Shown: positions 1-64,000 of the stretch, one piece after another | How the letters are laid out: each line of letters starts with the position of its first letter | How positions within the stretch are numbered: the first letter of the stretch is position 1 | Virus record (IMG/VR): IMGVR_UViG_3300044535_000472 | Coordinates: 58,615-122,614 of that record | DNA length: 64,000 nucleotides | From: a virus | Direction: 5' to 3' (one strand) | The notes under the pieces: model-generated | What the model saw: the letters and a program-made list of their open reading frames with translations, nothing else | Databases searched by the model: none | Told to the model about the DNA's origin: nothing | Made by a program: the position numbers and the translations under genes

Positions 1-1680
1 AACTTCTAGACCTTCTTTACTATATTGACTATTAGCACCAACAAGTATAGATTCTCCCAATACTCCTTTGTGAAATTTAAGCGGATCTTGAAACTTGGTA
101 GTGTAGTAGTGGTCAACACCTTTAATAGCAGCCTCTTGGAATAATTCCTGAATACCTTCTGGTACATTTTTACCTAAGTAATCAAGTAGTCTACCAGGAG
201 TTTGCATCATCGCATGTTTTAAATATGCTTTCTTACCCCACCTTTTAATATTATTTTCAATAAGCTCGTAACTAGCTTTACCAGCTGCACCAGCTATAGT
301 AGATTTTACTAAATGCTTGTTATAATTTTTTACAAATTGATCTGCTAAACTTCTTTTTACTGCACCATGTCCAATTATTTTTTCAAAACCAAAAGCGTTG
401 GTCATGTATATAATAGGAAGATTTATAAGCGTAACAGCTTTACCGTTTTGCTCAGCAATAGTTAAAATTTTTGAAGCATCTTCACCAGTTGGTCCAGTAG
501 AAAGTTTTTGCTTAGCATCTATTAACTCATTGTGCAATTGCTCATAACGAGTTTTATCTGTAATCTCATTATTTTCATTAATAAGAGATTGCATTTCTTT
601 ATTAATACTAGCAATTTTCTTTTGTTGAACTGCACCATATTCTTGTCTACCTGATTCAATTTTTTCTAGTATAGCACCACCACCTTCAGTTTGAGCTTCA
701 TTAATACCAAATCTTATACGCTGAAGATCTGCATAGCCTCCACCAACACTTCTCATTATTGCAGCAACCCCATTTAATTCACGAGCTTCATCAAGACCTC
801 TTATTGTATTTTTTAAAGGATTAATTTCTTTTGCAAAACCAACACCCATGCCTTTTATACCACCTAAACCTTTTTGACCTTCCCAGATCATTCTTAATTT
901 AGCCACATTATCTGCTTTGCTAAAAGCGGATAATCCAGTTTTTATAGCCTTACCTCTTTCAATAAGAGAAGGTATACGAAGTATATTTCTAGCAGCTGCG
1001 GCGTCTAATGGTTTTGTTGCTGCAGTAAGTCCCAATCTTGAAGCAGTAAACTTAGTAGCAGCTATAGCACTTTCTTCTATTAACACACCTGCTGCTATAC
1101 CTAATGTAGGAGCTAGGTTTGCAAAAAAGTTTACAGAGCTACCAGCAAATCCTGGCTTACTTGACATCATAATAGACATACCATCTTGGTATGCCTTAGC
1201 ACCTTCTATATCAGGAGTAGCATCAAATAAATCACTAGGCTTTGTATATGGCTTTAAATAATCTTTAGTAAAACCCCACATGGTACTAGGAAGGTATTTA
1301 GCCATCCTAATAAAATCACCGCCCACTCTACCATGCTCATTATAATATTGCTCAGTATCAAAGTTTGCAGGATTAATACCAAGTACATCTACATCAGGAT
1401 GTGCATAATATCTTTTTAAATTAAGACCTTCACTACCAGCACCAAATTGAGTAGGTTGTGAAAAACGCAAAGGATCAACTTTAACACTAGCAATCTCGGA
1501 AATTTTATTGTTCCAATCATTAATTGTTGGTGCTCCCGTATTTGTAACTTTTATTGGCGTTGAGGTTTTTGGTTTAAATTCTGGCGCAGGTTTAACAGCT
1601 GGCTGTTGCGCCTTTGCTGTCATATTATCCCAAAATTCAAAAACAGAAGGTGTGCCTTGCGGAGTTTGTTCGTTTGCCAT
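1..1680 (-). CDS. Giant virion cargo protein, N-terminal part (cut by window edge)
   Basis: An uninterrupted minus-strand reading frame starts with ATG at 1680 (MANEQTPQGTPSVFEFWDN) and stays open through 560 codons to the left edge, so the C-terminus is missing. The first 60 or so residues are Pro/Lys-rich and look disordered. They are followed by a segment with VDPLRFSQPTQFGAGSEG, then a small-residue, hydrophobic stretch (about residues 175-210, NFFANLAPTLGIAAGVLIEE) that could be membrane-active, and then long helical, charged sequence. It starts 2 bp after the stop of the 1494-residue gene. Giant internal virion proteins at this place are typical of crAss-like phages, and some are fused to or followed by the virion RNA polymerase. 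No polymerase motif is visible in the part present. Role inferred from position and size only. Confidence 0.75.
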   Translation of the reverse strand, partial: MANEQTPQGTPSVFEFWDNMTAKAQQPAVKPAPEFKPKTSTPIKVTNTGAPTINDWNNKISEIASVKVDPLRFSQPTQFGAGSEGLNLKRYYAHPDVDVLGINPANFDTEQYYNEHGRVGGDFIRMAKYLPSTMWGFTKDYLKPYTKPSDLFDATPDIEGAKAYQDGMSIMMSSKPGFAGSSVNFFANLAPTLGIAAGVLIEESAIAATKFTASRLGLTAATKPLDAAAARNILRIPSLIERGKAIKTGLSAFSKADNVAKLRMIWEGQKGLGGIKGMGVGFAKEINPLKNTIRGLDEARELNGVAAIMRSVGGGYADLQRIRFGINEAQTEGGGAILEKIESGRQEYGAVQQKKIASINKEMQSLINENNEITDKTRYEQLHNELIDAKQKLSTGPTGEDASKILTIAEQNGKAVTLINLPIIYMTNAFGFEKIIGHGAVKRSLADQFVKNYNKHLVKSTIAGAAGKASYELIENNIKRWGKKAYLKHAMMQTPGRLLDYLGKNVPEGIQELFQEAAIKGVDHYYTTKFQDPLKFHKGVLGESILVGANSQYSKEGLEV

Positions 1681-1682
1681 AA

Positions 1683-4600
1683 TTACTGTATCAATGCTTG
1701 TGGGTCTCTAATTAAATCTGGGTTACTACGCTTCCTATCAATACCCAATTGAGTTATATAACCAAAATTATCTAATCCCTGTTGTCTTAATTGTTCAGCA
1801 AAATAATATCCTGGTATTGTACCTTTACTTGCATATTGTGTTTCAATTTGCTGTGGAGCTACTAATCCTTTAAGATCATCTGCTGTTAATATTTGACCAT
1901 TAAGCACATAGTTATCATACTTATCTTGTGTGATATTAAATATACCAGATCCAGGAATATTAACCGTAGCTTTTCCCATAGCCCAAAGAGCTAAGTCTAC
2001 CCAGTCTGATTTTACAGTGCGTTTATACAATGTATTAACAGCTTGAGATTTAGGTATTAATGCTGTAAATACTAAGTCTTTATTATTATTTTGAAACCCT
2101 AATGATTTAGCTTTTTCACCATTAAGTGTAATCTGATATGCTGTCATGTTAGATGAACCAGCAACTGGATACACTCGTATTTGACCTGCAGCTAAATCAA
2201 GCTTGTTAAAGTTTCCTACATTAGCTTGACCTTTAATATCATTTTCTAAGTTGGATAATAAGCCTAATAATTTATCTGCATTTTTAGAATGATTATCTTC
2301 TAAATCAGCCCAGTCCCAATCATTAATATTTTCGTCGCTTACATCAAGTTTATCAAGAAGTTTTACATAAGGCATGTCAACCAAAAATGATTTTTGATAA
2401 TACTTACCATCTTCTTTTCTACTTGCTATACTACCTTTAAGGTTATTGATAAGACCAATTAAATCTTGGTTACCTGTACCAGATGCTAAGTCTACACCTT
2501 CATTAAAGTTAATAAAGTATGGTTGTGCAGTGATACCACCTTGACCCTTATAGCTATCAGCTAAGATATTTCTAGGACTATATGTTTGCAAATCTGTATT
2601 TTTATCTGCAGCTGCAATTCCATATTCTCTTTTAAATGTATCATAGCCTACTATAGGAATTTCTGGAAACTCTAAATATGCAGGAGCTTGACCTCTTTGT
2701 TGTTGAACCGCTGCATAATCTTGATATACCTGCCATTCAGTAGTTCTACCTTCTGAAGTCCAAGTTTCCATTATTGCTTCTTTTAAAAGCTCTTTACCAT
2801 TAACACCCTTTTCATTTAATCTATTAACAATACTTGCAACCTCGGAAGGATTTCCTTCAAATGCTAAATTATCAAACCATGCATTTGGATCATAGTTTAA
2901 TGCCTTATTTCCTTTTTCTGCAAGTCGTTGAGCAATTTTTGGATTTAATTTATTTTGCTCAAGAACAGCACTACGAACTTCTCCTCCAAAAGTAGGGGTA
3001 TATGCACCACCAATACCGGATAATTGTGATGCCCAAGTACCAGCCATATCTGCTTTACCCTCTAAAGAATTTGTTGTTACAATTGCAGCATCCGCCATAA
3101 CATCTGCAGCAGCCCATATCTTAGGATTGTTGTAAATTTGATCTTTAAACTCCTGCTGTGTTTTAACTGCTTTTAACGGTGCTCCATTAGCTGGACTATT
3201 CTCAGCATTAACAGTACCCATTTGTTTAAAGATGTACTTATCCATAAAGTCTCTTAGCTCGGTACCACTACCATAAGCTAACATACCAGGATTAGTTTCC
3301 ATCTTAGCACCTACTTTTGCAATGTTATATTGGTCTACAATTATCATTGCCTTTTCAGTTTGAGACTGAATATTAGCTAATGAAACTTTGTCCATTATAG
3401 TCGTCTTATCAACATCATCTTTAAACAAAGGATCTTTACTATATTCTGCTACTGCTCTATCAAAGCTATCTGATGTAGTAATTCCTAATTTCATATATGG
3501 GAAGATGTCGCTATTTTTAATTTGACCATCATCACCAATAAGCCCTAATCTATCTGGGCCAGGAAACATTTTCTTTATAGATGCTAATGCACTTTTCTTT
3601 TCACTAGGTGTACCATATGCAACCTTGTCTTGATATTTTCTTAGTAATAAATCTACAGTTGTTCCTTTTACATCATCAAGAATTTGATTCTTGGCATCTA
3701 AGCCAGCAGTTATAGCATTTTTAGTTTGAATGTTTTGAGCTGTTAAAGCAAGTCCAGTATCCCATAAATTTTCTAAAAATGATTTCTCTCCAGGTAGTTG
3801 AATATTTTTATATTCTTGAGTCATTTCAGGACTAACTTCACCAACAAGATTTTCACGAGAGTCATCTTCAGATACTAACGGATTAGGCATTAATGTAGCT
3901 AATACTGAAAATTTATTTAAATCAGTTCCTACAATAGTTTTTCTAGCTTCAGTACGAGTTTGATCCGCTAAATAAGTTGGAATACTATCCGTACCTAATG
4001 CAAACTTTGAATAATCTTTAGCAGCATTTACTATAGCTTCTACAGATGCACTATCCGCATTAGCTTCCAAAAGGGCATCAAATTCTGCCTTTCTTGGATT
4101 GTTTTCAGTGAACATGTAACCAAATGGATTTTGGTATTTATTAAATACATATTCATTAAAGTCTTTTACATCAGCTTCAGTTTTTATTACATCTGCTGGA
4201 TTAGGAGCTTCAATAGGTGCATATTTTTCACTAAAAGCTGTATCTTGAAATGCTGTACGTGCGGTATCGCTAGGAGTCGCACTTGCAGTTTGTGCTGTAG
4301 CTGTACCTGCAGTATCACTTGGTGGAACATAATTACTAGCTAATAACGTATCTGCTACAGTAGATGTAGTATCTGGTGCAACAACTGCTGTTGCTGTAGA
4401 ATCTACTTGTGGAATATTTGTTGTAGAAGCTTGACCTGTACTATCTACAGATGATGGTGTAACTGTAGCTGTAGCTGTACTATCTTGGGGTGTAGTTGTA
4501 GTTTGTTGCTGTGTAGTTTGCTGAGAAGATTCTCCTCCACCAGTACTTACACCAGCTTTTTCAGCAGCTTCTTTTTGAGCACCATCACCATCTAAAAATG

Positions 4601-6167
4601 ATAATTGGCTTTTATCAGTAACACCTAGGGTAGCAAGTTTATCTGTACCCATACTATTCCACACAACCTCACTACCATGTCCTCTTAATTGGTGAATATA
4701 AAACTCAAGTTCATTTTCCTTTTTTTCTTTTTCTGATTTACGAGCATTATCATTAGTTGTAGTTCCCGCATCAAGAATACTTTGCAAACCAAATGGATCT
4801 GCACCTGCATCCTCTAATAATAATTTCTTAAGACTATCATCTAAGAAACCTGCTGATTTTCCAGATCTGCCACCTAATCTACTATCCCAAAGTTTTTTCT
4901 CAAGGTCGTTAGCATAATCATAAGCCGCCTTCTTCCATTGGTTTTCTAGCTCCATTGACTTAAGAGAAACCTGATGTGAAAAGTTCAAGTTTTCTAAATA
5001 TATAGGATCAGCTTTTACATCTTGCTTTTGTGTAAGTTGTGCATATGATGAAGCTGCAGTAGCTAAGTCATTACTTAATAAACCTCTAGCCAAAATAGCA
5101 TCAGCTCTAGCAGCTAATGCACTTTGTGATAATCCCTCAGTTGCTGTAGGAGATGTAATATCTAAAGATTGTGTATAGTAGTCATCAGTTTGCTCAGCAA
5201 CTTGACCATCATCATTTAGTCGACGATAGTACTCAATAAGATCTTTATCAAGTTCTGGGTCAACACCCTTTTCCTTAATATAGTTTTCTGCTACTTCTTT
5301 TTTAGCATTAATAGTTTCTTTATTACTCTGAGCTATCTTTTTATTTTCAAGATTGGCTTTATTTTCAGACTCGATAACTTGGCGTATGTAATCTGCTTCT
5401 GCAGCTTGTGCACTACCAAATTCTGATGCTTTTGATTCACCGTATTGCTTACGTTGTAAATAAGCAGATACATTATACATATCGGCAACTTGCTGTTCAT
5501 TACCGTATTTAGAAAGGAAGTAGTTGTACAATGGAACTTCCATTGGAGTACCATTAGTAGTAGTATAAATATAACGACCATCCGAAGACACCGTTTGCAT
5601 TTCTAGTTTACTAGATGTAGCAAATTTTACAGCATCGTCAACTACGTTTACAAATGGAACATACTTAGGTGAGCTCATTGCTAAAGCTTCTTGCTCAGTA
5701 GAGTTAGCAAAATCTTGTGCTTTATATTGCAAATACTGAACACCACCATCCCAATACTTACCGCCGCATTCTTTTGGATTTAAACAATTTCTAAAGAATT
5801 CTGCACGGTCATACTCATTATAAACATCCTTTGTAAAGTTAACATCTTTGGCAAATAACTTATTGGTTGTCAATGGTTTAAACACCTGAAAAGCAGCTCG
5901 TTGATTATCCTCTATAGATAAATCTACACCAGCTAATCTTTGTATTTCATTATTAGCCTTTGAGAAAAAATCATTTCTCATTGTAGACGTATCCTGTCTT
6001 GTAAGAGGTGAGTTTAATAGTGTACCATAAATGCTGTTAACTCGATCATACCCAGCTTCATACTGCGCATTCTTGGTATCAAGAACAGTTTTATAAAAAT
6101 TAAAATCAGGCTGATACGGTTGTATCTGCGGTATGTATTTATTACTTCCTTGTAAGTACGTTGCCAT
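1683..6167 (-). CDS. Giant virion/cargo protein, 1494 aa
   Basis: Large soluble-looking protein with start MATYLQGSNKYIPQIQPYQP. Three parts can be seen: a helical N-terminal half (residues 1 to about 530), a low-complexity linker of Thr, Ser, Gln, Ala and Asp (about 540-680, many repeats of DSTATA, TSTVADT, SDTA), and a second mostly helical half. No signal peptide, transmembrane segment or catalytic motif is recognised. It lies between two other very large genes in the late block, where crAss-like phages encode proteins packed in the virion and ejected with DNA. The linker suggests two domains that act separately or are cut apart. Cargo role is inference; family match judged by eye. Confidence 0.7.
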   Translation of the reverse strand: MATYLQGSNKYIPQIQPYQPDFNFYKTVLDTKNAQYEAGYDRVNSIYGTLLNSPLTRQDTSTMRNDFFSKANNEIQRLAGVDLSIEDNQRAAFQVFKPLTTNKLFAKDVNFTKDVYNEYDRAEFFRNCLNPKECGGKYWDGGVQYLQYKAQDFANSTEQEALAMSSPKYVPFVNVVDDAVKFATSSKLEMQTVSSDGRYIYTTTNGTPMEVPLYNYFLSKYGNEQQVADMYNVSAYLQRKQYGESKASEFGSAQAAEADYIRQVIESENKANLENKKIAQSNKETINAKKEVAENYIKEKGVDPELDKDLIEYYRRLNDDGQVAEQTDDYYTQSLDITSPTATEGLSQSALAARADAILARGLLSNDLATAASSYAQLTQKQDVKADPIYLENLNFSHQVSLKSMELENQWKKAAYDYANDLEKKLWDSRLGGRSGKSAGFLDDSLKKLLLEDAGADPFGLQSILDAGTTTNDNARKSEKEKKENELEFYIHQLRGHGSEVVWNSMGTDKLATLGVTDKSQLSFLDGDGAQKEAAEKAGVSTGGGESSQQTTQQQTTTTPQDSTATATVTPSSVDSTGQASTTNIPQVDSTATAVVAPDTTSTVADTLLASNYVPPSDTAGTATAQTASATPSDTARTAFQDTAFSEKYAPIEAPNPADVIKTEADVKDFNEYVFNKYQNPFGYMFTENNPRKAEFDALLEANADSASVEAIVNAAKDYSKFALGTDSIPTYLADQTRTEARKTIVGTDLNKFSVLATLMPNPLVSEDDSRENLVGEVSPEMTQEYKNIQLPGEKSFLENLWDTGLALTAQNIQTKNAITAGLDAKNQILDDVKGTTVDLLLRKYQDKVAYGTPSEKKSALASIKKMFPGPDRLGLIGDDGQIKNSDIFPYMKLGITTSDSFDRAVAEYSKDPLFKDDVDKTTIMDKVSLANIQSQTEKAMIIVDQYNIAKVGAKMETNPGMLAYGSGTELRDFMDKYIFKQMGTVNAENSPANGAPLKAVKTQQEFKDQIYNNPKIWAAADVMADAAIVTTNSLEGKADMAGTWASQLSGIGGAYTPTFGGEVRSAVLEQNKLNPKIAQRLAEKGNKALNYDPNAWFDNLAFEGNPSEVASIVNRLNEKGVNGKELLKEAIMETWTSEGRTTEWQVYQDYAAVQQQRGQAPAYLEFPEIPIVGYDTFKREYGIAAADKNTDLQTYSPRNILADSYKGQGGITAQPYFINFNEGVDLASGTGNQDLIGLINNLKGSIASRKEDGKYYQKSFLVDMPYVKLLDKLDVSDENINDWDWADLEDNHSKNADKLLGLLSNLENDIKGQANVGNFNKLDLAAGQIRVYPVAGSSNMTAYQITLNGEKAKSLGFQNNNKDLVFTALIPKSQAVNTLYKRTVKSDWVDLALWAMGKATVNIPGSGIFNITQDKYDNYVLNGQILTADDLKGLVAPQQIETQYASKGTIPGYYFAEQLRQQGLDNFGYITQLGIDRKRSNPDLIRDPQALIQ

Positions 6168-6230
6168 AGTTTATACTGTAAATATACGAAAAACTTTTAA
6201 AAGTTACTAAACTTAAAAAGTTTAACTTTC
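6168..6230 (-). promoter_or_regulatory. Intergenic dyads before the 1494-aa gene
   Basis: The 63-bp gap holds two adjacent AT-rich inverted repeats: AACTTTTAAAAGTT (6192-6205, perfect) and AAACTT-AAA-AAGTTT (6209-6223). A near copy of the second lies at 11583-11596 in another gap of the same block. Either a regulatory/protein-binding site or weak hairpins; function unknown. Confidence 0.3.
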
Positions 6231-8825
6231 TTAAATTAATCCTCCAAACATATAAGGTAATGCACCTGTACCTGCTGCTTGTGCGTATTGTGCAAATGCA
6301 GCTGCAGCATTTGGATCACCCATATTATACTGCTGTAACATTTTATTAAACATCTCAACCTCAGGATTTCCAGGATCTTGAATGTTCATACCCTTGCCGC
6401 CAAAAATAAGTTGTGCAGCTTTATCTGCAGAAACACCTTTTTTCATAAGATCATTTATCCTTTGTAATTGTGCTTCATACTCATCAAAAGATTTTTGACC
6501 TGTAAGATCTTTACCTTTATTAAAATATACTAAACCTGATGGCTCATCTATAAGAAACTTGTTACCAGACATTGCCTCAAGATTAGCTGATGTAGCTGCG
6601 TTAACGTCCATAGCATTTTTCAATGCGGTTGTTTGAGCAATAAACTCATTTTGAGTTTGCTTATCATTTTGAATCTTTTGCGTCATTTCATCATAGTAAC
6701 GCTTAGAATTTTCTAAGTTATATGCGTTAGTCTTAAACGCTAAATCTGCACGGGCTTTCTCAGCATTGTTATAAATCTCATTGTTAGCATTAAAGTATTT
6801 ACCTAATGTATTAGCAATTTGATTTGATGCTTGAGCTTGTGTTGAAGCAGCAGCGGCGGCATATCCTTGTGGACTTCCGTAAACACCAGCGGCACGTAGC
6901 GCACCTTGTGCTGTACCCTGTGTTTCAGCAACCTCACGACTTGGATCTAAGTATGCTTGGTTAAAGCTTACTGGAGCCATAGGGAAAGATGCAGGCATAA
7001 CATTAGGTTGGTTTGCACCAATAGCTAAGTTAGCTACCATGTTATTTACATCTGGTCCCCAGTACTGTAGATCAGGTGTTGCTTGTGTATATGTAGGAGA
7101 TTTCGGGGTTTCAACTGTGCTTTCAACATCTTTAACATCTTCAAAGCCTACTCCTTCTTCTTTAAGACCTTTTACAAATAAACCTTGTCCTGCAGTAGTA
7201 TTACCAAAGATATCATCAACAGGAGATATTGCACGTCCTGCAGCATCTTGTTGGTCACTCATACCTCTTGGTACTAATGTAAAGTTCTCAAGTGTTTTTG
7301 CATATTCAGGATCATCAGCCGCAGCTTGAATACCCTTATAGGCAGCTTGGAACATTGCAATTTGATCATCATTAAAAATCTCATCATCTTTAAAACCAAT
7401 ATCTTTAGCTGTTTTTCTATAAACATTGTTTTTATTTCCACCACCTTTATCCCAAGTTTTGTTTTTAGTAATAGGATCAATCTTACCTTCTACTTCCGCT
7501 TTAGTAATTGCAAAGACTTGTTTTTGAGCTTTTAAAAAGTTATCCAAAACTTCTTCTGCACTTTTAGATTTTAAAGCAGCTTTTCTAGATGAGCTAAGAC
7601 CTGAGGCATCAACTTGACGCTTGTACTCTTCATACATGCGATCAACAATACCTTTATTTGCTGGATCTTTTAATACACCTTCAACATAAGAATAGTCATC
7701 AATGTATCCACCAAGACGTGGATCTGTAACATTTGATTTTGGCAATTGTTTAGATACAGTAGTTTTAGTTACTCTTTGGTAGCCACCATCAGCTTTTACT
7801 ACATATACCTCTTGCTTGTTTTTTGCTTTACCAAATTCTTCACGTACACGTTTTTGAAAATCTGTATCAGACTCATTTTCATTACGTGTAATAACCGTAG
7901 CATTCTCGCTAGGTTTAAATTTAGTTACAGTAGTAGTACGTCTTGAAGCTGGCTGTTGATTTCCAAATGGTGTATTAATTATGTTACCATAACCATCTAC
8001 AACATAGGTCATACCTGTAACTCTATCTGTGATAACACGTGGCTGATTTTGTGCAGTGCGCAATTGATTAATACGGCGTTGCATTCTACGCATTTTACCA
8101 CTTTGAGCTTTTGGTAATCCACCATAACGAGCCTGTGGCATTTCACCTTCAGCCATTTCATTATCTTGCATAGCTTCCATTTGCTCATTATCAGAACCAG
8201 CTTGCATAGGCATAAGAGCAGAAGGATCTGCACCTACACGCATTAAGTATGGTAATGATAAAGCTGGAATATCTTCAAAACCTTTGCTAGCTTCTTGAGC
8301 TAATGCAATTTGACCTAGTTTATCAATAGAGTTTTTAATATTTAATTCAGCAGTACTAACATCCATTTTAGTAGCATTAGGATCTGCCATTACTTGTCTA
8401 GCATCATTAATAACACTACCATATTTCTTAGCTGCGTCAGCATAAGAAATTTTAGAAGTTTTAGACTTACCCTTTTTAGCAGGGTATCCAAAGTATTCTG
8501 CTAAGTCCTTTGGCATCTTTAGAAATTTACTAAAGATAAAAGAATCCTCGGTGGCACGCATAGGTACTCCACCATCAGCATGGGAAGGACCATTGATGTT
8601 AAAGTGTGCGGGTAAACCTCCTACATTAGGATCAAGAATGGTTTCGCCACCCTCTGCTTCAATATTAGGATTTTCATAATCTGGTTGTACAGATTTACGT
8701 GCTTCCGTTAAAGGCGCCCCTGCAGTATTGTGCACAGACCAAGGTGCAATTTGCATAGGAATATTGGGGTAGTGTGTACCACCCCTTTTCATTTGCGGAA
8801 GTTTCTTAATAGTAACTTTTCTCAT
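6231..8825 (-). CDS. Virion cargo protein with KIKxLP-type N-terminus, 864 aa
   Basis: The start is MRKVTIKKLPQMKRGG, a variant of the KIKxLPKAQ tag found at 13553 and twice inside the 17831 gene. Residues 55-110 carry a Gly-Gly-rich segment (EAEGGETILDPNVGG, HADGGVPM, then DSFIFS) that by eye recalls a repeat seen in other large Bacteroidota phage proteins. Around residue 235 the sequence ARYGGLPKAQSGK repeats the GG/LPKAQ theme. The C-terminal half is Ala/Asn/Gln-rich and helical (about 620-760), consistent with a coiled or rod-like ejected protein. No enzymatic motif seen. It sits between giant cargo genes; function inferred from context only. Confidence 0.65.
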   Translation of the reverse strand: MRKVTIKKLPQMKRGGTHYPNIPMQIAPWSVHNTAGAPLTEARKSVQPDYENPNIEAEGGETILDPNVGGLPAHFNINGPSHADGGVPMRATEDSFIFSKFLKMPKDLAEYFGYPAKKGKSKTSKISYADAAKKYGSVINDARQVMADPNATKMDVSTAELNIKNSIDKLGQIALAQEASKGFEDIPALSLPYLMRVGADPSALMPMQAGSDNEQMEAMQDNEMAEGEMPQARYGGLPKAQSGKMRRMQRRINQLRTAQNQPRVITDRVTGMTYVVDGYGNIINTPFGNQQPASRRTTTVTKFKPSENATVITRNENESDTDFQKRVREEFGKAKNKQEVYVVKADGGYQRVTKTTVSKQLPKSNVTDPRLGGYIDDYSYVEGVLKDPANKGIVDRMYEEYKRQVDASGLSSSRKAALKSKSAEEVLDNFLKAQKQVFAITKAEVEGKIDPITKNKTWDKGGGNKNNVYRKTAKDIGFKDDEIFNDDQIAMFQAAYKGIQAAADDPEYAKTLENFTLVPRGMSDQQDAAGRAISPVDDIFGNTTAGQGLFVKGLKEEGVGFEDVKDVESTVETPKSPTYTQATPDLQYWGPDVNNMVANLAIGANQPNVMPASFPMAPVSFNQAYLDPSREVAETQGTAQGALRAAGVYGSPQGYAAAAASTQAQASNQIANTLGKYFNANNEIYNNAEKARADLAFKTNAYNLENSKRYYDEMTQKIQNDKQTQNEFIAQTTALKNAMDVNAATSANLEAMSGNKFLIDEPSGLVYFNKGKDLTGQKSFDEYEAQLQRINDLMKKGVSADKAAQLIFGGKGMNIQDPGNPEVEMFNKMLQQYNMGDPNAAAAFAQYAQAAGTGALPYMFGGLI

Positions 8826-8836
8826 CCTATAGATAT

Positions 8837-11512
8837 TTATTCTAGTTCATAACCAGCATTAATCAATGCTTGAATTTCCTCATCGCTTAAGTAGTAAGTA
8901 CCACCTTGTTGGTATTGACCACCCATTTCATAAGAACCACCAGATTGACTTCGTGGTCCTATATACTCATCTCTATCAAATCTATTAGCTACTCTATTAT
9001 ATCTATTTTCTAAACGTTCTTGTTGTCTTTCTTCTCTAGGAGATATACCTTGATTATCGTTATACCAAGTTTTTAAAGACATGTCTTTTTGTGCTAATCT
9101 ATCAAGTTTATTACCAATTTCTGTTAAACGATTTGTAGCCTTATCATTTCTAATATCGGATCTATAATTTTTAGCATTATAACCAGCAGGATTAAACTGT
9201 CTTGTCATAATAGGCGCTTCTACATTATTTATCTTAGATGAATTAAAAGTTGGTCCTTGTATAGTATCCCAACGAGATGCTCTATTACGTGCTTTATCAA
9301 TAAAGCTTTGATCATTAGGAGTAACTAGACTACCATCGTTATTATATTGCACATTACCTTGTCCAGGTTGATTAGCTCGGATTCTCATCTTATATCTATT
9401 AGGACCTTGTGTAATATCATAACGGTTAATGTTATTATCTTTAAACCAAGTATTATACTGAGCATTTGCACCAGGACCTGTAACAGGTGTACCAGGTACC
9501 GTAGTTCCAGCAGCACCGGCAGTTCCTTGTCCTTGACCCTGCATATTAATCATTTGCTGAGCCATAGCCTGATTAAATAATGCATTGATGTTACGTTTTG
9601 TTCTAAAACCAAACAAAGGTGTTTTAGTATAACCAGCTGCCATTGCTTGTAATAAACTTTGCATTGCTGGATTAAACTGATAACCACCTGCACCGCCTCC
9701 ACCTGTATTAGTATTGGTGTTAGTATTTGTACTATTTCCACCTGCAGCAGGAGTAGTAGGTTTTGCAGGAGATCCGTAATAGTCAGCAGTAATTTTATTT
9801 GTACTAACTGGATACTTTTTATTTAAAGCATCCATAGCTTTAGCACGCTTGTCTTCAATTGCTTGTAATGTTGCTGCATCTGCGTTGTTCAACATTGCAT
9901 TATCATACTCAGCTTCTGAATCTGCAATAAGAGTTTCTAACTCAGTATCATACTTAGTATCTCTTCCTCCAGCTACAGTATTTGTATTTAAATTTGTATA
10001 ACCCAATTGATTTGGATTATATCCATAATCATATGCCGTTTGTCTTGCTTGATTTACAAAAGCATTTATTTTAGTTTGATCCCCGCTAGCAATAAGTTTT
10101 CCTAACTCGGTATTATACCAAGTTTCAAAATCAGCTTCTGTTGTTTTAGCTGGTCTACCAATCTGGGCTCTAGGAATACCGCCATATTTTGCAGTAGTTG
10201 GTTGTTGTGATTTATTTATCATATCTTGTAGCTTTTGCATATTTTGATAAAATTCAGCATTAGTTTGTTTAGCTTTAGCAATAGGTTTTGAAAATGCATC
10301 TTGTGCAGAACTGTATAATCCTTGCATTAACTGAGAATTAGCTTGCTTAGCTTCATTAGGATCATACATTCCTGTGTAATAAGGGTTAAGAGGATTTTGA
10401 CCATCAAACCCAAACTCTTGAAAATCACTACCACTCATACCCATACCCATTTGAGCCATAGGCATTTCTTGCATCATTTCTTCTGGCATTTCTTGTTGAG
10501 CTTGCTCTTGACCTGCACCTTGAAGTTGCTGAACCACAGCATCTACAATTTGCATAGCTTGCTCTTCAGGGATACCCATCTCAATTAACTTTTGATCAAC
10601 CTCTTCAGGAGTAGCCCCTTGCTGTAAAGCTTGAGCTACCATTTGCATTAGTTGTTCTTGAGAGGTTTGCTCAGAAGTTTGTTGTGGAGCTTGCATTCCC
10701 ATTTGAGCAAATCCCATTTCTTCAGATTCGCTAAGTTGACCTTTACGCTTATTACCTAAAGCTTTTTGAATTACAGCATTAGCTGACATATCTCTTAGAT
10801 AATTCAAAAAGTTATTAGGCTTCTCATAATACTCATAGTTCTCAGTATTATCAGTAAGCTTTTCTGGTGTAAAAAAACCACCACCCTTTTGAGCAGTTGG
10901 TATTCCATAGTGACTACTATCCATTTTTATTGCATTTTGTATAGGAGATCCTGCCCCCATTTCATATTTAGGAAGATCTCCCATTTGTCCAAGTTGGTCC
11001 GTTGAACCGCCACCTTGAAATGCCATATAAAGCTGGCCGCCTTTTTTTGCTGTTGCCATAGGATTTGTGTATGCGCTATTTTGGTAGCCAGGTTCATATA
11101 CAGGAACTTTTTCATTAGGGAAATCTGTAAACTGCCCAGTTGAAGTAAGCCACGGATAAGATCCATATTTTTTCATTGATGAAGTTTGATAAAGATTAAA
11201 AGGGTCATTAAGATAATCCCTTTGAGTCTTCTTCATTCTATTTTGATCTTGGTAGTTAAGAGCCATTGTTGCTCCCGACACAAGACCATGTACAGTATCT
11301 CTTAGATAAGGATGATTATCAATAAATCCGCTCATGCCACCCTTAGGTTTTTTAAGCTTTATATTGAGATTGTTATGGAGATTGTCTAAATTAATATCAC
11401 CAGGTTGACTCAATTTAGCATAAGGATCATTAAGCTCAATAGTATTTGTGGAGTTATAGTCATCCCCAAGAACATCTTGCCACGGACCGCCTGTGTAATA
11501 CTTTTTTATCAT
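8837..11512 (-). CDS. Gln/Met/Asn-rich virion cargo protein, 891 aa
   Basis: Start MIKKYYTGGPWQDVLGDDYN. Residues about 260-360 are very rich in Gln, Met and Glu (QEQLMQMVAQALQQG, PEEMMQEMPMAQMGMGMS). Several Gly-Gly units recur: YYTGGPW at the start, AKKGGQLYMAFQGGGS, AQKGGGFF, AKYGGIPRAQIGR (about residue 450) and SGGSYEMGGQYQQGGTYY at the very C-terminus. A Gly/Asn/Thr-rich linker is present near residue 600. The composition looks disordered or fibrous. It is 11 bp upstream of the 864-aa gene and belongs to the same set. No known catalytic domain is recognised; role as packaged protein is inference. Confidence 0.65.
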   Translation of the reverse strand: MIKKYYTGGPWQDVLGDDYNSTNTIELNDPYAKLSQPGDINLDNLHNNLNIKLKKPKGGMSGFIDNHPYLRDTVHGLVSGATMALNYQDQNRMKKTQRDYLNDPFNLYQTSSMKKYGSYPWLTSTGQFTDFPNEKVPVYEPGYQNSAYTNPMATAKKGGQLYMAFQGGGSTDQLGQMGDLPKYEMGAGSPIQNAIKMDSSHYGIPTAQKGGGFFTPEKLTDNTENYEYYEKPNNFLNYLRDMSANAVIQKALGNKRKGQLSESEEMGFAQMGMQAPQQTSEQTSQEQLMQMVAQALQQGATPEEVDQKLIEMGIPEEQAMQIVDAVVQQLQGAGQEQAQQEMPEEMMQEMPMAQMGMGMSGSDFQEFGFDGQNPLNPYYTGMYDPNEAKQANSQLMQGLYSSAQDAFSKPIAKAKQTNAEFYQNMQKLQDMINKSQQPTTAKYGGIPRAQIGRPAKTTEADFETWYNTELGKLIASGDQTKINAFVNQARQTAYDYGYNPNQLGYTNLNTNTVAGGRDTKYDTELETLIADSEAEYDNAMLNNADAATLQAIEDKRAKAMDALNKKYPVSTNKITADYYGSPAKPTTPAAGGNSTNTNTNTNTGGGGAGGYQFNPAMQSLLQAMAAGYTKTPLFGFRTKRNINALFNQAMAQQMINMQGQGQGTAGAAGTTVPGTPVTGPGANAQYNTWFKDNNINRYDITQGPNRYKMRIRANQPGQGNVQYNNDGSLVTPNDQSFIDKARNRASRWDTIQGPTFNSSKINNVEAPIMTRQFNPAGYNAKNYRSDIRNDKATNRLTEIGNKLDRLAQKDMSLKTWYNDNQGISPREERQQERLENRYNRVANRFDRDEYIGPRSQSGGSYEMGGQYQQGGTYYLSDEEIQALINAGYELE

Positions 11513-11594
11513 ACCGCTAATATAGTCATTATAATATATAAGATACTGATTTCTTTAATAAATTCCTAGCTATCAAAGATTTAACTTTTTAAGT
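11513..11594 (-). promoter_or_regulatory. 82-bp gap with AT dyad
   Basis: AT-rich gap between two cargo genes. On the minus strand it contains AAACTTAAAAAGTT (11583-11596, running into the stop of the next gene upstream), matching the element at 6209-6223. No clear terminator T-tract follows it. Confidence 0.25.
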
Positions 11595-13553
11595 TTAGGT
11601 TTTTACAAATACATACTTACCATTGGTATCTGTAAGAATCTGGAAACCTTTATCTTTACGTGAACCTCCTTTCTTAAAACCAGCAGGATTTGGATTATTT
11701 ATATCTATTTCCCATTGTGGCTCAGTTAAGTCAAAATTTCCCCATATTCTACCAGAACCTTTTATTTCTTGCGGAAAACTATAGCCTTGAATATTACGGT
11801 TTAACTCATCAATATGTCTAGGGTATCTTCTTAAAGATGGGGATAAGCTTTTATCATAATTTTCTAAAAAGGTTCCTATACCTTTCTCATAGATACTAGG
11901 ATAGTCTACACCAAATTTTCCTATTTTTCTAATACTTGTACGATCATACATATCTGTAAAAGCTGATTCAGGTATTCCTGAAAGATCTACAACACCAACT
12001 TCACCTGTTGCAGGGTCAAACATAAAGTTGTTTGGATTTACCCAGTCTACAGATATGTCATTATCTTGTAAAAATTTCAATCTTTTTGAAGTATTTGCTA
12101 TTGACTGTGGTGTTAGTTTACTTCTAAATGTAGATAAACCTCCAGGACTTTCTAAGAATCGCATTAGAGGTTGACCTGAAACTTTATTTAACACTTGAAC
12201 AGCAACACCTGGTGTACTTATTTTTGAAACTTGTGTTCTAAAATCAGGAAATACATGAGAAACCTTAGGTAATCCTAAATATGAATCTGCAGAAGATTGT
12301 CCTAATAGACCAAGTTTATCAAAAGTTTCTTGCGTTTCCCAAGGCATTAAGTTACCAACTTTTAAAACTTCAGTTTCACTACCTACAATTGGTAGCACTT
12401 TTCCAAAATAACCAGAAGCCGCATTTTGAAATGAGTTAACGTCAATAGGATAGCGAAGTTTATTCACTGCCTTTTGTAAATACTTATTTTGCAAATTAGC
12501 TATAACATCTATATCAAACGTATTTAGATGATTTCGTGCATTTTTAACTTTTTCTATATACGGTTGTAGATCAATAGTTTCTCCATCAAACTTAGCCATT
12601 CTCGCATTTTGCAACTGATACTCATGAAAATTAAAATCATCTAATGCATCTTTGTACTCAGGTGAGCTTTTAACTTGATAAACTTCATCTTGAAGCTGCT
12701 TACTCCAACGTCTTACATCCCACTCTTTAATGTTTTTAGGATTTGTAAACATACCATTACCATACACATAGTCTAAAAACTTTTGGGTTTTTTCTTTATC
12801 GTATAGTGAACTCTGTTTACTAGAAAGCTTTGGTTCAAAAAGTATATTCTTTACTTCTCCCGTTCTTGTAATAACACTTTTTCCAGCACTCTTTAATAAG
12901 GGTGAAGCAGCCCTTGCAACAGGAACTGCTGCGGCTAAATCTAAATAATTTCCTAGTGCTTCTCCACTATATCTTGGATCAAATAAACCTAATGTATTTG
13001 TTAAACCATATTCTAACGGATTATCAACAAATTTTTCTACTTGTCTACCACCAGCATTTATTACAAAAGCAGGTATACCAGCAGCCATATCTACCACTGA
13101 AGTCATTGGTGATCCTACACCATACCCTTCATAAGGATTATGCATTCCTAGTGATCCACTTGGAATATCGTAACCTCTGTTAACAGCAGCTATAGTTTCC
13201 ATAGGATGGCTTACAGCTGTCCAGGCACGTCTTGCAAATTTTTCAGCATCGCTTCTAGTATCTGCCGTAAGTACATCTTGACGTTTTAATGCTTCTGGTA
13301 AAGCATCATACGCTTCCTGCGCTTTAGCTTCTTCTATAATCTGTTTACCACTTTTATCTTTCCATGTGTCAGGAGCTTTAGGCATATTAGTAGGTCTAGT
13401 AGATTCTGCTACAACAGGTTGCGTTTTAACTTCCCTTATATCCCCTACAAGATTTTGTGTGGGTGCTACTTTCATTTCACGTCTAAGGAAATCTCTCCAG
13501 TCTGGAATATTAGTTTGTGCCTTAGGTAATGATTTTATTTTAACTTTTCTCAT
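11595..13553 (-). CDS. Virion cargo protein with KIKSLPKAQ tag and kinase-like motif, 652 aa
   Basis: Start MRKVKIKSLPKAQTN, the clearest version of the tag shared with the 17831 gene. A short hydrophobic, Gly/Ala-containing segment (about residues 130-170) precedes a helical middle part. Around residues 400-520 the order resembles the core of protein-kinase or aminoglycoside-kinase folds: VAVQVLNKVSG, then a helix, then DISVDWVNPNNFMFDP and GEVGVVDLS. This looks like a catalytic-loop D-x(4-5)-N and a following D-L/F-S. The resemblance is short and by eye. The C-terminus has FKKGGSRKDKGF, another Gly-Gly unit. It ends 6 bp from the next gene. It could be an injected effector, or a structural relic with no activity. 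Confidence 0.6.
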   Translation of the reverse strand: MRKVKIKSLPKAQTNIPDWRDFLRREMKVAPTQNLVGDIREVKTQPVVAESTRPTNMPKAPDTWKDKSGKQIIEEAKAQEAYDALPEALKRQDVLTADTRSDAEKFARRAWTAVSHPMETIAAVNRGYDIPSGSLGMHNPYEGYGVGSPMTSVVDMAAGIPAFVINAGGRQVEKFVDNPLEYGLTNTLGLFDPRYSGEALGNYLDLAAAVPVARAASPLLKSAGKSVITRTGEVKNILFEPKLSSKQSSLYDKEKTQKFLDYVYGNGMFTNPKNIKEWDVRRWSKQLQDEVYQVKSSPEYKDALDDFNFHEYQLQNARMAKFDGETIDLQPYIEKVKNARNHLNTFDIDVIANLQNKYLQKAVNKLRYPIDVNSFQNAASGYFGKVLPIVGSETEVLKVGNLMPWETQETFDKLGLLGQSSADSYLGLPKVSHVFPDFRTQVSKISTPGVAVQVLNKVSGQPLMRFLESPGGLSTFRSKLTPQSIANTSKRLKFLQDNDISVDWVNPNNFMFDPATGEVGVVDLSGIPESAFTDMYDRTSIRKIGKFGVDYPSIYEKGIGTFLENYDKSLSPSLRRYPRHIDELNRNIQGYSFPQEIKGSGRIWGNFDLTEPQWEIDINNPNPAGFKKGGSRKDKGFQILTDTNGKYVFVKT

Positions 13554-13559
13554 TCTAAG

Positions 13560-16500
13560 TTATTTTAAATTGTCCAATACGCTTCTTGTATATTTATTTC
13601 TTTCACCCAATGGGACTAGCACCCCATCTTTTTTCACATTTCGTATATAGTTCTTAAGCATCTTTTCATAAGCTTGTTTTTTTACAGTAGCATCTTTTGT
13701 TGTAGAATACTGATTTGCTGCTCCAAAAAAGTTAGGATATTCTTCTATAGGAAGACCATTATAAACAAAGTCTAATGCAAGTACTTTTAAATCAGGATGT
13801 AACTTATCAAAAGAACCTTTTCCAAATTTTGTTTCATACTGCTCTAATGTGCGATCAAGATGTTCTTCTGCATCATTACGCATTAACGCAATAGCCTCAT
13901 CTTTAGTAAGCCCTTTAGAATATCTGTTAGTTTTAACATCATCATCTGTTAGCTTATGACCATAACCTATTGTATCATTACCACCTTCTTCAGATGCATA
14001 CTGATAATATCTTCCATCTTTTAAACCTTTATTAACACCATTTTCTTGTTGCATCAATCGTGTATAGTAATCTTCAGGTATTTTAAATCTCACAGGTTTT
14101 GGTTTATCAAAGGCATTCATCACTTGATTATATTGATCTAATAAAGTTGGTGTTGGTTGTGGGAGAATTCCCATCTTTTGCATTTGATCAAAAACATCTG
14201 GTGTTTCTGGTGCGGGCTTATAACCATATTGCTGCATCATATTAATAATGCCACCTCCATCTTGTTTTCTTTCTATATAGCGCATTCTTTGCAGCTCAGG
14301 ATCAAATACTAAGTTTTGATTTTTACCTCCCCAGTTACGGTCATTGCTCAACATAAAGTCCTTATACTCCATCCAACCGGTATCTCCAGGATGGGATTCT
14401 CCCGGTATATGAGACTTTAACCAAACACCTGTATCAGGATTAGTACTAAAGCCATGATACATATTATCATAGGGATCTGGCTGCCAGTGTGGATTCATTT
14501 CTAAAGCTTGCTCAAAATTCTCAGGTTTTCCTAAAGCATTCCACATGTTATAGTGATCATATTGTCTAGGGTTACCATATTGCCACTTGGAGTCAGGTCT
14601 TCTATTTTCAGGCGCTGTTTCACTGTAACATAAAAAATCTTCATAGTCATCCGGCAAGCCACCACCAGTTTGAGCTTGATCTAAATATAACTCGAAATCA
14701 CCTTCATCAAACATTTCATCATCTACAATAATATCTTGAAATGCTCTATTTCTATTTGCAAGTATTTCTTCTTCTGTAGATCCTCCAGCTTGTTTTACCT
14801 TTTTAAATCTTTTATCATTAGGATCAAATGGTGCAGCATCATTTGTATTCCAAATTCTACCATACCATGTATTGTAATATGCATCTGATGGAGTACCATC
14901 GGGTTTAAGATCTATGTTTTGATAATAGAAATCACGACCCTTATTTAATAACTGACGTCTATCATTTACTGAAAGTTTATTAATAGCGGGTGCATATTGT
15001 TGCCACAATTTATCTAGCTCTGCCAACTTTGCCGCTACGGCTTTTTTATCAGCCTTAGCTCCATAATAGTCAATATTAAAACTACCTCTATTAGGTAATC
15101 CAGATTGACCTATGCTTTTTAAATATTGATCTAATTGATATATTCTAGGATCTCTACCAGTATTATATATAAAATCAACAGCTTCAGTTTGCTCTGCTGG
15201 AGTAGTATAGTAAGGTTGTGCGATTGGTAAAACATTAGTCATCATCCAATTTATAGCATCATCCCTTTTAGGATTAGTACCTAGTAAAGGATTTCCATAA
15301 TCAGTTAAACCTGTACCATCACGTCTTCCTCTTGCATATTCGTAATCTGCAATTTTACCTATACCTGTTTTTATATCACCAATTAGTTGAGCCTTTGGTA
15401 ATGATTTTATTTTTATTTGTTTAAGACTTGGTATAGATATATCACCACCTTTTTGCTTTCTAGTATATCTAGCGCTACCCGTTCCCATATGAGCTCTAGA
15501 TGTATTTTGCCATATCTCAGGAGTAACTCTATCAGTCCTAATTACATCAAATATTTTTTCTCCTGGTTGACCTTTAAAAGCATAATGTGAAAATGGATCT
15601 AACTCTCCAAATGCGTTTTGTGCAAAACCACGATAAACTTTTGGATCTAAAAACATTTCTTTAAGAACTACTTTTAACGGAGCAAGCTCAGGCTTAATAT
15701 CATAGTAAGCTCTCATAAAATCATAGTAAGACATTTTAGCATAATCTAATAAGTTAGGGCTATCTTTAAACACAAGATCATCTTCTCCAGGTGTCCAACT
15801 CATAGAACGGCTTTTGTCATAATCAGCTGCCAGTACCCCTCTTCTGTTTTTGGGATTTGTTGCTTTTGCCAAAGCATCTTTCTTATTTCTAAATTTTCTT
15901 TGCATTGGCCACGCATCGGTCTGCGCTTTTCTATATACATCATCAAGACCTTGAGTTAACCTATGTTGTTTCATAGGATCTTTTGTAACATATACAAAAT
16001 CTCTAATAGATGTTGGTAATCTTTTTTGATAGTCATTTGCTACAATACCTGTTCCATATGGGGAACCCCTAAATCCATAGTTAATTGGATATTCATTTGC
16101 TGATATCCAATCTAGTCTATTTGATGATGAGAAATCTGTAGGACGTCTTAAAGTAACAGAATAGCCATCGCCATAAGTATAACCCTCGGCATTAGGTTTA
16201 GAGTTTGATACGTATAGTGCATGTTCCCCTTTCTTTAAACCATATCTACCATATCCAGTTTCTCCTGGTATGTGGGATGCCATATACTCTGCAGCAGCTT
16301 GAGGATTTGTTTCATAGTTAATCCCCTGCGCTTCTAACTCTTTAATTAATTTACTCCAAGCATTTTCTTCACCGAGCCATCTACCACTAAGAGTTTCTTT
16401 AACTTTAGGCCAATTGGTACTAACACCTCTTACAAAAGTGTTATGCCTATTTAACAAACCTCTAAAAGTCATGTCAGTAAGCATATCTGATTTTGCAACT

Positions 16501-17831
16501 CTTTGTATATCAGGTATATTATATCCATACTGTTTTGCCCAATGCTGTAAATTTTGAAGATCTTTAAATCTTCTTCCTGTGCTTCCAATTGCTCCAATAT
16601 TTTTTACCGCATTTAAATCTGAAGATAAATTTTTAGCTCCTAGAAAGTTTAACGCATTGAGACCTCCTTCAAATGCTACATCTCTCCAGTCTCCTTCTCC
16701 AGCATTATATCTAGATACAGCTTGTCTAAAGTCAGATTCTGGATTTAAAAAATTATAAGTACCTACAGCTTGAAATGCTGGATTAACGACATTACCCAGT
16801 GTAACACCAGTACCTAATAACTCCAAACCTAATGTACTAGCAATAGCTGGAGCAGCTGCATATAATCCTACTGCAGCATCTAAAGGTCCAACTGTTGTAT
16901 TTGTTGTACCAAGCATGTTTGCTTTCTGCTGAGAATCTTGCTTATGTTGTTGATAAGCAGAAAATTTTCTACTAAACTCGGTACTATTAATAGCTTTATC
17001 GGCCTGATCTAAAATGTATTTTTTATCTTTTAACTTAGAATTTAATTTCTTTTTTTCTTTTTCATTTTTTGAAAAAGATATATCAAAAGTCAGTTGACCT
17101 ATTTCGTCTTCTATTTTTTGTTTATTGTATGATGCATTTAAATAATCAGTTATGTCTGCATCACTTATTTCACTATTAGTAATATCTTCAGGACTCCATA
17201 AACTCATTCCTCCTATTTTTGGACCTGTACCAAAGCGACTTGTATATGCTGCTTTAGCATAACCAGTTTCTGGATTTACACTTTCTAAATCTTCTTGACT
17301 AGGTGTAGTAAGATGTTTTGCAAAACGTTCTTTTTTCTCCTGCTCTAAAACTTCTTTAGATGGTTGCTTATAATTAGCATCCATCCAGTTTGCAATCTCT
17401 TTACCTCTTTCTAAATTATTCTTATTCTGAGCTGCTGTATTATATGCCCAATTTGCATTTCTATATTCATCTACTGAGTTCCATCCTGCTACCTGTGCTC
17501 TTCTGTTAAGCTCCATATTCTCAGCAGGACTTAAATTAACATCATAGCTAGAATTAAATTGACCTGTAGTTTGGGCTTTTGGTAAAGTCTTTATTTTAAC
17601 TCTTTTAAGATTTGGCATAGAGGTATTACCACCATAAGCCATCATAGGTATTTCATATACGGCAGTACCAGGAAATGTATAGTTACCTCCAGGCTGCATC
17701 ATTTTAGTATTACCTAAATTATCAATACCCAATACAGGGTATGGTACACCCTTCATTGTTATATCACCACTTGGAATAATAGTATCCTCACCAGGATATT
17801 TCCATTGTCCATATTTACTTACTTTAGCCAT
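13560..17831 (-). CDS. Cargo polyprotein with C-terminal lysozyme, 1423 aa
   Basis: At least four units can be read. Residues 1-68 (WKYPGEDTIIPSGDITMKG ... MAYGG) form a small domain ending in Gly-Gly. GG67-68 is followed after seven residues by KRVKIKTLPKAQ (76-87), and GG795-796 after seven residues by KQIKIKSLPKAQ (804-815), so two units begin in the same way. After the second tag comes a domain with VDFIYNTGRDPRIYQLDQYL, then a Trp/Tyr/His-rich domain (NMYHGFSTNPDTGVWLKS), and at about 1255-1423 a phage lysozyme-like domain (QQENG, then NDTIGYGHKL). The last would cut peptidoglycan, probably from the virion during entry or as endolysin. No signal peptide. The stop lies 6 bp before the 652-aa gene; ATG at 17831 overlaps the end of the muzzle gene by 1 bp. 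Confidence 0.8.
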   Translation of the reverse strand: MAKVSKYGQWKYPGEDTIIPSGDITMKGVPYPVLGIDNLGNTKMMQPGGNYTFPGTAVYEIPMMAYGGNTSMPNLKRVKIKTLPKAQTTGQFNSSYDVNLSPAENMELNRRAQVAGWNSVDEYRNANWAYNTAAQNKNNLERGKEIANWMDANYKQPSKEVLEQEKKERFAKHLTTPSQEDLESVNPETGYAKAAYTSRFGTGPKIGGMSLWSPEDITNSEISDADITDYLNASYNKQKIEDEIGQLTFDISFSKNEKEKKKLNSKLKDKKYILDQADKAINSTEFSRKFSAYQQHKQDSQQKANMLGTTNTTVGPLDAAVGLYAAAPAIASTLGLELLGTGVTLGNVVNPAFQAVGTYNFLNPESDFRQAVSRYNAGEGDWRDVAFEGGLNALNFLGAKNLSSDLNAVKNIGAIGSTGRRFKDLQNLQHWAKQYGYNIPDIQRVAKSDMLTDMTFRGLLNRHNTFVRGVSTNWPKVKETLSGRWLGEENAWSKLIKELEAQGINYETNPQAAAEYMASHIPGETGYGRYGLKKGEHALYVSNSKPNAEGYTYGDGYSVTLRRPTDFSSSNRLDWISANEYPINYGFRGSPYGTGIVANDYQKRLPTSIRDFVYVTKDPMKQHRLTQGLDDVYRKAQTDAWPMQRKFRNKKDALAKATNPKNRRGVLAADYDKSRSMSWTPGEDDLVFKDSPNLLDYAKMSYYDFMRAYYDIKPELAPLKVVLKEMFLDPKVYRGFAQNAFGELDPFSHYAFKGQPGEKIFDVIRTDRVTPEIWQNTSRAHMGTGSARYTRKQKGGDISIPSLKQIKIKSLPKAQLIGDIKTGIGKIADYEYARGRRDGTGLTDYGNPLLGTNPKRDDAINWMMTNVLPIAQPYYTTPAEQTEAVDFIYNTGRDPRIYQLDQYLKSIGQSGLPNRGSFNIDYYGAKADKKAVAAKLAELDKLWQQYAPAINKLSVNDRRQLLNKGRDFYYQNIDLKPDGTPSDAYYNTWYGRIWNTNDAAPFDPNDKRFKKVKQAGGSTEEEILANRNRAFQDIIVDDEMFDEGDFELYLDQAQTGGGLPDDYEDFLCYSETAPENRRPDSKWQYGNPRQYDHYNMWNALGKPENFEQALEMNPHWQPDPYDNMYHGFSTNPDTGVWLKSHIPGESHPGDTGWMEYKDFMLSNDRNWGGKNQNLVFDPELQRMRYIERKQDGGGIINMMQQYGYKPAPETPDVFDQMQKMGILPQPTPTLLDQYNQVMNAFDKPKPVRFKIPEDYYTRLMQQENGVNKGLKDGRYYQYASEEGGNDTIGYGHKLTDDDVKTNRYSKGLTKDEAIALMRNDAEEHLDRTLEQYETKFGKGSFDKLHPDLKVLALDFVYNGLPIEEYPNFFGAANQYSTTKDATVKKQAYEKMLKNYIRNVKKDGVLVPLGERNKYTRSVLDNLK

Positions 17832-20800
17832 TAGCGAGGAGATAAAGTTTGTTTCATGTTGTTAATCTTATAAAGCATCTTGGTGTTATTTTGACCAGGT
17901 GCATTTTCTCTAATAAGTTTTAATCTGTTTACATAGTGGCGAAACTTCTTACGTTGGAAAGCTGGCTTACTATAGTTAATATTATTAGGGTTTAACAAAG
18001 ATATATAACCGTTTGCTTGTGTATCCCACATTTGAGTTACAAATCCAGTGTATTCACCACGGTCTCTGGTTAAATCTACAAATTGATTAAAGCGATATTT
18101 ATTCTCTTCTTTAGAATACAATATGTCTACGTATGTTGGTGTATATGTAGGATACTGCATTGCGAGGACCGGGTTATTCTTTGGGTGTAAGTTTAATCGT
18201 AACTCACCAGATACCTGCTCAGAGTTATATACTATAGCTTTATTAAAGTTGTAATCAAGTACATGGAATCTGTCATAACCATCTTGGCTATAAACATAAG
18301 CCTCAAGTATGTACTCCATGCTCTTAATAGATGTAACAGTTTGTCCATTAGAAACTACTTCTTCTACTTCAAATGGATAATCTACCCCATAGAAGTTTGT
18401 ATAGCTTGAAGTACTTTCATTATGCTTCCAAATGTTAGGACCCTTAGTTGTAAGGATACTCATCTTAGATGGCATAATTAAATCAGGATGCCAGTCATGG
18501 AATGAGATAAACGCTTTAGCCTTAGGGTCATAACTTACCGTCCAAGATGCATCTTCAAAGTATAATGGATCACCTAGTGCTACTGTTATTGAAGTAACTT
18601 GACCATTGATAACCTTGTTAAAGATATCCTTCTTATCATAGACAAGTCCTGAAGGCGCATCAATTCTTAATTTAAAATCTCTTTTGGTAAAGTATACTAT
18701 TTGATTTTTATTATCAAATGATGCTTGGCAACCAATACCGGCTATAGGATTTCTTACTAATTCAAAGTCTGGAAAATCTTCTAAAAGCTTATATGGTAAA
18801 TATTTTGCAAACCACCATTTTAAACCAGCTGTAGAAATCTCTTCTAAAGATTGACCAATACCAAATATTTTACCTTGGCTTTGAGCAACATAGTATAATC
18901 CCAAGGGTGTATTAACAACACTTAATGGATCTTGCACTGATGCATACTGATAAGCAGCATCTGCATTACTAAAACTTTGCAATGGTTGTGAAAACAAACT
19001 ACCATCTCCAATATTAAGCTTTGTACCTAAATCTAGTTCAAGATTTTCTACAGTACGTGTCATTACTGGTGAATCCTTTTCAGTAAAAATTATCACACCG
19101 CTTTGGTCATATGGCTTAACAGATATAACTTTAGACCTAAAGTCTTTATAGTTAAATGCTAAAAAGACTTGCCAGTAATCTCTAATAGCTTCTAAACTTT
19201 GTGGTAAAGAATATATAAGACGATTAGGATAATAGGTAAAGCATTTCTCAGCTACATATGGATTGTAACTAATAGGCTGAACATTACCCCAGCTAATTAA
19301 ATCATGATACGTCTTAGAGATACCAAGAGACATATCATACTTAAAGAAATTACCAGCTTTGATAATACTTGGTTCAAATAGTGCTTCAGTATCCGCATAT
19401 CTGTATGGATCATAGAATCTTTGATCATCTTGATTACCCCAATCACGATAACTTATATTAAGTTCTGTTTCTACAAAGAAATCTCTAACCCCAGATTGAA
19501 ATAAATAGAAGAATGCATTCTTTACACCAAATCTAAAGCTAACATTAAAGTTGGTACCACCACCACCTAATGAACCAGAAGGTGAATAGTTTCTTCTATC
19601 TAAATGATGATAGTTAGATGGAATATCCCAAGTATTTGAGCTTACACTACCTAGTGATAATAAATCACCTACCATACTACCAAGAGCTCCCATTGCATCA
19701 TACTCACTTAAATTAGCCCAATATCTTGGATATGATATCATGTAGTGTAATCCATAATCAAACTGAGTACCATCTGGTTGACCGTAAAGCCAATCTCTAA
19801 AATAGAAGAAAGTATTTTTTTCAGTATATCTTCCTATATACACATCACCACCATACACAATAGAACCTGGTACTTTTTTACCCTTATCATTTTGTGTTAG
19901 TGTTAAAAACGTAGTATTGCTACATGAACCAAAATTACCATCAATTGGTTTTACAATAGTTCTGCAGCCTGAAGGAACTTGTAGTATACTATCTATTTGA
20001 CCATAAAGGTTAGGTCTTCTTATTTTAAATCCTGCATAGTATGATGAAGCTGTAGTATCAAAATCTTGTTTAACAATATCTAAAAAATCATATTCATTTG
20101 CAGTTAGTCCTGCTGTAGTATCATTATCAATATCAAATTGAACACCAATTGTGGTAAGAGAATTATCTACTATGCTTGGATCAGCAATATTATTACTTGC
20201 TTCAAACATTACAGCTCTTCCTCTATATAAGTTATTTACTCGATAACTTACTTGTGTACTATCTGATGCTGGAAAAGTCTGTAGCAAATTATCTAAGTAA
20301 TAAGATCGCTCAACTTTACGACGATGGTTACCTATTTGTACATTACCAATAGTGTTATTTGTTAAATCACCATGTGATAAATATCTATAGGCGTACTGTC
20401 TATATTTTGTACTAGCTTTTATAAGTTCTACGAAATTAGAAAGACCCATTCCCCAGTAACTCATAAATGAAACTATACCATAGGATGAAGCAATGCCTGG
20501 GTCTAGCATTTGCTGACCAGATAATTCAAGATCTAAATTTTCACTAAATCCAATTTTTACTTTAGAATCTTTATAAAATTGGTTATCAGAAAGTGTATGA
20601 TAAAAACCAGTTACATCATAGTTTTGACCAAATCCTAAAATCGCATTCCACGCTTGGTTATTACCTCCTAAACTAAATAGGTTATTACTATCATTAATAC
20701 CACTTTCAACAGTATTATCAGATCCTGGACCTTGTATTTGACCGTCTACATATAAAGGAACTTCAAACTTAGCACTATCTGGAATAGGTTCACTATCCCA

Positions 20801-23176
20801 ATATTTATTAGGTGTGCTACCCTCTAAGCCACTTATTGCTCCACCACTTATTGGACTTTGAGTTCCAGCACCCCCTACAACCCACGTACCTCCACCACCA
20901 CTTAATGCATTACCATCAATAGATTCATTATATTGACCTAACCATAGTTCTTTAGGACCTTGTTGCGATCTTGTTTTGCGACCTCTAGCTTTTATCATAG
21001 CTTCTGCCATACCTATAACAACTGCTACTGAAAAAGCTAAATCTGTAATAAGCTTGTGACGAGGATGTTCAGGTACTTCACTAAATGCACCATTAACATT
21101 ATTTGTATATCCTCTTTGTCCATATAAAACAACTTCTTGAGGTGTAAGATATGGCGATATTACTTGTGTATCAGGTGAGTGAAATGTAAATATATCTCTA
21201 AATACTTTACTAGGTGGTGGATAAAGTTGTCCATTATCGCTAGGTCCACCTGGTATGTCTTTAGTAGATAAAGATGGGTCAGGTTGTAAAGAATTATAAG
21301 GATAGTTTTGATAAAGAATTTCATCAGCACCATCTTTATCTTCCTTATAAGATCTTACATTGTTTATAATACCTTTTGCAATAACTGTTTTATTACCTTG
21401 ACGAGAAGATCTTAAAATCTCATAGCCTACAATACCAGGTATAACATTACCTTGATTATCTAATGGTGGTAAGATATTATCAAACTCTACTCCTAGTACA
21501 CGTATTCTAGCAGGTGAATTGTCAGCATTACTTACGATATGATTAGATGCGTCATTATATGATACAGAACCATTGCTATTATAAAATATAATATCAGCTG
21601 GCATTTTATGATGACGTAGTGCTTTACCACATAAATCATAATCACTATTAAGATTAGTGTTTGGGTATGGGTAGGAGGCTGGTGCTGTCCAGGGGTGATC
21701 CGCGTTATTAGCATCCCAAACAACAGGTTGATTATTTGGATAAATCTCAGTTGATTGCCAGTAACCCATTCTCCCCTTAGCTGTTATAATACCACCATCA
21801 TCTTGAGTTATAGATAATCCAGGATCGGTAATAAACGCTGTATTGTATACTTGCCAAACTGCAGTTTCATTATTTATAACATCATTAGTTATAGAAGGTT
21901 GTGCTGTTTCCCAGCCATACGCTGGACGTCCTGGTATATGATATGACGATGATGTATCTCCTGTATTATAAACCCAGCGAATAAAAAACGCATAGATTTC
22001 ATCACGCATATAACCATTAACATTACCACCTTTAAAATAGTAATCTGCAGGATATTCTGTAACTACCCATTTAGCAGATATCTGATTTGCTAAAGGTTGA
22101 TAGTTAAAACTAAATCTAGACTTAGGTGATGTTCTAATTAAATAATCATTTATTGAAAAAATACCCTCAGAAGTTTCTGTTATAGCATTTCTTACTACTA
22201 ATGATGGTAAAGGTACATCTTGTAATGTATCCGGTATTTCAGGAATTTCAACAGTTCTTGAGTTTGTGCTATATAATCCAATGCGCTTAGCAACAGTTTG
22301 TTGATTAACAAACTTTACTATTACAAGCTCAAACTGATCATATAAATCAGTTTCCATATCATTGATTACTAGCTGTAAACCTTCGCTAATATTATCATGA
22401 TTAAACAAAGATTGAATATTGCTAGGTGGATAATAGTCGGTTACACGTTCTCCATTTAAAGCATATGCTACAAATGCAAAGTATGAACCATTAAGTAAAG
22501 TACCTCCTGATAAACTTTTAGTAAGCTCAATACATGGTGTCTTAACAATCTTAGCTATTCTAATTTTTTCACAATCTAGCTGTAATGGATATATTGGTTT
22601 ACAATCTTCACATGGTCCTGAATTTACATCTTGTGTAATATAAGGAACACCAGGCCAAGGTTGTTCAAATGGTGCTACTCTAATATCTCCAATGTTTAAA
22701 GTTCTATCTGGATTATTACCATCTACAAAATATACTTGAAAAGAGCAATCATAGTTTTGCTTTGCCTCACCAATTACAATATTATATTTTGTAAAATTTA
22801 AACAAGGATCATTAACAATAGTATGATATGAACAAGTATTTGCCATGAATAATCCAACTTCTGAATTACCATTTTCTCCTGACGTAATAACCCACTTATC
22901 ATCATAAACATGTATAGCACCATTTATTTGATATGGTGCTGTTGTTTGAGCTCCGGGAGGAACACATAAGGTATTAGAAGGTTCATTACCTAAAACACCT
23001 ACATTACCATCTGTTGAATTATTTACAGCATTACGCGCATGTGACCAGCACGACTCTGGAAAATAAACATCATCGTAATCTTTTACTAAACCTTTTGAAA
23101 AAGTGTCACTTTGTGTAGTAATCATTGTGGTAATACCACTTCCTTTGCCACTTTTACCAGATACTTTCTTAGCCAT
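17831..23176 (-). CDS. Tail stabilisation / muzzle-type protein, 1781 aa
   Basis: The N-terminal region holds QSDTFSKGLVKDYDDVYFPE followed by SWSHARNAVNNS and GNEPSN, a signature I associate with the large tail protein of crAss-like phages annotated as stabilisation protein or muzzle. The rest is beta-rich with many Tyr, Asn and Trp, and few charged helices, fitting a tail-tip or tail-tube assembly. It follows two ring-type connector genes with gaps of 2 and 0 bp and precedes the lysozyme cargo protein, the order expected for tail followed by ejected proteins. No membrane segment and no protease or depolymerase motif is evident. Family assignment is by eye, without a profile search. Confidence 0.8.
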   Translation of the reverse strand: MAKKVSGKSGKGSGITTMITTQSDTFSKGLVKDYDDVYFPESCWSHARNAVNNSTDGNVGVLGNEPSNTLCVPPGAQTTAPYQINGAIHVYDDKWVITSGENGNSEVGLFMANTCSYHTIVNDPCLNFTKYNIVIGEAKQNYDCSFQVYFVDGNNPDRTLNIGDIRVAPFEQPWPGVPYITQDVNSGPCEDCKPIYPLQLDCEKIRIAKIVKTPCIELTKSLSGGTLLNGSYFAFVAYALNGERVTDYYPPSNIQSLFNHDNISEGLQLVINDMETDLYDQFELVIVKFVNQQTVAKRIGLYSTNSRTVEIPEIPDTLQDVPLPSLVVRNAITETSEGIFSINDYLIRTSPKSRFSFNYQPLANQISAKWVVTEYPADYYFKGGNVNGYMRDEIYAFFIRWVYNTGDTSSSYHIPGRPAYGWETAQPSITNDVINNETAVWQVYNTAFITDPGLSITQDDGGIITAKGRMGYWQSTEIYPNNQPVVWDANNADHPWTAPASYPYPNTNLNSDYDLCGKALRHHKMPADIIFYNSNGSVSYNDASNHIVSNADNSPARIRVLGVEFDNILPPLDNQGNVIPGIVGYEILRSSRQGNKTVIAKGIINNVRSYKEDKDGADEILYQNYPYNSLQPDPSLSTKDIPGGPSDNGQLYPPPSKVFRDIFTFHSPDTQVISPYLTPQEVVLYGQRGYTNNVNGAFSEVPEHPRHKLITDLAFSVAVVIGMAEAMIKARGRKTRSQQGPKELWLGQYNESIDGNALSGGGGTWVVGGAGTQSPISGGAISGLEGSTPNKYWDSEPIPDSAKFEVPLYVDGQIQGPGSDNTVESGINDSNNLFSLGGNNQAWNAILGFGQNYDVTGFYHTLSDNQFYKDSKVKIGFSENLDLELSGQQMLDPGIASSYGIVSFMSYWGMGLSNFVELIKASTKYRQYAYRYLSHGDLTNNTIGNVQIGNHRRKVERSYYLDNLLQTFPASDSTQVSYRVNNLYRGRAVMFEASNNIADPSIVDNSLTTIGVQFDIDNDTTAGLTANEYDFLDIVKQDFDTTASSYYAGFKIRRPNLYGQIDSILQVPSGCRTIVKPIDGNFGSCSNTTFLTLTQNDKGKKVPGSIVYGGDVYIGRYTEKNTFFYFRDWLYGQPDGTQFDYGLHYMISYPRYWANLSEYDAMGALGSMVGDLLSLGSVSSNTWDIPSNYHHLDRRNYSPSGSLGGGGTNFNVSFRFGVKNAFFYLFQSGVRDFFVETELNISYRDWGNQDDQRFYDPYRYADTEALFEPSIIKAGNFFKYDMSLGISKTYHDLISWGNVQPISYNPYVAEKCFTYYPNRLIYSLPQSLEAIRDYWQVFLAFNYKDFRSKVISVKPYDQSGVIIFTEKDSPVMTRTVENLELDLGTKLNIGDGSLFSQPLQSFSNADAAYQYASVQDPLSVVNTPLGLYYVAQSQGKIFGIGQSLEEISTAGLKWWFAKYLPYKLLEDFPDFELVRNPIAGIGCQASFDNKNQIVYFTKRDFKLRIDAPSGLVYDKKDIFNKVINGQVTSITVALGDPLYFEDASWTVSYDPKAKAFISFHDWHPDLIMPSKMSILTTKGPNIWKHNESTSSYTNFYGVDYPFEVEEVVSNGQTVTSIKSMEYILEAYVYSQDGYDRFHVLDYNFNKAIVYNSEQVSGELRLNLHPKNNPVLAMQYPTYTPTYVDILYSKEENKYRFNQFVDLTRDRGEYTGFVTQMWDTQANGYISLLNPNNINYSKPAFQRKKFRHYVNRLKLIRENAPGQNNTKMLYKINNMKQTLSPR

Positions 23177-23178
23177 AT

Positions 23179-24090
23179 TTAGACAGCATTATTTGTTCTA
23201 TAATTTGGTGCAAATGGAAAATAAGACTTGAACATATCATAATATTTACCATACATGGCTTTACGGTTCATAGCCCATAGTTTTTCCATTTCGGAGAAGT
23301 TAGGAGTATTAACAATAGTAAGTGCATTGTTTCTAGCAGCTCTATACTCTTGTGATACAAGTTGATATTGTGCTGCTACATTTTCTCCATCCATTACTAA
23401 GTTTTCAAGTATACGTTTTTTAATAGCATACTCATAATACTCATTAAGCATTGGATGATCTGGTATTAATAGGTCACCATTTTCATCCGTAAATGTTCCT
23501 TGATAGTTGATATAAACTGAAGCAGTTTCTAATGTTGTATACAACCAACCATCTTTAATCCAAGCTTCATCAACATGTGAGTGAAAAAGATTTGGCCAAT
23601 TGCAATCTACATATTTAGAATTTCTAAATCTTAAAGGAAAAAAGTTTTTGTACGCTCTTCTTTCAGTATTTACTACTTGAATAATTTGATACTCTGAAGT
23701 TTTTTCACATTTGCTAAAACATACCGGTTGTTGTGGTAATGAATCATTAGTGCAATATGCTTGTTCTACCCAAGGTCTCCATGTTGGCGTAACATCTTGA
23801 ACGTTAGTACCTTGCGCAGGTACAACTAAATCATACCCTTGTGATACAGCAAGAGCATAGTTCATCACATAGAAATCTTCTGGTAAACGTACTCTACCTT
23901 TTTCAACCTCAAGAATAGTTTCTTTAGTCATGTTAATTCTAAGACCTAAATCATAGTTTACACGCATTGCAACTTTGATAAGTTGCGCAGGGTCAATTCT
24001 GTTTTCTAGTGTAAGAGTTCTAAGATCTATCTTAACATCTTCAAGAAGAGACTCAAAGGTTCTATATTTAAGGGTGTAGTTGTAATTCAT
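23179..24090 (-). CDS. Connector/ring structural protein, 303 aa
   Basis: Start MNYNYTLKYRTFESLLEDVK. It has a mixed alpha/beta sequence with a conserved-looking central part (VEKGRVRLPEDFYVMNYAL) and a C-terminal helix that could pack in a ring. It resembles the family that follows the capsid genes in crAss-like phages and builds the head-tail connector stack, but I could not check it. ATG at 24090 overlaps the stop of the upstream ring gene by one base, which indicates coupled translation. Cys residues near 113-130 (YCTND, VCFSKCEK) may bind metal or be incidental. Confidence 0.6.
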   Translation of the reverse strand: MNYNYTLKYRTFESLLEDVKIDLRTLTLENRIDPAQLIKVAMRVNYDLGLRINMTKETILEVEKGRVRLPEDFYVMNYALAVSQGYDLVVPAQGTNVQDVTPTWRPWVEQAYCTNDSLPQQPVCFSKCEKTSEYQIIQVVNTERRAYKNFFPLRFRNSKYVDCNWPNLFHSHVDEAWIKDGWLYTTLETASVYINYQGTFTDENGDLLIPDHPMLNEYYEYAIKKRILENLVMDGENVAAQYQLVSQEYRAARNNALTIVNTPNFSEMEKLWAMNRKAMYGKYYDMFKSYFPFAPNYRTNNAV

Positions 24091-24764
24091 TATGGTCTAA
24101 GTATACTTTGTTTATCATCAATTGCGGTATCTGAGGGAATAGCCATGCTAAACTTAAGATCATTATACACCTGGGCTTCAATTTGGCTAAATAAATAATC
24201 CGGTACGATAAGAGGCTGATCTTGTCTTTTAATACAATCTGGTTGAGTATCACATGTATATGGAGAAAGATCCTGCTCAAAGATACCCTCTACAGATACT
24301 GCCTCCCAATCCACATTAGGAAAATACAAGTACCCATTCAAATACCAATAATACTTTTGTTTATTGTATTTGTAGCCTGATGTTTTAGCCATAGAGTTAT
24401 ATAAGGCTGGCTCTGTTTTATATACTTGAGTAGAATCATCTACTGAAGCTACAGTTCTAAATAATGGTCCATATGAGCTATCCATTACTCCGGGAATTTT
24501 ATCTCTAGTGCGCTTTACCATGATGTTTGATTTAACATCGCAGCATGCCTCAACTTTATCTACCTCAATAAGGTCAACGCATGGAAGCCTCCTAAAGAAA
24601 CTATTAAACCTTAATATCTCATTAAGGCTATCTTGCTTCTTAATAAAGAACTTTGCATGTTTCATTATTAAGCTAAATATGTATCTATCTGTAAGAAAGG
24701 CGTCCTCAGTTGAGCCCTTTACTATATTTCTAACTCTAGATACTGCTTCTCCTATTGTAGTCAT
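24090..24764 (-). CDS. Connector/ring structural protein, 224 aa
   Basis: Start MTTIGEAVSRVRNIVKGSTED. The beginning resembles head-completion/adaptor proteins of tailed phages: a helix with regularly spaced charges, then TDRYIFSLIMKHAKFFIKK. A beta-rich centre with paired Cys (PCVDLIE, ACCDVKS) and a LIVPDYLFSQIEAQVYNDL helix follow. Its stop overlaps the start of the 303-aa gene by one base. Placement between a conserved 196-aa protein and the 303-aa ring protein suggests it is part of the neck. Assignment by family resemblance and position. Confidence 0.6.
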   Translation of the reverse strand: MTTIGEAVSRVRNIVKGSTEDAFLTDRYIFSLIMKHAKFFIKKQDSLNEILRFNSFFRRLPCVDLIEVDKVEACCDVKSNIMVKRTRDKIPGVMDSSYGPLFRTVASVDDSTQVYKTEPALYNSMAKTSGYKYNKQKYYWYLNGYLYFPNVDWEAVSVEGIFEQDLSPYTCDTQPDCIKRQDQPLIVPDYLFSQIEAQVYNDLKFSMAIPSDTAIDDKQSILRP

Positions 24765-24769
24765 ATCTT

Positions 24770-25360
24770 TTAAAATTCAAATTCATTATATACTGAAAGT
24801 AAAAAATCATCATCCGGCATATGCAGGTTATAATCAATATACTTTTTAGGATTAAAGTATAGTTGAGATACGGGTTTTGTTTTATCTATACTTAAGTACA
24901 TCTTCCATTTCTCAGGATATACTTTAGCAAACTCACGTTTAAATTGCCGTACTGGATTAAACGCCCATATTTCTCTATCTTTAATCTTATACTTACTATT
25001 ATAGTTTGAGAAAAATATTTTACCTATAGTACCATCTGTTTCCCAGTTCATTGTACTCACTTTGTAACCACACTCAAAAGACTTCTTATAGTCTACAACC
25101 TGCTTTTTTCTTGCAGGACACGCGCCAATAAATACATATCCTAACCCTTCTGGTAACTCAATACCATCTCGTGTATTGATTACCGTTCTCCATATCTTCT
25201 CACAATGTGTTGCTATAACGTTTTTAAACGTTATATAATCCACATCATCATAACCTTTATGCTTTTCTTTAAAAGCATTTAATGTTGCTGCCGTTACTGT
25301 TTTAGTAACAGGCTTTCTAAATCTTGGCGCCTTTAAGTCTGGTTTTCTTATAGGTTGCAT
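24770..25360 (-). CDS. Conserved late virion protein of unknown role, 196 aa
   Basis: Basic protein starting MQPIRKPDLKAPRFRKPV. Its central segment (FKNVIATHCEKIWRTVIN then RDGIELPEGLGYVFIG and CPARKKQ) recalls a protein commonly found beside neck genes in crAss-like and related Bacteroidota phages. The start is well supported because AGGAGA lies a few bases before the ATG, one of the few Shine-Dalgarno-like sites in the late block. It is the first gene after the intrinsic terminator at 25438-25465, so it may have its own promoter in the 25360-25437 gap. Function unknown; neck assembly or DNA binding are possible. Confidence 0.6.
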   Translation of the reverse strand: MQPIRKPDLKAPRFRKPVTKTVTAATLNAFKEKHKGYDDVDYITFKNVIATHCEKIWRTVINTRDGIELPEGLGYVFIGACPARKKQVVDYKKSFECGYKVSTMNWETDGTIGKIFFSNYNSKYKIKDREIWAFNPVRQFKREFAKVYPEKWKMYLSIDKTKPVSQLYFNPKKYIDYNLHMPDDDFLLSVYNEFEF

Positions 25361-25437
25361 ATTCTCCTATTATAATTTACAAAATTTCTTCCAGCTTTAA
25401 AAGTAATACTTAATGTGTTGAGAAACAAATATTAGTG

Positions 25438-25465
25438 AAAAACCCCCAAGCCATTGCCTGAGGGT
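25438..25465 (-). terminator. Intrinsic terminator (minus strand)
   Basis: Read on the minus strand, ACCCTCAGGC-AATG-GCTTGGGGGT forms a 10-bp hairpin with two G-U pairs, followed by TTTTT. It lies 40 bp after the stop of the 180-aa Cys-rich gene and ends the appendage transcript or attenuates it before the neck genes. Confidence 0.75.
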
Positions 25466-25504
25466 CTCTCTTGTTAGTCACGCTAAACCAACAAACGTGG
25501 ACTA

Positions 25505-26047
25505 TTATGCTGTTAATGTCTTTATCATGATAAGAGAACTGATAGAACTGTTTATACCACAAGTTGTTCTTACTCTAAAATAATAGTTAGTATTAGGATT
25601 CAAAAGAGTAAGTGTATAGGTAGGGGTTGTTAAAGTAGATGATGTTGTATAGGATCCTGGTACAGTTCCATAATCTACAGTGTAACTAGTCGCACCAGTA
25701 TCTTCCCAGTTAAGTATAATAGCTGTTGTACCTATATAACTAGGGTGAACATTAATGGGAGGAAGACAAGCTGTATTCAAGTCTTCAACTGACATTGCCT
25801 GGTAAGCATTTTCTAATGATGCTCCTGCTGGTAATGCTGGATAAGAATCGCCACCTGCTAATAATGCTCCAAAGTTAATGATGCTATAGTTACCATGTTT
25901 TACACAAGTATCTTGGATAGTCTCATAGCACGGAGTTGGATCCGGGCAAGTTATATCAGGAGGACATGTGTATACAGGTGCAGTTGTAAGGGGGAGATCC
26001 TTACAACCGCACTTATTATCTGAACAATTACAAGTTTTGCAAGCCAT
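25505..26047 (-). CDS. Cys-rich virion protein with fibronectin III-like domain, 180 aa
   Basis: The first 45 residues are packed with Cys (MACKTCNCSDNKCGCKDLP, then PPDITCPDPTPCYE). Residues about 95-180 look like a fibronectin type III or Ig-like fold (ILNWEDTGATSYTVDYG, then NTNYYFRVRTTCG), often used by phage appendages to bind carbohydrate. It is the last gene of the Cys-rich cluster and is followed by a terminator. The Cys-rich head resembles pieces of the neighbouring 503- and 440-aa proteins, so these probably assemble together on the virion surface. Confidence 0.6.
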   Translation of the reverse strand: MACKTCNCSDNKCGCKDLPLTTAPVYTCPPDITCPDPTPCYETIQDTCVKHGNYSIINFGALLAGGDSYPALPAGASLENAYQAMSVEDLNTACLPPINVHPSYIGTTAIILNWEDTGATSYTVDYGTVPGSYTTSSTLTTPTYTLTLLNPNTNYYFRVRTTCGINSSISSLIMIKTLTA

Positions 26048-26057
26048 GTTTTATATT

Positions 26058-27569
26058 TTATAAGGTTGTACCAGGATAATATGGTCCAGTTTCGCTAGAT
26101 GAACCAGCTACCATTGTCATTCTAGTTTGATATGTAGTTGCGGTAGTTAAGCTACCAAATGTATAGTTATATGCTATACCTGTAGCAGGATTGTTAATTA
26201 CAGTACTAGCTATAATTCCAGTAGTTGTATTATTCCATAACTCCAAGTAATAAGTTACAGGGCCTATGTACGTTGGAGTAAATGTAGCTCTGAGTTGTGT
26301 AGTTGATACTGGAGTAATAGTTAATGCTGGAACAGCATCGCCTGCTACAAACTCTGTAAAGGTTAGTTCACATTTTTGATTAGTTGTAGTACTTAAATTT
26401 AAATTTCCTGTGATAATTTGATATGCATATGCACCTACACAACCTGTATTAAATGTACCAGGTGCTTCTACTGAAAAATCAATAGTTATACTAGTTCCAA
26501 TTACAGCACATAATGTAGTGCCTATATTATAATCAAAATAAATTCCATTACAGTCTGTAATTCTTATTAAAGCATTACCTGAGCATGTAACACCTGCGGG
26601 AATACTACCTTGAAAATCTACTGTTAATGTTGTAGTTCCCGGATCATATGATGAGTTAGCAAGACTTAACATAACTTGATTACACTCATTACAGCAGTTT
26701 GTAACAACGTTATTTAATGCAGCACGCATATCACATACAGTAATCCATAAGTTTTGTACCGCTGCTGATAATGTATTAAAGTTACCACTTGATGCAGTAA
26801 CCCAACCCGGGATAAGACCCATAGCAGCATATGGTTGTGATAATGGCGCTGCACTTTCTAAACCTTCACATTGTTTAGCTAGTACATCATTAACAACAGT
26901 TTGTGCGATTGCACCATCACCTACTACAGCTGTTTTAAGATCACATAATTCAGCTTCCATTGCTTCTACAAATGTTACAATAGGAATATCTGTAGATGGC
27001 GAGAGGCAACTTGTTGGAACAGTGATTTCGCCGCTATCTGGTGTACAAGGTAATACACAATTTTCAAGAGTTTGTACGCGACTTTGTAATGATAATATAT
27101 CTGATTGCACCGCTGCTAAAGCATCTGCAATTTCACAAACTCTAATACCAATAGCTGTTGCATATTCAGTAAGGGTCATTGTTGTTACTTGCTGACCAAA
27201 TTGGTTTGGATAATAGAAGCAAGGAGCAATAGATACAATACAATTATCAGGGCATACCGGCACATCTGGCGTAGTACCTCCTGAAGCATTTTGCAATTCA
27301 CAAAGTTTATCTATAATAAACTGAATAAGATCATGAATACTTTCAGGCTTAGGGCAGATCGGTGGAAAACATGATACATCAAAACCAGCAATGTCTAGTT
27401 GGTCTATTAATGTACAAAGCTCTGTTGCTACCTTGTAAGTAACATCAGAAATGCTATCCCCTTTGCATAATGTAATGCATGGAATATCTGGTCCCTGCCA
27501 GATTACGCAGTTACTTGAAACAGGATTACATCCTGCCTGTGTATTTGTTGGTTGAATCGGTGTTGCCAT
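26058..27569 (-). CDS. Cys-rich fibre/appendage protein, 503 aa
   Basis: Start MATPIQPTNTQAGCNPVSSN. The N-terminal half contains repeated units with helices and regularly spaced Cys (CITLCKGDSISDVTYKVATE; VCEIADALAAVQ; ELCDLKTAVV; VCDMRAALNNVVTNCC), which looks like a trimeric or rod-like repeat. The C-terminal 200 residues are beta-rich, with an Ig-like end (TYYLELWNNTTTG, YQTRMTMVAGSS). No signal peptide, so it should be a virion part rather than a secreted protein. It is close to, and co-directed with, other Cys-rich virion genes. Likely a fibre or decoration protein; the exact location is not shown. Confidence 0.6.
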   Translation of the reverse strand: MATPIQPTNTQAGCNPVSSNCVIWQGPDIPCITLCKGDSISDVTYKVATELCTLIDQLDIAGFDVSCFPPICPKPESIHDLIQFIIDKLCELQNASGGTTPDVPVCPDNCIVSIAPCFYYPNQFGQQVTTMTLTEYATAIGIRVCEIADALAAVQSDILSLQSRVQTLENCVLPCTPDSGEITVPTSCLSPSTDIPIVTFVEAMEAELCDLKTAVVGDGAIAQTVVNDVLAKQCEGLESAAPLSQPYAAMGLIPGWVTASSGNFNTLSAAVQNLWITVCDMRAALNNVVTNCCNECNQVMLSLANSSYDPGTTTLTVDFQGSIPAGVTCSGNALIRITDCNGIYFDYNIGTTLCAVIGTSITIDFSVEAPGTFNTGCVGAYAYQIITGNLNLSTTTNQKCELTFTEFVAGDAVPALTITPVSTTQLRATFTPTYIGPVTYYLELWNNTTTGIIASTVINNPATGIAYNYTFGSLTTATTYQTRMTMVAGSSSETGPYYPGTTL

Positions 27570-27598
27570 TATATATAATTTACAAAAAAATTTACGTT

Positions 27599-28921
27599 TT
27601 AACTAGGTTCTGGGCAAATAATTGGAGTAGGCTCAGCAGTAATTTGTCCACATGCTGGTGTATAATACGTTGCCGCTAAGTCAGCTAATTCTTTTTTAAT
27701 AAGTATTTTTTCGGTGTTAATATCGCACTCGCTATTAATACCGTACTTTAAGTTCTTAAACATTTTATAGTAAGCATTTGCAAACTGTGTATTAGTTCTA
27801 ATATCACATTGCGAAGGCATCTTATAAAATACTCTATTTGGAGCAGGTATAATCCTGGTATATTTAGGTGGTTCTGGACCAAGGCAACATAAGCAGTCAT
27901 CATAGCCGGTTATTAAAGTAACTTCTTCAGTAGTTACACAATCTTCACCTAAACTTACTTGCCAGCATCCAGCATACTCTTGAATAGTAATTACAGAATT
28001 TACATAGAAAGCTAAGTTACTATTAGTAAATAACTGCTGTTGAGACTTACAATTAGTTAAAATATAGCATGGTTCTGGACAAGGTATTGCACCTAAATCT
28101 GTAACATCTGCTAAATCAATAACTACCGAGTTTAATAAACAAGGTGCAGAATCTAAACAAGGATCAACGACTTCTTCACCTATACAGCAAATACTATCTA
28201 CTAAATATGTTCCTGGATATTCAGGTAAATCTATAGTAATTGTATTACCCACATAAGAATCCCAAGTAGTATACTCAGGAGATGTATCTTCTCCAATATA
28301 AACAGTAATTGGATTACCTCCATCGCATGGTAATAATACAGCACAACATGTTGGATCTGCTGGTGGGGCTGGTTCAAAACAAGGACCTTGTCCTAAGTTT
28401 TCATCAACAGTAGGTGGTATTACAAGTAATGATTGATCTATACCGCATAAAGTGGCTGCAGGAACGCTACAACATACATCACTTAAATAGTATGTTCCAG
28501 AATAACCAGGTGTTGAAAATGTAAGTAACTGACCTTCTAGTGGTAACCATTCTAAATGTATAAACTGATTTTCTGTACCTAATCTTAAATATATAGGTTC
28601 CCCACCATTACATGGTATTAAAGTACCAACACAACTATTAATTACGCAAGGTCCTGATATAACTGTTATATCATCTGAGGATGGTGCACTTGGATAAGGT
28701 CCTGCTGGAAAACCACTTAAACATGCTAACTCACAACATATTGAACTTATGTAATACTCCGTACCTGAAACAAAAGGACTTGTTGTAGATGTAAAATGAT
28801 CTCCAATTAAAGCTTCATAAAATAAAGGCACGGGAGCACCCTGTAATCCTAAATTTAAGATTATTGCATCCTCTACATCATTAGAGCCGCAGGGATATAC
28901 TATTGCATAACAGATTACCAT
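27599..28921 (-). CDS. Repeat-built Cys-rich appendage protein, 440 aa
   Basis: Four related modules of about 80-90 residues follow one another. Each has a pattern like [LI]xPC-[ND]GGxPI, a Trp or Tyr strand, then PGxYxVxxICC (for example LIPCNGGEPIYLRLG and VLLPCDGGNPITVYIG; the fourth has YILTNC and EYAGCW). The last 90 residues differ (YTRIIPAPNRVFYKMPSQCD, then KYGINSECDINTEKILIKKE), a helical tail that I recognise as recurring in Bacteroidota phage proteins and that may anchor it to the virion. The same module type appears in the neighbouring 599-aa VWA protein, which suggests duplication within the locus. Confidence 0.6.
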   Translation of the reverse strand: MVICYAIVYPCGSNDVEDAIILNLGLQGAPVPLFYEALIGDHFTSTTSPFVSGTEYYISSICCELACLSGFPAGPYPSAPSSDDITVISGPCVINSCVGTLIPCNGGEPIYLRLGTENQFIHLEWLPLEGQLLTFSTPGYSGTYYLSDVCCSVPAATLCGIDQSLLVIPPTVDENLGQGPCFEPAPPADPTCCAVLLPCDGGNPITVYIGEDTSPEYTTWDSYVGNTITIDLPEYPGTYLVDSICCIGEEVVDPCLDSAPCLLNSVVIDLADVTDLGAIPCPEPCYILTNCKSQQQLFTNSNLAFYVNSVITIQEYAGCWQVSLGEDCVTTEEVTLITGYDDCLCCLGPEPPKYTRIIPAPNRVFYKMPSQCDIRTNTQFANAYYKMFKNLKYGINSECDINTEKILIKKELADLAATYYTPACGQITAEPTPIICPEPS

Positions 28922-28924
28922 ATT

Positions 28925-30724
28925 TTATACGCATTGATATTGAAAACAACATTCACAATCAGGATAACTTTGTACTATACTTACAGTAGTAAATTCTCCT
29001 ACACAATTATAAGTTTCTAAAATCGTCCAACACAATCCTGGATATTCAGCTAACTCAACAACTAAACCCGCATAAGCGTTTAAGTTTTGTTGAGTCATTA
29101 TAAATACCTCACCATTATTACAGTTTGTAAGTTTATAACAAGGATTAATCTGAATAGCTTCTTGACACTCTTGACAAGTTGTAAATGAGTCTGTAATAGT
29201 TACTATACCTATTGGAGTTGAGTTAGCACAATTACTAGATACTGTAACAAATAAGCACTCCTCTAAACCTTCAAATACTATAATGCTACCTACGTATGCT
29301 GCTAGATAATCAAATCCTAAATTATTAGTGTTTACAGTTGCATATAGACTACCATCTTTACAGTTAATTAAATCATAACAGCAAGTAGTATAATTTGATG
29401 TTGAGCATTCACACTCACCAGTTGTAGTATTTAAAACGCAAGGGCTGCTACATGCAGTAGGTGTCTCAGTATTTGGACAAAGTAAACTTTGTACTATACC
29501 ATCTTTAACAGCTGCTAAAGATGTAGCATCAAATAATGACATAAAATAATCAGGTCCTCCTGCAATATTATTACTACAAAATCTATCAGTAGACGTGTAT
29601 GTACAAGACCAGTTTACACAAGGATCAAATATTCCACTAGTATTAAGATTACAAGGTGTAGTAGACCAAGCTGGATTTGTAACACCTGATGTACCACCCG
29701 TATTACCTACTAATGAATCTCTTGTTGCGTAGTATTCTAGTGTGCCAGTACCTGTAGTTTCACCAACTATCATTAGTGTTATATCACATGCAACCGGTGT
29801 ACCTGCTGATCCAGACTTTATAGTTTGAGCTAAATCCATAGCTCCTTTATAAGCTTGACATCTATACAGTTGATAGTTTGAATTGGTACAATTTATTCCA
29901 CCTAATGTTGTATTAGGAACCACTGTACCATTGTATGTGCCAGAATAAGCCCAACTTGGAAAACCATCTGTAATAAATAAAATTCTTCTTGCTACAGTAG
30001 GATCTGAGTTTCTATTATTTGGACCAGTGATATTATCATAGCCTACAGATAATCCGCTAACTGTATTTGTACTTCCTGAAGAATATACAACAAAATTAGA
30101 TATAGCTTGTTTTATTGATCCACCTGCAGAACCACTTGCCCATGCCGTTGACCCACCTGATAAGTCTAAAATATTTTGGCCACCTGTTAATTCAAGTGCA
30201 TTGTTAAATCTTACAATACCAATTTGAACATCACCACTAACTATTCTATCTTCACCATTGGTTCCATTAATGTCATCAACTAATGTTACCAAAAAAGCTT
30301 TTAAGTTATCTAGTTCTGTTTGACTTATAGAAGATGATGCGTCAACAACTAGTGTTAAATCCATTTTACAATTAGCTGGTGCACCAACACATAATCCAGA
30401 TGCAGCATTATAAGTATAACCTTCTGGGCATACGGGTGTTGAGCTTTCACATAATTGATTACTAGTATTGTAAGTATAACCTGGAGGACATCCACATTGA
30501 CTAGCTAATGCATCTAAACAATCTTGGCAAATATCAAAAGACAACAATACACCTAATGTTTCAGGTGTAGGTGCGGAATCTTTAATTACTTCCCAACAAG
30601 TATCAGGATACTGTTGAGTATAGATAAATTTACCTTCATAGGTATCTATAGTAGGCGTTAACGTGCTATTTGTATAGATATCTGGTAATAATCCCGCACA
30701 ATCATGTAGTCTATACGTTGTCAT
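28925..30724 (-). CDS. Virion protein with von Willebrand A domain and Cys-rich modules, 599 aa
   Basis: The N-terminus has a Cys module (YRLHDCAGLLPD, CWEVIKD) and two short EGF-like repeats (CPPGYTYNTSNQLC, CPEGYTYNAASGLC). Residues about 118-415 form a von Willebrand factor A-type domain: DLTLVVDASSSI carries the DxSxS metal-site motif, and RRILFITDGFPSW the later Asp of a MIDAS. The C-terminal third has two more Cys modules (CCYDLINCKDGS; CYKLTNCNNGEVF with EYPGLCW) like those in the 440-aa protein. VWA domains bind ligands through a divalent metal, so a role in host or surface attachment is plausible. Gap of 3 bp to the next gene. Confidence 0.7.
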   Translation of the reverse strand: MTTYRLHDCAGLLPDIYTNSTLTPTIDTYEGKFIYTQQYPDTCWEVIKDSAPTPETLGVLLSFDICQDCLDALASQCGCPPGYTYNTSNQLCESSTPVCPEGYTYNAASGLCVGAPANCKMDLTLVVDASSSISQTELDNLKAFLVTLVDDINGTNGEDRIVSGDVQIGIVRFNNALELTGGQNILDLSGGSTAWASGSAGGSIKQAISNFVVYSSGSTNTVSGLSVGYDNITGPNNRNSDPTVARRILFITDGFPSWAYSGTYNGTVVPNTTLGGINCTNSNYQLYRCQAYKGAMDLAQTIKSGSAGTPVACDITLMIVGETTGTGTLEYYATRDSLVGNTGGTSGVTNPAWSTTPCNLNTSGIFDPCVNWSCTYTSTDRFCSNNIAGGPDYFMSLFDATSLAAVKDGIVQSLLCPNTETPTACSSPCVLNTTTGECECSTSNYTTCCYDLINCKDGSLYATVNTNNLGFDYLAAYVGSIIVFEGLEECLFVTVSSNCANSTPIGIVTITDSFTTCQECQEAIQINPCYKLTNCNNGEVFIMTQQNLNAYAGLVVELAEYPGLCWTILETYNCVGEFTTVSIVQSYPDCECCFQYQCV

Positions 30725-30727
30725 TAT

Positions 30728-30856
30728 TTATTTTTTTGCTTCTTGCTTTTTTGCTTCATAGGAATGTATGCACTTTGAACATACTTGTTTTCCATCTTTA
30801 CTCACTCTTTTTTGGCAGCCGCAACTTAGGGCTGCTCCACAATTTGCACATTTCAT
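30728..30856 (-). CDS. Small zinc-ribbon protein, 42 aa
   Basis: Short frame translated from the sequence: starts MKCANCGAALSCGCQKR, contains VCSKCIHSY and ends in a Lys-rich tail. Two CxxC pairs plus CGC make a treble-clef or ribbon zinc site. The start is supported by an AAAAACCAACA leader 4-5 bases upstream, the same leader seen before the 36186 and 39145 genes, and by a 3-bp gap to the next gene. Function unknown; small ribbons of this type are common in Bacteroidota phages. Confidence 0.7.
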   Translation of the reverse strand: MKCANCGAALSCGCQKRVSKDGKQVCSKCIHSYEAKKQEAKK

Positions 30857-30877
30857 AATATGTTGGTTTTTAAATTA

Positions 30878-31435
30878 TTAGCATGTACCGCATCCACACC
30901 CACATGATAATTTGTCTAACTTAGACATCACGTATGTGTATATTGCCATACCCTCTGTAGGATTATGACAATACTCTACTTTTGCTTTAGCTGCTTTTAA
31001 CATTGTCGATAGGAGGTTTATTTCCCGCAACTTTTCTTTCATTGGCCCTACTGGCTCGCAGTTAGGAACATCTAGACAACAAAGCAAGTTATTAATTTTA
31101 TTTAAGGCCTGAGATATACGTAAATGGTTGTATTCTACATATACCACATCATTAGGCGCCACACTGTAGCGAATAACATATACCCCATCTGGTAAATCAT
31201 TTCTATATGAATCACAGTTTGTAAGCTGTAATCCTAAATCACACGCAGTAAGGTTTACTACAAACTCAGTACCCATATCTGTAATCTCTGCACTTGTAGT
31301 AAATCCAGGTGCAGTAATTTGCAACTTAGGACATTCTACTGGTACATTTTGATTATAGGTAGTCATGTCTACTATACGCAGTAAACAGTTACTTAAAGTA
31401 TCTGGAATTTCTAAAGCTAATTGATGTTGTGCCAT
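30878..31435 (-). CDS. Conserved virion-cluster protein with Cys tail, 185 aa
   Basis: Start MAQHQLALEIPDTLSNCLLR. The first 105 residues are beta-rich (LRIVDMTTYNQNVPVECP; GVYVIRYSVAPNDVVYVEYN), the remainder helical, ending in CGCGCGTC. The sheet-then-helix layout with terminal Cys fits a small adaptor that joins the neighbouring Cys-rich appendages. It lies directly after the intrinsic terminator of the 439-aa gene and starts the 31.4-25.5 kb appendage group. No firm family name; role inferred from neighbours. Confidence 0.5.
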   Translation of the reverse strand: MAQHQLALEIPDTLSNCLLRIVDMTTYNQNVPVECPKLQITAPGFTTSAEITDMGTEFVVNLTACDLGLQLTNCDSYRNDLPDGVYVIRYSVAPNDVVYVEYNHLRISQALNKINNLLCCLDVPNCEPVGPMKEKLREINLLSTMLKAAKAKVEYCHNPTEGMAIYTYVMSKLDKLSCGCGCGTC

Positions 31436-31462
31436 TGTATTACTAAGTTACAAAGATATAGT

Positions 31463-31507
31463 GTAAAAATAAAAAAGAGGAGGGGATTTTTTATCCCACC
31501 CCTCTTT
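31463..31507 (-). terminator. Intrinsic terminator after the 439-aa structural gene
   Basis: On the minus strand a GAGGGGTGGGAT / ATCCCCTCCTC imperfect stem with A-rich loop is flanked by A5 on one side and T6 on the other, 20 bp after the stop of the 439-aa gene. It would end that transcript strongly. Confidence 0.75.
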
Positions 31508-31526
31508 TTATAAGTTTTAGTTAAGA

Positions 31527-32846
31527 TTATACTGGTGTAACAGGAGATACTGGAGTACAAGTTTCAGGGCACTCATATTCTACTAATCCTACGCAGTCTG
31601 AACCAGCGTTAGTCAACCATGCTGTTACAAAATTTTCAAAAGCTGTATCGCGACCATCTGTTACAATTTCTAACAAGTACTGGTCATTGTCAAATGTTCC
31701 AGTTGGGTTGTTGAAACGTGGCACATTGTGCTGGATATAGTAACGAGTATAGAATGATGTTCTGCTAATTGCATCATATACATCTGTACCGTTAGTAATC
31801 TCACGGATACGCAAGTCTTGACCAGTATAGAAAGGTTGTTGCATGTAACCTTCAGTTAAGATAAGGTCACGGATAACATTCTCTCCAGTTCCTTTCAATT
31901 GGTAAGGCTCGCAAGTGTTATATACACAAAGTCCAGCAAATGCACAAGGATCACCGTTAAGATCTACTTCAGAAGCATAAATTTTAACTGGCTCTAAGAA
32001 TGCAATGATAGAATCATTTGGATAGAAAGTACAATCATTGAAACGTGTATCAACATATGCTCCATTGATAAGGATACCAGCTAATGTGTTTTCATCTCCA
32101 GGAAGAGTTGAAGGGTTTTGGATATATCCTAATAACAAATCTAAGTTTGTCTTAGAAGAAGTACCATCACCTAATTCTAACCAAAGAACACCATCACCAA
32201 GTGTATTGTAAGTAATTTCAACTTGAATATATGGGTTAATCAATGGTGAGTTCAACAATTGGTAAGCCCATTGTACGTATACAATCAAAGGGTTAACTGC
32301 AACTGGTGCAATTGCATCATCTGGGCAACATCCTGTATAACCAGCAGCAGTATAGTAACTGTTACGAGTCAATGTACGCAATGCAGGAGAACCTTTGATG
32401 TCTACACGCAAGTTGTAAGTTTCACCACAAAGGAAAGTTTTGTTGATAACAGTTCCTGAGTTTAAGTTACAAGAACCACCTTCCCAATTAATTTGGTTAG
32501 CACCAACAGATACTTGAGCTTGTTGAGCAGGACAATCATCCACACGATAGAAAGCTGATACATACTTAGGGTTAATAGTCTTAGACTTTACAGTCTCAGA
32601 ATATCCACCGTGGAATTTACCAATTTTGTCATTTGGGTGAATAGAAGTTGAAATTAGCACTAAAGGACAACTTGTGCTTGTTGGTCCTGCTAAGTCACTT
32701 GGTGTTACCCAAGTCTTAGGATCCACAAAAGTAAATTGTCCAGCACGATTTTGTGGAGTAAATGCCGAACTAGACAAACCTCCTGTTGTAGTAAACCCAT
32801 CGGTTCCTACAAACATCTTTTGAAAGGCATGATTAAAATAAGCCAT
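31527..32846 (-). CDS. Abundant structural protein candidate (head/auxiliary), 439 aa
   Basis: Start MAYFNHAFQKMFVGTDGF. It is beta-rich, with FHGGYSETVKSKTINPKYVS in the first quarter and a repeated ELGDG/YIQV-type beta core later; no helix-rich tail. It has its own strong terminator 20 bp downstream, and its leader (ACCCTTAAAAACAAAAAACA before ATG) is nearly the same as that of the major capsid gene. Both signs suggest high late expression. By position (after connector genes, before the appendages) it may be an auxiliary capsid, head-fibre or tail-associated protein. Family resembles conserved Bacteroidota phage virion proteins; exact role not settled. Confidence 0.6.
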   Translation of the reverse strand: MAYFNHAFQKMFVGTDGFTTTGGLSSSAFTPQNRAGQFTFVDPKTWVTPSDLAGPTSTSCPLVLISTSIHPNDKIGKFHGGYSETVKSKTINPKYVSAFYRVDDCPAQQAQVSVGANQINWEGGSCNLNSGTVINKTFLCGETYNLRVDIKGSPALRTLTRNSYYTAAGYTGCCPDDAIAPVAVNPLIVYVQWAYQLLNSPLINPYIQVEITYNTLGDGVLWLELGDGTSSKTNLDLLLGYIQNPSTLPGDENTLAGILINGAYVDTRFNDCTFYPNDSIIAFLEPVKIYASEVDLNGDPCAFAGLCVYNTCEPYQLKGTGENVIRDLILTEGYMQQPFYTGQDLRIREITNGTDVYDAISRTSFYTRYYIQHNVPRFNNPTGTFDNDQYLLEIVTDGRDTAFENFVTAWLTNAGSDCVGLVEYECPETCTPVSPVTPV

Positions 32847-32911
32847 TGTTTTTTGTTTTTAAGGGTTATAAATATATATTTAATATAAGAAAAGTATTTC
32901 TACTTTCCAAA

Positions 32912-33415
32912 TTATTTTAAGAAAAGTAATTTGTACTTAGCTGAGTTTATAGCATCTTTAACTAAGTCTAGGTTATTAACTATCTCTGAATAAGGCATCA
33001 TGCCTTGAAGTTTATTGATAGAATTATACATATCTCTAAGATAGGCCACCGCATCTGCTACAGTATCTAATGTGCGAATAGGCATATCTTTATAAGTTAA
33101 AAGCTTTTCAGTTGCTCCCTGATAACCTTCTACAAGAGTATCAGCATAACCATGTAGACCATCATAAAAATCACCAAGAGCTTTATGAGCAGCATAAGAA
33201 CCATCTCCCTTTATCTTTAGATGTAATCTATGAAAACTTACAGCAGCATTCATCATTTCTGTAGAGCAGGCTGCAGTCATGTTATCTAATGAGCTTCCTC
33301 CAACACCTGCATCAGAAGTAGGCATTGGTTTAGCAGCTTGTTCAACACTAGGTCTACTAAGCTTTTTAATAGGCTCAGGATCTCTCTTTAATAAATTTCT
33401 TGGTTGTTCAGCCAT
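32912..33415 (-). CDS. Helical structural/assembly protein, 167 aa
   Basis: Start MAEQPRNLLKRDPEPIKKLS. A basic, Pro-rich first 40 residues precede a fully helical body (AHKALGDFYDGLHGYADTLV, YLRDMYNSINKLQGM). No catalytic motif. It is 2 bp downstream of the 234-aa connector protein in the same transcript. Helical proteins here in crAss-like phages are assembly partners or minor head proteins. Function unknown. Confidence 0.55.
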   Translation of the reverse strand: MAEQPRNLLKRDPEPIKKLSRPSVEQAAKPMPTSDAGVGGSSLDNMTAACSTEMMNAAVSFHRLHLKIKGDGSYAAHKALGDFYDGLHGYADTLVEGYQGATEKLLTYKDMPIRTLDTVADAVAYLRDMYNSINKLQGMMPYSEIVNNLDLVKDAINSAKYKLLFLK

Positions 33416-33417
33416 GA

Positions 33418-34122
33418 TTAATTGTTTTGTTCAGAAGCTGTAGACTCCCGAGTATATTGATTAAATGATTCTATATCTCCTGCAAGGATTGATGCTGCTG
33501 AATCTACAATTACCTCTACCACATCATCAGGAAATTCACATAACACTTCTTGAGTCGATGTTTGTAGGGTATAAGGATCTGCACAACCTAAAATTTGAAT
33601 TCTAGTTGGGTACTTATAGTAAGTATATTTAACACTTTTTATTTCAAACTCATCATTAGTAAATACCTTGATTTTGTTTTCCATCATGGTTGCAAAAGTC
33701 TCACGCCATTCAAAGCTAGGTTTACGTAAAAAATCATTTAGTAAAACACTAAGGTTAGCCTCTTCTGCTAAATATACCACCATATCTTTCTCCTCATTGC
33801 AACATTTGCTTACTGCTTTAACATCTATTCTTTTAAACTCCATCCAGTCATCTGGTAATACTTCGGTAATAACATATTTATCACCATAAGTAAAAGCAAG
33901 ATCTTCGGATTTAAGCATGATCATAAGATCACCAATCTTACGATTACTTTGCTCATCACCCTGTTTAAGAATATTGTTACCAACAAGTTGACGGCGCACC
34001 CATTCTATTTGAGCTTTATTAAAAGCCTCAACTATTTGCCAACATTCAAAGTTGTCATAGTCTTGGCTATCAAGCTTGTTGAGTCGCTCCTTAATCTTTA
34101 TTTGTATGGTAGTATTATTCAT
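33418..34122 (-). CDS. Head-tail connector-type protein, 234 aa
   Basis: Start MNNTTIQIKIKERLNKLDSQ. The motif VEAFNKAQIEWVRRQLVG with GDEQSNRKIGDLMIML recalls the adaptor/ring proteins of crAss-like phages. A beta-rich centre (YVITEVLPDDWMEFKRID) and a helical end follow, as in head-completion proteins. ATG at 34122 overlaps the stop of the 52-aa gene (ATGA). With the 303- and 224-aa proteins it probably forms the neck rings. Confidence 0.65.
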   Translation of the reverse strand: MNNTTIQIKIKERLNKLDSQDYDNFECWQIVEAFNKAQIEWVRRQLVGNNILKQGDEQSNRKIGDLMIMLKSEDLAFTYGDKYVITEVLPDDWMEFKRIDVKAVSKCCNEEKDMVVYLAEEANLSVLLNDFLRKPSFEWRETFATMMENKIKVFTNDEFEIKSVKYTYYKYPTRIQILGCADPYTLQTSTQEVLCEFPDDVVEVIVDSAASILAGDIESFNQYTRESTASEQNN

Positions 34123-34277
34123 TTCTTAGCACCGCCTTTTTTAGCGTAACCCATTTTATTTCTTACTGCAGTTGGAAGTTTAGATAGTCCCGGATTAGCA
34201 CTAGGATTAACAGATTTAAGTTTAGAAGAACCACCAGACTTCATTTTAACTGAACCACAAGTTGCACACTTTTTCAT
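34119..34277 (-). CDS. Small basic Cys-containing protein, 52 aa
   Basis: Short frame: starts MKKCATCGSVKMKSGGSSK, ends GYAKKGGAKK. One CxxC pair and two Gly-Gly units in a strongly basic sequence. It overlaps the next gene by four bases (ATGA), which supports translation. Part of a row of six very small basic proteins between capsid and connector genes; likely nucleic-acid-binding virion or capsid-internal peptides, but no function is known. Confidence 0.65.
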   Translation of the reverse strand: MKKCATCGSVKMKSGGSSKLKSVNPSANPGLSKLPTAVRNKMGYAKKGGAKK

Positions 34278-34289
34278 ATCATTATAGTT

Positions 34290-34535
34290 TTAGCATTTCC
34301 ATTTTCTAAGTGACTTATTAATCCTTGAGTTAGGATCATTAGCCGTTTTAGCACTAGTAAGCTTTTTCTTCATCCCAGACATTCTTGCGCAAAAGCTTTT
34401 CTTTCTAGGCCCACCCTCTGGTTGAGGTGCCTTAATATCATGACCTGCTGCTTTTAAAGATGCACGTCCTTTAGCGTTAAGTCCTCCACTTGGAGACTTA
34501 CCTTCTTTTCTTTGCCATGCTGGACTTTTTGCCAT
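34290..34535 (-). CDS. DUF6321-like small basic protein, 81 aa
   Basis: Start MAKSPAWQRKEGKSPSGGLN, followed by KGRASLKAAGHD, KSFCARMSGMKKKL and a SLRKWKC end. This pattern is what I know as the DUF6321 family, found widely in phages of many hosts; function unestablished. It is very basic and may bind DNA. It starts 1-2 bases from the end of the preceding 49-aa gene and belongs to the compact run of tiny genes. Confidence 0.8.
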   Translation of the reverse strand: MAKSPAWQRKEGKSPSGGLNAKGRASLKAAGHDIKAPQPEGGPRKKSFCARMSGMKKKLTSAKTANDPNSRINKSLRKWKC

Positions 34536-34536
34536 A

Positions 34537-34686
34537 CTATTTCTTTTTAGCAGTCTTAGCAGACTGGGTAAAATCTTTTTTAGTAGGTGCGCCTTTTGCT
34601 CCTACTTTACGCATCTTCTCACCGGAACCTGCGGCTATGCGAGCTCTTTTAGCATGAATGTTAGCGTATAATCCTTGCTTTGCCAT
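34537..34686 (-). CDS. Small basic conserved protein, 49 aa
   Basis: Short frame: MAKQGLYANIHAKRARIAAG, then SGEKMRKVGAKGAPTKKDF and a Lys-rich end, stop TAG. This is a familiar small protein of phages that often travels next to the DUF6321-like protein. Spacing of one base on each side shows a tight operon. The composition suggests nucleic-acid binding. Function unknown. Confidence 0.75.
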   Translation of the reverse strand: MAKQGLYANIHAKRARIAAGSGEKMRKVGAKGAPTKKDFTQSAKTAKKK

Positions 34687-34687
34687 A

Positions 34688-34828
34688 CTATCTATTTTTA
34701 GCCATTTTTTTAAATGTCATTGCTAATGCTTTCCGTTTAGGGGTGCATGTAGCTTTAGTCATAGGTGTACAATAACCTTTATGTTTAGGATTAACAGCTT
34801 TTTGAATCCACTTTTTATCTTTAGCCAT
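34688..34828 (-). CDS. Small basic conserved protein with two Cys, 46 aa
   Basis: Short frame: MAKDKKWIQKAVNPKHKGYC, then TPMTKATCTPKRKALAMTFK, stop TAG. The WIQ-K-NP-HKG-CTP-TK-CTP-K pattern is a recurring tiny protein in phages of many hosts. It lies one base from the next gene. Basic and Cys-containing, possibly metal or DNA binding; function unknown. Confidence 0.75.
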   Translation of the reverse strand: MAKDKKWIQKAVNPKHKGYCTPMTKATCTPKRKALAMTFKKMAKNR

Positions 34829-34833
34829 AGTAG

Positions 34834-34959
34834 TTATTTTTTACAACCACAACCAGATTTCTTGGAAGCCGTAGCACCACCTTTTTTATAGGTGGTACCA
34901 TTGGGCTTACCATATGAAATCATTTTCTTTTTTTGCTCTGGTGTTAGTAGAGGGTTCAT
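34834..34959 (-). CDS. Small basic protein with KKGG motif, 41 aa
   Basis: Short frame: MNPLLTPEQKKKMISYGKPN, then GTTYKKGGATASKKSGCGC and KK. Its start overlaps the stop of the upstream 61-aa gene (ATGA at 34956-34959). KKGGA also occurs at the end of the 52-aa protein, and Gly-Gly units preceded by Lys or Tyr are frequent in the cargo proteins. Function unknown. Confidence 0.65.
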   Translation of the reverse strand: MNPLLTPEQKKKMISYGKPNGTTYKKGGATASKKSGCGCKK

Positions 34960-35141
34960 CCTTTACGCTTTGGGCTTACTTCAGCAGATTTATTTCCACC
35001 GCCTGAGCGACCTTTAGCAACTTTTTGAACTTGTGCAGCAGCGTTTCCGCCACCAACACGTCCACCAGGAGTCTTTTGTACCATAACGGAAGCATTAGGA
35101 TTTTTAACACCGCCGGTCATCATTTTTTTAACCTTTTTCAT
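34956..35141 (-). CDS. Small Gly-Gly-repeat basic protein, 61 aa
   Basis: Start MKKVKKMMTGGVKNPNASVM; later PGGRVGGGNAAAQ and GRSGGGNKSAE. Three Gly-Gly(-Gly) units at regular distance in a Lys/Arg/Ala-rich chain. First of the six tiny genes after the 339-aa protein. The low complexity argues for disordered, nucleic-acid-associated peptides. The start follows an A-rich leader. Function unknown. Confidence 0.65.
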   Translation of the reverse strand: MKKVKKMMTGGVKNPNASVMVQKTPGGRVGGGNAAAQVQKVAKGRSGGGNKSAEVSPKRKG

Positions 35142-35166
35142 TTTAGTATGTTTAATATAAAGATAG

Positions 35167-36186
35167 TTACATATTCCAATACTTCTCCACTTTTTTAGAA
35201 ATTTGTACTAAAACATCTTCATTAAGTGGGTTTTTAAAGAACTCTACAATCTCAGCTTGGTTTCTTCCTAACATTGTATTAGTGTCTCTAGTGTATATAA
35301 TTCCATCTGTTTTTGCAACAATAAACTTATAATAAGTAGCATCTTTTACAATTGCTTTAACTTTAAGTGTTTCCATGTCAGAGTTCGCAGCATCTAAGAA
35401 TGTTTGCGCAGCGCGTATAGGATTTCTTTCTGTACTCTCCCCATTAATAAAGTTATCCATAATATCGTAAATGATATCATTAGGGGTAGACTTTTTATAC
35501 TGGGCGCTCGCGATGTCCACAACTTTTGCAACATAGAACAACTTATTAGTGTTCTTATCATAAAGTTTTTGCAATTCAGCAAGAGCTTTGTTACGAAGCT
35601 TTTTAACCTCAGTTTTAGTTGAAGCTGTTTCTTCGTACTTGTCTAAATAAAAACGTGCGTTCTTATTCATTTTTATTTTAGCATCATCATAGCTTTTAGC
35701 TACAATGCTAAATCCTCCGGCATTAATTGCATAGAGCTTAATAAGATCATAAGCATCTTTCTCAGGCTCTAAAAATACGGGGTCGTTACCACAACGTATT
35801 GTTATTTTATTCCAGAACTCATCATTGTCTGGACGCAATAATTTAATTTTATTCCAGAAATCAGGATCTTCTGGACTTACAACATTTGCAGCTAATTCTT
35901 TTTCAAGCTCAGATACAATTGTTCTAATCTCTTTAATTTTTGCTTCACGCTCTTCAGGATCCGCAATTTTTTTAATCTCAGGAGCAAATTCATTAAGTCC
36001 TGTTAAGTAACGTTTTACACCGTTATTCTCAAGACATGCTAACTGCTCTTCATGGGATACACCTTCAAAAAGTGTTAAACCATATTTCTCAAGACCCATG
36101 TTTGAGTTTTGATTGTTAAAATAAGGTCTAATTGCAATAGGACCTTTCTTAAGGTGTGACACCTTTTCTACTAAAGTAAAGCTCAT
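35167..36186 (-). CDS. Conserved capsid-neighbour protein, 339 aa
   Basis: Start MSFTLVEKVSHLKKGPIAIR. Mainly helical, with charged coiled-coil-like segments (residues 55-100 and 175-230). It is the first gene after the strong terminator behind the major capsid gene and has an AAAACCAACA leader just before ATG. In crAss-like phages the gene next to the capsid gene encodes a conserved structural protein of similar kind, possibly capsid auxiliary. Name not assigned because no motif decides it. Confidence 0.6.
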   Translation of the reverse strand: MSFTLVEKVSHLKKGPIAIRPYFNNQNSNMGLEKYGLTLFEGVSHEEQLACLENNGVKRYLTGLNEFAPEIKKIADPEEREAKIKEIRTIVSELEKELAANVVSPEDPDFWNKIKLLRPDNDEFWNKITIRCGNDPVFLEPEKDAYDLIKLYAINAGGFSIVAKSYDDAKIKMNKNARFYLDKYEETASTKTEVKKLRNKALAELQKLYDKNTNKLFYVAKVVDIASAQYKKSTPNDIIYDIMDNFINGESTERNPIRAAQTFLDAANSDMETLKVKAIVKDATYYKFIVAKTDGIIYTRDTNTMLGRNQAEIVEFFKNPLNEDVLVQISKKVEKYWNM

Positions 36187-36226
36187 AACTTGTTGGTTTT
36201 ATTTTATTGGTTTTTGTAAAGGTAGT

Positions 36227-36255
36227 AAAAAGGGGGAGGCTTTCAACTCTCCCCC
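36227..36255 (-). terminator. Intrinsic terminator behind the major capsid gene
   Basis: On the minus strand GGGGGAG (36255-36249) pairs perfectly with CTCCCCC (36238-36232) and is followed by TTTTT. It lies 21 bp after the capsid stop. A strong stop here fits a highly expressed capsid message and lower expression of the genes behind it. Confidence 0.85.
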
Positions 36256-36275
36256 AGTTTACATATATTCTAAGA

Positions 36276-37916
36276 TTAGAATGATCCGCCAGTGATTGGG
36301 TTACGCATAACGATTTTCAATACTTTGGTTGGGTCTTTAACCCAGATCGCAGGCATTGTTTGCGTCATGAATACACGGTATCCGTTAAATTGTCCAGAGC
36401 TTTGGAAACCTTGGGTACGTCCCATGTAATCCATAGTTCCGTTTTGGTACCACCACTTCAATTGATTATCCCAAGATAACTTCAACAAGAAGATATTGTC
36501 GTTAGTGTTATCTGTGATATCAAAGATAATGAAGCTATAAGAAGACAATGGGAAACCATCAATGATTGGGTTTTCAATGTCATTGGTGTGTAGGTTATCA
36601 AACGCTGGGTTCAACACAAACTTCACGTTAGCCAAGAATGGGATAACATAAGAAGTGAATGCAAATCCGTAGTTCAAGTCCATACCTTTACCAGTGATTG
36701 CTCCAATACCGTTATTTTCAGCAGCTTGGATCAACAATCCTGAAGCCATTGCCTCACGCTTAATTGCTTCGTTAACCATGCGCATACCGCCCATACCGGT
36801 TTGTACAATCAATTGACGCTTAGGATCTGGACCTTGAAACTCAACTTTACCAGCATAGAAGTTGTAAAGCTCAGAGCGGAACAAGTCAAGGTTAAAGTTA
36901 GACTTGTTATAGATACGCTTGAATGAGTTATCCAATTGCTTCCAAAGACCCACAGATAAACGGATATCATCTGGACCATCTTGACGTACACGTCCACCTT
37001 GTCCCCACATTAAGTAGGTCTCGATGTCATTAGCTACTTTAGTCAAGTGAGCTGCTTCCATTGTAGTCATGAAGGTACGAGACAATGAACCATTACCCAT
37101 TGCACGCTTAACATAATCCTTACCCATGCGAGAAACCATGTTGTCAAGGTTAGCAATAGATGGATCAATGTTCTTGTCAAAGTTACGCCAGATTTCTACT
37201 ACTGGTACAGTACCATCTGCATTCATACCACCCTTGATCATAAGATCTGCGCGAGATGAAATAGAATAGTGTACGTGTGCCTCAGCTCCTCCTACGAAGT
37301 TGTAGAACTCGCGGAAACCTGTTGCAGTAACGATGTCTGAGAAACGCTCTCCATACTCGCCACGTGCAGAACCTTTACGGAAGATTTTAGTACCTGGTGC
37401 AAGGATAGAAGTATCCAAACCATAACTATTATCATTGTTTACTAATTGTACGGTGTAAACAAAACCGTCACCTACTGGAACAATGTCATCAGCAGTGATG
37501 TACATTTCAGCACCGTTGTACTTGTCATAAGTGATGATATCACCATGTCCAAATTCACGACGTGAAATTTTGATTTGGAAAGTAGTACCATCAGCACCAA
37601 GTGTTAATGATTCACCTTCACTATCTGATGTTAAAACTTCGTCAACAATGTAAGGAAGATCCATTACAATTGGCGTTTGCCACTTGTACTCTCCACGAGC
37701 ATTATCAACATTAATTACGTTCTTTCCACCAAAGCTAGACATTTGGTACAAAGGCATTTCTACCTTTTGCGCCATTGCCCAAAGATCTACTGGTCCTAAA
37801 TCCATAGGTTCAGCATTCTTGAGCATGTTAACCAAGTGGTAAGAATCTACGTGTGAACTAGCTGCGTAGTTGGTATCGCGTAGAAATATACCATTGTTTA
37901 AAACTGGAGTTGCCAT
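36276..37916 (-). CDS. Major capsid protein, 546 aa
   Basis: HK97-fold major capsid protein by position and character. It follows portal and scaffold-like genes, is of suitable length, starts after an A-rich leader (ACCCTTAAATAAACAAAAAA) and ends at a strong terminator. N-terminal NYAASSHVDSYHLVNMLKNA and the segment KMEYPLYQMSSFGG-like KVEMPLYQMSSFGG are typical of crAss-like capsid proteins by eye. The C-terminal part (FQSSGQFNGYRVFMTQTMPA, MRNPITGGSF) is beta-rich. No maturation protease was recognised nearby. Codon use is more GC-rich than its neighbours, as expected for a highly expressed gene. Confidence 0.85.
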   Translation of the reverse strand: MATPVLNNGIFLRDTNYAASSHVDSYHLVNMLKNAEPMDLGPVDLWAMAQKVEMPLYQMSSFGGKNVINVDNARGEYKWQTPIVMDLPYIVDEVLTSDSEGESLTLGADGTTFQIKISRREFGHGDIITYDKYNGAEMYITADDIVPVGDGFVYTVQLVNNDNSYGLDTSILAPGTKIFRKGSARGEYGERFSDIVTATGFREFYNFVGGAEAHVHYSISSRADLMIKGGMNADGTVPVVEIWRNFDKNIDPSIANLDNMVSRMGKDYVKRAMGNGSLSRTFMTTMEAAHLTKVANDIETYLMWGQGGRVRQDGPDDIRLSVGLWKQLDNSFKRIYNKSNFNLDLFRSELYNFYAGKVEFQGPDPKRQLIVQTGMGGMRMVNEAIKREAMASGLLIQAAENNGIGAITGKGMDLNYGFAFTSYVIPFLANVKFVLNPAFDNLHTNDIENPIIDGFPLSSYSFIIFDITDNTNDNIFLLKLSWDNQLKWWYQNGTMDYMGRTQGFQSSGQFNGYRVFMTQTMPAIWVKDPTKVLKIVMRNPITGGSF

Positions 37917-37942
37917 GTTTTTTTTGTTTATTTAAGGGTTAA

Positions 37943-39145
37943 TTATCGTTTAAAAAAGCTATCGTTTCTAGGAATACGGCGTTGTACTTTCTCCTCGCTT
38001 TCAACTACTGGAGAACTTATAGTGCGTCGTGCTTCCTCGGTTTTTAATTGGCGCACAGTTTTTTCAACTTGTGCTTGTTTACCTTGATCTTTAATTCTTG
38101 CTTTATAACCATCTGGGTCAGAAAGCAACCATAAAGCCTCAGCAATTAAGTCATGTCTTGGCTCAACATATTGGTATTTCTCCAATAAGTGTCCTAACAT
38201 GTTAGTTGGTTTACCTGAAATAGAAGGGTAGTTAGGTTGAACAAGACCCGCATATAACATACCTTGTGTCTTTTTATCTAACTTCACTCCACCAAGATCA
38301 CCATTCTTTAATGTTTCATACACATTGTGCATGTATTGTTGAGCAGCAGCTTGCTGTTGTTTTTTCATATGCTCTTGTTGAGCAAGTTTTTGAGCAACAA
38401 CAGATTCTTGCATCTTATCCAACTTTGGCTTAAACTTAAGAGCTTTTGACTCTAAGTCTCCGCGATCACGCCATTGATCAATTTCTTCTTCAATCTCGTC
38501 TTCATTACCAAAGTTAGTAGCTCTTAAGTATTCACGTACTATATATTCTTGATCATTTTTATCTCTAGGATCAAGTTGGCGATGTTCTTCAACTTCCGCC
38601 AAAATTCTAAATAGTCCGCGAAGATCTTCTCCACCATCTGCAACATATTTAGCAGCGGCTTGCAACTCTTCAGGTAGTGCTTCAAAAAATTCACGAGGTG
38701 TATCCTGGCGAACTTTGTTTTCACGTTCACTGAAGTTTGCTTCAAGAAGCTCTTCAAAATCTTTTAGTGTATACTCTTCAATTGGCTTATCATCATCAAA
38801 GGGTACAATTTGTCCTTTGTCAATAAGCTTTTTTACAAGTTCAGCTGTACCACTTTTATCTAACTTAGGACGACCTGTAGCTTTAGGTGCTTCAAAGTTT
38901 TCTTCATCATTAAGTGGTTCATCTAAAAGATTATCTACTTCTGTTTTAGAAATAGGTTTTTCTTTTTCTTCATCATCCTCCTCATTAGGAGTGTCAAGGA
39001 ACGAGGTGTCAACTTTGGGATCCGTGAACACCGACGGCTTTTTTTCTTCAGGAAGCATGATATTATCAGCTCCCGGAATTCCCAATAATTCATCGAGGTT
39101 AACTTCAACTTGTGAAACCTCGGTAGTTTCTTTTTCTGTAGACAT
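37943..39145 (-). CDS. Capsid scaffold-like protein, 400 aa
   Basis: Strongly acidic first 120 residues (many Glu and Asp, for example NEEDDEEKEKPISKTEVDN and PLNDEENFEAP) followed by long charged helices and a Gln-rich coiled-coil part (KLAQQEHMKKQQQAAAQQYM, about residue 260). Position between portal and major capsid protein, helical character and acid-rich start are typical of scaffolding proteins. The leader AAAAACCAACAACC stands just before ATG. No protease motif seen. Assignment from position and composition. Confidence 0.65.
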   Translation of the reverse strand: MSTEKETTEVSQVEVNLDELLGIPGADNIMLPEEKKPSVFTDPKVDTSFLDTPNEEDDEEKEKPISKTEVDNLLDEPLNDEENFEAPKATGRPKLDKSGTAELVKKLIDKGQIVPFDDDKPIEEYTLKDFEELLEANFSERENKVRQDTPREFFEALPEELQAAAKYVADGGEDLRGLFRILAEVEEHRQLDPRDKNDQEYIVREYLRATNFGNEDEIEEEIDQWRDRGDLESKALKFKPKLDKMQESVVAQKLAQQEHMKKQQQAAAQQYMHNVYETLKNGDLGGVKLDKKTQGMLYAGLVQPNYPSISGKPTNMLGHLLEKYQYVEPRHDLIAEALWLLSDPDGYKARIKDQGKQAQVEKTVRQLKTEEARRTISSPVVESEEKVQRRIPRNDSFFKR

Positions 39146-39257
39146 GGTTGTTGGTTTTTAGTATTAATGTCTTATTAACAATATACGCAAATCTATTTAA
39201 ATAAATTTAATAAGTTTTAATGTTGCAAAAAAAATTCGGCATTAGATAGCTATACCC
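39146..39257. other. 112-bp gap between portal and scaffold genes
   Basis: AT-rich, no gene. Contains the A-rich leader of the scaffold gene (39149-39159 reads TGTTGGTTTTT on plus, that is AAAAACCAACA on minus). A late promoter could lie here, but no clear consensus is seen. Confidence 0.4.
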
Positions 39258-42014
39258 TTATTTCTTCTTCTTTTCAGTGTTCTTTTTTTGCGCATCAAAC
39301 TTGTTTTTATTCTCCATTGCAATAGCTAATTGGTTATCTGAGATCTGTTTTTGCACAGCTAATTTTTCACGTTCAAGATCCATTTTAGCTGCCTCATTTC
39401 TTGTGCGATTACCTTCTTTCTCACGCTGTAACCCCATTGCTTGCTGGTATTCTTCACCTTTTTGAATTTTTTCAAGCATATCAGCATAGTCACTTTGCAT
39501 ATTCTGATTCATATCTTGCATAGCTCCATAACCTGCAGATTTAATCTCAGCCTCAACAATTCTAGCTTCACGATCTTTTTGATTCTCACTAGCCTCAAAC
39601 TCCATCTTCATCTTCTGCTCTTGTTGCTTAGCTTGGATCATTTGCTCTTGCATTTGTTGTTGTTGCTGCATTTCCTGTTGTCTTTGTTGCTCCATGCGCT
39701 CATCAGACTTCTTAAGGATTTGATCAACCTCAGCAATAGATTCAGCCTTCATGATGTTACCTAGGTCATAGATGCTAGCACCTGAAGTATTATTCTGTAT
39801 AGCCAATTGTTTAAGTTGTTCAAGAACAGCTCTATGATTAGCCTTAGTAGTACAGAAAACATTAAGATCTCTTAATAGTAAATCTGTACCATTCATCTCA
39901 AAGTTCTTTGTTTCTTCGGTGTTAGTGATATATCTAAGACGTAGTGACGGCTTAGTTGAATGGTAATGCTGAGCCAAGTCCGTGCGCATTTGGTGTACAC
40001 GTGGCATCAAGTAATCTGAGTGCTGTACAAATAGCATTTCAGTTTGCGCATAAGATCCTGATACAGCTTGCTCAACGCCGGTTGCTGTATTAGTTTGCCC
40101 AATTTGTTGACCCATACGCTGTGGTGTAATACCAATTACCTCAAAGGCCTGTTGCTTAAAGTAATTAGCCAACTGGATACGAGTCATTAAACGGTTACTT
40201 TGCTCAAGGTCAAGCTTTTGATAATGTTGGAAAGCAAGTGGATTTTCCGTATTAGTAATAGAAGTATCCAATGGTAACATCTGGAAGTTCTTCATTGCTA
40301 CATACGCCTTGGCTAAGTTATTCTTTCCCCAATCCTCTCCTAATGAGTGACGAGGTAAAGAGTTTTGATCTAACAAGATTACTGTACCAAGTTCATCCAC
40401 AAGGATATCCGCAATCTGGTTATTAACAATATTATACCCAATTTGGTAAGGCTTCATTAAATCTACAAGAGCTACAGATCTTGTATTACGGTCTGAGAAC
40501 ACGGAACCTTCTATAGGTAACTTGCAACCATACAATGAATTATCACCCTTGAATTGGAACTTCATAGGTGCAATATTGTTTTGGTTCATTCCTAAATATA
40601 TCGGATTAATACCTCCAGGAGATTTAGTTCCCCAGAATGATGGGTGATGTGGGCCAATCTTAACTCCACCCCATACTTCATTAATCCAAATCCAATCTAT
40701 ATGCTCACCAAATACTAAATTATCCTTAGTCTTATTTTTTACAAGACGGGTATTATAAATAGGTTTATCTACAACTTTATAGTCTTCAGTTACAATATCT
40801 TGTTGTACTGTACCATCATCATAAATTTTAGTAAGGTGTCCTATTTTACGTTGTGATTTCCAATATGCTGTAGTAACACGTAATAAGTTAATTTGTCCAA
40901 AATCAAAAAAGTCTTCTGTATCACGCATGATCCAGTTGACAATATCACCACCAACTAATGTATTATCCCACATAGATGTGTATTGGCGGTACCCTAAAGA
41001 TGGCATTTGTGTATTCCAGTCATGAGTCTTGGTACCATCGTAGTAGCTACCATCATTTTGATAACCCTGAATAGGATAACCTGCAGAACGCACTGGATAA
41101 ATAGCCTCAAGACTTTCTAGTTGTTCTTGTGTCATTAGCCAACCATAGGCGTCAATAACATCCGCTACAGTCATCATATCAAATTTACCTACCCAGCTAG
41201 CATCTGACATGTAGCGGATCTCAGGTGACTTATGATAAAATGTAAGAATAGGATTCCATAATTCAATTTGGTAATCATCTTCCATCATCTTAAAGTGCCA
41301 GAACTCGCGGTCTGTAATAAGCATATCACGGAATCCGCGTTCTTCTAGCTCATCCATTTTAAATCTCTCGGTATCAACTTGAAGCTGATGCTCAGCCCAT
41401 TGCTCTACCATTGACTTGTATGTCTTGCTAAAATAACTTTCAATTTGAGGCAATGACTTAATGCTTTCAGGAGCCATTGCTTGTTGATATTGTTCACTAT
41501 CTTCAGCAAGTCCCATTTGAGATAATGTTAATCTCATTTGCTCTTCAGCATCAGTTATAATTGCTTTTTCTAACTCAGCACGCTTAAGCTCTAACATCTC
41601 ATTATAAGATGTTTCATCAACTCCTCTAAATGTAACACGAGTATTGCGTTTTGCAAACTCTGCTACAAGGGTATTGATTACGTTAGGAATAATAGGATAA
41701 AACTTGAGCTCTAATGCACTTACGTCCTCTTTAGTTAAAGTTTCAATAAGATCTGCATACTCATTATCCTCTTCTACAATGTAGTCACTCTTATCTATAA
41801 TACCTTTTGCAAGCTTATAGTTCTTTAAGAAACGACGTGCATTTCTACGCACTACGCGTAAGCCTTGCCATTCTAGCCAGTCTAGGTTCCAGTTAGCCCA
41901 GTCTTTATCTTTTTTATCTTTAGGTAAAAACTGGATAGGTTGATTAAGAGTACCCATTTTGTTGTACTCAACCTTGGCTCCCGCCTTTACCTGCATGGCA
42001 TTATATATTTCCAT
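39258..42014 (-). CDS. Portal protein, 918 aa
   Basis: Large portal of crAss-like type, directly downstream of the large terminase (3-bp gap). It starts MEIYNAMQVKAGAKVEYNKM. Portal features include the Trp-rich N-terminal clip region (WANWNLDWLEWQGLRVVRRN), a beta/helix core with DREFWHFKMMEDDYQIELW, and the TPQRMGQQIGQTNTATGVEQ segment typical of crAss-like portals. The last 170 residues are a Gln/Glu/Met/Lys-rich coiled coil (KKSDERMEQQRQQEMQQQQQ) that makes it longer than a usual portal. It forms the twelve-fold ring through which DNA enters and leaves the capsid. Confidence 0.9.
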   Translation of the reverse strand: MEIYNAMQVKAGAKVEYNKMGTLNQPIQFLPKDKKDKDWANWNLDWLEWQGLRVVRRNARRFLKNYKLAKGIIDKSDYIVEEDNEYADLIETLTKEDVSALELKFYPIIPNVINTLVAEFAKRNTRVTFRGVDETSYNEMLELKRAELEKAIITDAEEQMRLTLSQMGLAEDSEQYQQAMAPESIKSLPQIESYFSKTYKSMVEQWAEHQLQVDTERFKMDELEERGFRDMLITDREFWHFKMMEDDYQIELWNPILTFYHKSPEIRYMSDASWVGKFDMMTVADVIDAYGWLMTQEQLESLEAIYPVRSAGYPIQGYQNDGSYYDGTKTHDWNTQMPSLGYRQYTSMWDNTLVGGDIVNWIMRDTEDFFDFGQINLLRVTTAYWKSQRKIGHLTKIYDDGTVQQDIVTEDYKVVDKPIYNTRLVKNKTKDNLVFGEHIDWIWINEVWGGVKIGPHHPSFWGTKSPGGINPIYLGMNQNNIAPMKFQFKGDNSLYGCKLPIEGSVFSDRNTRSVALVDLMKPYQIGYNIVNNQIADILVDELGTVILLDQNSLPRHSLGEDWGKNNLAKAYVAMKNFQMLPLDTSITNTENPLAFQHYQKLDLEQSNRLMTRIQLANYFKQQAFEVIGITPQRMGQQIGQTNTATGVEQAVSGSYAQTEMLFVQHSDYLMPRVHQMRTDLAQHYHSTKPSLRLRYITNTEETKNFEMNGTDLLLRDLNVFCTTKANHRAVLEQLKQLAIQNNTSGASIYDLGNIMKAESIAEVDQILKKSDERMEQQRQQEMQQQQQMQEQMIQAKQQEQKMKMEFEASENQKDREARIVEAEIKSAGYGAMQDMNQNMQSDYADMLEKIQKGEEYQQAMGLQREKEGNRTRNEAAKMDLEREKLAVQKQISDNQLAIAMENKNKFDAQKKNTEKKKK

Positions 42015-42017
42015 AGC

Positions 42018-44231
42018 TTATCTTAAGTTTTTAAATGCTTGTCTTGGTAATTTCATACCATTAAAAGTATGGCCCCCACCGCCAATGTGACGAAAAGGGC
42101 TCTTATTTAATTTACTGAATTTATTAGAGTTATCCAAGTTTTTTGCCAGCCCAGTTTCCTCATAACGTTTTTTATAACCCCTATTTGCTTGTTGCACTTT
42201 AGCAAAAGCAATCAATGCTGCAAATGATACAAGTCTATCCACGTTGACCCCATCACGATATGCCATCATCTCTTTCATCAACATAACATCTGGTATACGC
42301 TCTATACCATAAGTTGTTTTAACAACTTTACCATCATCTGTAGTTTCTTGATGAAGCTCTTCTCTTATGAACTCAATAGCATAACTTATCATATGACTCT
42401 TAAATAAAGTCCCTGTGTTACGCCATCCATATTCCTGAAACACATTTGCATTAGCACCAATATCTTTTAAAAATAAAATTTGACTTCGTGGTACAAGATA
42501 GCGCTGTTTTTTTCTATGAATCATATGTTGAATAAATAAACTAATATTGTTTTCAACAATTGTCCAAGCGTTATACCACTCAACAATCATCTCAAGACGC
42601 TCGTGAGTTTTAGCTATATCATCAAAGCGGCCGCACCAGGCAGCTACTATTTTATCATTTTCAATAAAAGTTTCTACTTTTTCACCATCATTACGTGTTA
42701 CCTCAACTGCTGTTTTATAAACATAAATAGAACACAATGATTCTGAGGTAGTAGTTTTTCCTTCACCTACGGGGTCAATACTTGCATAGTACATCCCAAA
42801 CTCAGGATCTTTGCAAGGTCTTTCCCATACTACCAAAGTACCGGTTTTATCCTCAGTATTTTTAGTAATAGGAAACTCTATGATAGGTAGCTTATTAGTT
42901 TCTCGTGTAGCTATTTGCCCCTTGTCATCCCTATAGATATCTAAAAATTCATAGGAATACATTTTATCTTCTATTCTTCTTATCTGAGAAGTAACTAAAT
43001 GACCTGGGAATACTGATACAGTTCTAAAGTCAAATGCTTCTTTAATATTTCTAGGGTGCTGAGAAATACGGAGTTGGTATTCCTGCGGATCTAATTCTTT
43101 TTTCCAAGTAGCAAATTGCTCATCTAATGCCTTTAGCGACTCTTCTACTTTAGAGTTACCGTACTCATCAATAAATGGTGGCATTGACCATTGTTCAGGA
43201 ATAAATAAACCTGTTCTTCCTATTTGTCCAGTTTCATCTATTAAGTTAGATTCTACTGAATATATATCATTCGCGTCCGGGCGCGTAATCATTTTCTTTA
43301 AAGGTTCACACTGAGATAAATCCCCAACAGATCCTGCTGCTATAAACATACCTGTAGTCATGAAACCTGATTTCATAGCAGGGCGGATATACTCAAATGT
43401 TGTATCCATCTTAGGAGCAATACCAGCTTCCTCGTGGAAGAAGTATTTGCATGGTCCCCCTACCCCGTTAGTCGGATCTTTTTCAAAGGACATCCCTTGC
43501 ATTACGCCTTTAAGACCTACTTCCGATTTACGCTTGCTTAGTGGATCAACAGTTTCAATCTTCTGCTGCCACATCATAACCTTATTAGGGTTCATAGGGC
43601 GGTACCATGCTGTATGTTTATTTAAGAAAGCCTCGTATTCATTTAAGAATTTCCATGTACCTTTCTCATTGATATAATCTTTAAGACTAGCACCCATCTT
43701 TAGGGTAATACCTTCCTCAAACCATATCTGATTAATAAGCTTACCGGCGTGAAAATAGCTAGATGCAATTTGACGTTTCTTTAATATTGCAGAATGTTTA
43801 TAGTTTAATTCTGCAAGTATCTCATATAGCGCCATGTGATATTGTGCATCACGTACATCAGCAAAACCAAACCTTTGAGTCTCCTTATTGAATATTGGTA
43901 GGAAGTTTAGCCACATATAGTAATCACGGGGTATATACCACGCATTACCATTGTTTTTATAAATAGCACCTACCTTACATTTATTCTTTTGGTCATTCCA
44001 ATAAATAATAAAGTCTTTAGTTCCTTGAGGCGCTTTACAGTAAAATCCAATTTCATTAAATATCCTAGCTTGCTCATTGAACATTTTGCTGACCTCATCA
44101 AAATGGTATTGACCAGGCTCCTTAAATATACCTTCTACAAATTCCTTAAAATCATTACGAGTAGGAAAAGTAGTCACTGACCACTCTCCATTTTCCCATG
44201 TAGGAATTTCTATATTATATTCTTTTAGCAT
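42018..44231 (-). CDS. terL: Terminase large subunit, 737 aa
   Basis: ATPase-nuclease of the packaging motor. The N-terminal ATPase has KKRQIASSYFHAG (deviant Walker A, residues about 149-161) and KYFFHEEAG (Walker B with catalytic Glu, about 268-276). The C-terminal nuclease has MYYASIDPVGEGKTTTSES (first acidic motif, about residue 480) and IVENN (second motif, about residue 565). Length and the FHEEAG form are typical of crAss-like terminases. It overlaps the 60-aa gene by 17 bases and stands 3 bp before the portal gene. Confidence 0.92.
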   Translation of the reverse strand: MLKEYNIEIPTWENGEWSVTTFPTRNDFKEFVEGIFKEPGQYHFDEVSKMFNEQARIFNEIGFYCKAPQGTKDFIIYWNDQKNKCKVGAIYKNNGNAWYIPRDYYMWLNFLPIFNKETQRFGFADVRDAQYHMALYEILAELNYKHSAILKKRQIASSYFHAGKLINQIWFEEGITLKMGASLKDYINEKGTWKFLNEYEAFLNKHTAWYRPMNPNKVMMWQQKIETVDPLSKRKSEVGLKGVMQGMSFEKDPTNGVGGPCKYFFHEEAGIAPKMDTTFEYIRPAMKSGFMTTGMFIAAGSVGDLSQCEPLKKMITRPDANDIYSVESNLIDETGQIGRTGLFIPEQWSMPPFIDEYGNSKVEESLKALDEQFATWKKELDPQEYQLRISQHPRNIKEAFDFRTVSVFPGHLVTSQIRRIEDKMYSYEFLDIYRDDKGQIATRETNKLPIIEFPITKNTEDKTGTLVVWERPCKDPEFGMYYASIDPVGEGKTTTSESLCSIYVYKTAVEVTRNDGEKVETFIENDKIVAAWCGRFDDIAKTHERLEMIVEWYNAWTIVENNISLFIQHMIHRKKQRYLVPRSQILFLKDIGANANVFQEYGWRNTGTLFKSHMISYAIEFIREELHQETTDDGKVVKTTYGIERIPDVMLMKEMMAYRDGVNVDRLVSFAALIAFAKVQQANRGYKKRYEETGLAKNLDNSNKFSKLNKSPFRHIGGGGHTFNGMKLPRQAFKNLR

Positions 44232-44397
44232 GCTTCTTTTTTAGACTATGTAATAAGTCTTTTAGTTCTTTAAAACCTCTAGGTTTTGCTTGCCCATTAA
44301 GATAAGATTCAATATCCTCTCTACGGACAGCATACCATTTTTCTTGAAAGATGTTATAGTGTAACAAGTAATCATAAAGGTAATCACATTTGGTCAT
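44215..44397 (-). CDS. Small helical protein upstream of terminase, 60 aa
   Basis: Frame MTKCDYLYDYLLHYNIFQEK to HSLKKKHAKRI. A longer frame begins at 44535, but its extra 46 residues run out of frame through the coding part of the 174-aa gene and have Arg/Ser/Thr-rich, non-protein-like composition. ATG at 44397, overlapping the 174-aa stop by 14 bases, is therefore preferred. A small helical protein immediately before the large terminase is a candidate for part of a small terminase, but no DNA-binding motif proves it. Confidence 0.6.
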   Translation of the reverse strand: MTKCDYLYDYLLHYNIFQEKWYAVRREDIESYLNGQAKPRGFKELKDLLHSLKKKHAKRI

Positions 44398-44908
44398 ATG
44401 CGAGCCCCGCCCCGCCTCGAGCACGGCTCGCCTGCTCTTCCTGGAGGTCTTTGTACGCGCCTTTGTAGGCTTCGCGGATTTGCTGGAATTTTGCTGCTGT
44501 GTTTGTAAGCGCTGTGATGTTGCCGTCTCTTCCATCTGTGATACTTGTTGTGGCCATGTAGTTTGCTAAACGGTCAAGCATTTGCTTAATACCGTTATAC
44601 GCCCTCATGGTCGGGGTTTCATATAATTGTTTACAAAGCTCTAATGCGCCTGGGATACCGTCATCCTCAGAACTAAACTCTGCTTTTATCTCCGCTAATA
44701 TAATCTCTTCTTTGTCATCTTCAGCAAGATTAAAAAAAGGATTTAAGTCTGGATTAGGACAAGTCATGTAAAACAAATACTGGTATATCTTTAGGTAATC
44801 CTCTGGATAATCATCCATGATTTTCTTAAGAGTACTTATTGTATAACAATGTTCAGTAGGTACAATAACATTGTTTTGTATATCAAATAGTTTGACTATC
44901 ATCTTCAA
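44384..44908 (-). CDS. Packaging-cluster protein of unknown role, 174 aa
   Basis: Start MKMIVKLFDIQNNVIVPTEH. A mixed N-terminus is followed by helices rich in Glu and Tyr (KKIMDDYPEDYLKIYQYLFY; EIILAEIKAEFSSEDDG) and a coiled-coil end (AAKFQQIREAYKGAYKDLQE). The final 15 codons lie in an unusually GC-rich patch (44395-44480: RARGGAGLAYDQM). Position two genes before the large terminase makes a small-terminase role possible, but the sequence alone does not show it. It overlaps the 213-aa gene by 26 bases. Confidence 0.55.
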   Translation of the reverse strand: MKMIVKLFDIQNNVIVPTEHCYTISTLKKIMDDYPEDYLKIYQYLFYMTCPNPDLNPFFNLAEDDKEEIILAEIKAEFSSEDDGIPGALELCKQLYETPTMRAYNGIKQMLDRLANYMATTSITDGRDGNITALTNTAAKFQQIREAYKGAYKDLQEEQASRARGGAGLAYDQM

Positions 44909-45524
44909 TCTTTTTTATTTCATAATAATAACTATTAGAATCTTCAGATACCCACTTATCAGATTGGGCCTCAACGGACTCTATATGCGTATCTACTTTA
45001 AATGTAGAAGGTTCTACAGGAAATGGCTTTGTAACCCAATTAGAATCTCTCCAGTATATTCTATTATTAGGTTGACAAAGTAAATAACCATCATCTGCAA
45101 TTAAAATATGCCCACATTTATAATCAGATGGCTCATCAGAGTAAGGATTTTTATACCAATCTACTGTCATTAAATATGTAGCCCATATCATACTACCATC
45201 TTTTAAAACTACTTGACAGCGTTTTTCATATAGATAATCATATGTAATAACAGATATATTTTCTGAAAAGCAATCCCATAGTTGTTTAAAATGAAATGGA
45301 ATATCGCTTTTAGGTATTTCCATATATATTTCTGAAATAGGTACTCTTGATCTAAGCATACCGTAATCAGTCATAACATGAAAAGTTAATATTTTACCAG
45401 CTAAAGATTGTACTGCAAAAGCATAAGCTTTATGGTACGTATTATTATCAGCTTCATCTTTTGTAAAATGCGATGCTTTTACATAACACTTAAAAAGTTC
45501 TATATTTTCATTAAGCTTTGACAT
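44883..45524 (-). CDS. Unrecognised protein, 213 aa
   Basis: Start MSKLNENIELFKCYVKASHF. Beta-rich, with many Trp and Tyr (KDGSMIWATYLMTVDWYKNP, DDGYLLCQPNNRIYWRDSNW); no membrane segment. It overlaps both neighbours (14 bases with the nuclease gene, 26 with the 174-aa gene), so it is part of one translationally coupled unit leading to the terminase. I do not recognise a family. A role in DNA handling is only suggested by position. Confidence 0.5.
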   Translation of the reverse strand: MSKLNENIELFKCYVKASHFTKDEADNNTYHKAYAFAVQSLAGKILTFHVMTDYGMLRSRVPISEIYMEIPKSDIPFHFKQLWDCFSENISVITYDYLYEKRCQVVLKDGSMIWATYLMTVDWYKNPYSDEPSDYKCGHILIADDGYLLCQPNNRIYWRDSNWVTKPFPVEPSTFKVDTHIESVEAQSDKWVSEDSNSYYYEIKKIEDDSQTI

Positions 45525-46332
45525 TTTCCTTTAGTTTATTAATTATGTTTATAACCTCAGTTTTAAGATATGGTACATCATATTGTACAATTTCTTGTAC
45601 AACTGGCTCCCCAAAATCATCATACTTCACAATCCTATTATCATAGGCATCCTTACCGGCTTCTTCAAATAGTATATGCTCAATGATCATTTTACCCGGC
45701 TTTAATCTAGGGTTGTGTTTAATAATCATGTACATATAAAAGCTTAATTGCAATGAGTAATGGTTAAGATTACAGTCATCCAAATGATTGACTGGATCAA
45801 GCATTTTATCAGTAATTCCTTCCCAGTTAGTGTAACCTGTGGTTTTAATTTCTTTATTTGTTTTATAATCATAAATGTTGACCTTGCCATTTACTATCTC
45901 AACTCTATCCGCTTGGCCACATAACCCCGCACTCTTAAGATACATCATATGTTCGGGATATACACCATCACCAAGCTTTTGATCTGGTGCATTTTTAATT
46001 CCATCTATTTCAATAGGTTTAAAAATTGGAACAACAATGTCCTCCCTACTAATAGTGTCACATGATAATAGGTCACGTTCTCTTTGTGCATGGTACCAAG
46101 TACCAAGACTCATAGCTCTATTAGATTCACTTTTCCAAGCTTCTTTAATAGCTTCTGGTGTCATACCATACCACTTGCTTTTTTTGCTCTTAGCTGATTT
46201 AGCAGCTATAGTATCGGCATCAAATGGTTTCTTAAATTTAGATATGACACTAGTTACACTAGTCCATGAGATGTTCTCATTAGGATCAATACTTGTGTAA
46301 CTGTGAGTCTCAGGTTTGAATACTATTGCCAT
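45511..46332 (-). CDS. PD-(D/E)XK nuclease (RecB/Cas4-like), 273 aa
   Basis: Recognised from the order SWTSVTSVISKFKKPFD at the N-terminus (RecB/Cas4-like start), GTWYHAQRERDLL (the early His of this family), GLCGQADRVEIV (acidic motif) and VNIYDYKTNKEI, the D-x-K part of the catalytic core, followed by SLQLSFYMYMI (the Q-x-x-x-Y motif). These are the five usual motifs of RecB-type nucleases. It would act on DNA ends in replication, recombination or packaging. Similar nucleases sit near the terminase in crAss-like phages. Start after the preceding gene with a 4-bp gap. Confidence 0.8.
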   Translation of the reverse strand: MAIVFKPETHSYTSIDPNENISWTSVTSVISKFKKPFDADTIAAKSAKSKKSKWYGMTPEAIKEAWKSESNRAMSLGTWYHAQRERDLLSCDTISREDIVVPIFKPIEIDGIKNAPDQKLGDGVYPEHMMYLKSAGLCGQADRVEIVNGKVNIYDYKTNKEIKTTGYTNWEGITDKMLDPVNHLDDCNLNHYSLQLSFYMYMIIKHNPRLKPGKMIIEHILFEEAGKDAYDNRIVKYDDFGEPVVQEIVQYDVPYLKTEVINIINKLKENVKA

Positions 46333-46336
46333 AGTT

Positions 46337-47200
46337 TTACTTATTATACGGAATTTTATAACTTATGATTTTAAGATCATCTTCTCTACTAAAAAACTTA
46401 ATAAATACTTCGCAAGTATCATTCTGATATGAGTGCATTAAGAAAAAACCTATAGATGGTCTATACTTTCTAAACCAAAATTCAAATAATCTATGGTCAT
46501 ATTGGTATAGTTCATAAATAGTTTGCTTCCAACGTCCATATATATTACATACATTATTTTTATCTAGGGCAGATTGAATAATATCTGCAGCATCATTTAT
46601 AAGTTTTCCGTAATCACCTTCGTCATATATACTACCCTTAGCAATTTTAGTAGCATTCATTGTCTCATAATACTCAACAAGCTCATAATTTTTAAAAAAA
46701 CATGCCTTATCACAAAGGTTAGGTTCATCTAAAAGCTCATCAGTTATATCTAAATTCAAGTTATAATCTTCTTGAGTATATACTTTATTATTAATTTTCT
46801 TAAGTATAGTGGGTTTAAAAAGAGTTTTAGGATCAACAGGTATTTCTACTAGTTCTTCAACAAGTTCATCAATAGGTGATGGCTTTTCACTAGCTTCTAA
46901 TCTTGCAGTTATATCATCCTCTTCTTCTTCGCTCATTACAGCAAACCATCTTCCTTGTGGGCATGCTGATGACATGCTGTAAGTTTTATACTTAAGCGAA
47001 CATCCGCAATCACCACAGCAAGGATGAGTTCCGGGTACCTCACACTTATCACCTTTGAGATCAATAAGAGGACATGTGCTACAGATATCGTACCTGTAAC
47101 TTGCTATTTTTTCAATCTTCTTACGAGTAAAGTAATAGTTAAACATCCCTTCAAGGATTAACCATTTACTCTTCCAGATTTTCTTGATCTTGTTTACCAT
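46337..47200 (-). CDS. Cys-cluster protein, 287 aa
   Basis: Start MVNKIKKIWKSKWLILEGMF. Residues 37-80 hold eight or more Cys in the pattern CSTCPL, KCEVPGTHPCCGDCGCSL and ACPQGRW, a metal-binding cluster that I have seen in phages of Bacteroidota. The middle is acidic (EEEEDDITARLEASEKPSPI, residues about 95-120), and the C-terminal part is a separate mixed domain (FRKYRPSIGFFLMHSYQN). It overlaps the IHF-like gene by 35 bases. Function unknown; zinc-binding DNA-associated protein is a reasonable guess. Confidence 0.6.
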   Translation of the reverse strand: MVNKIKKIWKSKWLILEGMFNYYFTRKKIEKIASYRYDICSTCPLIDLKGDKCEVPGTHPCCGDCGCSLKYKTYSMSSACPQGRWFAVMSEEEEDDITARLEASEKPSPIDELVEELVEIPVDPKTLFKPTILKKINNKVYTQEDYNLNLDITDELLDEPNLCDKACFFKNYELVEYYETMNATKIAKGSIYDEGDYGKLINDAADIIQSALDKNNVCNIYGRWKQTIYELYQYDHRLFEFWFRKYRPSIGFFLMHSYQNDTCEVFIKFFSREDDLKIISYKIPYNK

Positions 47201-47555
47201 ATCGTTTTTCTATAACGGTTTGTTTTATCTCTTTATAACTTTCTAGTTCTTGCTGTATCTCTAGGAGACGTTTAAGTCGACTATCCGTTAAACTATAAGC
47301 CTGGTACTTATTAAAGGTTTTTGGGACAGGTGCTTTTTGGTATTCCCTATAGACATCAATAGTTCTACTTAATGTTTTTGGCATTACTTCAAAAGTACCA
47401 AGATTTATAACATCAAGTCTAGGTGACGTTAAGTTAGTCATTTGCTTTCGTAAGCTTCCCCAATAAAAGTCAAGAACATCTCTAACAAGGTTCTCGTCTA
47501 GTTGAAGATCACTCGCTACTTCGCTGTAAAGGGTTTTCGCTTTCTTGGGATTCAA
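47166..47555 (-). CDS. IHF/HU-like DNA-bending protein, 129 aa
   Basis: Start MNPKKAKTLYSEVASDLQLD. The fold signature of the HU/IHF family is visible: an N-terminal helical part (NLVRDVLDFYWGSLRKQM), then the short sheet DVINLGTFEVMPKTL, where NLGTF corresponds to the conserved GFGxF-type turn of HU, and a basic C-terminal tail. crAss-like phages encode one or two such subunits near the packaging genes. It bends DNA and may help genome packaging, replication or gene control. The start overlaps the 134-aa gene by 47 bases. Confidence 0.8.
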   Translation of the reverse strand: MNPKKAKTLYSEVASDLQLDENLVRDVLDFYWGSLRKQMTNLTSPRLDVINLGTFEVMPKTLSRTIDVYREYQKAPVPKTFNKYQAYSLTDSRLKRLLEIQQELESYKEIKQTVIEKRYGKQDQENLEE

Positions 47556-47913
47556 CTCTTACCATTTTATAGTCTAACAAAATATTACCCGTTGTTTGGA
47601 TCATAATCTCTGGGTTAAGCTTAATGCGTTTCTTAGCCTTACCATTTTTAAATACATTTACCAAACCGCGTCGCTGACCTTTAGATATTGCATTTCTTAC
47701 GGATTGGCTATTGCCGAAAATGTTATTATCGGCAACAGCATTACAAAAATCCGCAAGTTCTTTTTCACCTGAGATTGCCAAGTAAGTTAAGCAATTAAGG
47801 TCACGATCAGATACTGAAATGTTTTTTAAATGGCAATGCACATTAAGCTGAAAACGTACTATGTCCCATAGGTTCATACGTACTTTTTTCTGTACTTGAT
47901 TTACTACTGCCAT
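47509..47913 (-). CDS. Winged-helix-like conserved protein, 134 aa
   Basis: Start MAVVNQVQKKVRMNLWDIVR. After two helices (NCLTYLAISGEKELADFCNA) come a recognition-helix-like segment (SQSVRNAISKGQRRGLVNVF) and a beta hairpin (KKRIKLNPEIMIQTTGNILL), the layout of a small winged helix. The tail DYKMVRVES is common to a family next to IHF-like genes in Bacteroidota phages. It may be a DNA-binding regulator or packaging factor. The fold is inferred from pattern only. Confidence 0.6.
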   Translation of the reverse strand: MAVVNQVQKKVRMNLWDIVRFQLNVHCHLKNISVSDRDLNCLTYLAISGEKELADFCNAVADNNIFGNSQSVRNAISKGQRRGLVNVFKNGKAKKRIKLNPEIMIQTTGNILLDYKMVRVESQESENPLQRSSE

Positions 47914-47919
47914 GATAAA

Positions 47920-48195
47920 TTACTTTTCTTTTCTTAAAACGCGTTTTCTAATCTCAGCCGTTTCTTCTGCAGTCTCCGGTGCATCATCACCTTCTTGTGG
48001 AGCTGGCGCCATAATTTGAGCTTGACGCATTTGAGCTACTAAACGTCTTGCGCGCAACTCTTCAATTTCTGTGGCAAGTGTTTCATAGTCTTTTTGCAAT
48101 TGAAGAACTTCAATTTGCTCACTGTAAAAAGCCATTAACTCAGCTTTCTTCTCCTCAATTTGTTCAGGAGTAAACATTTCTTGTTGGTTTTCCAT
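47920..48195 (-). CDS. Coiled-coil protein, 91 aa
   Basis: Start chosen at MENQQEMFTPEQIEEKKAEL (48195). A longer frame from 48261 would begin inside the region next to an intrinsic terminator and adds hydrophobic, unlikely residues. Almost all of the rest is one charged coiled coil (QLQKDYETLATEIEELRARR), ending acidic then basic. Last gene after the holin-like protein and the terminator. Role unknown; small coiled coils here could be assembly or lysis accessory proteins. Confidence 0.6.
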   Translation of the reverse strand: MENQQEMFTPEQIEEKKAELMAFYSEQIEVLQLQKDYETLATEIEELRARRLVAQMRQAQIMAPAPQEGDDAPETAEETAEIRKRVLRKEK

Positions 48196-48259
48196 AACTT
48201 TTATATATTTAGGTTTAGACAAATATATAATAAAAAGTTTAAACTCCAAATGTTTAGAC

Positions 48260-48291
48260 AAAAAAATACCCAGGCACGTTTGCCCAGGTAT
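48260..48291 (-). terminator. Intrinsic terminator
   Basis: On the minus strand ATACCTGGGCA-AACG-TGCCTGGGTAT forms an 11-bp stem (two G-U pairs) followed by TTTTTTT. It follows the holin-like gene by about 30 bp and separates the adhesin/lysis part from the packaging part of the late block. Confidence 0.8.
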
Positions 48292-48322
48292 CTTAACCTA
48301 AATCATATTAACTTATGTTGAA

Positions 48323-48676
48323 TTAAGACTTTTTACCGTCTTCTTCTCTTTTTGCTTTTATGTATCCAGTAAGTTCTGCAATGTTAGTACTTAACTGTGT
48401 CATATGCGTAGTAAGGTTGTCCATCTTTAGATCAAGCTTCTCGTGTGCAGCCTTCTGATCTTCTTTAAGTATATCCATTCTATTATAGATGCTTGTTTCT
48501 TTGGCCATGAGATCACTTTCTAAAGATACCATATCTCCACCAAGTTTGTCTACTTTCCCTTTTAACTTACCTAGCTCTTGCTTAAGAGCGTAGTATGCAG
48601 ATAGTCCTGATCCTATTGTCATTGCTATCCAGATTACATCTTTGGTGCTAAACATCCATGCTTCTGCTGATCCCAT
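48323..48676 (-). CDS. Holin-like membrane protein with coiled coil, 117 aa
   Basis: Start MGSAEAWMFSTKDVIWIAMT. One transmembrane segment (about residues 13-32, VIWIAMTIGSGLSAYYAL) is followed by a long coiled coil (KLKGKVDKLGGDMVSLESDL ... LTTHMTQLSTNIAELTGYIK) and a basic end. The N-in/C-out helix plus coiled-coil layout is common among small phage holins and spanin-like lysis proteins. No lysozyme gene is adjacent (the lysozyme domain is in the 17831 gene). Could also be a membrane anchor protein. Own terminator downstream. Confidence 0.55.
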   Translation of the reverse strand: MGSAEAWMFSTKDVIWIAMTIGSGLSAYYALKQELGKLKGKVDKLGGDMVSLESDLMAKETSIYNRMDILKEDQKAAHEKLDLKMDNLTTHMTQLSTNIAELTGYIKAKREEDGKKS

Positions 48677-48710
48677 AACTTAAATATATATATACTTATA
48701 ATATACAAAA

Positions 48711-48869
48711 TTATTGCTGACTTTTCAAATTTTGAAGCTCTTGGTATATAGCAAGAAGCTGCGCTTCTTTTTGCGCTATCAATTCTTCTTTCGTTGGTTC
48801 TTCTACTTCAATGAACTCAACTCTTACAAGTCCATTTTCGTCATAAATTTCGTTTCTTACTTGTGGCAT
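48711..48869 (-). CDS. Small acidic coiled-coil protein, 52 aa
   Basis: Start MPQVRNEIYDENGLVRVEFI, chosen because the longer frame from 48959 runs through the 217-aa gene. Glu-rich, with a helix at the end (LLAIYQELQNLKSQQ). It begins 4 bp after the fibre gene's stop. Similar tiny helical proteins are common beside fibre genes, perhaps as assembly chaperones. Function unknown. Confidence 0.6.
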   Translation of the reverse strand: MPQVRNEIYDENGLVRVEFIEVEEPTKEELIAQKEAQLLAIYQELQNLKSQQ

Positions 48870-48873
48870 ATTA

Positions 48874-49527
48874 TTAAGCTTTAGTGATTCCGATATATTG
48901 CAAATTCTGGCTAATAAATGAAGAGCCAGCGGCAAATGTAGCTGGTGTTGGTGTTGCAAAAGTTAACGCATAAAAAACCGAATTTGCTGCACTTGTTACT
49001 CCGTTCATTCTTAAAGGTATTGATTGCGTTTGCAATATGCAAGATAAAGAACCAGCAGTCGCGCCACCATGAAAAGCAAGCCAATATATTGTGCCTGCCA
49101 CAAAATTAAATGTTGTTAATGCTGTTTTTTGTCCAGTTGTTGAACAATCCAAATCACTGCTCACAAATAATCTTGAATTTGGATAACCATCGAGATCGCT
49201 GTAAATTGCTATTCGACATAAAGAGCCAGCAACACCAGAGTTTACGTTAATAAATAAATTCGATGCTGTAAAACTTTGTGCGGGAATAAATGGGTAGGCG
49301 ACTAATCTATTCGCTGTGAAGTTTGTGCTTGACAAAGGGTTAATTGAAATTGTAATCGCACTTGTAGCACCACCGCTTGGCAAAGGTAAAAATGTATGTG
49401 CACCAAATGCACCACCGCTATACTGTGGAATGTTCAACGTAGCACCTGTTAAAGTAGCTGCGCCACTTGTTCCCGTTGTCGTTAAAGTGAGTTTCTCTTG
49501 TCCAATTATGTTAATTTCTGTGCTCAT
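48874..49527 (-). CDS. Fibre/adhesin-type protein, 217 aa
   Basis: Start MSTEINIIGQEKLTLTTTGT. Ser/Thr/Gly-rich and beta-forming throughout (GAATLTGATLNIPQYSGGAF; STNFTANRLVAYPFIPAQSF), ending in a compact domain. No helix or signal. The composition and the place in the adhesin cassette indicate a tail-fibre tip or decoration protein. It follows the 416-aa protein by 11 bp. No enzyme motif. Confidence 0.55.
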   Translation of the reverse strand: MSTEINIIGQEKLTLTTTGTSGAATLTGATLNIPQYSGGAFGAHTFLPLPSGGATSAITISINPLSSTNFTANRLVAYPFIPAQSFTASNLFINVNSGVAGSLCRIAIYSDLDGYPNSRLFVSSDLDCSTTGQKTALTTFNFVAGTIYWLAFHGGATAGSLSCILQTQSIPLRMNGVTSAANSVFYALTFATPTPATFAAGSSFISQNLQYIGITKA

Positions 49528-49538
49528 ATTAATATGTT

Positions 49539-50789
49539 TTATCTACTTATTTCTTCCCAATCCATTGATACGTATGCTCCTAAAGTTCCCCCAATTGTAT
49601 CTATTGCCATTTCAACTACTATTTCAAGAGGTGTGCTTGTAAAAGAATTTCTCTCTAATTGACTAGCAAATATTGCCTCTTTTAATATATTGATACTTGG
49701 AGAACCTTGGTTAGATGAATTTACATATCCTTGCGCTAAAATTCTACCACCTGAAACTGTAGTTCCTGTAAGGTTATATTCTACAGATGAATCTGCTCCT
49801 GCTGAAACCCAAGATCCTCCTGTTGTTATAGCAGATTGCACAATTCTCCATGCATAGTTTTTACCATTACCAATTCCTAATAAAGATACTGCTGTGGTTA
49901 TGACTACAGCATCCAATGTAGCAGCCTTAAGTCTAATTCCTACCATTGGATAATACGTTCCTGCTGCAGCAAAAGTTTTTGGTGTAGTAATAGGAGTTCC
50001 AACTGCGAGTTGAGCACCCCTAAGTTCATATCCTCCCTCAGATATTACAGTAGAACAAACTTGCTTTAATGTACTAGCACTTGCTGTTGCCCCTGTATTA
50101 GTTATCTCATATCTTAACGGTAGAGATGCGGTAGTAATATAAGTTGAAGTAATTAAATTAGCATGATGAAATTTATGGCAAATATAGAATTGACCATTAA
50201 TTACAAAACCTAATCTAACTGTTCCCACTCCTAGCCACTCAACATCCATGAAAAGTATCTGAGCTTTGGTTATATCTAGGGTAATTCCCGATGGCCCTGT
50301 GCCATTCATCTTATCCACATTCCAAGAAGATTGATCAACAGTAGTTTCTGTAATTGCACCTGTAACTAAAGTCCTTTCTACAAAACTTAGAGTAGAGTTA
50401 TTAAGTTGTAAGTAAAATCCATTATCCCTACTAAAGTAACCTACTCTTTGTCTAAGATTAGTTTTGGTAGGAGCCATTACAAATGTATTCAACACAAGTA
50501 ATGACTTACCTGGTTGATATGAGAATACTTTAAAAGTTTCTCTTAGTACTTGGGATCCGCTTGTTGTATTTACATTTAGGTCTACTAAACCTTGACTTGC
50601 ATTAAATACTGCTGCTCCTCCACTTGCTGTAGCAGTAGCCCATAACCCGTTATCTTTATATCTATGTGAAGAATCAAATAGAGTTAAGGGATTTGATACT
50701 CTTAATCTACCAAACGCATCTGCTAACATTGGATCATTAGCAACTATTGATTGATTAGATACGCTAGAAGTAGATATTATAGTACTCAT
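49539..50789 (-). CDS. Virion surface protein of the DAFGRLRVS type, 416 aa
   Basis: It starts MSTIISTSSVSNQSIVAND and soon has DAFGRLRVSNPLTLFDSSHR, KVFSYQPGKSLLVLNTFVM and NLRQRVGYFSRDNGFYLQL. This signature is widespread in marine phage structural proteins, including tail or decoration proteins; no better name is secure. Beta-rich overall, ending VSMDWEEISR. It overlaps the 145-aa gene by one base (ATGA-type coupling). Probably recognises a surface or decorates the virion. A wide host range of this family suggests horizontal exchange between phages of different bacteria. Confidence 0.65.
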   Translation of the reverse strand: MSTIISTSSVSNQSIVANDPMLADAFGRLRVSNPLTLFDSSHRYKDNGLWATATASGGAAVFNASQGLVDLNVNTTSGSQVLRETFKVFSYQPGKSLLVLNTFVMAPTKTNLRQRVGYFSRDNGFYLQLNNSTLSFVERTLVTGAITETTVDQSSWNVDKMNGTGPSGITLDITKAQILFMDVEWLGVGTVRLGFVINGQFYICHKFHHANLITSTYITTASLPLRYEITNTGATASASTLKQVCSTVISEGGYELRGAQLAVGTPITTPKTFAAAGTYYPMVGIRLKAATLDAVVITTAVSLLGIGNGKNYAWRIVQSAITTGGSWVSAGADSSVEYNLTGTTVSGGRILAQGYVNSSNQGSPSINILKEAIFASQLERNSFTSTPLEIVVEMAIDTIGGTLGAYVSMDWEEISR

Positions 50790-51226
50790 TATGTAATTGA
50801 GATAATTAGTAATTCTCCACCTGCTCCTGTAGCGTTGTAAGATACAGAACCTAGTGTATTGTTAATAGCACCAGCGTCAAAGTTCATTGTTTCACCAGGC
50901 TTTAATGTAACACCACCAACTGTTGCGTTGATGGTTCCTACATTAGCAAATGACATTGAGTATCTACCTGCTGCTATAGTACCTGATGTATTAGCAGGTC
51001 TAAGGAAAGTAGGGGTTCTTTGAACACCTGTTCCACCATCTACAGTTATGGAGTTACCACCATCCTGAATGTTTACTGCACCAGCACCACCTGGGTTTAC
51101 TACAGTGACGTCAATGCCAGCAAGAACATTGTTAATGATACTTTGAAGACCTTGCAATACTTTTAACTCATAGTTAAAGTTAGAACCTTTATCTCCACTT
51201 TTTGGGTTTCCGTTTCCTAGTGACAT
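50789..51226 (-). CDS. Small virion-associated protein, 145 aa
   Basis: Start MSLGNGNPKSGDKGSNFNYE. After a Gly/Asn-rich start comes a helix (ELKVLQGLQSIINNVLAG) and then a beta-rich part (GAGAVNIQDGGNSITVDGG; TINATVGGVTLKPGETMNFD). The layout is that of a short adaptor that joins a fibre to its base. Tightly coupled to the 416-aa gene. Function unknown. Confidence 0.55.
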   Translation of the reverse strand: MSLGNGNPKSGDKGSNFNYELKVLQGLQSIINNVLAGIDVTVVNPGGAGAVNIQDGGNSITVDGGTGVQRTPTFLRPANTSGTIAAGRYSMSFANVGTINATVGGVTLKPGETMNFDAGAINNTLGSVSYNATGAGGELLIISIT

Positions 51227-51228
51227 AA

Positions 51229-51606
51229 TTAGAATCTTATTTGTCTTTGGTTATCATAATGCTCGGGACCTTTAGCAACTCTGCAGTTAATAAGACCACT
51301 GTAAATTACTTCATCATCTTGGTTAGTGCTACTAAAGATAACAGCATCAATTAGCTTATATGTTTCTTCATCTCCCAATTCAGGCTTATGCTCAGCATAT
51401 AATGCTTCAATAGTAGCTAACTCAGCTTCAGTAATTTCTCCGTTAGGGTTAGCTGCTAAGTATTCTGTAATAGTTGTTTTTAAAGCTTCTATAGCTGCCT
51501 CATTTTCAGGATCTTGAGAGTTAAGTAACTCTAGTTCCTCTGCGGTAAACGGATAACTATTTGGAGTTGCCCATGTACCTTCTTCAATTGATTTATATAG
51601 TTTCAT
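51229..51606 (-). CDS. Unrecognised acidic protein, 125 aa
   Basis: Start MKLYKSIEEGTWATPNSYPF. A helical, Glu-rich centre (EAAIEALKTTITEYLAANPN) and a beta end (LIDAVIFSSTNQDDEVIYSG) can be read. No known motif. It sits 2 bp after the beta-solenoid adhesin gene and probably assists it (chaperone or adaptor). Confidence rests on the intact frame, good composition and tight spacing. Confidence 0.55.
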   Translation of the reverse strand: MKLYKSIEEGTWATPNSYPFTAEELELLNSQDPENEAAIEALKTTITEYLAANPNGEITEAELATIEALYAEHKPELGDEETYKLIDAVIFSSTNQDDEVIYSGLINCRVAKGPEHYDNQRQIRF

Positions 51607-51608
51607 AA

Positions 51609-53435
51609 TTATAGAGTTTTAATAGTGTTAGTGCTATCTATACAAAGTACAGCTTTTGTTCCACCTATAGATGTGTAAAAAGATCCAGTAGTTTTTACAC
51701 AGTAGAATGCTTTACCATTTAATTTTGATAAAAGTGTGGTATCATTATTTCCAAAAGAGTTACCACCTCCTACACAGTTTATAAATGTACCATTTAAGTT
51801 TCCTGGAGGCTTTGATCCAAAGCTACTATCTGAAGCTACACAGTTATAAAAATAACCTGGGGCATCATTAGCTCCAAATGCAGCAGCTAACGCTTTGCAG
51901 TTCATAAAAGTTCCTGTAGCGTTTACACCAAAAGAACCACCACTACTATCGCTTATACAGTTATAAAAACTTCCGCTTGCTGTTCCAAAATATAAGGGGT
52001 TAACAGTAGTTCCAAAACCAAATACATTAAGACCACCTATTGTTCTACAACCTGTAAATACTCCTGATGCTGAAATACCACCAAAGGCACCTTCACCGGG
52101 ACCTCCTGGAAAAATAACTGTACAATCTGTGAAGGTTCCGCTTGCTGTAGCATTATAGTTAGTAGGATTCGAACCAAAACTATAACCATTTGCTGTGCAG
52201 TTAGTAAATGTACCAGCAACAGTTACGTTATTTACACCTACTCCAAATGAAATATAACCTGCTGTACAGTTTTCAAATATTGCACCTGGACCAATACTTA
52301 CACTACCTGACACAGAATTAAATGCTGCACCAAATGAAAATGCACCTACACCTCCGCCTGGTAATTTACAGTTATAAAACTGACCGCCAATTGTTACGTT
52401 TGATGTGCTACCGTTAGTACATCCAAAACTATAACCGAAGGCTAAACAGTTGGTGAATATTCCATTTACAGATACATTACCTGCTTGCGAGTATCCAAAG
52501 GAGCCATTACCACTTGCTGTACAATCTGTATATGTACCATTATTATTTACTATTCCTGTAGAAAGAGCTGCGCCAAATGAGTTACCACCAGATGTACAAT
52601 TTTTAAAACGTGCCGATACGCTTACGCTAACAGTTCCTGAATCGGTTGCTCCAAAAGAACCTGGACCAGCGGTGCAATTTTCAAAACTCCTACCAATTGT
52701 AATAAATGCTGTATTATCAGAGTCTGGAGGTGTTATATACGGAAAAGGAACTGTATTGACCACACAAGATCCAAATGAGTTATTCCCTGCTGAGCAGTCT
52801 TTAAATGCGCAAGATAACCCAAACATTCCGCTTGTTCCTGTTCCAAATGAATAGGGCCCAGCATGACAGTTTGTGAAAGAAGAAGCACTTGCGCCGGTTG
52901 ATCCAATTAATATTTGACCACCAAAGTAAGTATTAGTATCAAGACCCGTGTATTCACACCACATGGCATTTGCGCAAAATGTACTAATTTGCACATCAGT
53001 TCTCCCATCTGCATCGTAATTAGCTGTAAGACCGCGAAGATTAATGTAAGGTTCAGTAAGTTCCCAGCCAAATGTGCCGTTATAAGCAGACATATCATAC
53101 GTTCCTGGAGCTATAATAATAGTAAATGTATTATTATTACTTCTAGGAATACCGTAAGGTGTTGATGCTGCTGCAATATCATATGCAGCTTTTAGTTCTG
53201 CACCGTTTACAGTAGGGTCATTACTACCTCCTTTTACAAGGATATATGATTCACCTTGAAGACCGCCTACAGCTTTTGCAAAGTCTTCTACGGTCATACC
53301 ATATGACTGGTACTTATCTCCGCGTTTAGCAAATGATACATTGCTACCTAGAATAACAAGATCTTGTGTAGGATCTTGTACTTCTTTTTTTATTAGTCTG
53401 TTTTTGAGTAGGTATACCCAGTTTATAATATCCAT
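51609..53435 (-). CDS. Tailspike-like adhesin: shared anchor plus SFG solenoid, 608 aa
   Basis: Residues 1-58 (MDIINWVYLLKNRLIKKEVQ ... KRGDKYQSYGMTVEDFAKAVG) form the anchor that is also found in the 53708 and 54356 genes. Residues 65-165 resemble the start of parallel beta-helix tailspikes (ILVKGGSNDPTVNGAELKAA, then FTIIIAPGTYD). From about 185 onward there are some 14 short repeats of the form F-x-[ND]-C-x(5-12)-[SA]FG, giving a solenoid with Cys and Phe at regular places. It is probably a trimeric receptor-binding spike. No depolymerase active site could be fixed by eye. Confidence 0.7.
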   Translation of the reverse strand: MDIINWVYLLKNRLIKKEVQDPTQDLVILGSNVSFAKRGDKYQSYGMTVEDFAKAVGGLQGESYILVKGGSNDPTVNGAELKAAYDIAAASTPYGIPRSNNNTFTIIIAPGTYDMSAYNGTFGWELTEPYINLRGLTANYDADGRTDVQISTFCANAMWCEYTGLDTNTYFGGQILIGSTGASASSFTNCHAGPYSFGTGTSGMFGLSCAFKDCSAGNNSFGSCVVNTVPFPYITPPDSDNTAFITIGRSFENCTAGPGSFGATDSGTVSVSVSARFKNCTSGGNSFGAALSTGIVNNNGTYTDCTASGNGSFGYSQAGNVSVNGIFTNCLAFGYSFGCTNGSTSNVTIGGQFYNCKLPGGGVGAFSFGAAFNSVSGSVSIGPGAIFENCTAGYISFGVGVNNVTVAGTFTNCTANGYSFGSNPTNYNATASGTFTDCTVIFPGGPGEGAFGGISASGVFTGCRTIGGLNVFGFGTTVNPLYFGTASGSFYNCISDSSGGSFGVNATGTFMNCKALAAAFGANDAPGYFYNCVASDSSFGSKPPGNLNGTFINCVGGGNSFGNNDTTLLSKLNGKAFYCVKTTGSFYTSIGGTKAVLCIDSTNTIKTL

Positions 53436-53448
53436 CCTGTTTAAGTTT

Positions 53449-53688
53449 TTATTTTAATTTTTGTTCTTTAGCTACTGCTAAAGTACGTAATTCATCGTTA
53501 TAATACACGTTCCCATTTACAATAGTTCCTTTTCTTATTGCAAGTGAAGCATCTGCAGCGTTTCTATAAACAGGAAGGTCATTGATAGTTTGCGCATAGT
53601 TATATGCAAGTTCAAGACGTTTTGTTTGTGAGGCCTTTGCAATTTCTGCTGCTGCTCTCTGTAGGTAGTTAGGAAAAATATTTGCCAT
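53449..53688 (-). CDS. Small adhesin-cassette protein, 79 aa
   Basis: Start MANIFPNYLQRAAAEIAKAS, after a poly-A leader (TAAAAAAAAACATG). Helical first half (KRLELAYNYAQTINDLPVYR), beta second half (GTIVNGNVYYNDELRTLAVA). Placed between two anchored adhesins. Small proteins in this place may cap or chaperone spikes. No family recognised. Confidence 0.55.
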   Translation of the reverse strand: MANIFPNYLQRAAAEIAKASQTKRLELAYNYAQTINDLPVYRNAADASLAIRKGTIVNGNVYYNDELRTLAVAKEQKLK

Positions 53689-53707
53689 GTTTTTTTTTAT
53701 TTTATGT

Positions 53708-54343
53708 TTATCCTTTATTTATTGTTACTTCGTAATAGCTTACTACAGTTGAGTCTGCTACACTAACGTTCTGCATATAGAATATAAAGTACTGATCCTG
53801 AGCCCAGTTTATATTGTATGTGGAAACTGCTGTAGTAGAAACAGAATCATCATCAAAACCACCCGTGTTATAAGGAAATACCTCAGTAGAGGTACTTGAC
53901 TTTACAACAAGTGTTCTCGATAATTGCCCAAATGCAGCATTAGCACCTAAAGCAGCAATGGCAATACCACTACCACCTACAGCATCTGATGTATTTACAC
54001 TTACGTATTGGGCTGTTATTCCAGCTGTACCTGTTTTTCTACAACGAGTTCTTACAAAGATGCTATCTCCTGGAGCTACCGTATTAGCAGGTATGAGTAC
54101 ACTTGCAGATTTAGTTGCTGCAGTAACCCCTGTTACAGTAGTACCATCAGCAGTTCTAATGAACTGCGGGTTAACACCTATTGCTAATGCAAAGTCTTCA
54201 GAAGGCATGGCATAAGATTGATACTTATCACCACGCTTTTGGAAAGATACATCAGCACCTAACACTACTAAGTCTTGTGGACTATCTAGTTTAGTTCTGA
54301 TTAAGTTTTGTTTTTTTATGCCAAGCCAGTTAAGGATATCCAT
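53708..54343 (-). CDS. Adhesin with shared anchor and beta-sandwich tip, 211 aa
   Basis: Residues 1-58 match the anchor of the 608- and 304-aa proteins (MDILNWLGIKKQNLIRTKLD, then FQKRGDKYQSYAMPSEDFAL). The remainder (SASVLIPANTVAPGDSIFVR; TTAVSTYNINWAQDQYFIFY) is a beta-sandwich like those at fibre tips. Short compared with the other two anchored proteins, so perhaps a small spike or an adaptor. Gaps of 12 and 19 bp on either side. Confidence 0.65.
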   Translation of the reverse strand: MDILNWLGIKKQNLIRTKLDSPQDLVVLGADVSFQKRGDKYQSYAMPSEDFALAIGVNPQFIRTADGTTVTGVTAATKSASVLIPANTVAPGDSIFVRTRCRKTGTAGITAQYVSVNTSDAVGGSGIAIAALGANAAFGQLSRTLVVKSSTSTEVFPYNTGGFDDDSVSTTAVSTYNINWAQDQYFIFYMQNVSVADSTVVSYYEVTINKG

Positions 54344-54355
54344 AATGTTTTAATA

Positions 54356-55270
54356 TTACGATGGGTAAATACGAACTTCTATTGCTGAGTTTGTCATTAG
54401 ACCATCGGTTAATGCGCCAGCAGCATTGTAAGTTTTAATGATTATACCACCTCCATCATAATATCCTACACCATATCCTGCTGTTACTCCATCTTTAGTG
54501 AAGAATGTTAATATGCGAGAAGGAGCTAAACCAGAATAAGCTGGAGCAACCCAAAAATAAACACCTGGATTATTTCTAAACCAAGTTGGTACAACTGCTA
54601 ATGTATTTTCTTTTACTACAACTACAGGATTGCTTGTTCCAGTTTGAAATACGCTTGCAACATATTTTAAATAGTTACCCGCACCACCTGATGCACCTTG
54701 AGGAATAGCTAAGTTCAAAGTTTGAACAGGAGATGATCCAGTAATAGTCGCAGTAGCACTAGAACCTGCTGGTAATGTGGTTACAGTTCCTATAGATAAA
54801 GAGTTACTTGGACCTGCAGGACCAGTTGGACCTTGCAAACCAGTAGCACCTGTAGCTCCAGTAGCACCTTGTGCAGCAAGTAATGCCCAATTAGTAGGGT
54901 CAACATTAGGAGGTGTAGCAGATGGACCTACAGGATCTATACAGAACCACGATGCTCCTGCATAACCCACAGCATCATCTACAACATAAGATGCTGCAGC
55001 AGACCATGATCCTTGCCAGTTTAATCCAGCAGGACCAACAGGACCGGGTGCACCAGCTGGACCGGTAGGACCCGCAACACCCGCTGGACCTTGAGGACCG
55101 GCAGGTAAAGTAGCAGCAAAGTCATTAATTTCCATTGCGTAGTTCTGATAAACATCGCCACGTTTATTAGTACCTACCTTAGCACCAAAGATCATTAAGT
55201 CTTTAGGGTTGTCAATAGAAGTGCGTACAAATTTGTTTTTGGCTAGATAAAGCCAGTTAAGAATGTCCAT
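54356..55270 (-). CDS. Collagen-like fibre with shared anchor, 304 aa
   Basis: The anchor (MDILNWLYLAKNKFVRTSID ... NKRGDVYQNYAMEINDFAA) is followed by a first Gly-x-y run (GPQGPAGVAGPTGPAG and more, about residues 57-82) and a Trp-rich module (WQGSWSAAASYVVDDAV ... PTNWALL), which recalls chitin-binding type modules. A second Gly-x-y run comes next (GATGATGATGLQGPTGPAGP). The C-terminal domain (about 215-304) is beta-rich and may be the receptor-binding tip. The Gly-x-y runs predict trimerisation. First of the three anchored adhesins in transcription order. Confidence 0.75.
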   Translation of the reverse strand: MDILNWLYLAKNKFVRTSIDNPKDLMIFGAKVGTNKRGDVYQNYAMEINDFAATLPAGPQGPAGVAGPTGPAGAPGPVGPAGLNWQGSWSAAASYVVDDAVGYAGASWFCIDPVGPSATPPNVDPTNWALLAAQGATGATGATGLQGPTGPAGPSNSLSIGTVTTLPAGSSATATITGSSPVQTLNLAIPQGASGGAGNYLKYVASVFQTGTSNPVVVVKENTLAVVPTWFRNNPGVYFWVAPAYSGLAPSRILTFFTKDGVTAGYGVGYYDGGGIIIKTYNAAGALTDGLMTNSAIEVRIYPS

Positions 55271-55334
55271 GAGTTGAGTAGATTAATGGATTAATATATA
55301 CTATAATATAAGGAATATCTGTAGGATAACCAAA

Positions 55335-55487
55335 TTATTCTACAGGTTCTTCAAACTTAGGTACCTCCTGATTTTGTTCTCTATTAAGTTTAGCAAAGAA
55401 CTCTAGTAAAGGTACTCCATACTTAGTAGGCATCTCATTGATAAAAGTTTCTAAATCTTTTAGGTTTTGTTCTGATAAGTTAATCAT
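55335..55487 (-). CDS. Small helical protein, 50 aa
   Basis: Short frame: MINLSEQNLKDLETFINEMP, then TKYGVPLLEFFAKLNREQNQ and an acidic end. Its ATG overlaps the stop of the 45-aa gene (ATGA, 55484-55487), a sign of coupled translation. An A-rich leader with ACCAAACA stands before the start. Function unknown; small chaperone-like proteins are common beside fibres. Confidence 0.6.
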   Translation of the reverse strand: MINLSEQNLKDLETFINEMPTKYGVPLLEFFAKLNREQNQEVPKFEEPVE

Positions 55488-55621
55488 ATTGTTTGGTTTA
55501 TTATTTTTTCAGTTACTTCTTCCTCTACTACAATGTAGTTTCCCCACTCAATAGCTTCTTGCTCGTTAAGTGTTTCAATGCATCCGTCTTCAGTAAGCAT
55601 TCTGTATTTAATCAGTATCAT
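55484..55621 (-). CDS. Small acidic protein, 45 aa
   Basis: Short frame: MILIKYRMLTEDGCIETLNE, then QEAIEWGNYIVVEEEVTEK. Its ATG overlaps the stop of the fibre gene (ATGA, 55618-55621), and it overlaps the next small gene in the same way. Unknown function. The double ATGA chain makes translation of all three likely. Confidence 0.6.
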   Translation of the reverse strand: MILIKYRMLTEDGCIETLNEQEAIEWGNYIVVEEEVTEKIINQTI

Positions 55622-57276
55622 CGTGGTGTTGTGAATTTTTGTTTAAATAGGTAGTAGTCTACTATAAATGTTTGTAAAGATGTTGTACCTACTTGTTTCT
55701 GTACAACGGTTCCCCAGTAAGCGGCTCTTGCAGCTCCAGTTGGTATATTAGTAGTATGTGTTGCAACAAGAGTTCCGTTTATGTAAAATAAAACTTGTGT
55801 ACCGGCATCATTTACTTCTATTCTTAATTTGGTATAAGAACCAACAACTACTACAGAAGTTGTGGTAAATGTTCTTACATTATTTGAGGAGGTAACACAT
55901 TGCCAGTTAGGTGATGCTGTACTTCCACTTGATACACCGCCCTCATCGTATAAAAAGTATGCACCGTCTACTTGGTTGGGTGCTGCAAATACATCAAAAA
56001 AACCAAATATCGCATAATACCTTTCTGCAGGTGAACTTGCCGCATTTCTTTGAAAACCGTATTCATTTACTATTCTACCATTACCTAAGATAAATGGGGT
56101 TCTGGTAAAAATACCTGCAGCACCATTTGTAGTTGTACCAAGTATAAATGTTGTATTACCTTGACCTCTACCTAAAATATTTGCACCTGTATTTAATCCA
56201 GTACCTGCACCACTATTTGTAGCAGTAAAAATTATATCATCTGAACCAATACCGTCACTAAAATAATCTATACCGTTGTTTGCATACCATTGACTATTTG
56301 CATTGACTGGCATCCATCCCCAAAATGTATCAAAGTATTCAACACAACTTGTTGTTGTATTAAATATCTGAAGTCCAACTGCTGGTGAAGTGATAGCATC
56401 TCTTTGTGTTGTGGTCATGCGAGGAGGAAGGAAGCCGCGAGTTGTACTTGTTATATCAAGCATTGCTGAAGCATTTGGTCCGTATGTACCAACACCTAAT
56501 TGACCATTTATAACACCTCCTCCGCTATGTTCAAAATATCCTGTTTTTAACACACGGAATCTCATAACTGCACCAACTTGTAAATTCATTAATTCTGACA
56601 CACTATTACTCGCTGTGTCAGTTATATTTAACTTAAATGCTATTGGTGTTCCTGTTGTGTTCCAAGTTTGACTAATATCCAAAGCACTTGTTGCCGCGCT
56701 TCCTGTCAGCGTTGCAGGTGTTATTGTAGTTGTACCACTTACCCTCGCAGTCCCATTCACGTCTAATCTGAACCCTGCGTCTGTTTGTGTTCCTGTTGAA
56801 AGAAGTAAATTACCTGTGCCAAATAAAGTACCAATAACAGCAACAGAAGAATTGTATAATGTTAAATTAGTTGTTGCTAACGCTAAGTTATTAGCCCATA
56901 TGCTGCCGCAATTTACATTTCTGCTAAACCAACCATCTCTAAATCTTGTTGCAGAAACTCCTATATCATAAGTTGCGCTTGTTTGAGCAAGTATGTTTTG
57001 TGTTGTCGTTGTTCCTGCTATTTGTAATGTTGTAGCAGGCAAAGCCGTACCAATCCCCAACCTATTATTAACTTGATCCCAGAATAGGTTAGATGATTCT
57101 TGTAGTACATTACCTGTGCCTTCAAAGAGTATACGTCCTGCAGTACCACCTGTAATAGGGGTACTATTTACTATAAGCGTTGCTGGAATAACTGGTACTT
57201 TAGGTTTACCGTTTATACCCGTTATCTCAAGACCACCTACACCATATATGTTACCATTAGAATCCGTTAGTTGCAT
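55618..57276 (-). CDS. Long tail fibre, 552 aa
   Basis: Start MQLTDSNGNIYGVGGLEITG. The body is built of repeats usual in phage fibres: NRLGIGTALPATTLQIAGT, GFRLDVNGTARVSGTTTITP, and SAMLDITSTTRGFLPPRMTT with the AVGLQIFNTTTSCVEYFD that often precedes fibre tips. The last 200 residues (YYAIFGFFDVFAAPNQVDGA; LRIEVNDAGTQVLFYINGTL) resemble a lectin/concanavalin-like binding domain. No intramolecular chaperone (S74) motif found at the end. Second gene of the late transcript. Confidence 0.75.
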   Translation of the reverse strand: MQLTDSNGNIYGVGGLEITGINGKPKVPVIPATLIVNSTPITGGTAGRILFEGTGNVLQESSNLFWDQVNNRLGIGTALPATTLQIAGTTTTQNILAQTSATYDIGVSATRFRDGWFSRNVNCGSIWANNLALATTNLTLYNSSVAVIGTLFGTGNLLLSTGTQTDAGFRLDVNGTARVSGTTTITPATLTGSAATSALDISQTWNTTGTPIAFKLNITDTASNSVSELMNLQVGAVMRFRVLKTGYFEHSGGGVINGQLGVGTYGPNASAMLDITSTTRGFLPPRMTTTQRDAITSPAVGLQIFNTTTSCVEYFDTFWGWMPVNANSQWYANNGIDYFSDGIGSDDIIFTATNSGAGTGLNTGANILGRGQGNTTFILGTTTNGAAGIFTRTPFILGNGRIVNEYGFQRNAASSPAERYYAIFGFFDVFAAPNQVDGAYFLYDEGGVSSGSTASPNWQCVTSSNNVRTFTTTSVVVVGSYTKLRIEVNDAGTQVLFYINGTLVATHTTNIPTGAARAAYWGTVVQKQVGTTSLQTFIVDYYLFKQKFTTPR

Positions 57277-57277
57277 A

Positions 57278-57580
57278 TTAAACTTCTTGTACTAATACTA
57301 CATACTGTGTACCTGGTGCTGTTGTTATAATATATAACTGATCACCTACATCAAAGCTATATGTAAAAGTATCAGTTAAAATATCCCCAGCCGCTAAATT
57401 TACGGTATATATAGAAGTGGTTACAGGGCCAACTGCTTTTACCTTTCTTAAGGTAACAGAATTAGCTGCTGGATTTTGCAATCTTATAGATTGTGAAAAT
57501 GCAGCATTTAAACCTCCCGGTCTTGTGTAAATAAGGTTACTTCCGGCAGGTAATGTTCCTTCTAATGATATTACTCCCAT
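57278..57580 (-). CDS. Small fibre-associated beta protein, 100 aa
   Basis: Start taken at MGVISLEGTLPAGSNLIYTR (57580). A longer frame from 57598 adds only MWYLIY, which overlaps the promoter region. Beta-rich small protein (AVGPVTTSIYTVNLAAGDIL) that stands directly before the long fibre gene (1 bp gap). It is the first gene of the late minus-strand block. Function unknown. Confidence 0.55.
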   Translation of the reverse strand: MGVISLEGTLPAGSNLIYTRPGGLNAAFSQSIRLQNPAANSVTLRKVKAVGPVTTSIYTVNLAAGDILTDTFTYSFDVGDQLYIITTAPGTQYVVLVQEV

Positions 57581-57671
57581 ATATATAAGATACCACAAAT
57601 ATAAAAAATTTCATATAAAAGTGTGTAGTATTAAAATTTTTTCTTAATCTTGTGTAAGATATCCACATCTT
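57581..57671. promoter_or_regulatory. Divergent intergenic region (late/early boundary)
   Basis: About 90 bp, very AT-rich, between the minus-strand late block and the plus-strand genes. It contains ATCTT-GTGT-AAGAT (57648-57661 region) and an overlapping AAGAT-ATCCAC-ATCTT dyad just before the plus ATG at 57672. Promoters for both directions must lie here or inside it; no consensus is certain. Confidence 0.5.
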
Positions 57672-58673
57672 ATGAATAAGATTACCGCCACTGGCAAACT
57701 CGCTAAACAGTATCTTAAGAAGTATCCTAAGCTTCCTATCCAAACAATTGCTAAAATTATGCTCGCCGAAAATGAACTGCACTTCAATAGTGTAGATCAC
57801 GCGCGCTCACTACTGAAGCGGCATTCAGGCTTAGGTGGTAAGGAAACAAGGAAAAATGTAGATCCAGAATTACAAAGACCTATAACATATAATTATGCAC
57901 CATTTAATGACATACCAAAATCATATAAGTCTGGACCTAATGACTTTGTACTACCAAATGATGCTAATCATATTCTTGTTCTTTCTGATATACACTTTCC
58001 TTATCACGATGAAGAAGCTCTGGGTGCGGCTATTCAATATGGCATACAACAGCAGGTTAATACAATACTTCTTAACGGTGATATTCTAGATTTTTACCAG
58101 CTGTCACGCTTTGATAAGGACCCGAGCAAACCTAAGATGCAAGTAGAACTTGAACAAGGTAGATGGTTTATGAAAGCACTACGCACAGCATTTCCAAAAG
58201 CTAGAATCTATTATAAGATTGGTAACCACGAAGACAGACTTGAGAAGTGGCTAAGAATCAAAGCACCAGAGTGGATTGGGATGGATGAGTTTGAGTTAAA
58301 GATGTTATTACGCTTTGGGGAAAACCAAATAGAACTCATTGATTCAGATGCTACTATTAAAGTAGGTAACTTAAACATTATACATGGTCACGAATATTTA
58401 GGAGGTGGTACCGTAAATCCAGCAAGAAATTTGTATCTTAAAGCTAAGGCCAGTACTATTTGCGGACACTTCCATAGAAAATCAGAGTTTGTTACACGTG
58501 ATATTAACAACAACATTCAAGGTGCTTGGACAACAGGATGTTTATGTGAGTTATATCCCGAGTACATGAAAGGGCATAGCGATTGGGTACACGGCTTTGC
58601 AGTTATTAAGATAGAGAAGGATGGTTCCTTTTCAGTAGATAACAAAATGATTATTGACGGTAATGTAGTATAA
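57672..58673 (+). CDS. Calcineurin-like metallophosphoesterase, 333 aa
   Basis: Metal-dependent phosphoesterase. Motifs in order: VLSDIHFPYHDEEA (D-x-H), LLNGDILDFYQL (GD), IGNHEDRLEKWL (GNH[ED]), IIHGHEYLGGG, and ICGHFHRKSEF (GHxH). All metal ligands appear present. The first 60 residues are a small helix-turn-helix-like domain (TGKLAKQYLKKYPKLP; DHARSLLKRHSGLGG) that may bind DNA. The substrate could be a cyclic nucleotide, an RNA/DNA 3'-phosphate or a protein phosphate; this is not decided by the sequence. First gene of the plus-strand side, coupled to the 73-aa gene by a 2-bp gap. Confidence 0.85.
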   Translation: MNKITATGKLAKQYLKKYPKLPIQTIAKIMLAENELHFNSVDHARSLLKRHSGLGGKETRKNVDPELQRPITYNYAPFNDIPKSYKSGPNDFVLPNDANHILVLSDIHFPYHDEEALGAAIQYGIQQQVNTILLNGDILDFYQLSRFDKDPSKPKMQVELEQGRWFMKALRTAFPKARIYYKIGNHEDRLEKWLRIKAPEWIGMDEFELKMLLRFGENQIELIDSDATIKVGNLNIIHGHEYLGGGTVNPARNLYLKAKASTICGHFHRKSEFVTRDINNNIQGAWTTGCLCELYPEYMKGHSDWVHGFAVIKIEKDGSFSVDNKMIIDGNVV

Positions 58674-58675
58674 CA

Positions 58676-58897
58676 ATGGCAACAACTATTAAAGCTGGAA
58701 TTTATGTAGACCCGCTTAGCGAGGATGAGTCTACCCCTGAGATCTATATTGATCACAGCATGATCCAGATATATAGTCAGGAGGATATCCTTGTTGTACA
58801 ACTAAGCTATGAAGAACTTCGCGGTGTCTTAGCCATCATGGCGGCAGAACAAGAAAAAACTCACCTGCGCATTCAGGCTATCGGTAGGAATAACTAG
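58676..58897 (+). CDS. Small protein behind the phosphoesterase, 73 aa
   Basis: Start MATTIKAGIYVDPLSEDEST. A beta part (PEIYIDHSMIQIYSQEDILV) and a C-terminal helix (RGVLAIMAAEQEKTHLRIQA). It follows the phosphoesterase by 2 bp and probably is in the same transcript. Its stop overlaps the end of a minus-strand frame (58894) in tail-to-tail order. Function unknown. Confidence 0.65.
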   Translation: MATTIKAGIYVDPLSEDESTPEIYIDHSMIQIYSQEDILVVQLSYEELRGVLAIMAAEQEKTHLRIQAIGRNN

Positions 58898-59037
58898 AAG
58901 GCGGGTGTTCCCTCATCCATATTCATATACCATGTAAAGAGTATCCACCTAAGATCATCTGATAACTTAGGTAAGTGGTTATATATTTCGTTCAGCTCTT
59001 TCAAGGGCGCGGTTGTATAACTGGTACAAAGATACAT
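58894..59037 (-). CDS. Tiny minus-strand protein, 47 aa
   Basis: Short frame: MYLCTSYTTAPLKELNEIYN, then HLPKLSDDLRWILFTWYMNM and DEGTPAF. The pattern (LNEIYNHLP-LSDDLRWILFTWYM) reads like a real helical protein. It overlaps the 59-aa frame by 59 bases in another frame. The real start may also be an internal TTG or may need a frameshift from the upstream frame. Tail-to-tail with the 73-aa plus-strand gene. Unknown function. Confidence 0.45.
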   Translation of the reverse strand: MYLCTSYTTAPLKELNEIYNHLPKLSDDLRWILFTWYMNMDEGTPAF

Positions 59038-59158
59038 TTATTATATCTACTTCAGCTACCCTATGCTCACCAACTAGGTGTATCATAAGCAAGGTAAACT
59101 TATAGTAGTCTAGCGGGTGTTTCCCAACTGGGAGCATTTTAACTATTTCCGGCATCAT
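58979..59158 (-). CDS. Tiny minus-strand protein, 59 aa
   Basis: Short frame beginning MMPEIVKMLPVGKHPLDYYK, then FTLLMIHLVGEHRVAEVDII and ALERAERNI. Two ATGs stand in a row at 59158 and 59155. The composition is protein-like and helical. It would be transcribed leftwards from the gene-free region at 59.2 kb, against the neighbouring plus-strand genes. The overlap with the 47-aa frame is either two coupled genes or one gene with a frameshift. Confidence 0.45.
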   Translation of the reverse strand: MMPEIVKMLPVGKHPLDYYKFTLLMIHLVGEHRVAEVDIINVSLYQLYNRALERAERNI

Positions 59159-59354
59159 CTCGTAACAAATATATATGTAAAATTGTTACCACACTAAAGT
59201 ATGGAATTGGATACCGTAAACAGATATATTGACCTTTGTGTCTTAAAAGTCATACTATAGTGTGATTTTATACCCTATAAGGGATGTTATCCTATGTGGG
59301 TAATATGACCCGTACCCTGGAGGGTATATATTAGATAGATGTTATAAACCACAT

Positions 59355-59385
59355 CTGTCGCAATTATAGTAAACTTTTGCGACAG
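59355..59385. repeat. Inverted repeat CTGTCGCAA / TTGCGACAG
   Basis: Perfect 9-bp arms (59355-59363 and 59377-59385) around a 13-base centre. It lies 6 bases before the first of three TGGAAAATA repeats. Could be a hairpin or a repressor/initiator site. Confidence 0.7.
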
Positions 59386-59391
59386 CTATTG

Positions 59392-59464
59392 TGGAAAATA
59401 ATCACCAGAATCAGGCTTTTAGTGGAAAATAATCCCCAACTCCTACTCGCTTACTGGAAAATAT
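59392..59464. repeat. Three TGGAAAATA direct repeats at 31-32 bp spacing
   Basis: TGGAAAATAATC, TGGAAAATAATC and TGGAAAATATTT start at 59392, 59423 and 59455. The spacing of three helical turns puts all three on the same face of the DNA, as in iterons bound by an initiator or regulator. Confidence 0.6.
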
Positions 59465-59850
59465 TTACCAAACTCTGTAACAAAACATGGACAAACTCGG
59501 AAGTTTCCCGAATTATCTGCATGAATTTTTCCAAATTTTGCATGCAAACAGGGGACCCCTTGGTATAGTACAATATGCAATTACATATAGAACCCTGGAT
59601 CTTGACCATTATAATATGCAGGAGCATATAGTTAGGAATGTCCAGTTTATTGCACAAAAAACTTGACATTACCGGTTCTCCTACATATACCCTCGTAGGG
59701 AATAAGACAATCAACCTACCCCCGGTAGTAAGGTTAGGTGGGGACACCCCCAGGGGGGATGGAGGTAGGGGAAATTTAATGTGGTAGATGATGTGAGGGG
59801 TATACTACAAATCAACCCCCGGCTTTAAACTTTTTAGGGGGTACCCCCCA

Positions 59851-59986
59851 TGAAATTTGAAACATTTCATTTAAAAGTTGAAATCCAAAGAAAACATTTT
59901 ATCTATTGAAAAATGTTTATACGTCATATAACTATGACATGGTTGATTTGAGTTGCACAACAAAGACTTGAGTTGTTGTGTTGTGC
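59851..59986. repeat. Four consecutive inverted repeats before the short-gene block
   Basis: TGAAAT/ATTTCA (59851-59869), AAACATTTT/AAAATGTTT (59892-59918, perfect 9 bp), GTCATA-TAAC-TATGAC (59923-59938) and GCACAACA/TGTTGTGC (59955-59986) follow each other without a gene. Consistent with an RNA leader or a protein-binding array. Confidence 0.55.
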
Positions 59987-60014
59987 CACCCGTCCCCGAC
60001 CACCACCCCTAGAT

Positions 60015-60052
60015 ATGTTGCAAGCAACATCATTGATACAACTTATTATTCA
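60015..60052 (+). promoter_or_regulatory. Promoter-like cassette, copy 1
   Basis: ATGTTGC-AA-GCAACAT dyad (60015-60030) followed by TACAACTTAT (60037-60046) and TTATTC. It shares the form TTGC-N2/3-GCAA-N7/9-TACnnCnTAT with four further copies. TTG(C) and TATTATTC at 22-23 bases spacing recall the Bacteroidota TTTG / TAnnTTTG promoter. It stands 20 bases before the 67-aa gene. Confidence 0.55.
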
Positions 60053-60065
60053 TAATCTTAAGATA

Positions 60066-60269
60066 ATGAATAACTTTTTACACTCGCTAGTAGGTCATAC
60101 TGACCTATATCAAGCTAAAAAGCAAGTGATTAGTGAAATCCTTGCCTTCACCAAGTTTCCCAAATCACGCACAAGTCGTGCATATCTTTGGGGCAAAGAC
60201 ATTCAAGACCTTGCGGTAATGCACCGTGAGCTATTGACATATCACACTATGCAATTGGAAATCGCTTAG
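60066..60269 (+). CDS. Small helical protein, 67 aa
   Basis: Start chosen at MNNFLHSLVGHTDLYQAKKQ (60066), directly after the promoter-like cassette. The longer frame from 59973 would start within the inverted repeats and adds Pro/Leu-rich, unlikely sequence. The protein is helical and basic (VISEILAFTKFPKSRTSRAY, DLAVMHRELLTYH). It has its own promoter-like element and a terminator that starts inside its last codons. Such tiny, separately expressed genes are typical of early host-takeover loci. Function unknown. Confidence 0.6.
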   Translation: MNNFLHSLVGHTDLYQAKKQVISEILAFTKFPKSRTSRAYLWGKDIQDLAVMHRELLTYHTMQLEIA

Positions 60270-60282
60270 GCGATTTCTTTTT
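60258..60282 (+). terminator. Intrinsic terminator with stop codon in the loop
   Basis: GAAATCGC-TTAG-GCGATTTC (60258-60277), perfect 8-bp stem, then TTTTT. The TAG stop of the 67-aa gene (60267-60269) is in the tetraloop. Confidence 0.9.
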
Positions 60283-60312
60283 GCTTTGCAATTAATAATA
60301 CAACTTATCTTT
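60280..60312 (+). promoter_or_regulatory. Promoter-like cassette, copy 2
   Basis: TTGC-TTT-GCAA (60281-60291) and TACAACTTATCTTTC (60299-60313), directly behind the T-tract of the previous terminator. TTTG and TATCTTTC are 22 bases apart, near the Bacteroidota promoter pattern. The leader before ATG 60326 would be only about a dozen bases and A/T-rich. Confidence 0.6.
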
Positions 60313-60325
60313 CATAATCATAATT

Positions 60326-60508
60326 ATGAAAAAATTCATGTTAATCATTACAATTATCGCATGGCTAGATAGCCTTGCGCTAATCTTCATTACTAACACT
60401 TTGCCGCACATCAGCAGTAAACCATTAGTTAATGGCTTCCTGATCTTCTGTGCAGGATTCATCTCGTACTTGATATACTATCAATTACGCGATATGAGAA
60501 AGGCTTAG
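60326..60508 (+). CDS. Small membrane protein, 60 aa
   Basis: Start MKKFMLIITIIAWLDSLALI. Two hydrophobic helices (about residues 4-24 and 34-54, the second VNGFLIFCAGFISYLIYYQL) with a short loop make a two-span membrane hairpin; the basic start suggests cytoplasmic ends. Own promoter-like element and own terminator. Could act at the host envelope, for example in exclusion or early membrane change, but nothing in the sequence proves it. Confidence 0.65.
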   Translation: MKKFMLIITIIAWLDSLALIFITNTLPHISSKPLVNGFLIFCAGFISYLIYYQLRDMRKA

Positions 60509-60525
60509 GCCTTTCTCTTTTCTTT
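60496..60525 (+). terminator. Intrinsic terminator with stop codon in the loop
   Basis: GAGAAAGGC-TTAG-GCCTTTCTC (60496-60517), perfect 9-bp stem, then TTTTCTTTT. The TAG stop of the 60-aa gene (60506-60508) is in the loop, exactly as in the previous terminator. Confidence 0.9.
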
Positions 60526-60558
60526 TGCTGCGCAATAGGCAATACACCATATACTAAT
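60524..60558 (+). promoter_or_regulatory. Promoter-like cassette, copy 3
   Basis: TTGC-TGC-GCAA (60525-60535) and TACACCATAT (60543-60552), behind the terminator of the 60-aa gene and before the 123-aa gene. Same spacing as the other copies. Confidence 0.55.
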
Positions 60559-60588
60559 AAAATCAGTTTCACTTAATTTAAATTTATC

Positions 60589-60960
60589 ATGGTAGAACCA
60601 ATCAAAATTCAAATCGCGTTATCAGATTTATTAGACGTCATCAACGCAAGCAGCAATCCTATAGTTGCAGCTGCTGTTCTTGATGGCTCTTATGCAAGCC
60701 CACTTCAAGATAAAGATCTTGTAGGTCGCTTTCATAAGAACTTTAACATCAAGAAAGATGACGACACGCGTGACCATTATTTGCTCTTGTTCCAAGGCTA
60801 CAATAAATGGTCCGATGAGGTGACATTTAAGAAAGATCACCCCAACGCGTGGTCCGGCAACAACACCATGTCTTTAGCAGAATGGCGTGCTGCCTATGAC
60901 TTTGAGCCTTCTACACTTGGCAAGGCTGATACCAAGGCATCAACCGTTGGCCAATTCTAA
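60589..60960 (+). CDS. Unrecognised early-type protein, 123 aa
   Basis: Start MVEPIKIQIALSDLLDVINA. A helix with many Ala and Leu, then NKWSDEVTFKKDHPNAWSG and a small C-terminal part. DNA is clearly richer in GC than the late block, as for all genes between 60.5 and 62.3 kb. Own promoter-like element (30 bases before ATG) and strong UUCG-loop terminator. No family recognised. Confidence 0.65.
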   Translation: MVEPIKIQIALSDLLDVINASSNPIVAAAVLDGSYASPLQDKDLVGRFHKNFNIKKDDDTRDHYLLLFQGYNKWSDEVTFKKDHPNAWSGNNTMSLAEWRAAYDFEPSTLGKADTKASTVGQF

Positions 60961-60967
60961 GGCTCAT

Positions 60968-60995
60968 GAAACCCCTTCGGGGGTTTCTTTTTTTT
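60968..60995 (+). terminator. Intrinsic terminator with UUCG loop
   Basis: GAAACCCC-TTCG-GGGGTTTC (60968-60987), perfect 8-bp stem with the very stable UUCG tetraloop, then TTTTTTTT. Confidence 0.92.
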
Positions 60996-61028
60996 GCTAC
61001 GCAAATAGATAATACTACATATCCTTGA
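60993..61028 (+). promoter_or_regulatory. Promoter-like cassette, copy 4
   Basis: TTTGC-TAC-GCAAA (60993-61005, perfect 5-bp arms) and TACTACATATCCTTG (61013-61027). TTTG and TATCCTTG are 23 bases apart and the second matches TAnnTTTG in seven of eight places. It stands 18 bases before the ATG at 61046. Confidence 0.65.
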
Positions 61029-61045
61029 AAATAAATTATCAAACT

Positions 61046-61453
61046 ATGAGTTTAAAAATTCAATTTCAGCGTTCTTACCGCAAGGCCGGTAAAACGCCCG
61101 GCGCGCCTTCTCGCCTAATCTTCGTATATCTTGTAATCGGTACTGCAGAGCAGTTAACCGAGTTCCGAGATATCCAAAGTGCAAATCTGCGTGAAGATGA
61201 AAAGGGAAACCCTTTGTTCTTCACTAGCAGATATGCAGGCGAGACAGCAATGCTTACGCTTAACCATTCGGGTACTGACTACTACGTAGACAATACCGAG
61301 ATGGATAAGCAAGCATCACTGGTTGCACAATTCGGCGGTAATCTTGGTCAAGCAATTGCTATGCAAATTGCAGCCCAAGCCACCGGCCGAGTGCAACAGC
61401 CCGCCCCCGCTGCGGTACCCGCTGACAAGACACAAGGTCTTGGCACCGTGTAA
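61046..61453 (+). CDS. Paralogue A of a small early-type family, 135 aa
   Basis: Start taken at MSLKIQFQRSYRKAGKTPGA (61046) to match its paralogue at 61893; ATG at 61025 would place the start inside the promoter-like cassette. Core features shared with the paralogue: FVYxVxGTA, QL-E-RD-Q, EDEKGxPLFFTSRYxGE, TEMDKQA, QFGGNLGQA and a final GLGTV. The fold appears beta-rich first, then a helix with Ala/Gln-rich tail. About half of the aligned residues agree by eye. Likely an abundant early protein, perhaps a DNA-binding or single-strand-binding protein; no motif decides. Confidence 0.7.
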   Translation: MSLKIQFQRSYRKAGKTPGAPSRLIFVYLVIGTAEQLTEFRDIQSANLREDEKGNPLFFTSRYAGETAMLTLNHSGTDYYVDNTEMDKQASLVAQFGGNLGQAIAMQIAAQATGRVQQPAPAAVPADKTQGLGTV

Positions 61454-61465
61454 CTACGCGGTACA

Positions 61466-61494
61466 CCCTACTCTTCGGAGTAGGGTTTTTTTTT
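61466..61494 (+). terminator. Intrinsic terminator with UUCG loop
   Basis: CCCTACTC-TTCG-GAGTAGGG (61466-61485), perfect 8-bp stem, then T9. Confidence 0.93.
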
Positions 61495-61520
61495 GCTCTG
61501 CAAGTTTTTATATCCTATCT
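61493..61520 (+). promoter_or_regulatory. Promoter-like cassette, copy 5 (divergent member)
   Basis: TTGC-TCT-GCAA (61493-61503) and TATCCTATCT (61511-61520). The TACnnC part is missing but TATCCTAT is at the usual place. No gene follows for 370 bases, so a non-coding transcript may start here, or the element is a relic. Confidence 0.4.
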
Positions 61521-61892
61521 CTTGTCCCTTGTCATTGGTACAATAGTAATTGTATATAATTATATCCGTAGGAAGCCGTAAATGTATACACGTATATAGT
61601 TATTCTTGGATTCCTATGTATATACCTCACACGGGACACATACACACTTATACACTGAAACACAATGAGTTAGCGTATATAGATACTTGTAAACCTAAAT
61701 ATCGCTCGCGCTTCGCGCTCGCTCTAATGCTTCGCATTTATTTTTAGCTCGCTTCGCTCGCTTTATTCGCTACGCGAATTTTTTAGATACTACTCATCTT
61801 CGCTGCGCTCGATGAGTTTGCCGAGTACTGAGTACAGGTGAACCGGGTAAGCGTGAATATTAATCAATTTATAATCAATTAATTAGGGGCTT
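61521..61892. other. Gene-free region with cluster of GC mini-hairpins
   Basis: No convincing gene. Notable items are TTGGTACAATAG (61535-61546, repeated at 62546), GTAGGAAGCCG (61568, repeated exactly at 63005), and a run of short hairpins at 61703-61816. These are GCGC-TTC-GCGC, AATGC-TTC-GCATT, TTCGC-TAC-GCGAA, and CTCATC...GATGAG with GC-TGC-GC inside. Read on the minus strand, the loops are GAA, GTA and GCA between GC pairs. An AT-rich leader precedes the gene at 61893. Confidence 0.6.
61703..61816. repeat. GC-rich three-base-loop mini-hairpin cluster
   Basis: Consecutive short palindromes share a GC-TnC-GC core while their outer arms change in pairs (AATGC/GCATT, TTCGC/GCGAA, GCGC/GCGC), so the ability to fold is kept rather than the sequence. 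On the minus strand they have the form GC-GnA-GC, known as unusually stable DNA mini-hairpins. Confidence 0.6.
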
Positions 61893-62285
61893 ATGAGCAC
61901 ACTACAATTGACATTTGCGCGCCAGTATCGCAAGAAACAAACTGGCAAGTTGGTATTCGTGTATAATGTGAAGGGCACTGCCGCACAATTAGATGAGTAC
62001 CGTGATGCACAGGGTAGTTACCTTGTGGAAGATGAGAAAGGACAACCATTGTTCTTTACATCTCGCTATGTGGGTGAGTCTTGCCCGCTTGTTGCTAACC
62101 ATAACGGGGACGGATTCTATGCCGACACCACGGAGATGGACAAGCAAGCTGCGATGGTGCAGCAGTTTGGTGGTAATTTGGGCCAAGCGTTGGCTGCACA
62201 GATTGCTGCAAGCGTTGCGGGTAAAGGTGTTGCTACCTCACAAGTGGCAAGTGCACCAGTGTCTAAAGGATTAGGCACAGTTTAA
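61893..62285 (+). CDS. Paralogue B of a small early-type family, 130 aa
   Basis: Start MSTLQLTFARQYRKKQTGKL. Shares the whole core with paralogue A (FVYNVKGTAAQLDEYRDAQG; EDEKGQPLFFTSRYVGE; TEMDKQAAMVQQFGGNLGQA; final GLGTV). The linker to the last GLGTV is Val/Ala/Ser-rich and differs in length. It has a long AT-rich leader and no copy of the promoter-like cassette, but has its own terminator. GC content is higher than the late genes. The identical C-terminus in both paralogues may be a functional tag. Function unknown. Confidence 0.7.
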   Translation: MSTLQLTFARQYRKKQTGKLVFVYNVKGTAAQLDEYRDAQGSYLVEDEKGQPLFFTSRYVGESCPLVANHNGDGFYADTTEMDKQAAMVQQFGGNLGQALAAQIAASVAGKGVATSQVASAPVSKGLGTV

Positions 62286-62301
62286 TGCTAACTAATTGAG
62301 T

Positions 62302-62346
62302 ATCAGTGTGTTTGTGAGTTAATAACACACTGATGCTCTTTCTTAT
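62302..62346 (+). terminator. Intrinsic terminator behind paralogue B
   Basis: ATCAGTGTGTT (62302-62312) pairs perfectly with AACACACTGAT (62324-62334) around an 11-base loop, followed by the pyrimidine-rich CTCTTTCTTATT. Confidence 0.75.
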
Positions 62347-62400
62347 TAGTATTGCAATGTACAATGAAGTGCGACAAATGAACGCGCACTAGATAGCTAA

Positions 62401-62545
62401 GGGATTGTAGTACGAGTACTCTTCCCTGTATTAATGCATCATAACTTACTTCACAAGGGTAAGCAGTTATTACGTTATGGAAAACACGCGGCTCATACCT
62501 AGTCTTTAAGGACACTATGCCATAATGTGATAACTGAATGCAGAG
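62401..62545 (+). ncRNA. Structured RNA candidate, copy 1
   Basis: Elements in order: a leading hairpin (GGGA...AGTAC-GA-GTACT...TCCC, 62401-62426); outer stem TGCAT/ATGCA (62435-62439 with 62538-62542); small hairpin CTTAC...GTAAG (62445-62463); and a 17-bp stem (62464-62480 with 62520-62536, two G-U pairs) around a 39-base loop. The sequence AACTG-AATGCA closes it. Copy 2 at 63.8 kb has the same order and the same 17-bp length with paired base changes. The strand is assumed from neighbouring genes. Not a tRNA; no known class recognised. Confidence 0.6.
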
Positions 62546-62556
62546 TGGTACAATAG
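62546..62556 (+). promoter_or_regulatory. TGGTACAATAG box before the 78-aa gene
   Basis: The same 11 bases occur at 61536-61546. TACAAT resembles a -10 box, but no good -35 partner is visible. Stands 30 bases before ATG 62587. Weak. Confidence 0.3.
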
Positions 62557-62586
62557 AATGTTTAACCCTTTAATACTTATACGTAT

Positions 62587-62823
62587 ATGTATATAGGAAG
62601 CGAGAAGGCCCAAGAGTTGGGTAACCGGGCTATTGATAACCCGAGTTTATTGGACAGGCTAGATGAAGATACCTTTATCAAGTTTGTTGTGTGTATATCT
62701 AAACACGATAAGTCATTAGCCTCAAGGGTATTTGACTTAAAGTATGATAAGATATCAGCCCAAGGTAAAGTTTTATTTTGGGAAGCAGTAGGAATGTTAA
62801 CTAAACCAGAAGAGTATGTCTAA
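62587..62823 (+). CDS. Unrecognised small protein, 78 aa
   Basis: Start MYIGSEKAQELGNRAIDNPS. Helical with charged residues (LLDRLDEDTFIKFVVCISKH, VLFWEAVGMLTKPEEYV). It overlaps the start of the 62-aa gene by 8 bases, so the two are probably translated together. First gene behind RNA copy 1. No family recognised. Confidence 0.6.
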   Translation: MYIGSEKAQELGNRAIDNPSLLDRLDEDTFIKFVVCISKHDKSLASRVFDLKYDKISAQGKVLFWEAVGMLTKPEEYV

Positions 62824-63004
62824 AGTCATATTGTTTTTCTACTTGTTAACCGGGAAGGTTGAGAAGGTAGACGGGTTGTATACGATACATACTACTGAGA
62901 GTTCTGTTATTGAGTACGCTTGTGAGGGTGAAGTATTAGAGTATATAGAGACAGGTGTCTTTAGATATGATGATAACCTTGCAAAGCCAGGTGAGTTGGA
63001 ATAG
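62816..63004 (+). CDS. Unrecognised small protein, 62 aa
   Basis: Start MSKVILFFYLLTGKVEKVDG. A hydrophobic start (VILFFYLLT) and beta-rich remainder (GLYTIHTTESSVIEYACEGE). It overlaps the previous gene by 8 bases. The start could alternatively be considered a short signal-like region, but a cleavage site is not evident. Unknown function. Confidence 0.55.
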   Translation: MSKVILFFYLLTGKVEKVDGLYTIHTTESSVIEYACEGEVLEYIETGVFRYDDNLAKPGELE

Positions 63005-63065
63005 GTAGGAAGCCGGGGAGTTTTGTGATGATTTTCTCCCCGTGCTGTTCTATATTTTTGAAACA
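63005..63065 (+). promoter_or_regulatory. Leader with CGGGGAG/CTCCCCG hairpin
   Basis: GTAGGAAGCCG (63005-63015, identical to 61568-61578) runs into a perfect 7-bp hairpin CGGGGAG (63014-63020) / CTCCCCG (63036-63042). There is no T-tract, so it is more likely an RNA leader structure of the next gene than a terminator. Confidence 0.4.
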
Positions 63066-63479
63066 ATGTTTAACTTAACACCTAATAAAATGGAAAGAAG
63101 GTCGTTTGCAATTGGGCTTGCTATAGCCTCAGCAATCTGGATTGGTACAATGTGTATGTATTTATATGCACAACCAAGTACAGAGTCTAATGTAGAACCG
63201 CATGTGGTTTATGGATATCCTCCTCACAGTATCTGTGATACTCTTGTAGTTGGAGATAGTCTCTTACAACACGAGAGAGTAGTTTACTACGAGCGTGGTT
63301 ATTTTACTTGTCTTCGTGATGCAAACCCAAGAATGTATAACGCCTATATATTAGGAGTATATCAATTAAAGGGTGTTGAAGATTTTAATGTTATTGACAG
63401 TGTTGTATCTGATTTGGCTTTTCAATATAAGTTTAGCCCTGATGATCGTGAATATTTATACACATTAATAACTGATTAA
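63066..63479 (+). CDS. Single-span membrane protein, 137 aa
   Basis: Start taken at MFNLTPNKMERRSFAIGLAI (63066); MERRSF at 63090 is possible. One transmembrane helix (FAIGLAIASAIWIGTMCMYL, about residues 14-33) preceded by Arg residues is followed by an external soluble part of about 100 residues (PSTESNVEPHVVYGYPPHSI ... DDREYLYTLITD). The layout N-in, C-out suggests a periplasm-facing early membrane protein. Followed by the 72-aa gene after 1 base. Function unknown. Confidence 0.65.
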   Translation: MFNLTPNKMERRSFAIGLAIASAIWIGTMCMYLYAQPSTESNVEPHVVYGYPPHSICDTLVVGDSLLQHERVVYYERGYFTCLRDANPRMYNAYILGVYQLKGVEDFNVIDSVVSDLAFQYKFSPDDREYLYTLITD

Positions 63480-63480
63480 G

Positions 63481-63699
63481 ATGACAAGAGAACTTGCTAG
63501 AATTAAGACCATACAGAAGTTTACTAACTTACTTGATGGCACGTTGTTACCAGGATATAGTGTGGCTCAAGTAATTAGTTACTATGAGTCACAGCTTCTT
63601 GGTGTTCCTACTGATAATATTAGTAGGATAGATGGTATCACCGCTAAATTTATGGAGGATTATATAAATAATCTCGATGATGGTGATCAAATATTGTAA
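63481..63699 (+). CDS. Unrecognised small protein, 72 aa
   Basis: Start MTRELARIKTIQKFTNLLDG. Helical ends with a short beta-turn centre (YSVAQVISYYESQLLGVPTD; KFMEDYINNLDDGDQIL). It stands one base behind the membrane protein gene and just before RNA copy 2. No family recognised. Confidence 0.6.
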   Translation: MTRELARIKTIQKFTNLLDGTLLPGYSVAQVISYYESQLLGVPTDNISRIDGITAKFMEDYINNLDDGDQIL

Positions 63700-63700
63700 A

Positions 63701-63905
63701 GTGAAGAATGCATACAGCACTATAAAAATACTTATGGTAAAGTTAAAACGCATTCTGTATCTTTACAATCTATTATGCATTAACCCGCAAGGGTGAACAG
63801 TTGTGATATTTATCTCGCAGACCTTGTACTAAAGTGGAGTGCCCACCTTGGAAGCTGATAGATATTACAACTGAATGCATAATTATTTATAGCCCATAAG
63901 GGCAA
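63701..63905 (+). ncRNA. Structured RNA candidate, copy 2
   Basis: Elements in order: AGAATGC/GCATTCT (63705-63711 with 63750-63756) and GTAAAG/CTTTAC (63737-63742 with 63761-63766), which compete; outer stem TTATGCATT/AATGCATAA (63773-63781 with 63874-63882, perfect 9 bp); hairpin ACCC-GCAA-GGGT (63783-63794); and a 17-bp stem (63798-63814 with 63857-63873) around a 42-base loop holding AAGTGG/CCACCTT. A GCCC-ATAA-GGGC hairpin (63892-63903) follows. Same order and lengths as copy 1. Class unknown. Confidence 0.6.
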
Positions 63906-64000
63906 ATTTTAAAATTATATACCTTACATTATTCAATTGAAGTTAAATGGTGACGCCTATAATCTATTAGGCTATGTGTATTTACCCGAAGGTCAGTCTA
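63906..64000. other. Right-edge non-coding sequence
   Basis: No gene seen. Contains GCCTA...TAGGC and, at the end, TTTACCCGAAGGTCAGTC, which recalls the ACCCGCAAGGGTGAACAGTT of RNA copy 2 and may begin a third copy cut by the window edge. Confidence 0.3.

Follow-up and report, generated by a model that had tools for sequence, protein, structure and literature searches.

The DNA analysed here, which we call the window, is the last 64 kb of an IMG/VR record of 122,614 bases. Its major capsid protein matches the Pfam family Crass_capsid, which marks the phage as crAss-like (Crassvirales). The late genes of the window run leftward, and a cluster of small ORFs runs rightward from about 57.7 kb. 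Two structured elements, both on the + strand, are found at the right end. The first, E1 (62427–62552), sits between an ORF at 61893–62285 and the first ORF on its 3′ side, at 62587–62823 (+ strand, 78 aa), which starts 34 nt past the element and gave no match in Pfam or PHROGs. The second, E2 (63773–63882), follows an ORF at 63481–63699, close to the record end.

Anatomy of the two elements

A preliminary description had reported that both elements carry an outer stem TGCAT/ATGCA, a small hairpin containing AAGGGT, and a 17-bp stem directly followed by AATGCA, and had taken them for two copies of a structured RNA with compensatory changes. All of these stems were found at the places given. 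Of the 17 pairs in the long stem, 7 have both letters changed between E1 and E2 and 2 have a single letter changed, and every pair forms in both elements. When the whole window was scanned exhaustively for stems of 17 bp, with GU pairs and loops of 30–50 allowed, the + strand gave just these two and the − strand gave none. Two further helices of E1, the P1 stem and a pseudoknot (T1) between a loop and the 3′ tail, had been missed. The comparison of the stems was right, but it is predicted to have set a live element against a dead relative.

From its 5′ end, E1 starts with the P1 5′ strand UGUAU (62427–62431; partner GUACA at 62548–62552) and a predicted cleavage site U^AA (62432–62434; cut 62432^62433). 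These are followed by the P2 5′ strand UGCAU (62435–62439; partner AUGCA at 62538–62542), by C62440, and by the P4 hairpin CUUAC-UUCACAAGG-GUAAG (62445–62463), which contains the AAGGGT. The loop of this hairpin, L4 (62450–62458), holds both G62457, which is the predicted partner of C62440 in a reduced T2 contact, and the T1 5′ half CAC (62452–62454; partner GUG at 62545–62547). The P5 arm (62464–62536), delimited by folding, the stem scan and arm replacement, consists of the 17-bp stem (62464–62480 paired with 62520–62536) and a 39-nt variable terminal part. The element closes with a segment (62538–62552) made up of the P2 3′ strand, GA (62543–62544), the T1 3′ half and the P1 3′ strand; G62543 is the predicted catalytic base. 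Directly 5′ of E1, folding gives a + strand hairpin AGGGA...TCCCT (62400–62427), possibly terminator-like or a P0 stem.

E2 is built from a closing stem (TTATGCATT at 63773–63781 with AATGCATAA at 63874–63882), a small hairpin ACCC-GCAA-GGGT (63783–63794) and a 17-bp stem (63798–63814 with 63857–63873). A model of the family described below, R2, scored it at 17.1 bits (E = 0.03 in 64 kb), compared with 76.7 bits (E = 2.8e-19) for E1. The core of E2 reads UA-UGCA and UGCA-UAAUU; the second A of UAA is gone and UAAUU replaces GAGKG, so that neither the UAA nor the GA/T1 tail of a twister core was found. With these losses E2 is a relative of E1 rather than an equal copy: it still has the hairpin and the 17-bp stem, but its cleavage site and pseudoknot tail are gone. 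The counterparts of E2 in two related phages are plain long hairpins, in which the closing stem is kept and, in one, the side hairpin is gone. This hairpin-like evolution and the core losses lead us to predict that E2 is non-cleaving, probably a twister relative without a cutting site and dead for catalysis.

A second structured-RNA motif (TTGTAAAG...ATACAGCACTATAAAAA...GCATTCTGTATCTTTACAA) lies directly 5′ of E2, at 63694–63768. Its inner letters are conserved within stems that vary yet keep pairing. Up to three tandem copies are present in L012, and the motif also occurs in L002, L005 and L065; it may be another ribozyme or a regulatory RNA. The phage group of the window has a gene for a Ro60-like RNA-binding protein (phrog_850, about 450 bits) a short way 3′ of the element (G000:C1:1776–3140; L065:10407–11873; G016; G494), and E2 or the adjoining CAGCACTATAAAAA motif could be its Y-RNA-like partner. 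A Ro60/Y-RNA system was rejected as a general explanation of the family, because just 4 of 35 records have phrog_850 close to the element.

A family of covarying RNAs in crAss-like phages

The preliminary description had proposed a covariance-model search of related phages, a covariation check and a search of Rfam. A pattern drawn from E1 and E2 (AAGGGT, CAGTT, AACTGAATGCA) matched seven IMG/VR stretches, two looser patterns added more, and a 5′-half pattern, TAATGCAYCA-N7-9-TTCMCAAGG, matched at least 120; in all, over 120 further copies were obtained from IMG/VR. The matched stretches have the architecture in common, but the long arm is wholly different among them. When whole records were searched, each phage carried one to three copies, in a single orientation per locus. 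A Crass_capsid protein, with matches from weak to very strong, is encoded in all 35 large element-bearing records tested, and R2 matched in 34 of these. Among cultured phages, blastn with the core gave chance matches only, and R2 matched none of six genomes of crAss-like phages and their relatives, from culture or reference sets, crAss001 among them; a 13-bit score in crAss001 was set aside, as it reads as ordinary coding sequence without the UAA-UGCA core. Nine pattern matches were obtained from 84,980 bacterial and archaeal species, eight of them by chance and one real (L233), on a short contig of a MAG that is presumably phage.

Pairing was measured on two alignments. In the model R1 (21 elements), 94% of cells were paired and double changes occurred in 15 of 23 pairs, compared with 8.4 in shuffles. 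In the alignment A2 (45 cores), 95.3% of cells were paired, with double changes in 19 of 26 pairs. The A2 covariation score was 0.448, compared with 0.157 for shuffles and far lower values for slid registers (at most 0.118), and none of 500 shuffles scored as high. Kinship alone can lift covariation over shuffles, a caution that comes with the covariation tool used; however, the slid controls keep the relatedness and yet fail. The many relatives and the strong covariation bear out the earlier proposal of a structured RNA under selection.

P4 had double changes at all five pairs with 100% of cells paired (A2). P1 also had double changes at all five pairs, but only 76% of its cells were paired; its paired fractions ran from 0.56 to 0.84 where shuffles averaged 0.42 to 0.72, and it beat all 200 shuffles at four of five positions at offset 0 only, slides of one or two failing. 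In P2, the fifth pair covaries between C-G and U-A and the third pair changes from C-G to U-A. The variable T1 pair joins position 4 of the loop (M in UUC[M]CAAGG) with position 4 of the tail (K in GAG[K]G); it was C-G in 103, A-T in 27, T-A in 1 and other in 4 of 135 elements. The neighbouring T1 pair changes from C-G to A-U in two further elements, giving covariation at two of the three T1 pairs. This exchange of loop base with tail base indicates a pseudoknot between the P4 hairpin loop and the 3′ tail. For T2, one C-G pair is possible (C62440–G62457 in E1) and a second pair is Y-G at most; the C and the G are invariant in 45 of 45 rows, which leaves no covariation to read. UAA and the active-site GA (G64 A65) are likewise invariant in A2. 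Because the scans were seeded on core letters, the invariance of seeded letters, including UAA, is partly imposed by the scan patterns, although UAA, GA and T1 are also present in loci found with other seeds. P5 abuts P4 without an unpaired base, and one A is left before P2, in 122 of 132 elements.

Relation to twister ribozymes

A twister ribozyme comprises P1, U-A-A, a short P2, a hairpin loop CCCAAG that pairs to a tail GGG, and GA before this GGG; P3 and P5 are optional, and P3 is missing in about 20% of annotated twisters (PMC5408937). The two overlooked helices of E1, P1 and T1, combined with U^AA...GAGKG, give the anatomy of a type-P1 twister. The preliminary description had not been able to match the element to twister, which no longer holds: with P1 and the loop–tail pseudoknot, E1 has a full twister core, with all catalytic positions present and with the letters seen in Rfam twisters.

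Rfam itself does not report this relation. In the window no family reached its gathering score, and only unrelated, chance-level matches were obtained at E ≤ 10; the short-armed relative L132 gave no relevant match at either threshold, and the twister-P1 model (RF03160) gave no match at E ≤ 10 in 12 phage records. To test the identification against real twisters, RF03160 matches were sought in genomes of the class Clostridia. The first genome set contained no twister, so a second class search was made. The comparison set consists of six matches in 5 of 391 genomes, with 44 to 59 bits and E values of 5e-7 to 3e-11, under the curated gathering score of 67.2.

The phage elements and these six twisters have in common the core U-AA-UGCA...UC(N)CAAG...UGCA-GAG(K)G, which is letter-identical in the closest cases. 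The core of twister L240 reads UAA-UGCA-GC...GGUCACAAGCC...UGCA-GAGUG and that of E1 UAA-UGCA-UC...UUCACAAGG...UGCA-GAGUG; the segment UGCA-GAGUG of E1, which contains the predicted catalytic G, is identical in L240 and L243. UAA is at the same place in five of the six twisters and GA in all six, and the P2 strands UGCA/UGCA of E1 recur in L239, L240, L242 and L243. Within the phage loop UUCMCAAGG, the segment UCMCAAG fits the known twister loops UCACAAG and UCGCAAG, and the variable middle pair of T1 takes the same states in twisters (A-U, C-G and, in L239, G-C). The phage elements thus have U-A-A with P1, P2, T1, the conserved P4 loop and the active-site G, in the strand order of RF03160. 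Furthermore, R2, which was built from phage elements only, ranked all six twisters at the top when run without filters on the 18 kb around them. They were found in the right register at 17.8 to 8.4 bits, the weakest tying with the best other match; this cross-match is modest and draws on P1-UAA-P2 and the tail, the middle being skipped by the model.

The phage elements differ from RF03160 twisters in that they are without P3 and have a long P5 abutting P4, and the Rfam model misses them. In known twisters T2 joins GC of L2 with GC of L4, whereas the phage elements have YC and GG at these places, a reduced contact. P2 has five pairs, the fifth covarying, compared with four in twister. As the Y of the phage L2 also pairs with an R in P2, we infer that P2 was lengthened to five pairs and T2 shortened to one, with the length of the stack kept. 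With these differences allowed for, E1 is very probably a divergent twister self-cleaving ribozyme of type P1, with P5 present and P3 absent.

Other classes fit less well. Twister-sister (RF02681) shares the name and a vague resemblance with twister but differs in the cleaved strand and has no pseudoknot (PMC5408937), and it matched none of 16 records at E ≤ 10. The HDV-like theta ribozymes of gut phages are also small self-cleaving ribozymes of tailed phages, but they have another fold and are described with phage tRNAs (PMC10879173). The window is without any tRNA, which sets aside a tandem tRNA-like or tmRNA reading. A search of the open-access literature found no prior description of the phage element. 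The Rfam twister models undercount the twister class, missing a form that occupies a recurrent place, among early genes with co-directional neighbours, in a large and abundant order of phages.

Genomic setting, arm exchange and possible roles

Gene context was counted in the 103 elements with enough flank. The next gene downstream is co-directional in 92, and 76 lie between two co-directional genes; the start of the downstream gene is often 27 to 55 nt from the element. A hairpin with dG < −8 kcal/mol was found just 5′ of the cleavage site in 51% of 120 elements, compared with 3% of shuffles and with 31% when the same criterion was applied 300 nt upstream. Of 36 distinct phages scanned, 7 carry a pistol or hatchet ribozyme that shares the strand of the element and is no more than about 1.1 kb away from it, and no ribozyme match was found elsewhere in the roughly 425 kb scanned. 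The pistol matches (RF02679) are at L066 9675–9735, L072 7491–7552 (L072 and L016 being the same phage) and L077 10393–10456, and the hatchet matches (RF02678) at L123 5635–5767, L129 6387–6553, L134 191–325 and L147 46–208. Both have folds other than that of the element, and neither Rfam model matched at the element itself. What twister ribozymes do for bacteria and phages is, to our knowledge, still little understood; an element that recurs in this way, often close to pistol or hatchet, offers a direct test of how self-cleaving ribozymes act in phage transcripts.

The P5 arm evolves differently from the core. Between the window and phage L012, 500 nt upstream are 99.2% identical, the 5′ and 3′ core 100% and 280 nt downstream 96.8%, but the two arms, of 73 and 128 nt, show 47.7% identity, less than arms do after shuffling (58%). 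Such replacement of a whole RNA arm in place between near-identical phages was unexpected and calls for explanation. Conversely, arms 80 to 100% alike occur in unrelated flanks; L017 and L020 share 141 identical arm nt, with flanks at background identity. The 132 arms fall into 110 clusters, and one arm family searched across IMG/VR was present only inside elements. The P5 arms are modules that pass from element to element, and recombination via the conserved core is the simplest account of this.

The sequence, the covarying P1, P2, P4 and P5, the T1 pseudoknot, the twister core and the position between co-directional genes are observed. Every step beyond the fold we infer, as follows. In an early transcript, the P4 loop would dock onto the GAGUG tail, and the E1 RNA would cut itself between U62432 and A62433. 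The upstream RNA would gain a 2′,3′-cyclic phosphate end shortly past a hairpin, and the downstream mRNA would begin with a 5′-OH end capped by the folded ribozyme and P5, with the first ORF some 30 nt further on. P5, the exchanged module, would be dispensable for the core. In bacteria, a 5′-OH end with a stable leader would probably slow decay that depends on the 5′ end. The separation and trimming of early polycistronic messages is the role that we favour by a small measure. Circularisation by an encoded RtcB ligase was rejected, since RtcB was present in none of 35 records. The reading as a whole, a divergent twister (E1) that processes messages in the early-gene region of a Crassvirales phage, with E2 dead, has in our estimate a probability of roughly 0.8.

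A bolder and rather doubtful extension of this reading is a Crassvirales-specific twister subclass whose hypervariable, recombination-swapped P5 is under diversifying selection; the ribozyme would then serve as a reusable chassis for payloads that vary, and the arm might sense a ligand, divert host defence as a decoy or act in trans as an RNA. A related alternative, about as doubtful, makes the arm itself the functional product, with the ribozyme releasing or displaying either a small RNA that acts in trans or, as in a natural aptazyme, an arm that binds a ligand. The arms are indeed long, folded, very diverse and exchanged as units, and one family of five keeps its fold with one pair doubly changed; however, no arm target, ligand or protein partner was found, arm covariation is weak, and L132 and L024 have almost no arm.

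Less probable still is a twister-derived, non-cleaving leader, in which catalysis is lost or very slow and the fold stabilises or regulates the downstream mRNA. E2, predicted dead, would show that non-catalytic relatives exist, and in many phages some 30 nt separate the folded element from an ORF that follows it. Against this, nearly every element preserves UAA, GA and the T1 bases, for which there is no evident need beyond catalysis, and P1 and the cleavage site are retained. A separate RNA class with a twister-like core reached by convergence would account for the failure of the Rfam models, the lack of P3, the reduced T2 and the obligatory long P5, but it is quite improbable given that each core segment, and the variable T1 pair as well, agrees in letters and register with the real twisters. 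Hardly credible is a DNA element recognised in folded form, such as a recombination site or replication hairpin: arms do behave as exchanged cassettes, but the stems contain GU pairs, the specific pseudoknot covaries, one orientation relative to genes prevails (92/103) and RNA catalysis explains the ribozyme core; the GU pairs, gene-oriented strand and covarying pseudoknot likewise set aside an integron attC-like hairpin.

Several smaller observations were made on the element family and its phages. Tandem elements occur at L031 2925–3256 (− strand), L148 9205–9515 and L013 417–767, and in the first two the second element begins directly past P1 of the first. Divergent elements (UUUAAUCAG-UCUCCCAAGGG) without the usual P2 5′ strand were found in L003, L004, L006 and L066 (8408–8541). 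The crAss-like phage L077 has a match to the Rfam freshwater-1 RNA (RF02979) at 15073–15134. The element-bearing record L025 contains an array of 22 predicted tRNA genes (4466–8121), one of which, with anticodon CTA, was assigned as tRNA-Pyl and might act as an amber suppressor.
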